The notes under the pieces are model-generated. The model did not search any database and was not told the origin of the DNA. It saw only the letters and a list, made by a program, of their open reading frames with translations. A DNA stretch of 38,028 bases from Intestinibacillus massiliensis (GTDB lineage Bacteria > Bacillota > Clostridia > Oscillospirales > Butyricicoccaceae). The stretch lies in the NCBI RefSeq assembly GCF_900155735.1, contig NZ_LT707060.1, positions 84,231-122,258 of the forward strand, written 5' to 3'. Shown here piece by piece: positions 1-38,028 of the stretch (positions within the stretch are counted from its first letter, which is position 1; every line of letters starts with the position of its first letter). The position numbers and the translations under genes were made by a program.

Positions 1-386
1 GCGTGGCGGTCGGCTCGGACACCATGGTCACGGTCGACGGCAAGGCGCTCGGCAAGCCGCGGGACGCGGCGGACGCCGCGCGCATGCTCCGCATGCTGTC
101 CGGCCGCACGCACGAGGTCGTCACGGCGGCCGCGGTCGTCGGGACGGACGGGCGCGAGGATACCGCGCTGAACGTCACGCGCGTCACGTTTTACGCGCTG
201 GACGAACGCGATATCCAGCGTTATGTCGCGACCGGCGAGCCGCTCGACAAGGCGGGTGCTTATGGCATCCAGGGCCGCGGCGCGGTGCTGGTACGCGGCA
301 TTGAAGGTGATTTTTACAGCGTTATGGGCCTGCCCGTGGCGCAGCTGGCCAGGCTGCTGCAAGCGCGCGGCCTGCTCGAAGGATAG
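1..386 (+). CDS. maf: Maf-family nucleotide pyrophosphatase, C-terminal part (5' end outside window)
   Basis: This is the carboxy-terminal ~128 residues of a Maf/HAM1-like protein. The family hydrolyses non-canonical or modified nucleoside triphosphates and has been linked to septum formation. Visible family signatures are GSDTMV, followed by LGKPRDAADAARMLRMLSG and RTHEVVTA, which match the Maf core, and the late GIQGRGAVLV and FYSVMGLPV segments that form the usual C-terminus. The reading frame is open from the first base, so the start codon lies upstream. It ends 14 bases before mreC, consistent with one operon, and maf is commonly found next to mre genes in Clostridia. In many relatives radC and mreB separate maf from mreC; here nothing does. 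The family assignment is confident; the exact substrate is not. Confidence 0.93.
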   Translation, partial: VAVGSDTMVTVDGKALGKPRDAADAARMLRMLSGRTHEVVTAAAVVGTDGREDTALNVTRVTFYALDERDIQRYVATGEPLDKAGAYGIQGRGAVLVRGIEGDFYSVMGLPVAQLARLLQARGLLEG

Positions 387-400
387 GGGGAGGGCGGTTC

Positions 401-1237
401 TTGCGAAAGTTTTTTACATCGAAATTCCTGGCGGTGCTGATCATCATCGCGGTGATCTGCCTCGGCCTGGCCATTTACAGCGGCGCCTCGGGCGGCGGCT
501 CGCCCATTTCCGGCGTGGTGGGCACGGTGCTGTCCCCGCTGCAAAAGGGCGTCAGCTTTGTGACGGGGAAGGTCAGCTCCATGTACGGGTACCTGTTTGA
601 ATACCAGGCGCTCGAGGAGGAGAACGCCGATCTCAAAAAGCAGGTGCGCGAAATGGAACAGAAGGTGCGGGACGCCGACCTCGCGCTCGACGAGAACGAC
701 CGCCTGCGCGCCCTGCTCGGCATCAAGGAGCGCAACCGCGACTTTGTATTTGAAATCTCCGAGGTCATCGCGCGCAGCCCGGGCGACTGGGCGACCACGA
801 TCACCCTCGACAAGGGTTCCAAGGCCGGCATCGAGGAGGGCGACTGCGTCATCACCGAGGACGGCATGGTCGGCTATGTGTCGAGCGTCGCGCCCACCTC
901 GAGCGAGGTGACGACGGTCATCGATACCGATATGCAGGCCGGCGCGCTCATCACCCGCACGCGCGACATCGCGATCGCGGAGGGCAACTATGAGCTGATG
1001 GCGGAGGGCTTCCTCAAGCTCTCCTATTTAAAGAAGGATGCGGATATCGTTATCGGTGACACGGTGGAGACCTCCGGCCGCGGCGGCATCTTCCCCAAGG
1101 GGATCATGATCGGCACGGTCGAGCGCATTATCCCGGAGGAGCACGGCATCTCCAACTACGCGGTGCTGCGCCCGTTTGTGGATATCGAAACGGTCAGCCA
1201 CGTGTTTGTCATCAAGTCCTTCGACATTACGGAGTAA
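401..1237 (+). CDS. mreC: Rod-shape-determining protein MreC
   Basis: MreC is a bitopic membrane protein of the elongasome that links the cytoskeleton to peptidoglycan synthases outside the membrane. The 278-residue product has an N-terminal transmembrane helix (about residues 9-27), a coiled coil (about 66-110, rich in Glu/Lys heptads such as EEENADLKKQV), and the double beta-barrel MreC domain (about 118-275, with GDWATTITLDKG and GLVGYV-like DGMVGYVSS). Length is normal for the family. The start is a TTG, supported by a purine-rich AGGGGGAGGG site just upstream and by alignment of the membrane helix. It sits between maf and mreD with short gaps, so co-transcription is likely. No mreB precedes it here. 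Confidence 0.95.
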   Translation: MRKFFTSKFLAVLIIIAVICLGLAIYSGASGGGSPISGVVGTVLSPLQKGVSFVTGKVSSMYGYLFEYQALEEENADLKKQVREMEQKVRDADLALDENDRLRALLGIKERNRDFVFEISEVIARSPGDWATTITLDKGSKAGIEEGDCVITEDGMVGYVSSVAPTSSEVTTVIDTDMQAGALITRTRDIAIAEGNYELMAEGFLKLSYLKKDADIVIGDTVETSGRGGIFPKGIMIGTVERIIPEEHGISNYAVLRPFVDIETVSHVFVIKSFDITE

Positions 1238-1241
1238 CGCC

Positions 1242-1757
1242 ATGCAGAGAGAACGAATCCCGGTTTTAAAGATCGTGATATACGCGGCGCTGCTCGTGCT
1301 GCTGTTTGTGCTGGAGACGGCGAACGGCATGCCCGTGCGGGTGTTCGGCTTCCGGGTCGACGTCCTGCCGTGCGTGATGGCCGCCGCCGCCCTGGTGGAC
1401 GGGCCGGTCGAAGGCTGTATCCTCGGCCTGCTTACCGGCGTCCTGTACGACGCCGGGTTTACCGGGCCGGAAGGGCTGTACCCGCTGTACTTCATGCTGT
1501 TCGGCACGGCAGCGGGCTTTTTCAGCCAGCGCTACCTGCGGCGGATATTCCCGTCCATGCTGCTCATCACGGCGGTATCCATGCTGCTGCTCGACCTCAT
1601 GCGGTACGGTTTTTCCCTGCTGCTGCGCAATAGCGCCCCGTTCCTGCTGTTTTTCCAGGCAATGTGCGGCGAAACGCTCATTGCCGCCGTGCTGTCCCCG
1701 TTCGTGTTCCTGTTGGTGCGCGGGATCAGCCGCAAGTTTGAGCGCATGGCAAAGTAA
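1242..1757 (+). CDS. mreD: Rod-shape-determining protein MreD
   Basis: MreD is an integral membrane partner of MreC and PBP2 in lateral wall synthesis. The 171-residue protein is almost entirely hydrophobic, with about five membrane segments (KIVIYAALLVLLFVLE, DVLPCVMAAAALV, the glycine-rich ILGLLTGVLYDA, SMLLITAVSMLLLDL and the last, FVFLLVRGI). The LLTGVLYDAGF stretch is typical of MreD. An open frame extends upstream to 1176, but that part overlaps mreC. The ATG at 1242, four bases after the mreC stop, fits both operon spacing and the usual MreD N-terminus. Sequence conservation in MreD is weak, so the call rests on topology, size and position between mreC and a class B PBP. Confidence 0.9.
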   Translation: MQRERIPVLKIVIYAALLVLLFVLETANGMPVRVFGFRVDVLPCVMAAAALVDGPVEGCILGLLTGVLYDAGFTGPEGLYPLYFMLFGTAAGFFSQRYLRRIFPSMLLITAVSMLLLDLMRYGFSLLLRNSAPFLLFFQAMCGETLIAAVLSPFVFLLVRGISRKFERMAK

Positions 1758-1787
1758 CCCTATGTCTGCTTCGCAAAGGAGAATCCC

Positions 1788-3842
1788 ATGGACAATCAAG
1801 CAAAACTGCTCCGCCGCCTGATCGTGCTGTTCCTCGTGCTCGCGCTGTGCGGCGGCACGGCGGTGGCCGCGCTGTTTTCGCTGCAGCTGATCAACGGCGA
1901 CGAATACCGGGTACAGGCGGAGCGCCGCCTGACCTCCAATATGACGGTGACCGCCTCGCGCGGCGAAATCCTCGACCGCTACGGCCGACCGCTCGTGACG
2001 AACCGCACGGTCTTTTCCCTGCGCGTCGACTACGCCTACTGGGACAAGGAAAAGCAGAACGAAACCATCTTGTCGCTGGCGCAGCTTGTGCGCGCGGACG
2101 GCGCGACGGTGGAGGACTCCCTGCCGGTGACCGCGGAAGCGCCCTTCGCCTATGTCGGCGAGGAGGAGGATTCCGCGCGCAAGACGCTGGAAAAGTACGC
2201 GGAAACCAAGAAACTCGGCACAAAGCTTTCCGCCGGCGCGATGATGGGCGCCCTGCGCGAGCTGTACAAGGTCGACCCGTCCTACTCGGATACGGACGCG
2301 CGCACGATCGTGGGCGTGCGCTACGAGATGGCGCAGACCGACTTTTCGCTCTTTTCCCCCTATATGTTCGCGCACGACGTGAGCATGGATTTGGTCTCGA
2401 AAGTCAAGGAGCGGCATAAGGATTTTGTTGGCGTCGATATCGAGACCGAGCCGGTGCGCGAATATAAGACCCAGTACGCCGCCCATATCCTCGGCCGCGT
2501 CGGCAAGATCTACAAGGAGGAGTGGGAAGGCGAGGACGGCTACAAGGCCAAGGGCTACAATATGAACGCCATCGTCGGCAAGGACGGCATGGAAAAGGTG
2601 CTGGAACCCTACCTGCACGGAACGGACGGCAGCCGCTCGGTGGAGACCAACATTTCCGGCAACGTCACCGGCGTCATCAGCTCCGACCCGCCGCAGCCGG
2701 GCAACAACTGCATCCTGACCATCGATATCGAGCTGCAAAAGGCCGCTGAGGAGGCGCTGGAAAGCACGATCAAGGGCATCCCGACCGCAAAGACCGGCGC
2801 GGCCGTGGTGGTGCAGGTCGGCACGGGCGAGGTGCTCGCCATGGCGTCGTACCCGAGCTATAACCTCGCGACGTTCAACCAGGATTACGACCAGCTGTAT
2901 AACGACCCGCTCAAGCCCATGATCAACCGCGCCACCATGTCGACCTATGCGCCCGGCTCGACCTACAAGCCCATGGTCGCGCTGGCGGCGCTGCAGGAGG
3001 GCGTTATCAATTCGTCCACCACCGTGTACTGTAACCGCGTATACGATTATTTCAAAGGGCAGCGCTTCACCTGCACGGGCTACCACGGGCGGCTCGACGT
3101 CGTCCATGCGATCCAGAAATCCTGCAACATCTTCTTTTATGAGACCGGCCGGCAGATGGGCGGCGAAATGATCGAGGATTGGGCGGCAAAATTCGGCCTC
3201 GGCCAGAAGACCGGCATCGAACTGGGCGAAGCGGGCTGGAGCGGCGCGGCGGGGCCCGCGCACCGCGAGGCCATGCGGAAGAACAACCCCGCGCTCAACC
3301 CCTGGATGCCGGGCGATAACGTGCAGGCGGCTATCGGCCAGTCCGACAACGCCTTTACCCCCATCCAGATCGCAAACTACATCGCGACGCTCGCCTCCGG
3401 CGGCAAGCACTACGCGGCGCACCTGCTCAAGAGCGTCAAAAGCTATGACTACAGCGAAACCATCAAGGACGACACGCCCGAGCTGCTCAACACGATCGAC
3501 ATTTCGGAAAAGAACCTTGACCTGGTCAAGGAGGGCATGCACGCCGTCGTGTCCGAAGGCGGTACGGCCGCGCGCATCTTCCGCGATTACCCGATCGCGA
3601 TCGGCGGCAAATCGGGCACTGCGCAGCTCGGCAAGGACAAAAACGGCGAGAAGATCCCGAACAACGGCGTGTTTGTCGCGTTCGCGCCCTACGACACCCC
3701 GGAGATCGCGGTCTGCGTCGTGGTCGAGGGCGGCAACAGCGGCTCGAACGTCGCGCCCGCCGTGCGCGATATCCTCGACGCATACTTCCAGTCCGGGCAG
3801 ACAAGCGACAATATGCCCGCGCCCTATACGCTTTTACGATAG
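1788..3842 (+). CDS. mrdA: Class B penicillin-binding protein 2 (peptidoglycan transpeptidase)
   Basis: This 684-residue protein is the monofunctional D,D-transpeptidase that cross-links peptidoglycan during elongation. It has an N-terminal membrane anchor (about residues 12-35), a PBP dimerisation/pedestal region with the conserved SRGEILDRYGRPL, and a C-terminal transpeptidase domain. The catalytic motifs are intact: S391-T-Y-K394 (in APGSTYKPM), S445-C-N447, and K608-S-G610. The start ATG has an AAAGGAG site 8 bases upstream. It follows mreD by 30 bases and shares its operon. RodA, the glycosyltransferase partner normally encoded near it, is not in this window. The gene could also be called pbpA; the elongation role is inferred from context. 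Confidence 0.95.
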   Translation: MDNQAKLLRRLIVLFLVLALCGGTAVAALFSLQLINGDEYRVQAERRLTSNMTVTASRGEILDRYGRPLVTNRTVFSLRVDYAYWDKEKQNETILSLAQLVRADGATVEDSLPVTAEAPFAYVGEEEDSARKTLEKYAETKKLGTKLSAGAMMGALRELYKVDPSYSDTDARTIVGVRYEMAQTDFSLFSPYMFAHDVSMDLVSKVKERHKDFVGVDIETEPVREYKTQYAAHILGRVGKIYKEEWEGEDGYKAKGYNMNAIVGKDGMEKVLEPYLHGTDGSRSVETNISGNVTGVISSDPPQPGNNCILTIDIELQKAAEEALESTIKGIPTAKTGAAVVVQVGTGEVLAMASYPSYNLATFNQDYDQLYNDPLKPMINRATMSTYAPGSTYKPMVALAALQEGVINSSTTVYCNRVYDYFKGQRFTCTGYHGRLDVVHAIQKSCNIFFYETGRQMGGEMIEDWAAKFGLGQKTGIELGEAGWSGAAGPAHREAMRKNNPALNPWMPGDNVQAAIGQSDNAFTPIQIANYIATLASGGKHYAAHLLKSVKSYDYSETIKDDTPELLNTIDISEKNLDLVKEGMHAVVSEGGTAARIFRDYPIAIGGKSGTAQLGKDKNGEKIPNNGVFVAFAPYDTPEIAVCVVVEGGNSGSNVAPAVRDILDAYFQSGQTSDNMPAPYTLLR

Positions 3843-3869
3843 TTTTTTGCAAAAAATGGCGGGGAAGCC

Positions 3870-3898
3870 TTGTAACCTGCGCGCTTTTGGTTTATAAT
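3870..3898 (+). promoter_or_regulatory. Predicted sigma-A promoter upstream of minD-like gene
   Basis: TTGTAA at 3870-3875 and TATAAT at 3893-3898 are separated by 17 bases, a near-consensus housekeeping promoter. It lies in the 87-base gap between the PBP2 and minD-like genes. The minD-like gene and mgsA may therefore be expressed apart from the mre genes. Confidence 0.75.
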
Positions 3899-3929
3899 TT
3901 CCTATATATCGTAAGGATCGGGAGGGTAT

Positions 3930-4670
3930 ATGTTTAAGGTAATCGTCATCGCGTCCGGCAAGGGGGGCACAGGCAAAACCTCGCTTTCCGCGGGGGTTGC
4001 CACGGCGCTGGCCGATCTCGGCAGGCGGGTGCTCGTCATTGACGGGGACAGCGGGCTGCGGAACCTTGACATTGTACTCGGCATGTCGGACAGCGTGGTA
4101 TTCAGCTTTGCCGACGTCGCGCGCGGCGTCGTGGCATTGGAAAAGGCGGCCGCCCCGCACCCGGCAATCGAGCGGCTCAGCATGCTGACCGCGCCCGTGG
4201 GCGCGCCCGCACTCAGCGAGAACGGGATGCGGCTGCTCGCCGCACAGGCGCAGGAAATGGGGTTCGAGTACGTCGTCATCGACGGCCCCGCCGGGCTTGC
4301 ACCGGAACTGCGCGCCTTTGCGCAAATCGCAACGCAGGGGATCGTCATTTCCACACCGGACAGCGCCAGCATCCGCGGGGCGGAGCGCGTTGCGCGGCTG
4401 CTGGAAGAGGAACATATTATGCGCGTGCGGCTGGTGATCAACCGCATCCGCCCGCGCCTCATCCAGTACGGGCTGGCCTCCAATGTGGACGACGCAATGG
4501 ACCTGACCGGGCTGCAGCTGCTCGGCATCGTGCCGGAGGACGAGGACGTGATCGCCTGCGGCAACAGTGGGAAAAGTATCCTTAGGATCAAGAAAACAGG
4601 TGCATCGCTAGCCTACCGCAATATTGCCCGGCGGCTCGAGGGCGAGCGCCTTCCGGTGATGAAGGTATAG
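3930..4670 (+). CDS. minD: MinD-like septum-site ATPase, short C-terminus
   Basis: MinD is a ParA/MinD-family ATPase that dimerises on the membrane with ATP and recruits MinC to block polar division. This 246-residue protein has the deviant Walker A motif K11-G-G-T-G-K-T17, the conserved IDGDSGLRNLD segment that follows it, the Walker B region VVIDGPAGL, and the switch region STPDSASIRGAERV. Typical MinD proteins are about 260-270 residues and end in an amphipathic membrane-targeting helix. This one stops at GERLPVMKV, just where that tail would begin. No minC or minE flanks it: PBP2 is upstream and mgsA downstream. It has its own promoter and a GGGAGG site. The family call is firm; whether it acts in canonical Min function is uncertain. 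Confidence 0.88.
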   Translation: MFKVIVIASGKGGTGKTSLSAGVATALADLGRRVLVIDGDSGLRNLDIVLGMSDSVVFSFADVARGVVALEKAAAPHPAIERLSMLTAPVGAPALSENGMRLLAAQAQEMGFEYVVIDGPAGLAPELRAFAQIATQGIVISTPDSASIRGAERVARLLEEEHIMRVRLVINRIRPRLIQYGLASNVDDAMDLTGLQLLGIVPEDEDVIACGNSGKSILRIKKTGASLAYRNIARRLEGERLPVMKV

Positions 4671-4713
4671 GATGGGCGGGCGACCGCTATAGAAGAAAGG
4701 GGCCTATTTTATT

Positions 4714-5118
4714 ATGAATATCGCGCTGATCGCACATGACCGCAAAAAGGAACTGATGGTCCAGTTCTGCATGGCGTACTGCGGCATTTTGGCCAAGCAT
4801 AACCTCTGCGCCACGGGGACGACCGGCAAGTTCGTCCAGGAGGCGACCGGCCTCAAGATCGAGAGATACCTGGCCGGCATGCAGGGCGGCGAGGAACAGA
4901 TTTCCGCGCGCGTGGCCTATAACGAGATCGATATGGTGCTCTTCTTCCGCGACCCCATGTCCAACTCGCAATATGAGCCGGACGTACACGCGCTTGCCCG
5001 CCTGTGCGACATGCACAATATCCCGATTGCGACCAATGCGGCGACGGCAGAAATGCTGATCCTCGGCCTTGACCGCGGCGACCTGGATTGGCGTATGATC
5101 GTCAACCCGCAGCGATAA
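4714..5118 (+). CDS. mgsA: Methylglyoxal synthase
   Basis: MgsA converts dihydroxyacetone phosphate to methylglyoxal and phosphate, a glycolytic bypass that relieves sugar-phosphate stress. The 134-residue protein shows the family hallmarks: the N-terminal IALIAHDRKK, the phosphate-binding ATGTTGKFV, GGEEQISARVA in place of the usual GGDQQIGA, the acid-rich IDMVLFFRDPM, and the C-terminal NIPIATNAATAEMLI. Size agrees with other Firmicutes MgsA. It follows the minD-like gene by 43 bases and is probably in the same transcript. The position of mgsA at the end of this morphogenesis cluster is shared with several Clostridia. The assignment is confident. Confidence 0.96.
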   Translation: MNIALIAHDRKKELMVQFCMAYCGILAKHNLCATGTTGKFVQEATGLKIERYLAGMQGGEEQISARVAYNEIDMVLFFRDPMSNSQYEPDVHALARLCDMHNIPIATNAATAEMLILGLDRGDLDWRMIVNPQR

Positions 5119-5187
5119 CGCGGGAAGGGCCGCACCCGGCGCCGCCCCATTGCGGGCGGCCGCAGCTTTCCGGGAAAATGTAATTCC

Positions 5188-5213
5188 GCCCTCCTTTTTT
5201 GGGGGGCTTTTTG
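5188..5213 (+). terminator. Predicted rho-independent terminator after mgsA
   Basis: GCCCTCC (5188-5194) can pair with GGGGGGC (5201-5207) across a six-T loop and is followed by TTTTT. It separates mgsA from hisS. The stem contains one G-T pair, so it is moderately strong. Confidence 0.6.
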
Positions 5214-5245
5214 ATGAAAAAACCGTAATTTAGGAGACAGAGCAA

Positions 5246-6607
5246 ATGGAAAAGATCAAACCGCGCACCCTGTCCGGGTTTATGGAGCTGCTCCCTGCCC
5301 GCCAGATGCAGATGGAACGCGTGATGCAGGTGCTGCGCGACACCTACGCGCTGTACGGCTTCTATCCGCTGGATACGCCGCTCATCGAGGCTTCCGAGGT
5401 GCTGCTTGCCAAGGGCGGTGGCGAGACCGAAAAGCAGATTTACCGCTTCACCAAGGGCGACAGCGACCTGTCGCTGCGCTTCGACCTGACCGTGCCGCTG
5501 GCAAAATACGTGGCGCAGAACTACGGCCAGCTCACCTTCCCGTTCCGCCGCTTCCAGATCGGCAAGGTCTACCGCGGCGAGCGCGCGCAGCGCGGCCGGT
5601 TCCGCGAATTTTACCAGGCGGATATCGACATTATCGGCGACGGCACGCTCGATATCATCAACGAGGCGGAAATCCCCTCCATCATCTATAAGACCTTTAC
5701 GGCGCTCGGGCTGCGCCGCTTCAAAATCCGCATCAACAACCGCAAGGTGCTCAACGGCTTCTTCTCCATCCTCGGCCTGACCGGGAAGGCGGGCGACGTG
5801 ATGCGCACCATCGACAAGCTGGAAAAGATCGGGCCGGACAAGGTGAAGGAAATCCTGACGGGCGATTTCGGCGTCGCGGGCGCGACGGCGGACGAGCTGC
5901 TCGCCTTTATCGGCACCCCGGGCGGCACCGCAGGCATCCTCGCGGCGCTCGAGGGCTACCAGGGCAAGGACGAGGTGTTCGACCAGGGCGCGGAGGAGCT
6001 GCGCACCGTCGCGCGGTATATGGAGGCCTTCGGCGTGCCGGCGGACCACTTCGAGATCGACCTGACCATCGCGCGCGGCCTGGACTATTACACCGGCACG
6101 GTGTACGAGACCGCGATGCTCGACCATCCGGAGATCGGTTCGATCTGCTCGGGCGGCCGCTACGACAATCTCGCAGAGTATTATACCGACAAAAAATTAC
6201 CCGGCGTAGGCATTTCGATCGGCCTGACGCGCCTGTTCTATGTGCTGGGCGAGCAGGGCTACCTGAACGACGAACAGCCCGCCGCGCCCGCGGACGTGAT
6301 GATCCTGCCGATGACCGACGATTTCGGCCCCTCGATCGCTCTGGCGACCCGCCTGCGCGAGCAGGGCGTCCGTGTACAGCTGCACTGCGAAAAGAAGAAG
6401 TTCAAGGCCAAGATCACCTATGCCGACAAGCTGCACGTGCCCTATGTCATCTTCATGGGCGAGGATGAGATCGCGCAGGGGGTTGTGGCGGTCAAGGATC
6501 TCGCGACCGGCGAGCAGACGGTCGGCGATTTTGCGGAGGCCGTGGCGCGCATCAAGGCCGGGCTTGCGGCGAAGGATACAGGCACGGTCATCGTGGACAA
6601 GGCGTAA
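5246..6607 (+). CDS. hisS: Histidyl-tRNA synthetase
   Basis: HisRS charges tRNA-His with histidine. The 453-residue class II enzyme carries motif 2 (VYRGERAQRGRFREFYQ followed by ADIDIIG), the histidine-specific ARGLDYYTGTVYE signature, the SGGRYDNL stretch, motif 3 (GISIGLTRL) and a C-terminal anticodon-binding domain (about residues 350-440). Presence of the full anticodon-binding domain and of RGLDYY argues for true HisS over the HisZ regulatory paralogue. An AGGAGA site precedes the ATG. It begins an operon with a small membrane protein gene and aspS. The 127-base leader holds a terminator-like hairpin but no recognisable T-box. Confidence 0.96.
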   Translation: MEKIKPRTLSGFMELLPARQMQMERVMQVLRDTYALYGFYPLDTPLIEASEVLLAKGGGETEKQIYRFTKGDSDLSLRFDLTVPLAKYVAQNYGQLTFPFRRFQIGKVYRGERAQRGRFREFYQADIDIIGDGTLDIINEAEIPSIIYKTFTALGLRRFKIRINNRKVLNGFFSILGLTGKAGDVMRTIDKLEKIGPDKVKEILTGDFGVAGATADELLAFIGTPGGTAGILAALEGYQGKDEVFDQGAEELRTVARYMEAFGVPADHFEIDLTIARGLDYYTGTVYETAMLDHPEIGSICSGGRYDNLAEYYTDKKLPGVGISIGLTRLFYVLGEQGYLNDEQPAAPADVMILPMTDDFGPSIALATRLREQGVRVQLHCEKKKFKAKITYADKLHVPYVIFMGEDEIAQGVVAVKDLATGEQTVGDFAEAVARIKAGLAAKDTGTVIVDKA

Positions 6608-6619
6608 GGCGGCCTGCGG

Positions 6620-6847
6620 ATGAAACGTGCGGTATGGGGCGGCGCGATGCTTTTTTCCGGTATGTTCGGATGGGTGGGGTACACCTTTGCCAAGACGTTC
6701 ACCGATGCGGCCATGCTGCATGTGGTGTCGGTTTTGCTCGTGCTTGCCGGGCTGGGCATGGCGATGCCTGAAATCATGGCGTATTCCAAGGAAGCCCTTG
6801 CCGCCTACAAGCGGCGGCAAGGCCAAAATTCTGAAAACAAGGAATGA
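6620..6847 (+). CDS. Small two-helix membrane protein of unknown function
   Basis: This 75-residue protein lies 12 bases after hisS and 6 bases before aspS, so it is very likely translated from the same mRNA. It has a short basic start (MKRAVWGG), two hydrophobic segments (about residues 5-25 and 33-51), and a basic, hydrophilic tail rich in Lys/Arg/Gln/Asn, suggesting a hairpin in the membrane with a cytoplasmic C-terminus. I do not recognise a family. Its tight placement between two aminoacyl-tRNA synthetase genes, clean operon spacing and normal codon use support it as a real gene, and a competing overlapping frame at 6627 lacks these properties. Confidence 0.75.
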   Translation: MKRAVWGGAMLFSGMFGWVGYTFAKTFTDAAMLHVVSVLLVLAGLGMAMPEIMAYSKEALAAYKRRQGQNSENKE

Positions 6848-6853
6848 TATAAA

Positions 6854-8665
<1,812 letters not shown>

Positions 8666-8678
8666 ATCATAGGCATTT

Positions 8679-8720
8679 GAGAAAATCCCAAACAAATTGT
8701 TTGGGATTTTCTCTTTTTTA
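8679..8720 (+). terminator. Strong rho-independent terminator after aspS
   Basis: A perfect ~16-bp inverted repeat (GAGAAAATCCCAAACA and its complement) with a three-base loop is followed by a run of six T. It ends the hisS-aspS operon. Confidence 0.93.
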
Positions 8721-8731
8721 TCTGTGAAATA

Positions 8732-8760
8732 CTGACAAAAAGCGGGATACGTGTTATGAT
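8732..8760 (+). promoter_or_regulatory. Predicted promoter of the AraC-family regulator
   Basis: CTGACA (8732-8737) and TATGAT (8755-8760) are spaced by 17 bases. They lie between the aspS terminator and the regulator gene, whose AAAGGAGG site follows at about 8775. Confidence 0.7.
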
Positions 8761-8789
8761 AGAAATATCTTAGTAAAGGAGGCGGCCGC

Positions 8790-9668
8790 ATGATCCAGTA
8801 TCAGGTACCCGGCACATGGGAAAGCTGTTTTTTAGATGGGCGCTTGCCCAGGCTGTCCCGTGTGTGCCACATCGACGGGGATAATGGATGGCTGCCGCGC
8901 GCCATGCACCTGCACGGGGACGGCGCCGAGCTGGTCTATATTATGGACGGGCACGGCCTACATATGATTGGCGACAACGTCTATCACACCGGCCCGGGCG
9001 ATGTCCTGATTTACAACGTCGGCGTGCCGCATGACGAACGCCCGCAGGGCGGACCGCTGCGGTATTTTTGCTGTGGGATCACCAGCCTGCGCCTGAAAGG
9101 CCTGGCGGAAAACTGCATTTTCCCGCCGGACGTCGAGCCGGTCCTCCATATGGGGGAGGACGGGGAAGGGGTCGGCGCCCTGTTTTCCATGCTGCAGGAA
9201 ACGGTCGGGCAAGGCGGGCAGTACGCTTCCGAACAGGCGCGCTTCCTGATGATTTCGCTGCTGCTGCGGGTGCTCGAGTATGCCAAGGGGCATGCGGAAC
9301 CGCGCGCGGCCGCGCCCTATACGCTCGGCCAGCGTATTAAGCAGTACATCGACGAAAATTACCTGCAAAACCTCACGCTGACCTCGATTTCCGAGCATCT
9401 CGGGATCAGCCCGTATTACCTTGGCCGCCTGTTCAAGGAAAAGACCGGGTATTCCCCCATGCAGTACATTATCAACCGCCGCATGGGCGAGGCGCAGACC
9501 CTGCTGATCACGACGCAGGACTCCGTCACGCGCATTGCCGAGCGGGTCGGCTACGATAACCCGAACTACTTTAACCTGCTGTTTAAGAAGAATATCGGCC
9601 TGACGCCGGGGCAGTACCGCAGGGTGGTTTGCGCCCAGGAGGAACGTTTGGCAAAGTATACAAAGTAA
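8790..9668 (+). CDS. AraC-family transcriptional regulator with cupin sensor domain
   Basis: This 292-residue protein has an N-terminal cupin-like ligand-binding domain (about residues 20-130; note MHLHGDGAELVYIMDGHG and GPGDVLIYNVGVPHDE with the usual His/Gly pattern) and a C-terminal pair of helix-turn-helix motifs (about 185-285; ISEHLGISPYYLGRLFKEKTG and ERVGYDNPNYFNLLFKKNIG). Such proteins usually activate carbohydrate genes next to them in response to a sugar. It is monocistronic by appearance, with its own promoter, and the next gene downstream is iolH, behind a 307-base AT-rich gap. Control of iolH or of the following symporter is therefore plausible but not shown by the sequence. Confidence 0.92.
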   Translation: MIQYQVPGTWESCFLDGRLPRLSRVCHIDGDNGWLPRAMHLHGDGAELVYIMDGHGLHMIGDNVYHTGPGDVLIYNVGVPHDERPQGGPLRYFCCGITSLRLKGLAENCIFPPDVEPVLHMGEDGEGVGALFSMLQETVGQGGQYASEQARFLMISLLLRVLEYAKGHAEPRAAAPYTLGQRIKQYIDENYLQNLTLTSISEHLGISPYYLGRLFKEKTGYSPMQYIINRRMGEAQTLLITTQDSVTRIAERVGYDNPNYFNLLFKKNIGLTPGQYRRVVCAQEERLAKYTK

Positions 9669-9835
9669 GGCTAACAAGGTTATGCAAATCAAATAGGTCA
9701 AAACGCACAAATTAATATAAAATAATATAGATATATTGAATAAATAAGACAAGAATATTTAGTGCTATCTGCTGAAAACACGATTTTTCCCTAGGATATG
9801 ACCAAATAATTGCAAGAATAGAGCAAGATTATAGA

Positions 9836-9864
9836 TTGTCCTGGTAAGGCAAAGCCTATATAAT
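9836..9864 (+). promoter_or_regulatory. Predicted iolH promoter
   Basis: TTGTCC (9836-9841) and a perfect TATAAT (9859-9864) are separated by 17 bases. The expected start near 9871 leaves a leader of about 105 bases before the iolH ATG at 9976. Confidence 0.75.
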
Positions 9865-9880
9865 GTAAAGGCTGATAAAG

Positions 9881-9914
9881 GCGTGCAAGCATGCGTACAC
9901 GTGCACGCGTGCAC
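9881..9914. promoter_or_regulatory. Candidate operator: GTGCAC palindrome cluster in the iolH leader
   Basis: GTGCACGCGTGCAC at 9901-9914 is a perfect palindrome. It is preceded by related GCGTGCA, GCATGC and GTACAC words from 9881, so the segment looks like overlapping half-sites. It lies about 10 to 45 bases downstream of the predicted transcription start, a position suited to repression. Which protein binds it is unknown. Confidence 0.45.
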
Positions 9915-9975
9915 AAACATATATGCTTCTCACGGCCGGGGGCCGGGAAAATACGGAAAATGGAGGTTTGTCAGG

Positions 9976-10896
9976 ATGAAAGTAGCATTTGACGTAGACG
10001 TACTTGCGAAACAGATGAGCATCAACGACATGGTGCACCAGGTAGCCGACTGGGGCTACAAGTACATCGAGCAGTCGCCGCACCCGCGGATCAACCCGTT
10101 CTATAAGCACCCGCTGTTCTCGGAGGAGTGCGAGGCGGAGTACCGGAAGGCGCTGCGCGAGACCGGTGTGGAGATTTCTTCGTTTATCGTGGTATACCGC
10201 TGGAGCGGGCCGACGGAGGAGCAGCGCCAGTTTGCGGTCGCGAACTGGAAGAAGATCATCGAGATCGCGGTAAAGATGGGCGTACCGGTCATCAATACGG
10301 AGCTATCGGGCGACCCGAACCAGCAGGAGATCTGCAACGGGATGTGGTTCAAGTCGATGGAGGAGCTGCTGCCGATCATCGAGCGCGAGGGCCTGCGTGT
10401 GGAGATCCAGTCCCACCCGTACGACTTCTGCGAGCTGAACAACGAGACGGTCGACATGGTCAAGTCGTTCCGCTCGAAGAACCTGGGCTATGTATATTCT
10501 TCGCCGCACGGCTTCTTCTACGACCAGGGCAAGGGCGACGTACGCTCGATGCTGCGCTACTGCGGCGACGAGCTGACGCACGTGCTGTTTGCGGACACCT
10601 TCAACCAGACGCTGGACTGCCGTTATATCGCGAACCCGCCCTGGCTGAACGGGCGCGGCAAGGCGGACGTCACGATCCATCAGCACCTGATGATGGGCGA
10701 GGGCGACGTGGACTTCCCGGGCATCTATGAGACCCTGCGCGAGATGGACTTCGCGCACAAGCAGGAGAAGGCGGACGCCCCGAAGGTCGGCGGCGACAAC
10801 ATCGCCTGCGTCTCCATGTTCGGCTTCCCGGAGAAGATGAACGAGCAGGCGCCGGCCGCGCGCGAGCAGATCGAGCGCGAGCTTCTCGGCAAGTAA
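9976..10896 (+). CDS. iolH: IolH-like sugar phosphate isomerase/epimerase
   Basis: The 306-residue product is a TIM-barrel protein of the AP-endonuclease-2/xylose isomerase-like superfamily. Its N-terminus (MKVAFDVDVLAKQ, then VADWGYKYIEQSPHPRINPF) and the segments SSFIVVYRWSGP, VINTELSGDPNQ and HVLFADTFNQT match what I know of IolH from inositol operons of Bacillus. IolH has no firmly established reaction. Metal-ligand-like residues are visible (E in NTELSG, H in EIQSHPYDFCE, D in FADTFN, H in TIHQH). The start is the ATG with GGAGG 9 bases upstream; an in-frame upstream extension to 9883 runs through the leader palindrome and is rejected. The gene stands alone between a promoter and a terminator. 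Confidence 0.85.
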   Translation: MKVAFDVDVLAKQMSINDMVHQVADWGYKYIEQSPHPRINPFYKHPLFSEECEAEYRKALRETGVEISSFIVVYRWSGPTEEQRQFAVANWKKIIEIAVKMGVPVINTELSGDPNQQEICNGMWFKSMEELLPIIEREGLRVEIQSHPYDFCELNNETVDMVKSFRSKNLGYVYSSPHGFFYDQGKGDVRSMLRYCGDELTHVLFADTFNQTLDCRYIANPPWLNGRGKADVTIHQHLMMGEGDVDFPGIYETLREMDFAHKQEKADAPKVGGDNIACVSMFGFPEKMNEQAPAAREQIERELLGK

Positions 10897-10905
10897 GTTA
10901 CAAGA

Positions 10906-10957
10906 CAAAATATGGGTCGCGGACAAAGTCCGTCCGCGGTCCATATTTTGCGCCTTT
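10906..10957 (+). terminator. Rho-independent terminator after iolH
   Basis: A ~19-bp stem (10906-10924 with 10932-10950, including two G-T pairs) is followed by a short gap and TTTTT. It isolates iolH from the symporter gene. Confidence 0.8.
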
Positions 10958-10964
10958 TTGCGGT

Positions 10965-10993
10965 TTGAGGGAACCGTAAATAAGGCCTATAAT
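10965..10993 (+). promoter_or_regulatory. Predicted promoter of the sodium/solute symporter gene
   Basis: TTGAGG (10965-10970) and TATAAT (10988-10993) have 17-base spacing. The leader to the start codon is about 75 bases. Confidence 0.7.
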
Positions 10994-11073
10994 GTTTACA
11001 AATTGCCCAAAATGCTGAGTGAGGACGGCACTTGGGTAGTGTAAAAGTATAAAAGCATAAAAGGGGAAGAATT

Positions 11074-12720
11074 ATGAGTTTCGTCAATTCGCTGGCGTTC
11101 ACCGCGATTACGTTTATTGCGTTTACCGCGTTGGTCGCCATCATCTCCTGGTGGAAAACCAGAGGTGATAAGCTGGATACCCAGGACGGGTATTACCTGG
11201 CAGGCCGCGGCCTGACCGGCCCGATCATCGCAGGCTCCCTGCTGATGACCAACCTGTCCGCAGAGCAGCTGGTCGGTACAAACGGCCAGGCTGTCCGCAT
11301 CGGTATGGGCCCAATTGCATGGGAAGTCACGGCGGCAATCGCCCTGATCGTCCTGGCATTCTGGCTGATGCCGCAGTACTTAAAGACCGGCCTGACGACC
11401 GTGCCGCAGTTCTTTGAGCAGCGCTATGATGCGGGCACCCGCCGTCTGGTATCGTTCATCGTCCTGCTTTCTTACATCGTAATCATGCTGCCGAACATCC
11501 TGTATGCCGGCGCACAGGTATTTGTCAAAATCTTTGACCTGCCCGGCCTGACCGGTTGGTCCGAGTTTGCCTGCATCGCCATCGTCTGCGTTGCGACCGC
11601 GATCGTCGGTTCGATCTACGCGATCTGCGGCGGCCTGAAGGCAATCGCGCTTTCCGACTCCATCAACGGCCTCGGCCTGATCGTCGGCGGCCTGCTCGTC
11701 CCGGTATTCGGCCTGATCGTACTCGGCCAGATGCACGGCGGCGGCTTTGCAGAGGGCCTCGACACCCTGCTGCACGCAAACCCTGAAATGATGAATGCAA
11801 TCAACCCGGCGGATGCGCCAGAACCCTATATGCCCTGGCCGCTCCTGTTTACCGGTATGTTTATCAATAATATGTATTTCTGGGGTACCAACCAGTCCAT
11901 CATCCAGCGTACTTTCGGCGCAAAGAACCTGGCGGAAGCGCAGAAGGGCGCGGTACTGGCCGGCTTCCTCAAGATCCTGACCCCGCTGATCGTCGTTATC
12001 CCCGGCATCATCGCGTTCCACATGTTTGGGCCTGCCGCCCAGGCAAACGGCGGCGACGCCGGTTACCCGATGCTGGTCGCCGCGGTTATGCCGAAGGCGG
12101 TCCTGGGCTTCTTCGCGGCCGTTATGTTCGGCGCGATCCTGTCCTCCTTTAACTCGGTACTGAACTCCGCATCCACCATCTACGCGCTGGATATCCACCG
12201 CCCGATGTTCAACCCGACCGCGTCCGACGCTTACATGGTTAAGGTCGGCCAGCGCTTTGGCACCGTGGTTGCGATTGTTTCCACCATCATGTCCCCGTTC
12301 ATGCTGTACATGGGCGGTATTACGACCTTCGTAAACTCCATGTTCGCCGCGTTCAACACGCCGATCCTGATCTGCCTGGTTTGCGGCTTCTTCTGGAAGA
12401 AGGTCCCGACCATTGCGCCGAAGATCATCATCCCGATGCACGTCGTCCTGTACTTCACGCTGCAGTTCGGCCTGCGCAATGTCATCCCGTTCCTGAAGGA
12501 CATCCACTACCTGTACTTCACCGCGTTCCTGTTCGTTGTGGATATGATCGTGATGTGGTTCATCGTCAAGAAGAACCCGCGTCCGACCGATTTCGTCGTA
12601 CAGGACGTCAAGGCGGTCGAGCTGACCCCGTGGAAGCATCGCAAGATCTATGCCACGGTCACGCTGGCGGTCATGGTACTGGCCTATATTGTCTTTTCGC
12701 CCCTGGTCCTGGGTGCGTAA
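11074..12720 (+). CDS. Sodium/solute symporter (SSS/SLC5 family)
   Basis: This 548-residue integral membrane protein has about 14 hydrophobic segments and clear SSS-family features: the N-terminal DGYYLAGRGLTGPIIAGSLL with the unwound TM1 motif NLSAEQLVG, the TM region SIYAICGGLKAIALSDSING, and FGAILSSFNSVLNSASTIYALD, which contains the serine pair of the Na2 site. The family couples sodium entry to uptake of sugars, inositol, amino acids or vitamins. The pattern most resembles the sugar/inositol branch. Its own promoter and terminator flank it, and iolH, iolB and iolE are nearby, so inositol or a related cyclitol is a reasonable substrate, though this is inference. An AAAAGGGGAAG site precedes the ATG. 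Confidence 0.93.
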   Translation: MSFVNSLAFTAITFIAFTALVAIISWWKTRGDKLDTQDGYYLAGRGLTGPIIAGSLLMTNLSAEQLVGTNGQAVRIGMGPIAWEVTAAIALIVLAFWLMPQYLKTGLTTVPQFFEQRYDAGTRRLVSFIVLLSYIVIMLPNILYAGAQVFVKIFDLPGLTGWSEFACIAIVCVATAIVGSIYAICGGLKAIALSDSINGLGLIVGGLLVPVFGLIVLGQMHGGGFAEGLDTLLHANPEMMNAINPADAPEPYMPWPLLFTGMFINNMYFWGTNQSIIQRTFGAKNLAEAQKGAVLAGFLKILTPLIVVIPGIIAFHMFGPAAQANGGDAGYPMLVAAVMPKAVLGFFAAVMFGAILSSFNSVLNSASTIYALDIHRPMFNPTASDAYMVKVGQRFGTVVAIVSTIMSPFMLYMGGITTFVNSMFAAFNTPILICLVCGFFWKKVPTIAPKIIIPMHVVLYFTLQFGLRNVIPFLKDIHYLYFTAFLFVVDMIVMWFIVKKNPRPTDFVVQDVKAVELTPWKHRKIYATVTLAVMVLAYIVFSPLVLGA

Positions 12721-12744
12721 GGGATTTCCTCATCATACCAAGGA

Positions 12745-12780
12745 AAAAGCGGCTTCCCCAAAAGGGGAAGCCGCTTTTTT
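12745..12780 (+). terminator. Strong rho-independent terminator after the symporter gene
   Basis: A perfect 15-bp stem (AAAAGCGGCTTCCCC and its complement) with an AAAA loop runs into TTTTTT. Confidence 0.93.
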
Positions 12781-12926
12781 ACGTGCCGCCCGTCCGGCTG
12801 AACCGGAAGGCGGGCTGTTTCCGCAACCATGTGGCAATTGTGCGCCGCCCTTTTCTGCACCATAACATGGATGCGCGGCTTTTGCAGCCCCCGCTGCCGC
12901 GGGCAGCAATATTTTAGCGAAAGGGC

Positions 12927-12955
12927 TTGCGGCGCCCGGCGGAAACGGGTATCCT
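12927..12955 (+). promoter_or_regulatory. Predicted promoter of the alcohol dehydrogenase gene
   Basis: TTGCGG (12927-12932) and TATCCT (12950-12955) are 17 bases apart, upstream of a GAAAGGGAG ribosome binding site. The match to consensus is modest. Confidence 0.5.
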
Positions 12956-13000
12956 AGAGGGGAAGGAAGGGAACACCTGTATTTTGAAAGGGAGTGCCTT

Positions 13001-14173
13001 ATGGAAAACTTTACATTTTATGCGCCGACCTATTTCAGCTTCGGCGACGGCAGCGAGCGGCAGTGCGGCGCGCTGGTACGGCGATTTGGCGGCACCAAGG
13101 TGTTGCTGCACTACGGCGGCGGTTCCGTGCGGCGCAACGGCGTGCTGGACAAGGTCGTCGCGTCGCTCACGGACGCGGGGATCCCCTATGTCGAGCTGGG
13201 CGGCGTGCAGCCCAACCCGCGCAGCGGGCTGGTATATGAAGGCATCGGCCTGTGCCGCCGCGAAGGCATCGATTTTATCCTGGCCGTCGGCGGCGGCAGC
13301 ACAATCGATTCCGCCAAGGCGATCGCGGCGGGCGTGCCCTATGACGGCGATTTTTGGGACTATTACGGCACGGGCAAGCCGGTCGATACCGCGTTGCCGG
13401 TCGGCACGGTGCTGACCATTGCCGCCGCGGGCAGCGAAGGTTCGCCCGATTCGGTCATCACGCACGAAGAGGGGATGCGCAAGTGGGGGGCCTCCGGCGA
13501 GGCGCTCCGCCCGCGTTTTTCCATCCTGAACCCGATGTTTACCTGCACGCTGCCGGCCTACCAGACCGCCTGCGGCGCGACCGACATCATGGCGCACGTG
13601 TGCGAGCGGTATTTCACCAATACGGCGGACGTGGAAACGACCGACCGCCTGTGCGAGGCCGTGCTCAAGGCCATGATCACGGAAACGCCGAAGGTGATGG
13701 CCGATTTGGGCAATTACCAGGCGCGCGCCAACATCATGTGGGCGGGCATGGTCGCCCATAACAACCTGTGCGGCGTTGGCCGCGCGCAGGACTGGGCGAG
13801 CCACGACATCGAGCACGAGCTGTCCGCGAAATACGATGTGGCGCATGGCGCGGGGCTGGCCGTGGTCATGCCCGCCTGGATGACGTATGTGCTGCCGCAT
13901 GACGTGCAGCGCTTTGCGCAGTTCGCCGTGCGCGTCTGGGGCTGCGACATGGATTTTACCGACCCGGAACGCACCGCGCGCGAGGGCATTGCACGGTTCC
14001 GCGCGTTCCTGTCGTCCATCGGCATGCCGCAGGGCTTTGCGGCGCTTGGCGCACGCGAGGAGGATATCCCGGCGCTGGCGGCGCATATCGGCCTGACGGG
14101 CGGGCGCACGCTAGGCGGCTTCGTGCCGCTTACGGCCGCGGACGTCGAGGCGATCTACCGCCTCGCGCTATAA
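13001..14173 (+). CDS. Iron-containing alcohol dehydrogenase, YqhD/butanol dehydrogenase type
   Basis: The 390-residue protein is a group III metal-dependent alcohol dehydrogenase that reduces aldehydes. The dinucleotide-binding GGGS (in AVGGGSTIDSAKAIA) is present. Predicted metal ligands are D195 and H199 (ATDIMAHVCE), H268 (SHDIEHELS) and H282 (VAHGAGLAVVMPAW), in the same order and nearly the same spacing as in Escherichia coli YqhD. That branch generally prefers NADPH and acts on short aldehydes. In this neighbourhood it could reduce malonate semialdehyde or another aldehyde formed from inositol breakdown, but the substrate is not determined by the sequence. The following VOC gene starts 37 bases later and is probably co-transcribed. 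Confidence 0.93.
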   Translation: MENFTFYAPTYFSFGDGSERQCGALVRRFGGTKVLLHYGGGSVRRNGVLDKVVASLTDAGIPYVELGGVQPNPRSGLVYEGIGLCRREGIDFILAVGGGSTIDSAKAIAAGVPYDGDFWDYYGTGKPVDTALPVGTVLTIAAAGSEGSPDSVITHEEGMRKWGASGEALRPRFSILNPMFTCTLPAYQTACGATDIMAHVCERYFTNTADVETTDRLCEAVLKAMITETPKVMADLGNYQARANIMWAGMVAHNNLCGVGRAQDWASHDIEHELSAKYDVAHGAGLAVVMPAWMTYVLPHDVQRFAQFAVRVWGCDMDFTDPERTAREGIARFRAFLSSIGMPQGFAALGAREEDIPALAAHIGLTGGRTLGGFVPLTAADVEAIYRLAL

Positions 14174-14210
14174 ATTTTATCAATAACCGTACCATAGGAG
14201 GATAAGGCAC

Positions 14211-14618
14211 ATGGAAAACCACTTTACCGGCCTGGCGCATGTCGCCGTACTGACGGGGCACCTTGGCGTCAGCATTGACTTTTACGAGCGGATGGGCGGC
14301 GTGCTGCGCAAGCGCGGCGAAGCGAAAAAGGCAACGGGCGTCAACCAACTTGCCATCATCGAGCTGGCGGGCTTTGAGATTGAACTCATTGAGCCGCACG
14401 ACGGCACCGAGGTCACGGCAAAGGGCGGCGCGCTGCCGCATTTCGCCATCCGCGTGGACGACCTGGAGCAGGCGGCGGAGGCGCTGCGGGCGGCCGGGAT
14501 CGATACGTTCCAGACACCTGCGCCCAACGTGCTGCCCGGCCTGTTCGGCGGCCTGCGCAACTGGTTCCTCGCGGGGCCGAGCGGGGAGCTGATCGAACTG
14601 ATGCAGCCGATCGCGTAA
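14211..14618 (+). CDS. VOC-superfamily (glyoxalase-like) protein
   Basis: This 135-residue protein has the paired beta-alpha-beta-beta-beta modules of the vicinal oxygen chelate superfamily. The first module starts at GLAHVAVLTGHLGVSIDFYERMGG and the second at HFAIRVDDLEQAAEALRAAG. Candidate metal ligands are the early histidine in LAHVAV, E in EIELIEPHDG, H in LPHFAIRV and the terminal E in GELIELMQP. Related enzymes include lactoylglutathione lyase and methylmalonyl-CoA epimerase, and the short single-domain form does not allow a choice. A TAGGAGG site precedes the ATG. It lies behind the alcohol dehydrogenase gene and may act on a product of the same pathway. Confidence 0.85.
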   Translation: MENHFTGLAHVAVLTGHLGVSIDFYERMGGVLRKRGEAKKATGVNQLAIIELAGFEIELIEPHDGTEVTAKGGALPHFAIRVDDLEQAAEALRAAGIDTFQTPAPNVLPGLFGGLRNWFLAGPSGELIELMQPIA

Positions 14619-14648
14619 GCGTATCCCGGGGAAAGGGGGCGGACGGGC

Positions 14649-14975
14649 ATGTATACCCAGTTCGCGGAACTGATGCAGTATTACCATCTGGATTTTGCAA
14701 TTTACTATCTGACAGTGGCGGCCATGCTGCTCAACAGCCTGAAAATTGCACGGTACGGCCGGGGGATGGACAAGCGGGCGCTCTGCTTTGACCTTGCGGT
14801 GGGCGCGGTGCTCCTGGCGGGCGTTGTTTGCGGCTTGGTTTTCCAGGGCGTGCTGCTGGATATCGCGCAGTCCCCGGGGGACGGCTGGCTTGCAAAGGCT
14901 GTCCTGGTGCTGGCGGCCGACGCCGCAATGCTCCTTTTCCAGGCCTGCTTGGCCTGGCGGGCGGCGCACAAATAA
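14649..14975 (+). CDS. Hypothetical membrane protein with about three helices
   Basis: A 108-residue hydrophobic protein begins 30 bases after the VOC gene behind a GGGGAAAGGGGGCGG site. Three membrane segments are visible, at about residues 17-32, 49-70 and 84-104, with a basic loop (KIARYGRGMDKR) after the first and a basic end (WRAAHK). No family is recognised. It closes the alcohol dehydrogenase/VOC transcription unit and is followed directly by a bidirectional hairpin. Position and hydrophobicity pattern support it as a real gene. Confidence 0.7.
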   Translation: MYTQFAELMQYYHLDFAIYYLTVAAMLLNSLKIARYGRGMDKRALCFDLAVGAVLLAGVVCGLVFQGVLLDIAQSPGDGWLAKAVLVLAADAAMLLFQACLAWRAAHK

Positions 14976-15012
14976 AAAAAGGGCGTGGAACAATCCGTTC
15001 CACGCCCTTTTG
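14974..15012. terminator. Bidirectional terminator between the hypothetical membrane gene and iolB
   Basis: A 15-bp perfect stem (AAAAGGGCGTGGAAC and its complement) lies between convergent genes. Read on the minus strand it is followed by seven T, so it best serves iolB. Read on the plus strand the tail is TTTTG. Confidence 0.9.
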
Positions 15013-15105
15013 TGTGCTTCCAGGAAGCGGCTGGGGCCAGATGCCCCAACAAATCATACTTTTTCCATACGGCCGCGTCTGCACGCCGCCGGCAGGCATA
15101 TCGCC

Positions 15106-15912
15106 TTAGTTGCCGGTCGGGCAGTGCCAGATATGGTCGTTCGCGTCGTCCTCGAGCAGCCACAGGTGCTCCTCGTCGTCGATGCGGGTCTTGTCCCACG
15201 GGTCGCCCGGCAGGTGGCGGATGCCCCATGCATAGCAGCAGGAGTAGCCCGGCGCGGTGACCTGGGAGTGCATCTTGTCCGTGATGATCGCAAGGCCGTT
15301 ATGGTGGGTCTCATAGATTTCGCCGTTCGCCCAGCCTGCGCCGAAGCCCATCGGCTTGTCAAAGCGGTAGAAGTAGCACTCCGGCTGCGGGTGGTGGTGC
15401 GGCGGGTAGGAGGACCACTTGCCCGGCAGGTTGACGACCTCGCCCAGCACCATGTTGGAGTACGGCGCGTTGTCCAGGTCGAAGCAGGTGCGCACGTCGC
15501 GCTTGATGCAGCCCATCAGCTCGCCCTTGTTGCCGCGCGCCCAGGTATCGGTGTCTTCGGGCTTGTACATCTTGTTCGGGAAGGTTTTTTCATTCAGGGT
15601 CTTCTGCACATAGATGTTGCAGGGGCCGTGCGCGACGACCTCGACCTTGGTGCCCTTGCAGACGTGCAGGCAGGACGGGTTGTAGTCAAACGGGTTCGGG
15701 CGGTCGACGTCATAGGACTCGCCGTCCCACTTGACCGTGCACTTGCCGTCAAATACGAGCACTGCGACTTCCTTTTCCGCCTCTTCACACGTCCAGGTGT
15801 CGCCGTCCTCCATGACGAGCAGGCCGACGTCCATCATGGCGTCCTTGCCGATGCCCTCGTCCAGCCGGATATACTCGTTATACCCGCGCTTTACTTCCTT
15901 ATCAATATACAT
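15106..15912 (-). CDS. iolB: 5-deoxy-glucuronate isomerase (IolB)
   Basis: IolB converts 5-deoxy-D-glucuronate to 5-dehydro-2-deoxy-D-gluconate in myo-inositol breakdown. The protein is a bicupin. The second cupin shows the metal-binding string SSYPPHHHPQPECYFYRF (His and Glu ligands), a IolB hallmark, followed by the late H in DKMHSQVTAPGYS. YIDKEVKRGYNEYIRLD near the start and GPCNIYV are also typical. The frame opens at 15921, but that ATG is one base after AGGAGG; the next ATG at 15912 has better spacing (10 bases), giving 268 residues, the usual length. It is transcribed opposite to the alcohol dehydrogenase unit and downstream of, and in the same direction as, the DeoR-type regulator. 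Confidence 0.92.
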   Translation of the reverse strand: MYIDKEVKRGYNEYIRLDEGIGKDAMMDVGLLVMEDGDTWTCEEAEKEVAVLVFDGKCTVKWDGESYDVDRPNPFDYNPSCLHVCKGTKVEVVAHGPCNIYVQKTLNEKTFPNKMYKPEDTDTWARGNKGELMGCIKRDVRTCFDLDNAPYSNMVLGEVVNLPGKWSSYPPHHHPQPECYFYRFDKPMGFGAGWANGEIYETHHNGLAIITDKMHSQVTAPGYSCCYAWGIRHLPGDPWDKTRIDDEEHLWLLEDDANDHIWHCPTGN

Positions 15913-15930
15913 CTTCAGCATACCTCCTAG

Positions 15931-15956
15931 TATTTGAAATCTCGGGGATTCAAATA
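15931..15956. promoter_or_regulatory. Candidate operator in the iolB leader
   Basis: Perfect 8-bp arms TATTTGAA (15931-15938) and TTCAAATA (15949-15956) are separated by 10 bases. The site covers the region just after the predicted iolB transcription start, a typical repressor position. The IolR-like regulator next door is the obvious candidate binder. Confidence 0.6.
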
Positions 15957-15964
15957 TTTCCTAT

Positions 15965-15993
15965 ATTGTACCACACAGAGCCCGCGGCTGCAA
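15965..15993 (-). promoter_or_regulatory. Predicted iolB promoter (minus strand)
   Basis: On the minus strand TTGCAG (15993-15988) and TACAAT (15970-15965) are 17 bases apart. The -10 ends about 9 bases before the inverted repeat at 15931-15956. Confidence 0.7.
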
Positions 15994-16027
15994 GGGACGC
16001 GGCGCGGGCGGCGCGGTTTTTGCGCGC

Positions 16028-16783
16028 CTATTCGTAGCGCACGCGCACGCCGCTCGCGGCGAAAAATTTCATGTACTGCTCGGGCGGGCGGCGGTCGGTG
16101 ACAAAGCCGGTCAGCTCCTCGAGGCGGCAGAAGGTGATGACCGCGTCCCGGTCAAGCTTGGAGCCGTCCGCCATCAGGAAGATGTGCGCCGCGCGCTGCA
16201 CGACGCCCCGCTTGATCTCGGACTCGAGGAAGGTCGTGTTCATCATGCCGTTTTCGATGGAAACGCCGGTCGCCGCCATAAAGGCCTTGTTGATCTTCAT
16301 TGTGGACAGCGCCTCGAAGGTGGACAGGCCGACGAAGGAATCGGTCGGCCGCGAGTAAATGCCGCCGAGCGAGATGACGCTCAGGTTCTCGTATTTCGAG
16401 GCTTCCGCGAGCGCGCCGAGCGAATGCGTCACGATCGTAATGCGTTTTTTGGCGGCCAGGAATTTGAGCATGCACACCGTGGTGGAGCCGGAATCGAGGA
16501 AGATGGTGTCGCCGTCGGCGACCTCTTCGGCGGCCAGGCGGCCGATCAGGGTCTTGTCGGCCGGGTGCAGCCCGGAGCGCACCGGCATGGGCACCGCGCC
16601 CGCGGAGGCGATCGCCGTCACGCCGCCGTACACTTTCGCGATGTGGCCGCGGGCCTCGAGCTCGTTCAGGTCGCGGCGGATGGTGTTTTTGGATACGCCG
16701 AAGACCTCGCAAAGCTCGTCGATCGTGGCGGTCTCCTTGGATATTACATATTGTTCGATGGAATTGAGCCTGCTAATTTTCAA
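16028..16783 (-). CDS. iolR: DeoR-family transcriptional regulator, IolR-like
   Basis: This 251-residue protein has the DeoR-type winged helix-turn-helix at residues 1-57 (TIDELCEVFGVSKNTIRRDL, then the family's KVYGGVTA) and a DeoRC effector domain with the phosphosugar-binding FLDSGSTT and INKAFMAATGVS. Bacillus IolR, the inositol-operon repressor that responds to a phosphorylated intermediate, belongs to this family and shares the VSKNT, KVYGGV and NKAFM-ATG strings as I recall them. The start is a TTG, with GAGGTG upstream; no in-frame ATG fits the domain. It lies between iolB and the divergent transketolase genes. The family is certain; the IolR role is inferred from neighbours. Confidence 0.85.
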   Translation of the reverse strand: MKISRLNSIEQYVISKETATIDELCEVFGVSKNTIRRDLNELEARGHIAKVYGGVTAIASAGAVPMPVRSGLHPADKTLIGRLAAEEVADGDTIFLDSGSTTVCMLKFLAAKKRITIVTHSLGALAEASKYENLSVISLGGIYSRPTDSFVGLSTFEALSTMKINKAFMAATGVSIENGMMNTTFLESEIKRGVVQRAAHIFLMADGSKLDRDAVITFCRLEELTGFVTDRRPPEQYMKFFAASGVRVRYE

Positions 16784-17117
16784 AACCCTGACACCTCGAA
16801 TCAGTATTATGTCGGAAAGAGGGGCGCTAGGCCCCTCTCATTTTCCTTATCGATTTCGTATACTTCTAAGTTTATCAGAATTTACTGAAAAATCAACCAA
16901 CAAAAACCCGGAATTCAAGGATTTCTTACAGAAATATGGAAGGGAGCATATAATGTCGGTAAAATCAGGCAAAGATTTTCCGGACAAAATAGGCGGAGAG
17001 CATTGAAATTATGCAAAAAAAATGATAATATCTAAGCAGTGCTACGGCGTATAAAGAGGCGCCGCGGTACGGACTTATGGTTTGCAATGAAAATTTAGGA
17101 ATAGGCAGGTGTATTTC
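16784..17117. other. Divergent regulatory region between iolR-like gene and transketolase
   Basis: This 334-base AT-rich gap has no gene. It contains a hairpin in the iolR-like leader (AGAGGGGCG/CCCCTCT around 16818-16839), an imperfect repeat TCAG-six bases-CTGA near 16876, and the transketolase promoter at 17003-17031. A short open frame runs through it to 17006 but has no ribosome binding site and no family features. The iolR-like promoter was not resolved. Confidence 0.6.
17003..17031 (+). promoter_or_regulatory. Predicted promoter of the transketolase genes
   Basis: TTGAAA (17003-17008) and TAATAT (17026-17031) are separated by 17 bases, with an A-tract in the spacer. A leader of about 80 bases precedes the start codon. 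Confidence 0.75.
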
Positions 17118-17972
17118 ATGCAGAAAGCAGAGAAAATGCAGGAACTGCGTGTATTCGCGCAGGAAATCAGAATGGAGACGCTGAAGATCATCCATTCCCT
17201 GGGCAAGGGCCATGTCGGCGGCGCCATGGGTATGGCGGACGCGATGGCGGTTGTCTACGGCGCGTACATGAAGATCGACCCCAAGAACCCCCGCTGGGAG
17301 GACCGTGACTGGTTCATCCTGTCCAAGGGCCACGCGGGCCCGGTCGCTTACGCGACCCTCGGCCTGATGGGCTTCTACCCGGTAGAAGAGGCGTACACCC
17401 TCAACCGCCCGGGCACCAACTTCCCGTCCCACACCGACCGCACCAAGACCATCGGCGTTGACCTGACCACGGGCTCCCTGGGCCAGGGCATGTCCGAGGC
17501 AGTCGGCGCGGCGCTCGGCAACAAGGTCGACGGCCGTGACAGCCACGTATTCGTAGCCATCGGCGACGGCGAAGCGGATGAAGGCCAGATTTGGGAGGCA
17601 GCGGAGTTTGCCGCCCACTACAAGCTGGACCACCTGATCTGCCTGGTCGACAACAACGGCCGCCAGCTCGACGGCGCGGTTGCCGACGTTATGGGCCATG
17701 CAAAGGGCCTGGCCGCCAAGTTCGACGCGTTCGGCTGGCATGTCATCCACGTCACGGACGGCAACGACGTAGAGAAGATCTATGACGCAATCGCAGAGGC
17801 TTATACCGTAACCGGCAAGCCCACCGCTATCGTCCTCGACACCGTCAAGGGCAAGGGCGCTACCTTCGCTGAGTCTTCCGGCGCGCACAGCTCCGAGCCG
17901 ACTGCAGAGCAGTGGGATGAGGCTTTTGCGTACGCTGAGAAGCAGATGGCCGAAATCAAGGCCGCGAAGTAA
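17118..17972 (+). CDS. Transketolase, N-terminal (thiamine diphosphate-binding) subunit
   Basis: The 284-residue protein corresponds to the first third of transketolase. It has the substrate/ThDP residues in HSLGKGHVGGAMGMADAM, DWFILSKGHAGP and DLTTGSLGQGMSEAVGAALG, and the ThDP-magnesium motif GDGEADEGQIWEAAEFA followed by LVDNNGRQLDG. Transketolase moves two-carbon ketol units between sugar phosphates. A two-gene form is common in anaerobic Firmicutes and archaea. The ATG at 17118 with AGGCAGG 8 bases upstream is preferred over a GTG three codons earlier. The C-terminal subunit gene starts 15 bases downstream with its own AGGGAGG site, so this is a genuine split, not a frameshift. Confidence 0.93.
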   Translation: MQKAEKMQELRVFAQEIRMETLKIIHSLGKGHVGGAMGMADAMAVVYGAYMKIDPKNPRWEDRDWFILSKGHAGPVAYATLGLMGFYPVEEAYTLNRPGTNFPSHTDRTKTIGVDLTTGSLGQGMSEAVGAALGNKVDGRDSHVFVAIGDGEADEGQIWEAAEFAAHYKLDHLICLVDNNGRQLDGAVADVMGHAKGLAAKFDAFGWHVIHVTDGNDVEKIYDAIAEAYTVTGKPTAIVLDTVKGKGATFAESSGAHSSEPTAEQWDEAFAYAEKQMAEIKAAK

Positions 17973-17987
17973 GGGAGGTACGGAATA

Positions 17988-18956
17988 ATGAGCTTTACTC
18001 TGATTGGAAAACACGAAAACGACCCTCGCGCAAACCGTGACGGTTACGTCAACGCGATGCTCGAGCTGATGCAGGAAGACAAGTCCGTCGTCCATGTCGA
18101 CTGCGACCTGATGAACTGCATCAATACCACCAAGCTGCTCAAGGCGTTCCCGGAGCAGACGTTCAACGCCGGCATCGCCGAGCAGAACGCAATGGGCGTA
18201 GCGGCCGGCCTGGCTGCGACCGGCAAGAAGGCGTTTATCCACTCCTTCGGCTGCTTCGCTTCCCGCCGTGCCTTTGACCAGGCTTTCCTGTCCTGCGGCT
18301 ACTCCAAGCTGAACGTCAAGGTCATCGGCTCCGACCCCGGCGTAACCGCTGCGGTCAACGGCGCGACCCACATGCCGTTCGAGGATTGCGGCCTGTACAT
18401 GAACATCCCGAACTGCGTCGTCATCGATTCCTGCGACTATACCCAGACCTACGCGCTGACCAAGCGCCTGGCGAAGGATTACGACCAGATCTCCTACATG
18501 CGCCTCATCCGTAAGGGTCACAAGACCATTTACGGCGACGGCTCCGATTTCGAGATCGGCAAGGGCGTAACCCTGAAGGAAGGCAAGGACGTCACCATCA
18601 TTTCCTCCGGCATCATGGTCGACAAGGCGCTTGCCGCACAGGAACTGCTGGCGGCTGAGGGCATTTCCGCCAAGGTTATCGACATGCACACCTGGAAGCC
18701 GATCGACGAGGAGCTGATCATGGCTTCCGCCAAGGAGACCGGCTGCATCGTTTCCGCTGAGAACCATCAGGTCGAGACCGGCCTGGGCTCCGCGATTGCG
18801 AACGTCCTGGTTAAGAACGGCCCTGTCCCGATGGAGATGGTCGGTATCCAGAACCGCTTCGGCGAGGTTGGCCCGGAAGCCGACCTGTGCAAGATCTTCA
18901 ACCTGACCGCTGAGGATATCGTAGCCGCTGCGAAGAAGGCTATTTCCCGCAAGTAA
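17988..18956 (+). CDS. Transketolase, C-terminal (pyrimidine-binding) subunit
   Basis: This 322-residue partner carries the transketolase PYR domain (about residues 5-170) and the C-terminal domain (about 185-315). The conserved ThDP-activating glutamate is in FNAGIAEQNAMGVAAGLA, and FASRRAFDQAFLSCGYSKLNVK and THMPFEDCGLYMNIPN follow as in split transketolases and DXS-like enzymes. Together with the upstream gene it should form an active heteromeric enzyme. The pair is divergent from an IolR-like regulator, which makes shared control with inositol genes possible. The chemistry could be ordinary pentose phosphate exchange; a specialised substrate cannot be excluded. A strong terminator follows. 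Confidence 0.93.
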   Translation: MSFTLIGKHENDPRANRDGYVNAMLELMQEDKSVVHVDCDLMNCINTTKLLKAFPEQTFNAGIAEQNAMGVAAGLAATGKKAFIHSFGCFASRRAFDQAFLSCGYSKLNVKVIGSDPGVTAAVNGATHMPFEDCGLYMNIPNCVVIDSCDYTQTYALTKRLAKDYDQISYMRLIRKGHKTIYGDGSDFEIGKGVTLKEGKDVTIISSGIMVDKALAAQELLAAEGISAKVIDMHTWKPIDEELIMASAKETGCIVSAENHQVETGLGSAIANVLVKNGPVPMEMVGIQNRFGEVGPEADLCKIFNLTAEDIVAAAKKAISRK

Positions 18957-18975
18957 TTAACATTACGCCCGGATG

Positions 18976-19007
18976 AAAAAAGGGGACGCGAAAGCGTCCC
19001 CTTTTTT
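18976..19007. terminator. Bidirectional terminator between transketolase and XRE regulator genes
   Basis: A perfect stem of about 14 bp (A/T-flanked GGGGACGC and its complement, GAAA loop) has T runs on both strands. It serves the transketolase operon and the convergent XRE gene, whose stop codon overlaps its edge. Confidence 0.93.
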
Positions 19008-19266
19008 ATTGCATTTCAGGCGATTCGAGTAGCGCGTCGGCAGTCACACCAAAAACGGCCGCGAATGCACGCAGCTCAATATCGGTAACGAACCGTAGCC
19101 CGCTTTCAATGCGCTGAATCGCATTCTTATCCAAGTCAATGCCCACAAGCTGCAGTTTGTCGGCCAAAGCCCGCTGGGACAGCTTGCCTTCCTGCTCTTT
19201 CCGAAGGCGCATGATATTGTATCCGCAAATGTTCGCACGGCCTTCGGCACTCCGGTTCTTATACAT
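19006..19266 (-). CDS. Small XRE-family helix-turn-helix regulator
   Basis: This 86-residue protein is essentially one Cro/C1-type DNA-binding domain: NIMRLRKEQEGKLSQRALADKLQL (helices 1-2), the recognition helix region DLDKNAIQRIESGLRFV, and IELRAFAAVFGVTADALLE. There is no effector domain. The frame extends to a TTG at 19281, but the ATG at 19266 has GGAGGG seven bases upstream and is preferred. It faces away from a 66-residue acidic protein gene, and the shared 103-base region holds two 21-bp repeats of the same operator. Auto-repression plus control of the neighbour is the simplest reading. The fold is confident; the function of the pair is not known. Confidence 0.88.
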   Translation of the reverse strand: MYKNRSAEGRANICGYNIMRLRKEQEGKLSQRALADKLQLVGIDLDKNAIQRIESGLRFVTDIELRAFAAVFGVTADALLESPEMQ

Positions 19267-19282
19267 ATTCCATCCCTCCAAA

Positions 19283-19303
19283 TTGACATTTAGAGATTGT
19301 CAA
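19283..19303. promoter_or_regulatory. Operator 1 of the XRE/66-residue module (imperfect palindrome)
   Basis: TTGACATTTA, a central G, then AGATTGTCAA. The left arm is identical to operator 2 and the outer TTGACA/TGTCAA arms are symmetric except for one base. It overlaps the -35 element (19297-19302) of the plus-strand promoter and lies just upstream of the XRE ribosome binding site. Confidence 0.75.
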
Positions 19304-19325
19304 TACAGAAAGTATATGTTATACT
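19297..19325 (+). promoter_or_regulatory. Predicted promoter of the 66-residue protein gene
   Basis: TTGTCA (19297-19302) and TATACT (19320-19325) have 17-base spacing. The -35 sits inside operator 1, and the expected start point lies just before operator 2, so a bound repressor would block both ends of the promoter. Confidence 0.7.
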
Positions 19326-19335
19326 GATGTAAATA

Positions 19336-19356
19336 TTGACATTTACTAAATGTCAA
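19336..19356. promoter_or_regulatory. Operator 2 of the XRE/66-residue module (perfect 21-bp palindrome)
   Basis: TTGACATTTA and TAAATGTCAA flank a single central C, a perfect palindrome. Its centre is 53 bases from that of operator 1, about five helical turns, so two dimers could bind the same DNA face. It abuts the GAGGTG ribosome binding site of the 66-residue gene. Confidence 0.85.
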
Positions 19357-19369
19357 ACGAGGTGTTTTT

Positions 19370-19570
19370 ATGGATTTTGAAAAAGCGTTTGAAGAAATTA
19401 TGGGGCAGGAAGAATATGACCGGGCGGAGGAAGCGTTATTCCAGATTGTGCGGGCAGCGTTTAAAGGCGGCTGGCGGGCGGCGCGAAGGGTCGACAATTA
19501 TCATTTGCGGGATGTGGACGATGAAACGAGGTTTTATTGGTCTTACGAGGCGGACGAACCGGAAAATTAA
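19370..19570 (+). CDS. Small acidic protein of unknown function, partner of XRE regulator
   Basis: The 66-residue product is predominantly acidic (MDFEKAFEEIMGQEEYDRAEE) with a predicted amphipathic helical first half, a basic patch (KGGWRAARR), then an aromatic and acidic end (RFYWSYEADEPEN). No membrane helix, signal peptide or known motif was seen. GAGGTG lies five bases before the ATG. A longer overlapping frame at 19350 is basic, cysteine-containing and out of phase with the ribosome binding site, so it is rejected. The divergent arrangement with an XRE repressor and twin operators suggests a tightly repressed gene, as in toxin-antitoxin, phage-repressor or conjugative modules, but no such family is recognised. 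Confidence 0.7.
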   Translation: MDFEKAFEEIMGQEEYDRAEEALFQIVRAAFKGGWRAARRVDNYHLRDVDDETRFYWSYEADEPEN

Positions 19571-19603
19571 CAAGTGAAGCTTGTTTTGCCAAACGCGCCG
19601 CGG

Positions 19604-19633
19604 GCGCGGGACGGGGTTTGCGGCTGCGCGCCG
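19604..19633 (+). repeat. Left arm of ~30-bp inverted repeat
   Basis: Begins GCGCGGGACGGGGTTTG and ends CTGCGCGCCG. It matches the reverse complement of 20238-20268 apart from TTT versus TTTT. Confidence 0.85.
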
Positions 19634-20118
19634 CAGGCGCCAAAGGGGTATGGGCAAACCTGCGGTTTTCCCGGATCCCTTTGGAATCCCCACCCTTTCC
19701 CTTCCGCCGGCGGCGGCTCAAAATGCTGCCCGCATTTTGACCGCCAAACGGCGGGCGGGGGCGTTCCTTTGCGTGCGGCGCGCCGCCCCTTCCGCGAACC
19801 AGAGATTAGAGGGTGATGCATGTAAACGGGGATGCGGGTTGCAGGGTAACTTGACGGTGCAGCCCGCCCGTCCGGCACTGCGTGCAGGGTATAAAGTGGG
19901 ATGTGCCCCAGGGCGCGAACCCCAAGCGCACAGCAGCACGGCGGCGCGGGGCATCACAGTCAAATCGGCAGGAAGCCGTCCCCCAAAACAGCCCCCTTCT
20001 TAAAACGGCACGCGGCGTTGCGTGATTGCAGAAGCAGCTACGCCCCCGCGGCGCGCGTCTTAGGAGGACAGGCGCAGCCTGTCCGACGGGTAGCGCGCCA
20101 AAGGAGGGGGAGGGGTGT

Positions 20119-20163
20119 CCAGAGGGACATGGGGGAACCATGGGTTCCCCCATGTCCCTTTGG
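20119..20163. repeat. Long hairpin of about 21 bp in the gene-free region
   Basis: A perfect 17-bp stem (AGGGACATGGGGGAACC with its complement, three-base loop) extends by four more pairs including one G-T. It lacks a T run, so it is not a typical terminator. Confidence 0.8.
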
Positions 20164-20237
20164 CCCCTGCGCGGGAGCGCATATCCCCGTCCCGCGCCCG
20201 TGGCGCGAATATTCCTACGCGGGCTGCACGCCCCTTA

Positions 20238-20268
20238 CGGCGCGCAGCCGCAAAACCCCGTCCCGCGC
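20238..20268 (-). repeat. Right arm of ~30-bp inverted repeat
   Basis: Reverse complement of 19604-19633 with one extra A. The 13-bp end CCCCGTCCCGCGC is also repeated in direct orientation 71 bases upstream. Confidence 0.85.
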
Positions 20269-20321
20269 ATCGGAACGCATAAATTCCTGCCGCATCCGGT
20301 TTTTTGTGTAAAATCCCCCCT

Positions 20322-20349
20322 TTGCAACCCCTTGCTTGTCGTGTACAAT
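20322..20349 (+). promoter_or_regulatory. Predicted promoter of the malic enzyme gene
   Basis: TTGCAA (20322-20327) and TACAAT (20344-20349) are 16 bases apart. GGAGGA at 20375-20380 follows before the ATG at 20389. Confidence 0.7.
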
Positions 20350-20388
20350 ATTATTAGAAGAATATGTGCAAATTGGAGGATATCGAAA

Positions 20389-21561
20389 ATGGACGCAAAG
20401 GAAAAGGCGCTTCTGGCGCACGAACAGTGGGGCGGCAAGATCGAGGTCGTCGCGCGATGCGAGGTCAAGACCAAGGAGGACCTCTCGGTCGCCTATACCC
20501 CCGGCGTGGCAGAGCCTTGCCTGAAAATCCGCGATAATATCGACGACAGCTATAAATATACCCGCCGCCACAACCTCGTCGCGGTCATTACGGACGGTAC
20601 CGCGGTGCTCGGCCTGGGCGATATCGGCCCGGAAGCCGGTATGCCGGTCATGGAAGGCAAGTGCGCGCTGTTCAAGGCGTTCGCGGATGTGGATGCGTTC
20701 CCGCTTTGCGTCAAATCCAAGGATGTGGATGAGATCGTGCGGACGGTGCAGCTGATTTCCGGCTCGTTCGGCGGCATTAACCTGGAGGATATCGCCGCGC
20801 CGCGCTGCTTTGAGATCGAGCGCAAGCTCAAGGAGGCCTGCGATATCCCAGTGTTCCATGACGACCAGCACGGCACCGCGGTATGCTGCGGCGCGGCGCT
20901 GCTGAACGCCTGCCGCCTGACCGGCCGCAAGGTCGAGGGGATTAAGATGGTGGTCAACGGCTGCGGCGCGGCCGCCATCGCCGTGACAAAGTTCCTGATG
21001 TTCCTCGGCGTCAAGGACATCGTGATGTGCGAGCGTTTCGGCATCGTGTGCGAGGGCGACGGGCGCCTGAACCCGGCGCAGGCCGAGATGGCAAAGGTCA
21101 CGAACCGCGGCCATATGACGGGCACGCTGGCCGACGCGGTCAAGGGCGCGGACGTATTTTTCGGCATGTCCGGCCCACAGGTGCTGACGGCGGACATGGT
21201 CGCGACGATGGCGCCCGACCCGATGGTCTTTGCCATGGCGAACCCCGTGCCCGAAATCTGGCCGGAAGACGCTAAAAAGGGCGGCGCGGCGGTCGTCGGT
21301 ACCGGCCGCTCCGACTATCCGAACCAGATCAACAACGTGCTGGCGTTCCCGGGCATCTTCCGCGGCGCGCTCGACGTGCGCGCAAGCGATATCAATGAGG
21401 AGATGAAGCTTGCCGCGGCCAGGGCGATCGCGGAAGTGGTGACGGACGCGGAGCTGGACGCGGAACACATTATGCCGCTGGCGTTCGACGGGCGCGTGAC
21501 CGAGGCGGTCGCACAGGCGGTCGCACAGGCGGCGCGCGATTCGGGCGTTGCACGGATTTAA
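20389..21561 (+). CDS. NAD(P)-dependent malic enzyme
   Basis: Malic enzyme oxidatively decarboxylates malate to pyruvate. The 390-residue size is that of the short bacterial form (like Bacillus YtsJ). The family signatures are present: VAYTPGVAEPCLKI near the start, GDIGPEAGMPVMEGKCALFK, the metal site in GGINLEDIAAPRCFEIE, FHDDQHGTAV, and the Rossmann motif VVNGCGAAAIAVTKFL. The frame is open far upstream (to 20026) through the repeat region, but the ATG at 20389 with GGAGGA eight bases before it gives the normal N-terminus. It is a single-gene unit between the repeat region and iolE. Cofactor preference cannot be read with certainty. Confidence 0.95.
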   Translation: MDAKEKALLAHEQWGGKIEVVARCEVKTKEDLSVAYTPGVAEPCLKIRDNIDDSYKYTRRHNLVAVITDGTAVLGLGDIGPEAGMPVMEGKCALFKAFADVDAFPLCVKSKDVDEIVRTVQLISGSFGGINLEDIAAPRCFEIERKLKEACDIPVFHDDQHGTAVCCGAALLNACRLTGRKVEGIKMVVNGCGAAAIAVTKFLMFLGVKDIVMCERFGIVCEGDGRLNPAQAEMAKVTNRGHMTGTLADAVKGADVFFGMSGPQVLTADMVATMAPDPMVFAMANPVPEIWPEDAKKGGAAVVGTGRSDYPNQINNVLAFPGIFRGALDVRASDINEEMKLAAARAIAEVVTDAELDAEHIMPLAFDGRVTEAVAQAVAQAARDSGVARI

Positions 21562-21676
21562 GCGCTCCTGCGCGGGGCTTTACGGCAGCATTGCGTGAAA
21601 GCGTGAAAATGTATACAATTTAACCGGCAAAACCCGCCGCGACCTGCTTTTGCTTGTGAAAAATTACAAATTCCGT

Positions 21677-21705
21677 TTGACTTTACCTCCGCTCTCTTAT
21701 ACAAT
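21677..21705 (+). promoter_or_regulatory. Predicted iolE promoter
   Basis: TTGACT (21677-21682) and TACAAT (21700-21705) are 17 bases apart, upstream of GGAGG at 21770-21774. Confidence 0.75.
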
Positions 21706-21783
21706 AATAGATAGACAGGACGGGCGTTGCGCCCGGTTTCGCCTGCTATGAAAAAAGTAGAGAAGTATATGGAGGTAAACATT

Positions 21784-22713
21784 ATGTTAGATCCAAAGAA
21801 GGTACGCCTGGGTATTTGCCCGATCGGCTGGTCGAATGACGATATGTGGGACCTGGGCGATGAAAATACGTTCCAGCAGTGCATTTCCGAGATGAAGCTT
21901 GCCGGTTTTGACGGCTGCGAAGTCGGCCACAAATACCCGGAGGACAAGAAGGTCCTGAAGCACATGCTCGACGCGCGCAACCTGACGATCGCGTCCAAGT
22001 GGTTCTCCTCCTTCCTGGTTGACAAGCCGTATGAGGAGACCGAGGCGGAGTTTATCAAGGAGCTTGAATACCTCTCCTATGTCGGCGCGACCGCGATCAA
22101 CGTTTCCGAGCAGTCCGGCTCGATCCAGGGCATGCTGGACAAGCGCGTGCTCAAGGACAAGCGCGTGATGACCGACGAGGAGTGGACCCGCTTCTGCGAC
22201 GGCCTCAACAAGCTGGGCAAGCTGTCCATGGAGAAGTACGGCATCCGTACCTGCTTCCACCATCACATGGGCACCGTCTGCCAGACCGTTGAGGAGACCA
22301 CCCGCCTGATGGAGAACACCGACCCGAAGTACGTTTTCCTGTGCTTCGATACCGGCCACTTCACCTTCGCGGGCGAGGATCCGGTCGCTATGCTGGAGAA
22401 GTTCGCAGACCGTGTCGGCCATGTACATCTGAAGAATATGCGTATGCCGATCGTGGACAAGGTCAAGGCGGAGGACTGGTCCTTCCTGAAGGCCGTCCGC
22501 GAAGGCGCGTTCACCGTACCGGGCGACCCGGACGGCTGTGTCGAGTTCGACAAGGTTTTCGACCTGCTGGATAAGGCTGGCTACACCGGCTGGATCATGG
22601 TCGAAGCGGAGCAGGACCCGGCAAAGGCCAACCCGTTCGAGTACGCCAAGATGGGCCGCGAGTATATCACCGCGCACACCGGCCTGGGCGGCGAAGTTGT
22701 CCTGAAGAAGTAA
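21784..22713 (+). CDS. iolE: Inosose dehydratase (IolE)
   Basis: IolE dehydrates scyllo-inosose to 3D-trihydroxycyclohexane-1,2-dione, the second step of myo-inositol catabolism. The N-terminal RLGICPIGWSNDDMWDLGDE and FDGCEVGHKYP are near-diagnostic for the family. The TIM-barrel metal site residues follow: E and H in the CFHHHMGTVCQT region, CFDTGHFTFAGEDP, GHVHLKNMR, and the late WIMVEAEQDP. The 309-residue length is normal. GGAGG lies nine bases before the ATG; an in-frame start at 21727 would cover this site and is rejected. It is a single-gene unit with its own promoter and terminator. The usual partners iolG and iolD are not adjacent. Confidence 0.94.
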   Translation: MLDPKKVRLGICPIGWSNDDMWDLGDENTFQQCISEMKLAGFDGCEVGHKYPEDKKVLKHMLDARNLTIASKWFSSFLVDKPYEETEAEFIKELEYLSYVGATAINVSEQSGSIQGMLDKRVLKDKRVMTDEEWTRFCDGLNKLGKLSMEKYGIRTCFHHHMGTVCQTVEETTRLMENTDPKYVFLCFDTGHFTFAGEDPVAMLEKFADRVGHVHLKNMRMPIVDKVKAEDWSFLKAVREGAFTVPGDPDGCVEFDKVFDLLDKAGYTGWIMVEAEQDPAKANPFEYAKMGREYITAHTGLGGEVVLKK

Positions 22714-22728
22714 GTTTACATTGCTGCG

Positions 22729-22763
22729 AAAGCCCCTGTCCCTTGCGGACGGGGGCTTTTTTG
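22729..22763 (+). terminator. Rho-independent terminator after iolE
   Basis: AAAGCCCCTGTCC pairs with GGACGGGGGCTTT over a five-base loop (one G-T pair) and is followed by TTTT. Confidence 0.9.
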
Positions 22764-22874
22764 TGCCACAGGGCGCTGGGACGCGCGCCGTGCGCCGGGC
22801 ACGGCGAAACCAAGGCTGGCGGCCAAGGTAAACGGCGCTTTGGGGATTTCAAACGGCACTTTGGAAATCCCGGC

Positions 22875-22903
22875 TTGTTATTTTGCGCGCGGCATGGTAT
22901 CAT
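22875..22903 (+). promoter_or_regulatory. Predicted promoter of the YcxB-like gene
   Basis: TTGTTA (22875-22880) and TATCAT (22898-22903), 17-base spacing, with a TG extended -10. The gap upstream also holds a GGGATTTC/GAAATCCC hairpin at about 22842-22870. Confidence 0.65.
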
Positions 22904-22974
22904 GTTGCCAAACGGCGCAGCGCGCCGCAAAACCGGCGCCGCCCCATGTGCGCGGCCCCAAAGGAGTTTGACAA

Positions 22975-23514
22975 ATGGAGATTACCTACGACATCACGGC
23001 AGAGGACTATATCGCCTTCAACCTGGATTACATGCGCAACAACCGCACGTCGAAGCGCAATATCCTCAAGGCGCGGCTGCAGGGCGCGGTACTGATCCTG
23101 GCGGCGGGCGGTATCTGCGGGTACCTGCTGAACGCGTATTCGCCCGTGCTGATCGCGATTTTTGTGGCCGCGGCGGTGCTGTACGCCCTCATGATCCCGC
23201 GCACCATCACGAAAAAGGTCACAAACAACGTGCGCAAGACCCTCCAGCAGTCCGGCAGCATCGCCTGCGGGCAGAAGTCGCTGGTGCTGGAGGACGGCCG
23301 CTTCCGCCTCAAGGGCGCGGGCGAGGACAGCCTGTACGACTATGCCAAGGTGCAGAAGGTTGTGGAGGACGCCGCGCATTTTTACATCTACACCGGACAG
23401 ATGGAGGCGCTGATCGTGCCGTTCACCGCGTTTGCGGACGCGGCGGCGCGCGCGGCGTTCCTCGCGGACTTTAAGGCGCGCGTCCAGGCGGCGGGCGGCG
23501 CGGTGCAGGAATAA
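22975..23514 (+). CDS. YcxB-like membrane protein
   Basis: The 179-residue protein starts with a short hydrophilic segment (ITYDITAEDYIAFNLDYMRNNRTSKR), typical of the YcxB family, then two adjacent membrane helices (about residues 36-55 and 57-74) and a soluble C-terminal domain of alternating beta strands (ACGQKSLVLEDGRFRLKG, YDYAKVQKVVEDAAHFYIYTG, ALIVPFTAF). The pattern DYAKVQKVVED-FYIYTG and VPFTAF-AAARAAFLADF is the YcxB-like C-terminal domain. Biochemical function is unknown in this family. AAAGGAG precedes the ATG. It is a single gene between the iolE terminator and the thrS leader. Confidence 0.85.
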   Translation: MEITYDITAEDYIAFNLDYMRNNRTSKRNILKARLQGAVLILAAGGICGYLLNAYSPVLIAIFVAAAVLYALMIPRTITKKVTNNVRKTLQQSGSIACGQKSLVLEDGRFRLKGAGEDSLYDYAKVQKVVEDAAHFYIYTGQMEALIVPFTAFADAAARAAFLADFKARVQAAGGAVQE

Positions 23515-23555
23515 GGGAATCCCGTTAAAACGCGCGTTTTTGGCGCTTTTTGCCG

Positions 23556-23584
23556 TTGACAAATGCGGCTATCAGGTGTAATAT
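23556..23584 (+). promoter_or_regulatory. Predicted promoter of the thrS T-box leader
   Basis: A consensus TTGACA (23556-23561) and TAATAT (23579-23584) with 17-base spacing. Transcription should begin near 23591, about 330 bases before thrS. Confidence 0.85.
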
Positions 23585-23590
23585 AGGTAC

Positions 23591-23887
23591 ATTCATAAAC
23601 TTATTATGCAAAAGCGATGACGGAAAACGCGTTTCCGCATCCTGCGCCCCAAGAGAGCGGCCGCCGTGGCTGGAAGCGGCCGCGGGTGCGGTGGAGATGC
23701 AACCGGTTCCTGAGCTTTGCGGGGAAAACCTCCGGTACCGGAGGAGGAACCCGCGACGGGTCGCCCACGTTACGGGCTCCGAGCGGCGGCGCCGCCCTAT
23801 GGGGCGGGGCTTGCAAGCAGGGTGGAACCGTGGGAACAATTTTTTGCTCTCACCCCTGGACACACAGGGGTGAGGGCTTTTCTTTTA
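23591..23887 (+). ncRNA. T-box riboswitch controlling thrS
   Basis: The leader carries the conserved T-box CAGGGTGGAACCGTGGG (23818-23834) followed by a terminator stem (CTCACCCCTG with CAGGGGTGAG, 23849-23874) and a T-rich tail. Upstream, stem I shows the GA-rich AAGAGAGCGG (23651-23660) and paired CCGCATCC/GGGTGCGG. The specifier loop reads GATGCAACCGGTTCC, where ACC at 23702-23704 is a threonine codon followed by a purine. Uncharged tRNA-Thr should stabilise the antiterminator and allow thrS transcription. The T-box itself is certain; the exact specifier position is a manual assignment. Confidence 0.93.
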
Positions 23888-23918
23888 CCCCGTATCAAAA
23901 ACAGCAGGAGGGAAAACC

Positions 23919-25673
23919 ATGTCTGAAGAAAGCAAGTACACGTTTGAAAACAAGGAATACCGCGACACCTACCGCCATACGGTATCCCACATCCTGGCGC
24001 AGGCGGTCAAGCGCCTGTATCCCGAGGTGAAGCTGGCGATCGGCCCGTCGATCGAAAACGGCTTCTATTACGACTTTGACGCGCCGTTCTCCTTTACCCA
24101 GGAGCACCTGGACGCGCTCGAGGCCGAAATGAAGAAGATCTGCAAGGAAAAGCTGCCGCTCGAGCGCTTTGAGCTGCCGCGCGCGGAAGCCGTTGCGTAT
24201 ATGGAGGGGCGCGAGGAGCCGTATAAGGTCGAGCTGATCCGCGACCTGCCCGAGGACGAGGTGATCTCGTTCTACAAGCAGGGCGATTTTACCGACCTGT
24301 GCGCCGGCCCACACCTGGATTCGACCGGCCGCGTCAAGGGCAACGGCCTCAAGTTGATGAACGTCACGGGCGCATACTGGCGCGGCGACTCGTCCAAAAA
24401 GATGCTGCAGCGCATCTACGGCACCGCGTTCCCGAAAAAGGACGAACTGGACGCCTACCTGCAGCGCCTGGAAGAGGCCAAGCGCCGCGACCACCGCAAG
24501 CTCGGCAAGGAACTCGGCCTGTTCGCCCTGATGGACGAGGGCCCGGGCTTCCCGTTCTTCCTGCCGAAGGGCATGGTGCTCAAGAATACGCTGATCGACT
24601 ACTGGCGCGAAATCCACCGCAAGGCGGGCTACCAGGAGATTTCCACCCCCATCATGCTCAACCGCGCCCTGTGGGAGCGCTCCGGCCACTGGGGCCACTA
24701 TAAAAACAACATGTACACCACGGTCATCGACGACGAGGATTTCGCAATCAAGCCGATGAACTGCCCGGGCGGCATGCTGGTCTACAAGTCCCAGCCGCAC
24801 TCCTACCGCGAGCTGCCGCTCCGCTGCGGCGAGCTTGGCCTGGTGCACCGCCACGAGCTGTCCGGCGCGCTGCACGGCCTGATGCGCGTGCGCTGCTTCA
24901 CGCAGGACGACGCGCACATCTTCATGACGCGCGACCAGATCAAGGACGAGATCAAGGGCGTATGCCGCCTGATCGACGAGGTATACAGCCTGTTCGGCTT
25001 CCCGTACCATATCGAGCTGTCCACCATGCCGGAAGACCATATGGGCGAGCTGGCCGATTGGGACATGGCGACGGGCGCGCTCAAGGCCGCGCTCGAGGAG
25101 ATGGGCAAGCCGTTTGAAATCAACGAGGGCGACGGCGCGTTCTACGGCCCGAAGATCGACTTCCACCTCGAGGACTGCCTCGGCCGTACCTGGCAGTGCG
25201 GCACGATCCAGCTCGACTTCCAGATGCCAGAGCGTTTTGAGCTGGAGTATATGGGCGAGGACGGCGAAAAGCACCGCCCGGTCATGATCCACCGCGTCGT
25301 GTTCGGCTCGATCGAGCGCTTCATCGGCATCCTGACCGAGCACTTCGCCGGCGCGTTCCCGACCTGGCTGGCGCCGGTACAGGTCAAGACGCTGACCATG
25401 ACCGAGCGCAACGAGGCGTATGCCGCGGCGGTGAAGGAGCAGCTTGAGGACGCGGGCTTCCGTGTCGAGATGGACGCGCGCAACGAGAAGATCGGGTACA
25501 AAATCCGCCAGGCGCAGCTGGAAAAGGTGCCGTATATGCTTGTCCTGGGCGATAAGGAGCAGGAGGGCGGCATGGTGGCCGTGCGCGACCGCCGCGACGG
25601 TAAGACGACCGTGATGGAGCTGGCTGCGTTTATAGAAAAGCTGGCCTTCGAGGTCAAGAGCAAGGCGCGGTAA
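23919..25673 (+). CDS. thrS: Threonyl-tRNA synthetase lacking the N-terminal TGS domain
   Basis: ThrRS charges tRNA-Thr. At 584 residues it is about 60 shorter than the Escherichia coli enzyme: the protein begins almost directly at the editing domain (RHTVSHILAQAVKRLYPEVK), so the TGS domain is missing. The editing site is intact, with both histidines of HTVSH and the C and H of DLCAGPH. The zinc-dependent catalytic core has the MNCPGG cysteine, H in GALHGLMRVR and H in VMIHRVVFGS. The anticodon domain ends the protein (RNEKIGYKIRQAQLEKVPYM). AGGAGGGAAA precedes the ATG and no upstream in-frame start fits between it and the terminator of the leader. A T-box riboswitch controls it. Confidence 0.95.
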   Translation: MSEESKYTFENKEYRDTYRHTVSHILAQAVKRLYPEVKLAIGPSIENGFYYDFDAPFSFTQEHLDALEAEMKKICKEKLPLERFELPRAEAVAYMEGREEPYKVELIRDLPEDEVISFYKQGDFTDLCAGPHLDSTGRVKGNGLKLMNVTGAYWRGDSSKKMLQRIYGTAFPKKDELDAYLQRLEEAKRRDHRKLGKELGLFALMDEGPGFPFFLPKGMVLKNTLIDYWREIHRKAGYQEISTPIMLNRALWERSGHWGHYKNNMYTTVIDDEDFAIKPMNCPGGMLVYKSQPHSYRELPLRCGELGLVHRHELSGALHGLMRVRCFTQDDAHIFMTRDQIKDEIKGVCRLIDEVYSLFGFPYHIELSTMPEDHMGELADWDMATGALKAALEEMGKPFEINEGDGAFYGPKIDFHLEDCLGRTWQCGTIQLDFQMPERFELEYMGEDGEKHRPVMIHRVVFGSIERFIGILTEHFAGAFPTWLAPVQVKTLTMTERNEAYAAAVKEQLEDAGFRVEMDARNEKIGYKIRQAQLEKVPYMLVLGDKEQEGGMVAVRDRRDGKTTVMELAAFIEKLAFEVKSKAR

Positions 25674-25810
25674 GACGCTGTAGTAAACTGGGCGGCGGCA
25701 TCCGTTTAAAGGGTATGGCTTCGCCGCCCAACCTCCCGCCGCCCGGCAAAGGCGCTGCCCCCGGCGCGGAAGGGTTTTGGACGGCCCCGATGTTAAAGGA
25801 GGGCTTTCCC

Positions 25811-27580
25811 ATGAAAAAACTGATTGCGGCGCTCGCGCTGCTGCTCCTGTGCGCGACCCCTGCGGCGGCCGCGACAATCCAAAACGAGGGTTATCCCGGC
25901 GGCTTGCAGGAGCAGGCCGAAATGCTCAAGGAGCTCGGCCTGTTCCGCGGCACGGAGCAGGGCTTTGAACTCGGCCGCGCGATGACGCGCGACGAGGCGG
26001 CCGCCATGCTTGTGCGCTACCTGGGCGCGGAGGGTACGGTGCTGGCCGGGGACTGGAAGCACCCGTTTTCCGACGTCCCCGCCTGGGCGGACAAATATGT
26101 CGGCTGGCTGTACCAGTCCGGGCTGACGAAGGGCGTGTCCAAAACGCGCTACGGCGCGGCGCAACCCGTGACATGCGACCAGTTCTGCATCTTTTTAAAC
26201 CGCGCTGCAACCGGCGACGACAGCTACGCGTACAACATCGCGCAGCCGGAGGAGGTGGCGGCTTGCGACAAGGCGGGCTTCACGCGCGGCGACGCGGCGC
26301 TGCTGTCCGCCCGCACGCTCTCGGCGTACTACACGAAAAACGGCAACACTATGAGCATGGCGCAGTTCCTCATCGGCAAGGGCGTCTTTACCGCGGAGGG
26401 GCTGAAGGGCGCGGCCTGGGATGTGCTGCCGCGCGTCTACGGGCTGGCGCAGGACCCCGATGACCCCTACGGCGACTGGCGCCCGGCCTGCCGCATCGCG
26501 GACGTCGTCGTCGCGCGGAACGACGCGCTGCCCGCGCTTGACATCGCCTATGACGAGGGCAACGCCTGCAACAATGTTTACGCGGTTAGCCGGGACGACG
26601 GGGACGCGCCATCGCCGCTCTACGCCCTCGACCCGCAGACGCTCAACGCGACGGAGCTGTACCGCATCGAGCCGCTGGAAGACCGGTACGCCTATGTCTA
26701 CCCGGCCGGCGCGGTCGGGCAGACGGACTACCTGCTGACGGGCGACGGCAAGCTGCTCGAAGTGGCCGGCAAGGCCGTGCAGCGCACCTACGATGCGTAT
26801 TCCGTATACTACCCGCAAAAGGATCAGAACTATTTCCGCGGCGACGGCTGCGTGCTGGTCTGGACGGACAACGGCATCCTTTTGGCCGATGCGGCGGGCG
26901 TGCGCACGCTGGAAGCGTCGCCGGGCGAGCGGGTCTACGCCGTGCTGGGGGACCGCGTCATCACGCAGGCGGCCTCGGCCGAGGAAACCGTCCTGCGCTG
27001 CCGCGACGCTTCGACCGGCGAAACGCTGGATACCTACACGGTACCGAACGACTATGTCCTGCTGGAAGGGCAGGACGCCGGCATACGCGAGGTCTATGCG
27101 CCGCAGCTGCTGCGCCATAACAGCGTTTATCTCTGGGGCGACGCCGGGCTGTATAAGCTACAGGACGGCCGCCTGCGGCAGATTACGGCGCGCGCCACGA
27201 TTGATTACGGCTTTGACCCGTCGGACGGCAGCCATGTCATCCTGACGCACGAGCCGGGCAAGCGCGTGGAGTACCCCGCCAAAACCGGCATGGCCTATAA
27301 CCCGGCGGCGGACGAGGTTGCCCGTATCCGGGCGGACGGCACGGAAGAGCTGCTGCTCCGGGACACGCCTGCGCATGGGCTGACGCTCTATAAGCTGGCG
27401 CGCGCCGCGGGCGGCGAGGTGCGGGCGCTGAATTGGAACTGGGTGCTGGAATACGCGGTGGAAAACGGGAAAATCCGGGTGTTGCCGCCGTCGGGCACCT
27501 GGGATCCGGGCCAGTACCGCGACGCGATCGCGTCCGAGCAAAAGCGGCTGGACGCGCTGGGCGCCGGGGTGGGCGGCTAG
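25811..27580 (+). CDS. Secreted S-layer-homology protein with large uncharacterised C-terminal region
   Basis: The 589-residue protein has a signal peptide (MKKLIAALALLLLCATPAAAA) and SLH repeats over about residues 30-200 (AEMLKELGLFRGTEQGFEL followed by AMTRDEAAAMLVRYLG; PFSDVPAWADKYVGWLYQSGL), which normally anchor proteins to secondary wall polymers. The rest (about 230-575) has repeated beta-strand blocks ending in short turns, such as ADVVVARNDALPALDIAY, DYLLTGDGKLLEVAG and GCVLVWTDNGILLADAAG, which suggests a beta-propeller-like or DUF5050-type extracellular domain, though no certain family is seen. The start is the ATG at 25811 with AAAGGAGG upstream, not the earlier in-frame codon at 25715. 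Its stop overlaps the stop of the convergent gene. Confidence 0.85.
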   Translation: MKKLIAALALLLLCATPAAAATIQNEGYPGGLQEQAEMLKELGLFRGTEQGFELGRAMTRDEAAAMLVRYLGAEGTVLAGDWKHPFSDVPAWADKYVGWLYQSGLTKGVSKTRYGAAQPVTCDQFCIFLNRAATGDDSYAYNIAQPEEVAACDKAGFTRGDAALLSARTLSAYYTKNGNTMSMAQFLIGKGVFTAEGLKGAAWDVLPRVYGLAQDPDDPYGDWRPACRIADVVVARNDALPALDIAYDEGNACNNVYAVSRDDGDAPSPLYALDPQTLNATELYRIEPLEDRYAYVYPAGAVGQTDYLLTGDGKLLEVAGKAVQRTYDAYSVYYPQKDQNYFRGDGCVLVWTDNGILLADAAGVRTLEASPGERVYAVLGDRVITQAASAEETVLRCRDASTGETLDTYTVPNDYVLLEGQDAGIREVYAPQLLRHNSVYLWGDAGLYKLQDGRLRQITARATIDYGFDPSDGSHVILTHEPGKRVEYPAKTGMAYNPAADEVARIRADGTEELLLRDTPAHGLTLYKLARAAGGEVRALNWNWVLEYAVENGKIRVLPPSGTWDPGQYRDAIASEQKRLDALGAGVGG

Positions 27581-27888
27581 TCCGCCAGCTCCAGGGTGCG
27601 CATCTGGCCGCTGTTCTTGTACACGCGGACGATGTACAGCTTGCCGGGTTCCAGGGGGCCGAAGGCAAACTGGCCGAACTCGTCCGTGTAGAGCGAGCCG
27701 ACCGGCACGTCGGGCGAGCCGCCCCCGCCCGACTGGTACACCGCCACGAGCGCGGAGGACACTGGTTTGCCCTCCGCCCCCACGACCGAGCCAAGCAGCG
27801 CCGGGCGCGGGTCGGGCTTGATATGTACCACGGTCTCGATCAGCTCGTTTTCCGAAGGCTTGACGTAGAAGGTTTCAAAAGCGTTCAT
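27577..27888 (-). CDS. Small protein with carboxypeptidase-regulatory-like (Cna-B type) beta domain
   Basis: The 103-residue protein has no signal peptide. Residues about 25-100 resemble a transthyretin-like beta sandwich: LLGSVVGAEGKPVSSALVAVY, then SLYTDEFGQFAFGPLEPGKLYIVRVYK, the usual strand-turn order of CarboxypepD_reg-like domains. A glycine run (SGGGGS) forms a loop in the middle. The start is the ATG at 27888, with AAGGGG 11 bases upstream; a GTG at 27897 is too close to that site. It converges on the SLH protein gene and the two stop codons share the bases CTAG (27577-27580), with no room for a terminator between them. Without an export signal its role is unclear. Confidence 0.72.
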   Translation of the reverse strand: MNAFETFYVKPSENELIETVVHIKPDPRPALLGSVVGAEGKPVSSALVAVYQSGGGGSPDVPVGSLYTDEFGQFAFGPLEPGKLYIVRVYKNSGQMRTLELAD

Positions 27889-27975
27889 AAAAGGCACAAC
27901 CCCTTAAAAGCAGTAAAAATCGTTTCCCTATAGGATATGAATCAACGAAAGCAGAAGTGAAAGGAAATCAGACAG

Positions 27976-29415
27976 ATGGCAGAACAGAAAAAGCTGGTGT
28001 CCGAAATCACGTCCATGGACGAGGATTTCGCCAAGTGGTACACCGACATCGTCAAAAAGGCCGAGATGGCGGACTATTCCTCGGTGAAGGGCTGCATCAT
28101 CCTGCGCCCCTATGCGCAGGCGCTGTGGGAGAACATTCAGTCCACGCTCGACCGTATGTTCAAGGAGACCGGGCACGAAAACGTGGCCATGCCGATTTTT
28201 ATCCCGGAGAGCCTGCTGCAAAAGGAAAAGGACCATGTGGAGGGCTTTGCGCCCGAGGTCGCCTGGGTGACCCACGGCGGCTCGGAGAAGCTGGAGGAGC
28301 GCCTGTGCGTGCGCCCGACCTCTGAGACGCTGTTCTGCGAGCATTACGCCAAGGTCGTCCGCTCCTGGCGCGACCTGCCGAAGCTCTACAACCAGTGGTG
28401 CTCGGTCGTGCGCTGGGAAAAGACCACCCGCCCGTTCCTGCGCAGCCGCGAGTTCTGGTGGCAGGAGGGGCACACCGTCCACGCCACCGAGGCCGAGGCG
28501 CGCGAAGAGACCATGCGTATGCTGAACGTCTACGCGACCTTCTGCGAGGAATACCTCGCGATCCCGGTGCTCAAGGGGCGCAAGACCGACAAGGAGCGCT
28601 TTGCGGGCGCGGTCGAGACCTATACGATCGAGGCCATGATGCACGACGGCAAGGCGCTGCAGTCCGGCACGAGCCACTATTTCGGCGACGGCTTTGCGCG
28701 CGCGTTCGACATGCAGTATGCGGATAAGAACAACCAGCTCCAGTATATGCACCAGACCTCCTGGGGCGCGTCCACCCGCCTGATCGGCGCGATCATCATG
28801 ACGCACGGCGACAACGAAGGCCTGGTGCTGCCGCCGAAAATCGCGCCCACGCAGCTCGTGGTCATCCCGGTCGCGGCGCACAAGCCGGGCGTTACCGACA
28901 AGGCGTCCGAGCTGTATGAAAGCATCAAGAAGATGGGCGTGCGCGCCAAGATCGACCTGTCCGAAAACAGCCCGGGCTGGAAGTTCGCCGAGTACGAGAT
29001 GAAGGGCGTGCCGCTCCGCCTGGAGGTCGGCCCGCGCGACATCGAAAACGGCCAGTGCGTGCTGGTGCGCCGCGACAACCGCGAAAAGACGGTCGTAAAG
29101 TTCGAGGAACTGGAAACCGTCATCCCGAAGCTGCTGGAAGACCTGCAGCAGGCGCTGTTCGACAAGGCGCTCAAAAACCGCGAGGAGCACACCTATACGG
29201 CGCACTCCCTCGAGGAGATGAAGCAGGTCGCCGCCGAACATACCGGTTTTGTCAAGACGATGTGGTGCGGCGGGCTGGCCTGCGAGGAAAAGGTCAAGGA
29301 AGAGGCGGGCATGTCCTCCCGTTGCATGCCGCTCGCGCAGGAAAACCTGGGCGATACCTGCCCGGTCTGCGGCAAGCCCGCGAAGCATATGATCGTCTGG
29401 GGCGTGGCCTACTAA
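27976..29415 (+). CDS. proS: Prolyl-tRNA synthetase, eukaryote/archaeal-like type
   Basis: ProRS charges tRNA-Pro. The 479-residue protein lacks the bacterial editing insertion and has a C-terminal extension ending in tyrosine (MIVWGVAY), both marks of the archaeal/eukaryotic-like class found in many Clostridia. Motifs are visible: motif 2 ([21 protein letters not shown]), the proline-site [29 protein letters not shown], and motif 3 (GIVLPP-like [11 protein letters not shown]). The C-terminal zinc-type cysteines appear in [11 protein letters not shown] and CPVCGK. AAAGGAAA lies before the ATG. No T-box is present in the short leader, in contrast to thrS. Confidence 0.95.
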
Positions 29416-29446
29416 GCCCTTCCGCGTGCTGTCAAACCATGTATAC

Positions 29447-29490
29447 GGCAGGCCTTCCGGGGAGGGGTATCGCCGGGAGGCCTGCCTTTT
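29447..29490 (+). terminator. Rho-independent terminator after proS
   Basis: GGCAGGCCTTCC (29447-29458) pairs with GGGAGGCCTGCC (29475-29486) over a 16-base loop and is followed by TTTT. Confidence 0.8.
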
Positions 29491-29507
29491 GCCGGAAAGG
29501 AGGGCTT

Positions 29508-30446
29508 ATGGAAAGTCAAGTGCCGGACAAAGTCGTGGAAGCCGTGACGGACGTCGCGCCCGAGGGGGTGCGGCAGCAGCTCCGGGAGTTCTTTACGACC
29601 GACCTCGGCCATCTGGTGCAGATCGTGCTGTCCGTGCTGCTTGTCGTGCTGCTGATGGTGCTGATCCGCAATATCGCGGCGCATTTCCTGCGGCGGCTGG
29701 AAAAGCGGCTGCGGGCGCAGGGGAACACGAGCGCGGCGCTCATCGGCTTCTGCGGCCACCTGCTGATGGGCGTCATCTATATTTGCGGCGCGGTCAGCGT
29801 GCTGGGCGTGCTGTCCTCGACCATCGGCGCGGTGCAGGATATCCTGAACAAGCTGCTTGCCGCCGGCGGCATCATTACGGTCGTGGCCGGCCTTGCCTCG
29901 CAGGAGGCGCTCGGCAGTATGGTGAGCGGCATCATGATCCTCGTGTTTAAGCCCTTTACGCTGGGCGACGTCGTGCGCTATGTCGATAACGACATTTCGG
30001 GCGTCGTGGAGGAGATCACGGTGCACCATACGACCATCCGCACCTGGGAAAACAAGCGCGTCATCGTGCCGAACAGCAAGATGAACAGCGCGATCATTGA
30101 GAACGCCGACTACGCGGACAGCAAGGTGTGCGTATTCCTCGATATCGGCATCACCTATGAATCGGACATCGAGCGGGCGAAGGACCTGCTGTCCGCCGAG
30201 ATCGAAAAGCACCCGTCCTTCTTCGATTACCGCACGGTGGACGACCGCATGAACGGCGCGCCGCCGGTGGTGGTGCGCGTGGTCGAGCTGGCGGACTCGG
30301 CGGTGGTGCTGCGCGCCTGGCTGTGGGCGCGGGACAACGGCACGGCCGCGGTCATGAAGAGCGACCTGCTGCAAAGCGTCAAGGGCGCGTATGACCGCGC
30401 GGGCATCGATATCGCATACCCGCACCTGGTCGTTGTGAATAAGTAA
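29508..30446 (+). CDS. mscS: Small-conductance mechanosensitive channel (MscS family)
   Basis: MscS channels open under membrane tension and protect cells from osmotic down-shock. The 312-residue protein has three membrane helices (about residues 36-58, 80-100 and 110-135), the third being the pore helix with the Gly/Ala pattern of LLAAGGIITVVAGLASQEALG, followed by the MscS beta domain (IMILVFKPFTLGDVVRYVD, GVVEEITVHHTTIRTWENKRVIVPNS) and a mixed C-terminal domain. An open frame extends back into proS, but the ATG at 29508 has AAAGGAGG upstream and follows the proS terminator. It ends with its own strong terminator, so it is a single-gene unit. Confidence 0.94.
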   Translation: MESQVPDKVVEAVTDVAPEGVRQQLREFFTTDLGHLVQIVLSVLLVVLLMVLIRNIAAHFLRRLEKRLRAQGNTSAALIGFCGHLLMGVIYICGAVSVLGVLSSTIGAVQDILNKLLAAGGIITVVAGLASQEALGSMVSGIMILVFKPFTLGDVVRYVDNDISGVVEEITVHHTTIRTWENKRVIVPNSKMNSAIIENADYADSKVCVFLDIGITYESDIERAKDLLSAEIEKHPSFFDYRTVDDRMNGAPPVVVRVVELADSAVVLRAWLWARDNGTAAVMKSDLLQSVKGAYDRAGIDIAYPHLVVVNK

Positions 30447-30449
30447 GAA

Positions 30450-30487
30450 AACCCGCTGCAATTTTTTAACGTTGCAGCGGGTTTTTT
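30450..30487 (+). terminator. Strong rho-independent terminator after mscS
   Basis: AACCCGCTGCAA (30450-30461) and TTGCAGCGGGTT (30472-30483) form a perfect 12-bp stem, followed by TTTT. Confidence 0.92.
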
Positions 30488-30489
30488 AA

Positions 30490-30525
30490 ATGACAGCGGC
30501 CGGGAAATCCTGTATACTGTATACA
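30490..30525 (+). promoter_or_regulatory. Predicted promoter of the Gfo/Idh/MocA gene, with palindrome over the -10
   Basis: ATGACA (30490-30495) and TATACT (30513-30518) are 17 bases apart. The -10 lies inside the perfect palindrome GTATACTGTATAC (about 30512-30524; one central base), which may be an operator. Confidence 0.6.
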
Positions 30526-30591
30526 ATAGCAGCGCGGGGCAGGCCTTCAAACAGCCCTGCGTGACGTATCACAAAACAGGAGGTATGGAAC

Positions 30592-31767
30592 ATGGCAAAG
30601 GTACGTGTGGGCGTAATCGGTATCGGTGATATCAGCGACGTCTATCTGAACAATTTAAAGAAATACGATGTGGTCGAGGTGGTCGCCTGCGCGTCCCGCG
30701 GCCTGGAGAAGGCGCAGCGCAAGGCCGCGCAGCACGGGATCCCGAAGGCGTACGCCTCAGGCGCGGAACTGATCGCCGACCCGGATATCGACCTGGTCCT
30801 CAACCTGACCACGCCGCAGGCGCATTTTGAGTACAACCTCGCGGCGCTCCAGGCCGGGAAGCACGTCTATACGGAGAAGCCGCTCGCCACGACCTATGCG
30901 GAAGGCCGCCAGCTCGTCGAGCTGGCGCGCGAAAAGGGGCTGTATATCGGCTGCGCGCCCGACACCTTCCTGGGCGGCCGCCTGCAGAACATCCGCGAGA
31001 TGCTGGACAGCGGCAAGATCGGCCGCGTCACGGGCGGCGGCGCGTACTTCGTCAGCCACGGGCATGAGTTCCACCATCCCGCGCCCGCGTTCTTCTATCA
31101 GCCCGGCGCGGGCCCGCTTTACGATATGGGGCCGTATTATATGACCGCGCTGCTGTCCCTGCTCGGCCCGGTAAGCAGCGTGTGCGCGATGGCGACCAAG
31201 GCGGGGGACACGCGCGTCGTCCCGTCCGGCCCGTGCGAAGGCCAGGTGCTGCCGGTCGACGTGGATACGCATATCGTGGCAACGCTGGGGTTTGCCTGCG
31301 GCGCCGTCGTGTCGCTGACGTGCAGCTTCGACGTATGGGATTCTGAGCTGCCGCGCCTGGAGCTGTACGGCTCGGAGGGCACGATCCTGGTGGACGAGAA
31401 GGATCCGATCTCCGGCCCGAACCTCTTTGGCGGGGACACGCTGGTGCGCGCCGCGAAGCAGTACCGCTGGCAGGACCCGGCGCGCTCGCCGCAGTATGTC
31501 GACGTGCCGTGGACGGTCGCGCCGAACGCCCACCCCTTCAATTCGGTCAGCCATGAGGAGAACCCGCGCGGCATCGGCCTGGTGGACATGGTGTACGCCA
31601 TCCGCGACGGCCGCACGGCGCGTGCGTCCGGCGACATGGCGCTGCATTCGCTCGAGGTGATGGAGTGCATCCTCCGTTCGGCGCACGGGAAGGTGTTCTG
31701 CACCCCGGAGACCACGTTTGAGCGCCCCGCGCCGCTGCCCGTCGATTTCCCCGCAAGCGAAGGCTAA
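30592..31767 (+). CDS. Gfo/Idh/MocA-family sugar or cyclitol oxidoreductase
   Basis: This 391-residue protein has the N-terminal Rossmann fold (VGVIGIGDISDVYLNNLK), the family's EKP motif (HVYTEKPLATT, catalytic lysine) and the C-terminal alpha/beta domain. Members oxidise or reduce sugars and inositols with NAD(P); inositol 2-dehydrogenase (IolG) is one of them. The usual catalytic D-x-G-x-H string appears as GPLYDMGPYYMTAL, with tyrosine where histidine is commonest, as in some clostridial subgroups. It is long for IolG (about 330-350). It has its own promoter and terminator. A role in the inositol or scyllo-inositol pathway is possible given iolE, iolB and iolH upstream, but the variant active site argues against a simple IolG label. 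Confidence 0.88.
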   Translation: MAKVRVGVIGIGDISDVYLNNLKKYDVVEVVACASRGLEKAQRKAAQHGIPKAYASGAELIADPDIDLVLNLTTPQAHFEYNLAALQAGKHVYTEKPLATTYAEGRQLVELAREKGLYIGCAPDTFLGGRLQNIREMLDSGKIGRVTGGGAYFVSHGHEFHHPAPAFFYQPGAGPLYDMGPYYMTALLSLLGPVSSVCAMATKAGDTRVVPSGPCEGQVLPVDVDTHIVATLGFACGAVVSLTCSFDVWDSELPRLELYGSEGTILVDEKDPISGPNLFGGDTLVRAAKQYRWQDPARSPQYVDVPWTVAPNAHPFNSVSHEENPRGIGLVDMVYAIRDGRTARASGDMALHSLEVMECILRSAHGKVFCTPETTFERPAPLPVDFPASEG

Positions 31768-31809
31768 AGGCCGGGAGCCGCCCGCGCGTTGTGCGTGGTA
31801 CCGGACGGC

Positions 31810-31848
31810 AAAAGCCCCGTTCCAATAATGGAACGGGGCTTTTTTTGC
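31810..31848. terminator. Strong terminator between convergent oxidoreductase and M13 peptidase genes
   Basis: A perfect 15-bp stem (AAAAGCCCCGTTCCA and its complement, four-base loop) with a long T run on the plus strand and TTTT on the minus strand, so it can act in both directions. Confidence 0.92.
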
Positions 31849-31894
31849 GCCGCAGCGCGTATTTTATGGAAGTAGGGGGAATCCTCGCCGCCCG

Positions 31895-34258
31895 TTACCA
31901 GATGGTGATGCGGTCTTCCGGGGCGAGGTACATGCCGTCGCCGTCCGTGATGCCGAAGGCGGTATAGAACTGGTCGAGGGATTGCAGCACGCGGTTGCCG
32001 CGCAGCTTGTCCGGCGCGTGCACGTCGGCGCGTGCAGCGTATAGGGCATAATCCCGGGAGGAAGTGCTTGCCCAGACGTTGGCCATCGAAGTGAATAGCA
32101 GGCTGTAATCCGGATTGTCGAGCCGCCCGGCGGCTTCCGTGATGCAGGCCGCCGCGCCCAGGTCGGCAATGTTTTCAGACAGGGTCAGGGTACCGTTGCA
32201 GACGATGCCCGGGGCGGCCTCCTGGCCGTCGTAGAAGGCGACCGCTTGGTCGCACAGCTTCTGGAACGCTGCATAATCCTCCGGCGTCCACCAGTCGGCG
32301 GCGTTGCCCTTTTCGTCGAACTTCGCGCCGTTGTTGTCAAAGGCGTGGGTGATCTCATGCGCAATCACGTAGCCGATCGCGCCGAGGTTCTGCTCGCGCG
32401 GCGCGTCCACGTCGTACATCGGCGCCTGCAGGATGCCTGCGGGGAAGGTGATGTCGTTGCTCATCGGGTTGTACATCGCGTTGACCGTGTACGGGTACAT
32501 GCCCCACTGGGTCTTGTCGACCGGCTTGCCCTGCAGGGAAACCAGGTGCTCGCGGTTGGCCTTCGAGATGGCGACCAGGTTGTCAAAATAGCTGCCGCCG
32601 TCCGCCGCGCCCCGGATGTCTATGCCGTCGAGCAGGCTGTCCCAGCTATCGGGGTAGCCGACCTTGATGTTCATGGTATCAAGCTTGCGGATGGCCTTTG
32701 CCTTGGTGGCGTCGCCCATCCAGTCAAGCTTCTGGATGCGCTCCTTATAAATGGAGAGCACGTCCTTGACCATGCCGGTGACGTCGTCCTTGGCCTTTTG
32801 GCTGAAGTGGCGGTCGACGTACAGCTTGCCGAGGTATTCCGGCATCCAGGACTGCACGACCTGGGCGGCGACCTCCTCGTCCGTCAGCGTGCCTTCCGTA
32901 CCGAGGAACTCCTGCTGGTAGGTATTCGCCGCGTCGAGGAACTCACGGTTTAACGTGCCGCCGTAACCGGAAAGCAGGGTGAGGCGCGCGGCGGCCTTCA
33001 GTTCGTCCAGGTGCCCGCCGTTCAGCAAGGAGGCGTTGGCCTCCAGCAGGCCGGGGTCGTTGACCATGATGGCGTCGCCCGCCTTCAGGCCGCTCTGCGC
33101 CAGCACCGCGTCCAGGTCGATGGCCGGGAACAGGTCGCGAAGCTGCTGCATGGTATAAATGTTATAGATTTTGTCGATGTCGCCGTACTCCTGCCGGTCG
33201 TACTGCGCCGCGGACAGGGTGGATTCGAGCTGCCAGAACAGGCCGGCCTCGCGCGCGGCCTCCTCCTCGGAAAGCCCGCCGAGCATGTACAGCGTGCGCA
33301 CATATTTCATGAACGCATCCTTCTGCTTGCCGCCGCTGGTGTAGACATCCTTATTGAGGGAGGGCGACATCCCGCCGAAATGCAGGATATAGCGGGTGCT
33401 GTCCTTCGCGTCGGCCGACAGGCTGAAATTCACAAACATGCCGGCGCCCAGACCGTCCGCTACTTTCTGGCGCACCGCCATCAGGTCGTCGAACGAATTT
33501 GCCGCGTCAATCGCGTCGAGGTAGGGCTTGATCGGGGCGATGCCGGCCTTGTTCCGCGCATCCCAGTCCAGGATGTTATGGTACAAGGTGCTGATCTTCT
33601 GCTCCCGGGTCCCCTTGGCATAGGTTTTGCCGTCCGCGGTGATCTCCCCGATGATCGCGGCGACGTCCGCGTTGGACTTGTCCATCAGGTTGTACAGCGT
33701 GCCGCTGACCTGGCGGCCGGGCTTGATCACCGAGCTGTCAAGCTGGCTTTTGTTGACCGTCGCGTAGAAATCGTCCTTCTGGTTGCTGCCCTCCAGGGCG
33801 AACACGCGGCGGATGAACAGCTCCATCTGCCCCACGGTCACGTTTTCGTCCGGGGAAAAGGCCGTGGCGCTGGTGCCCGCGACGATGCCCGCGTCAAAGA
33901 CGCCTTGCAGCTCGGCCTGCGCCCATGCGGGGATGTCGGTAAAGCTGGATGCGGGGTAAGCCTTGCGGGCGTTGTCGCCCGTCGGCTTTGGCAGTTCGCC
34001 GAAGGCGCGCTGCAGCATGATAAGCGCCTCCGCGCGCGTCACGGGGTCGTTTTCCCGCAAGTTGCCGTCCGGGTCGCCGTGCAGGATATCGGACTGCTTG
34101 ACGCCGGGGTTATAGTCGTCCGCCGCCGTGAGCAGCATGGCGCACACCTGCCCGCGCGTCGCCGCGGGGTCGGCCGGTCCGGCCGCAAGGGCAGCGGGCA
34201 GGGCGGTACTGAGCATGGCTGCGGAAAGCAGCCCGGCCAGGAATCGTTTTGCGTTCAT
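31895..34258 (-). CDS. Secreted M13-family (neprilysin/PepO-like) metallopeptidase with N-terminal SLH domains
   Basis: The 787-residue protein starts with a signal peptide (MNAKRFLAGLLSAAMLSTALPAALA), then SLH-like repeats over about residues 30-165 (TRGQVCAMLLTAADDYNPG, VTRAEALIMLQRAFG, SFTDIPAWAQAELQGVFDAGIV), then an M13 peptidase. The zinc site is complete: H634-E-x-x-H638 (VIAHEITHAFDNNGAKFD) and E695-N-I-A-D699 (LSENIADLGA). The substrate-binding NAMYNP (equivalent to NAYY) and the C-terminal hydrophobic domain are also present. M13 enzymes cut oligopeptides outside the cytoplasm. The fused SLH repeats would hold it at the cell surface. The ATG at 34258 with AAAGGAG is the start; an upstream frame begins in the promoter. 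Confidence 0.92.
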   Translation of the reverse strand: MNAKRFLAGLLSAAMLSTALPAALAAGPADPAATRGQVCAMLLTAADDYNPGVKQSDILHGDPDGNLRENDPVTRAEALIMLQRAFGELPKPTGDNARKAYPASSFTDIPAWAQAELQGVFDAGIVAGTSATAFSPDENVTVGQMELFIRRVFALEGSNQKDDFYATVNKSQLDSSVIKPGRQVSGTLYNLMDKSNADVAAIIGEITADGKTYAKGTREQKISTLYHNILDWDARNKAGIAPIKPYLDAIDAANSFDDLMAVRQKVADGLGAGMFVNFSLSADAKDSTRYILHFGGMSPSLNKDVYTSGGKQKDAFMKYVRTLYMLGGLSEEEAAREAGLFWQLESTLSAAQYDRQEYGDIDKIYNIYTMQQLRDLFPAIDLDAVLAQSGLKAGDAIMVNDPGLLEANASLLNGGHLDELKAAARLTLLSGYGGTLNREFLDAANTYQQEFLGTEGTLTDEEVAAQVVQSWMPEYLGKLYVDRHFSQKAKDDVTGMVKDVLSIYKERIQKLDWMGDATKAKAIRKLDTMNIKVGYPDSWDSLLDGIDIRGAADGGSYFDNLVAISKANREHLVSLQGKPVDKTQWGMYPYTVNAMYNPMSNDITFPAGILQAPMYDVDAPREQNLGAIGYVIAHEITHAFDNNGAKFDEKGNAADWWTPEDYAAFQKLCDQAVAFYDGQEAAPGIVCNGTLTLSENIADLGAAACITEAAGRLDNPDYSLLFTSMANVWASTSSRDYALYAARADVHAPDKLRGNRVLQSLDQFYTAFGITDGDGMYLAPEDRITIW

Positions 34259-34303
34259 CAGGATCTCCTTTCGCTCCTCTGATTGTGTCATAAGAATAAT
34301 ACA

Positions 34304-34332
34304 ATAATACACCGTGCGATAAGGGATGTCAA
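34304..34332 (-). promoter_or_regulatory. Predicted promoter of the M13/SLH peptidase gene (minus strand)
   Basis: On the minus strand TTGACA (34332-34327) and TATTAT (34309-34304) are 17 bases apart, a near-consensus promoter, about 45 bases before the start codon. Confidence 0.8.
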
Positions 34333-34539
34333 GGCTTTGCTGCACCGCAGCGCTTCGATATTGTATATGTTTAATATATACATTCGGGGCGGCGCTGTCA
34401 ATAGCAAAAGGGGGCAGGCTGGCAGAAACTGCAAGGCCTGCCCCCCTTCGCGGGATGGGCTGAAGAGAAGGATAGACCGGGGCGGGAAAGCCCCTATCCC
34501 CATCTTACGCCGCCCGGGTAAAAACCGCATCAAATCCGC
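34333..34539. other. Gene-free stretch with a GC-rich hairpin
   Basis: Between the peptidase promoter and the ldh terminator no gene is seen. It contains an AT-rich segment, then a perfect hairpin (AAGGGGGCAGGC at 34408-34419 with GCCTGCCCCCCTT at 34436-34448) and a second imperfect one near 34470-34500. No T run follows either on the plus strand. The two minus-strand genes on either side are separately terminated and promoted. Confidence 0.6.
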
Positions 34540-34541
34540 GT

Positions 34542-34576
34542 AAAAAAAGGGAAAGCCCCCCGGGAACCGGGAGGCT
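34542..34576 (-). terminator. Rho-independent terminator of ldh (minus strand)
   Basis: On the minus strand an AAAGCCTCCCGG/CCGGGGGGCTTT-type stem (34552-34576, three-base loop) is followed shortly by seven T (34548-34542). Confidence 0.85.
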
Positions 34577-34583
34577 TTGCAAA

Positions 34584-35528
34584 TTAGAAATTGATCTGGT
34601 CGAGCAGGGAACGGAGCTTTTCGGCGGAGCTGATAAGCTGGGTGCGCTCCTCGTCCGCCAGCGGGATATCGAGTACGGCCTTCACGCCGTCGCGCCCGAC
34701 GATGGAGGGCAGGCCGAGGCACACCTCGGACACGTCGTAATGCCCGGTGACGAGCGAGGAGACCGGCAGCACGGAGTGCTCGTCCCGCACGATGGCCTCC
34801 GCGATGCGGCGTACCGCCATGCCGATCGCGTAATAGGTTGCGCCCTTGCCTTCGATGATGGAATAGGCCGCGTCGCGGACGTTTTCATAGATCCGCTGCA
34901 TGGTGCCGAAGGAATAGTCCTTGCCGGTGATGCGGCAATAATCCTCGATATCCACGCCGGAAATGTTTGCGGACGACCACACGGCCAGCTCGCTGTCGCC
35001 GTGTTCGCCGATGATGAAGGCATGCACGTTGCGGCTGTCCACGCCGAGGTGCTGGCCGAGCAGGTATTTGAGGCGCGAGGTATCGAGCACCGTGCCCGAA
35101 CCGATGACGCGTCCCGCCGGCAGGCCGGAGACCTTCTGCACCATATAAGTCAGGATGTCGACCGGGTTGGACACGATCAGCAGGATACATTCCTTGTTGA
35201 CCGCCGTGATCGACGGGATGATGGATTTCATGATCGCAAGGTTGCGGTTGAGCAGGTCGATGCGCGTTTCGCCCGGCTTCTGGTTTGCGCCCGCGGCGAT
35301 GACGATCAGCCCGCAGTCGTGCAGGTCGGGATAGTCGCCCGCGTGCACGTAGCAGGGCTGCGCGAAGGAAATGCCGTGGTTGATATCGGCCGCTTCGCCC
35401 TCCGCCTTTTTGGTGTTCGCGTCAATCAGCACGATTTCCGAGAACAGGCCGCTGGTGGCCAGCGTGAAGGCCGAGGTCGCGCCGACAAAGCCGACGCCGA
35501 TCACGGCGCATTTGCGTAAATTTACCAT
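34584..35528 (-). CDS. ldh: L-lactate dehydrogenase
   Basis: LDH reduces pyruvate to L-lactate with NADH. The 314-residue protein has the Rossmann motif VIGVGFVGATSAF, the active-site loop NQKPGETR whose glutamine indicates lactate rather than malate specificity, NPVDILTY, and the catalytic histidine in the signature AFIIGEHGDSE. Regulatory fructose-1,6-bisphosphate binding cannot be judged with confidence. The start ATG has a weak upstream site (AGGGG about 10 bases away). It is a single-gene unit on the minus strand, ending in a clear terminator, and divergent from the methionine-rich SLH protein gene. Confidence 0.96.
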   Translation of the reverse strand: MVNLRKCAVIGVGFVGATSAFTLATSGLFSEIVLIDANTKKAEGEAADINHGISFAQPCYVHAGDYPDLHDCGLIVIAAGANQKPGETRIDLLNRNLAIMKSIIPSITAVNKECILLIVSNPVDILTYMVQKVSGLPAGRVIGSGTVLDTSRLKYLLGQHLGVDSRNVHAFIIGEHGDSELAVWSSANISGVDIEDYCRITGKDYSFGTMQRIYENVRDAAYSIIEGKGATYYAIGMAVRRIAEAIVRDEHSVLPVSSLVTGHYDVSEVCLGLPSIVGRDGVKAVLDIPLADEERTQLISSAEKLRSLLDQINF

Positions 35529-35706
35529 AATGCAATACCCCTAGTTTCTTAATATTTTAGGCGGCCGGCCGCCGCCGCTATTACCCTTAGTATACCACGG
35601 CCGTCCGCGGAAAAAACCAACAAAATGTTAAAATTACCAGCATGCGCCGCCGCCTTCGCCGGACGTAGCCGCGCATCTGTGCGGATTGTGAATATTTTGT
35701 AAAAAA

Positions 35707-35737
35707 TTGTGCAGAAAGCACAAAAACATGCTATAAT
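35707..35737 (+). promoter_or_regulatory. Predicted promoter of the methionine-rich SLH protein gene
   Basis: A perfect TATAAT (35732-35737) with an extended TGC upstream; the best -35 is TTGTGC (35707-35712) at a long 19-base spacing. The extended -10 may compensate. Confidence 0.7.
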
Positions 35738-35783
35738 AATACCCGATATCCCGGTTTGCTTAATTTTAAGGAGGACAAAAGAA

Positions 35784-37139
35784 ATGAAGAACTCGCTGAA
35801 GGCGATGACCGCGGGCCTGGTCGTTGCGGCTGCGCTGACGGTATCCGCCGCAGCGGCCGATTTCGACCACTGCGCGGACGCGCTCAACCAGATGGGCCTG
35901 TTCCAGGGCGGCACGAGCGGCTACGAGCTTGACCGCGCGCCGACCCGCGCGGAAGCGGCGACCATGCTGGTACGCATGCTGGGCAAGGAGGCGGACGCCA
36001 AGGCGCTCACCTACACCGCGCCCTTTACCGACCTGGAGGATTGGGAGAAGCCCTACGTCCAGTACCTCTATGATGCAAAGCTGACCAACGGCGCGACGGC
36101 TACGACCTTCGACCCGGAGAGCAAGTGCGATGCACAGATGTATTCCACCTTCCTGCTGCGCGCGCTGGGCTATAGCGATGCGGCGGAGGGCGACTTTACC
36201 TATGACAAGGCGGTCGATAAGGCCACCGAGCTTGGCGTAGTCGATATGGTAAACTGCGACACGAAGAACTTCCTGCGCGACAATGTGGTGGCGATGAGCT
36301 ACACCGCGCTTTCTGTAGAGCCCAAGGACAAGTCTGCCGATACCCTGCTGGCCAAGCTGGTGGCGGACGGCGCGGTCGACAGCGCCAAGGCGCAGCCGAC
36401 GCTCGACCTGTTCAAGAACTTCAAGGAATACGAGTCTGCCGCGACCAAGCAGAACGACGTGTCCAAGATGGCGATGGATATGGATATGGCGATGTCCGCA
36501 AAGCTGAACGGCAAGGACTTTATGACCATGAAGAGCAAGATGGCGATCAAGGCCAATATGGACCTTGAGGACCTCAACAAGTCCAAGATGGCGATGGACG
36601 GCACCATGGACATCGAAATGGACAAGTCCCTGGTAGAGAACGAGGCGGACGCCAAGCTGTCCCAGGATCTCAAGTACTACTACACCGACGGCAATATGTA
36701 TATGCAGCTCGGCGAGGATAAGGTCAAGATGCCGATGGACTTCTCCCAGGCGCAGGCGATGATCAACAGCACCAAGGATGTATCCTCTGAGCCGGTCAGC
36801 GCGATCAAGGCGCTGACGAAGTCCGGCGATACCTACACGGTAGAGTATGCCCCGGCTGTGATGAACAGCATGATGGACACGATGCTCAAGGGCATGAACA
36901 TGGACGCTGTGATGCAGGGCGTTACGTTCAAGATGGATACGTTCAAGATGAACGCGACCGTCAAGGACGGCATGGTGTCCGCGATGGACATGGCCATGGG
37001 CATGACGGCTGGCGCAGAGGGCCAGACCATGAATATGGACATTACCGTAAAGGCAAATGTAACCGCGACCGGCGACAGCGTCAAGGTTGAGCTGCCGGCC
37101 GACCTGGATACCTACACGGTACCGGCTGCCGCGGAGTAA
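35784..37139 (+). CDS. Secreted SLH protein with methionine-rich beta-strand domain
   Basis: The 451-residue protein has a signal peptide (MKNSLKAMTAGLVVAAALTVSAAAA), SLH repeats at about residues 28-185 (ALNQMGLFQGGTSGYELDR and APTRAEAATMLVRMLGKEA; PFTDLEDWEKPYVQYLYDAKL), and a C-terminal region (about 225-440) with some 34 methionines in ~210 residues. The Met residues alternate with polar ones (MAMDMDMAMSAK, KMAMDGTMDIEMDK, MDMAMGMTAG), the pattern of amphipathic beta strands in LolA/LppX- or DUF6612-like lipoprotein folds. Its SLH order resembles that of the protein encoded at 25811. AAGGAGG precedes the ATG at 35784; an earlier in-frame ATG lies in the promoter. The AT-rich promoter suggests strong expression. 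Confidence 0.87.
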   Translation: MKNSLKAMTAGLVVAAALTVSAAAADFDHCADALNQMGLFQGGTSGYELDRAPTRAEAATMLVRMLGKEADAKALTYTAPFTDLEDWEKPYVQYLYDAKLTNGATATTFDPESKCDAQMYSTFLLRALGYSDAAEGDFTYDKAVDKATELGVVDMVNCDTKNFLRDNVVAMSYTALSVEPKDKSADTLLAKLVADGAVDSAKAQPTLDLFKNFKEYESAATKQNDVSKMAMDMDMAMSAKLNGKDFMTMKSKMAIKANMDLEDLNKSKMAMDGTMDIEMDKSLVENEADAKLSQDLKYYYTDGNMYMQLGEDKVKMPMDFSQAQAMINSTKDVSSEPVSAIKALTKSGDTYTVEYAPAVMNSMMDTMLKGMNMDAVMQGVTFKMDTFKMNATVKDGMVSAMDMAMGMTAGAEGQTMNMDITVKANVTATGDSVKVELPADLDTYTVPAAAE

Positions 37140-37173
37140 GAACCGAACGTCTGTCACAAAACGGGATATAAGG

Positions 37174-37204
37174 GTGCCGGGAATTTTTCCCGGCACTTTT
37201 TATT
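37174..37204 (+). terminator. Rho-independent terminator after the methionine-rich SLH gene
   Basis: GTGCCGGGAA pairs with TTCCCGGCAC (37174-37196) over a short T loop, followed by TTTTTATTTT. Confidence 0.92.
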
Positions 37205-37295
37205 TTGCGGCGGGAACCTTTCCGCAAAGCCCCCGTCTAATCTGACAGATGGGAGCAAACAAACGATGCTGCTTAAAACAAGGAGGAATTTATAT

Positions 37296-38028
37296 ATGAA
37301 ATTTAGAGGTACTATGGCCGCTATTTTGAGCGCCACCATGCTTTGCACCGCCGTACTCGCGGCGAGCGCCAACACCCTGACGCCCGCGGCGCCGCAGGAC
37401 GCCCCGGCGGCGACGGAGCAGCAGGCCCAGCTTTCCGTGCTGGGCGGCAAGATGAAAGTTGTAGAAGTAAACCTGAAGTCCGGCGGGTACCCGTCCATCG
37501 GCGTTGTCCCGGCGGACGACGCAGACGCGGGACGCGAGTCCGGCGGCCTGGCGCTCCAGCTCAACCTGGGCGGGGATACGGTCTGCATCGATACCAAGAC
37601 CGGCGCCGCGGCGAACGCCGGGGATATCAAGGTCGGCGACGAGATCTATGCGTATTACAGCGCGGCCATGACCCGCAGCCTCCCGCCGCAGTCCTACTGC
37701 TACGCACTGGTCGTCAACCTGGACGAGAAAGCCTCGCCCGCGCATTACCTGACGGCAGAGGAAGTCACAAAGAACGACGACGGCAGCGTGACCGTGCTGG
37801 CGGAAAACGGCACGATCCTCGTGACCATCGGCAAGGACACCCCGGTCAGCCCCTACCTGACGAAGAATATCGTCAAAAACACCGACATTGAGGTTGGTAC
37901 GCGCTTCTTTGCGTGGTATGACCAGGTCGCGCTGTCCATGCCCGGACAGGCGCACGCCACGCAGGCCGTCCTGCTGCCGGACGCGGCGGACGCTACGGAC
38001 GCTGCGGCGGCCGCTGAAACCCGCGACG
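37296..38028 (+). CDS. Secreted protein of unknown function, 3' end outside window
   Basis: An open frame starts at ATG 37296, seven bases after AGGAGG, and runs without a stop to the window edge (244 codons seen). The product begins with a signal peptide (MKFRGTMAAILSATMLCTAVLAAS), a low-complexity Ala/Pro/Gln linker (TPAAPQDAPAATEQQAQ), then a beta-rich domain (LGGKMKVVEVNLKSGGYPSI, GDTVCIDTKTGAAANAGDIK, VGDEIYAYYSAAMTRSLPPQ, VTVLAENGTILVTIGKDTPV) and a second Ala/Asp-rich linker at the end. Clostridial proteins with this layout often end in a copper-amine-oxidase N-terminal-like or SLH domain beyond the linker, but that part is outside the window. No firm family is recognised. Confidence 0.82.
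   Translation, partial: MKFRGTMAAILSATMLCTAVLAASANTLTPAAPQDAPAATEQQAQLSVLGGKMKVVEVNLKSGGYPSIGVVPADDADAGRESGGLALQLNLGGDTVCIDTKTGAAANAGDIKVGDEIYAYYSAAMTRSLPPQSYCYALVVNLDEKASPAHYLTAEEVTKNDDGSVTVLAENGTILVTIGKDTPVSPYLTKNIVKNTDIEVGTRFFAWYDQVALSMPGQAHATQAVLLPDAADATDAAAAAETRD

Follow-up and report, generated by a model that had tools for sequence, protein, structure and literature searches.

A methionine-rich SLH protein of Intestinibacillus massiliensis with a predicted LolA/LppX-type half-barrel and a putative hydrophobic-ligand pocket

The protein encoded at positions 35784–37139 (+) of the Intestinibacillus massiliensis DNA analyzed here (38,028 nucleotides, referred to as the window) is best read as a wall-anchored, LppX/LolA-type binder of a hydrophobic ligand with a lining of methionine, a model-based interpretation to which we give a probability of roughly 60%. 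In the proposed mechanism, the protein would be secreted and held to the cell wall by its S-layer homology (SLH) half, probably through a pyruvylated wall polysaccharide, and would display a LolA/LppX-type half-barrel related to the Pfam family DUF6612. Methionine would mainly line the concave face of this half-barrel and, in part, its overlying helices, and these long, flexible, and polarizable side chains would create a mouldable, non-specific hydrophobic pocket. Such a pocket could take up an acyl chain or another hydrophobic ligand at the envelope and then hold it or hand it on, in parallel with the way in which LprG, LolA, and MucB/RseB treat their respective lipids. If this is true, the uncharacterized family DUF6612 gains a fold and a testable role, and the protein would offer a natural example of a lipid-type pocket made largely of methionine, relevant to the extramembrane handling of hydrophobic molecules by gut bacteria of this group and to what binding surfaces gain from methionine that leucine would not provide.

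The open reading frame spans exactly 451 amino acids and comprises a signal peptide, a triple SLH module, and a methionine-rich, LolA/LppX-like domain related to DUF6612. The putative Sec signal peptide (residues 1–25, 35784–35858) was identified by eye from the translation, in which the residues AAA precede residue 26 and no lipobox was seen. It is followed by the SLH half (residues 26–190, 35859–36353), for which a three-SLH fold is predicted. Pfam recognizes SLH (PF00395) at residues 80–114, with an E-value of 1.3e-4 and 22.3 bits against a cut-off of 20.8. In the structural model, residues 25–197 superpose on the SpaA SLH domain (6cwm) with Z 15.7, an rmsd of 3.0, and 154 aligned residues in VIA-align; the N-terminal triple-SLH fold thus resembles the SpaA/Sap SLH domains in general (Z 14–16), with the difference that the SLH half of the window protein is recognized by Pfam over one stretch only. 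The genome also encodes a csaB-type pyruvyl transferase (TIGR03609, 224.5 bits against a cut-off of 213.1), a profile that also scores above threshold in 4 of the 14 control genomes, and its presence is consistent with SLH anchoring. The protein is probably anchored on the cell wall through its SLH half. Two further large proteins in the window match this half: an M13-family peptidase with SLH (31898–34261, −) and an SLH protein (25811–27580, +).

The C-terminal domain (residues 200–439, 36381–37100) was delimited with Pfam and the AlphaFold2 model. Pfam aligns DUF6612 (PF20316) to residues 217–439 with an E-value of 2.7e-4 and 21.1 bits, below the cut-off of 23.7, and the C-terminal half searched alone reaches 22.2 bits, still under that value. 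A bacterial-Ig match (Big_8, residues 415–446, 19.4 bits, cut-off 22.9) also falls below threshold and overlaps the last strand. The relationship to DUF6612 is established through orthologues, since PF20316 exceeds its cut-off in 23 of the 87 genomes of the window's family, 18 times at the gene matching this protein (for instance, in G001, G007, G048, and G085) and 5 times elsewhere. At an E-value of 0.01, 21 of the 35 members of alignment A2 match PF20316; the SLH relative L102 gave no such match at E up to 1. At the same threshold, NCBIfam returned nothing for the query, a profile search of PDB sequences found no relative, and Pfam reported neither the LppX_LprAFG nor a LolA family, in a search whose filters drop weak matches. 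The LolA family (PF03548) was likewise without a match in the organism's own genome at an E-value of 0.001, with the same filters in place. As a control for the fold, PF03548 matched 4 of 199 genomes, 1 of them above the cut-off, which is too few for use.

The structure prediction that the sequence-only reading had proposed as a check was performed with AlphaFold2 on alignment A2 (35 sequences: the window protein and 34 loci from the profile scan), and it predicts a triple SLH module followed by an LppX/LolA-type half-barrel, with a mean pLDDT of 88.3 and a pTM of 0.85; the prediction from the single sequence was useless (pLDDT 36). The C-terminal domain is modeled as a long helix, 11 strands, and two more long helices. 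In VIA-align, residues 209–437 superpose on the mycobacterial lipoprotein LppX (2byo) with Z 11.4, an rmsd of 3.3, and 161 aligned residues, followed by LprF (Z 10.5) and LprG (Z 10.2; 10.1 for the PIM-bound and 9.7 for the triacylglyceride-bound structure). LolA scores 8.9–9.6 and RseB about 9.0–9.8, and the LolA and RseB/MucB structures together range over 8.7–9.8. Unrelated beta barrels score comparably in this comparison, namely the autotransporter NalP (Z 10.1) and the porin OmpG (Z 9.9). Foldseek alone placed SLH entries on top, and its LolA-type entries were weak and poorly superposed (TM 0.15–0.19 by query and 0.21–0.36 by target, rmsd 9–15). Because unrelated barrels score alike and the Foldseek matches are weak, the fold call relies jointly on the topology, the extent of the alignment, and the grouping of LolA-fold structures among the matches. 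On this predicted model, the half-barrel sheet and helices typical of the LolA/LppX superfamily are present, and the C-terminal half is predicted to be a clam-shaped half-barrel of LolA/LppX type.

These comparisons also reveal how the protein differs from the known systems. It shares the predicted fold with LppX, LprG, and LprF (Z 10–11 over about 160 residues), but it has no sequence match in the PDB at E up to 1, is SLH-anchored rather than a lipoprotein, and carries methionine-lined strands. LolA and RseB/MucB, which share the half-barrel fold family, are periplasmic proteins of diderm bacteria, and no partner gene was identified for the window protein. With DUF6612 it has in common the extent of the domain, the methionine bias, and the M-x-M spacing; it differs in that the window copy scores under the cut-off and has SLH in front of the domain, a place taken in some relatives by a lipoprotein-like N terminus (L106, L108) or by Cu_amine_oxidN1 (L112).

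The sequence-only reading had counted about 34 methionines in about 210 residues, and this number is exact: the densest 210-residue stretch begins at residue 229 and holds 34 methionines (residues 229–438, 36468–37097). The two strings it quoted were located at residues 229–237 (MAMDMDMAM) and 401–407 (MDMAMGM). Across the 24 other open reading frames of the window taken as genes, methionine averages 3.2%, and the highest count per 210 residues among them is 16, in a sodium:solute symporter; the binomial P for the density (1e-14 to 1e-15) is merely indicative. Within residues 226–421, methionine pairs are in excess at i+2 (13 against 5.7 in shuffles) and i+4 (13 against 5.6), with P of about 0.0007 each, and are depleted at i+1, i+3, i+5, and i+7. 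Alternating strands with methionine on one side had been suggested from this spacing, and the model bears this out, as 23 of the 24 strand methionines lie on the more hydrophobic parity, with 10 further methionines outside the strands. The pattern is visible in the first three long strands (residues 228–241, 244–258, and 268–279; 36465–36620), where methionine keeps to one parity. The last three (residues 380–394, 397–411, and 414–429; 36921–37070) include the MDMAMGM string, and the parity of strand 380–394 is unclear. In the two-helix region presumed to form a lid (residues 320–331 and 357–370, 36741–36893), methionine is commonest among homologues at positions 360 and 363 and, immediately beyond the region, at 371 and 373, and its helical one-sidedness is modest (resultant 0.44). 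We infer that the methionine-bearing face of the sheet is the concave one, and the fold, taken with the strand alternation, suggests an open cavity in the C-terminal half.

Homologues provide a broader view of this one-sidedness. We collected 45 non-redundant homologous open reading frames and excluded 5 low-methionine or distant paralogues (L065:1400-2671, L071, L072, L073, and L074, with 3–12 methionines in the C-terminal half), an exclusion that raises the methionine share in the resulting set of 40; this set includes near-identical rows (e.g., L015 and L016), and L068 is cut by the contig end. The C-terminal halves of these 40 contain 18–35 methionines, with L100 from the profile scan adding a further case (17 in 272 residues), and the query sits at the methionine-rich end. 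Over the 11 strands, methionine accounts for 693 of the 2386 residues with the more hydrophobic parity and for 42 of the 2512 with the opposite one, and its share of Leu/Ile/Val/Met/Phe is 48% against 11.5%, a contrast that arises partly by construction since parity was assigned by hydrophobicity. Among 17 representatives sharing less than 50% identity, the shares over 9 of the 11 strands were 287/540 and 9/89, with residues 341–347 and 380–394 left out because their parity is not clear; the Fisher P values for these comparisons ignore relatedness. The N-terminal halves of these proteins have about 4–19% methionine among their Leu/Ile/Val/Met/Phe residues. The opposite face of the same strands, at 11.5%, therefore acts as an internal control with ordinary methionine use.

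Between the query and 39 homologues (mean identity 32%), an average of 14.2 query methionines are shared, 19.0 are absent, and 12.5 occur elsewhere, so individual methionine sites are replaced while the overall number remains high. Across the 246 well-filled columns, methionine reaches at least 25% in 49, at least 50% in 22, at least 75% in 5, and at least 90% in none, and in the 40 homologues it exchanges with Leu, Ile, Val, and Ala site by site. As evidence against selection for methionine, the sequence-only reading had named homologues that keep the fold with Leu, Ile, or Val in its place. Such replacement was found in part, in the site-wise swaps and the low-methionine paralogues, whereas the orthologues keep both the high total and the face specificity. 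From the sequences, methionine thus looks selected as a pocket lining rather than as a set of fixed sites.

The same columns bear on the earlier suggestion that the methionine clusters bind a soft metal, Cu(I) or Ag(I), which we now consider very unlikely. The M-x-M spacing and the many thioethers would suit such a site, and in one sampled relative (L112), DUF6612 is coupled to a module that Pfam names copper amine oxidase N-terminal and that may relate to copper. However, the conserved methionine ligands, accompanied by His or Cys, of Met-rich Cu(I)-binding proteins are not seen here: with no column at 90% methionine and just 5 at 75%, the residue swaps with Leu, Val, Ile, and Ala, histidine is absent from the C-terminal half of this protein and from that of 31 of the 40 homologues, and the conserved genomic neighbor is a lactate/malate dehydrogenase. 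With no fixed methionine and little histidine, a methionine-lined hydrophobic pocket fits better than a copper site.

A sacrificial oxidant sink on the cell surface, also proposed earlier, is weakened and appears scarcely likely. A surface protein with many methionines, whose total rather than positions is conserved, would be in keeping with this role, and the methionine sulfoxide reductase MsrA occurs in 3 of 15 sampled carriers, including a member of the same genus (G001). Yet neither MsrA (PF01625) nor MsrB (PF01641) was found in the organism's own genome, which is 95.86% complete, non-carriers have MsrA about as often (3 of 16), and methionine avoids the outward strand parity. With neither enzyme found, a hydrophobic pocket fits better than a repairable sink. 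Oxygen-linked respiration offers no support either: COX1 was detected in 8 of 46 genomes, and DUF6612 has a similar median methionine content in genomes with a haem-copper oxidase (9.2%, 8 genomes) and in those without (8.2%, 21 genomes), so that no link to aerobic life was seen. Over all sampled family genomes, MsrA was found in only 6 of 31.

The hydrophobic ligand pocket, which the sequence-only reading had listed among several roles, agrees with the LppX/LolA fold predicted here. According to PMC6363788, LolA-fold proteins have in common that their curved sheet binds hydrophobic ligands; VioE is presented there as a case in which a LolA-type fold serves an enzyme. In simulations, an Rv1410 homologue passes triacylglyceride to LprG (PMC10576003), and MucB detects lipid through its cavity (PMC7400510). 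By analogy, the C-terminal half may bind a lipid-like ligand, and it is possibly a lipid-binding domain. A different use of the same residues is structural plasticity without a ligand, in which core methionines would keep the sheet mobile for dimerizing or for fitting wall partners. Core methionine mobilizes a spidroin N-terminal domain for binding, and replacing it by Leu yields a more stable domain that dimerizes poorly (PMC6763431); turnover of methionine sites at a high total is consistent with such a function. Against it stands the ligand pocket shared by members of the fold, and we regard plasticity alone as less likely, though a real alternative. Our data would look no different for a methionine-rich core that is packed and holds no ligand.

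The methionine-lined pocket may also be set against compositional drift, according to which a surface domain under low constraint would have accumulated methionine without function. Drift could account for the SLH paralogues that have a related C-terminal half and 1–5% methionine, and for the low methionine of some DUF6612 domains. It is difficult to reconcile with the 6–14% methionine held in SLH orthologues across loci of 34 to 67% G+C, with the 8–11% found in six SLH-less Lachnospiraceae relatives, or with the placement of methionine on a single face in the SLH homologues, and we give drift little chance of being the explanation. Over 28 orthologous loci, G+C does not explain methionine content (rho 0.27, p 0.17).

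A lactate/malate dehydrogenase gene (ldh, with Ldh_1_N and Ldh_1_C matches in its product) is found close to the methionine-rich SLH gene in the window and in 20 of 28 other loci (L075–L102). An SLH paralogue with 1–5% methionine is divergent from ldh in 13 of these loci, 12 of which list the methionine-rich gene on the opposite side of ldh; at the thirteenth, L093, the profile scan places the methionine-rich gene there too, the open reading frame picked at that position being an antisense frame. The methionine-rich gene is itself divergent from ldh in the window, in L079, and in five Butyricicoccus loci. Alignment A3 holds 14 such low-methionine paralogues, and their C-terminal halves are related to those of the methionine-rich proteins (hhalign probability 98.5, E 3.7e-15). 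The low-methionine forms do not represent a pure Met-to-Leu swap, because they are divergent and less hydrophobic overall.

Regarding distribution, the C-terminal half matched 41 of the 87 family genomes at an E-value of 0.001. A scan of genome contigs with the single protein returned no relative, and searching named genomes with a profile yielded 34 relatives, from Agathobaculum, Butyricicoccus, Intestinibacillus, and uncultured Oscillospiraceae, together with the six relatives without SLH (Lachnospiraceae, Anaerostipes, and Hungatella); in alignment A2, the rows L103, L104, L105, and L107 start at an internal methionine. Two of the SLH-less relatives, L106 and L108, combine a lipoprotein-like N terminus with a 70-bit match to DUF6612. 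In the phylum, PF20316 matched 62 of 299 sampled genomes, and in L112 it follows a copper amine oxidase N-terminal domain (PF07833, 103.7 bits) and has 9.3% methionine. The SLH, lipoprotein-like, and PF07833 fusions indicate that the domain is borne on at least three N-terminal arrangements. By eye, a similar N-terminal stretch precedes DUF6612 in L110, L111, L113, L117, L119, and L128. PF20316 also exceeded its cut-off in Methanocaldococcus jannaschii in one scan and in no control genome in two others.

The methionine bias in DUF6612 is common, not universal. The 29 best-scoring new phylum loci, taken from the 62 matching genomes rather than drawn at random, have a median of 8.5% methionine, counted within the matched stretch only and in some cases over a partial one; 22 of the 29 have at least 6%, and 7 fall lower, including 4 below 5%. 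Their methionine pairs again favor i+2 (101) and i+4 (87) over i+1 (9) and i+3 (26). One of the best 30 loci, L115, has no methionine in 174 residues, and values across 25 loci from the class sample and from further copies in the family run from 0 to 14% of the matched stretch. One may speculate that DUF6612 comprises widespread envelope carriers of the phylum, with various N-terminal modules and a LolA-type pocket whose promiscuous methionine “bristles” would polarize the pocket upon oxidation and make its loading redox-responsive, a generalization that we deem quite unlikely. In open-licence literature, with subscription papers lying outside the search, we found no paper naming DUF6612 and none combining methionine-rich with S-layer homology; titles and abstract openings yielded none on an SLH protein with a LolA-like lipid-binding domain, and titles yielded no methionine-lined pocket in a LolA-fold protein.

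The sequence-only reading had taken a strong promoter and terminator to suggest an abundant product. An extended −10 element (TGcTATAAT, 35729–35737, +) and a ribosome-binding site (AAGGAGG, 35768–35774, +) were read directly. The best −35 for this element is TTGTGC, with a spacer of 19 bases, and a consensus scan reported no promoter on the + strand. The scan detected an intrinsic-terminator-like hairpin of 14 pairs with a T tail (37170–37200, +), in a window where 3 such sites occur against 2.2 expected from shuffles. An abundant product is plausible.

Two minor observations concern the surroundings of the gene. A perfect inverted repeat, TTGTGC-AGAAA-GCACAA (35707–35723), overlaps the promoter region between ldh and the methionine-rich gene and is a possible operator candidate. 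Its form, TTGTGC-N5-GCACAA, resembles a Rex site; this reading was dropped, as TTGT-N8..11-ACAA occurs in just 3 of 20 ldh-side intergenic stretches with the window counted (2 of the 19 others). Downstream, 37296–38028 encodes a secreted-looking protein of at least 244 amino acids that runs past the window end, resembles DUF3221 weakly (E 0.0016, below the cut-off), and has relatives at 4 other loci.
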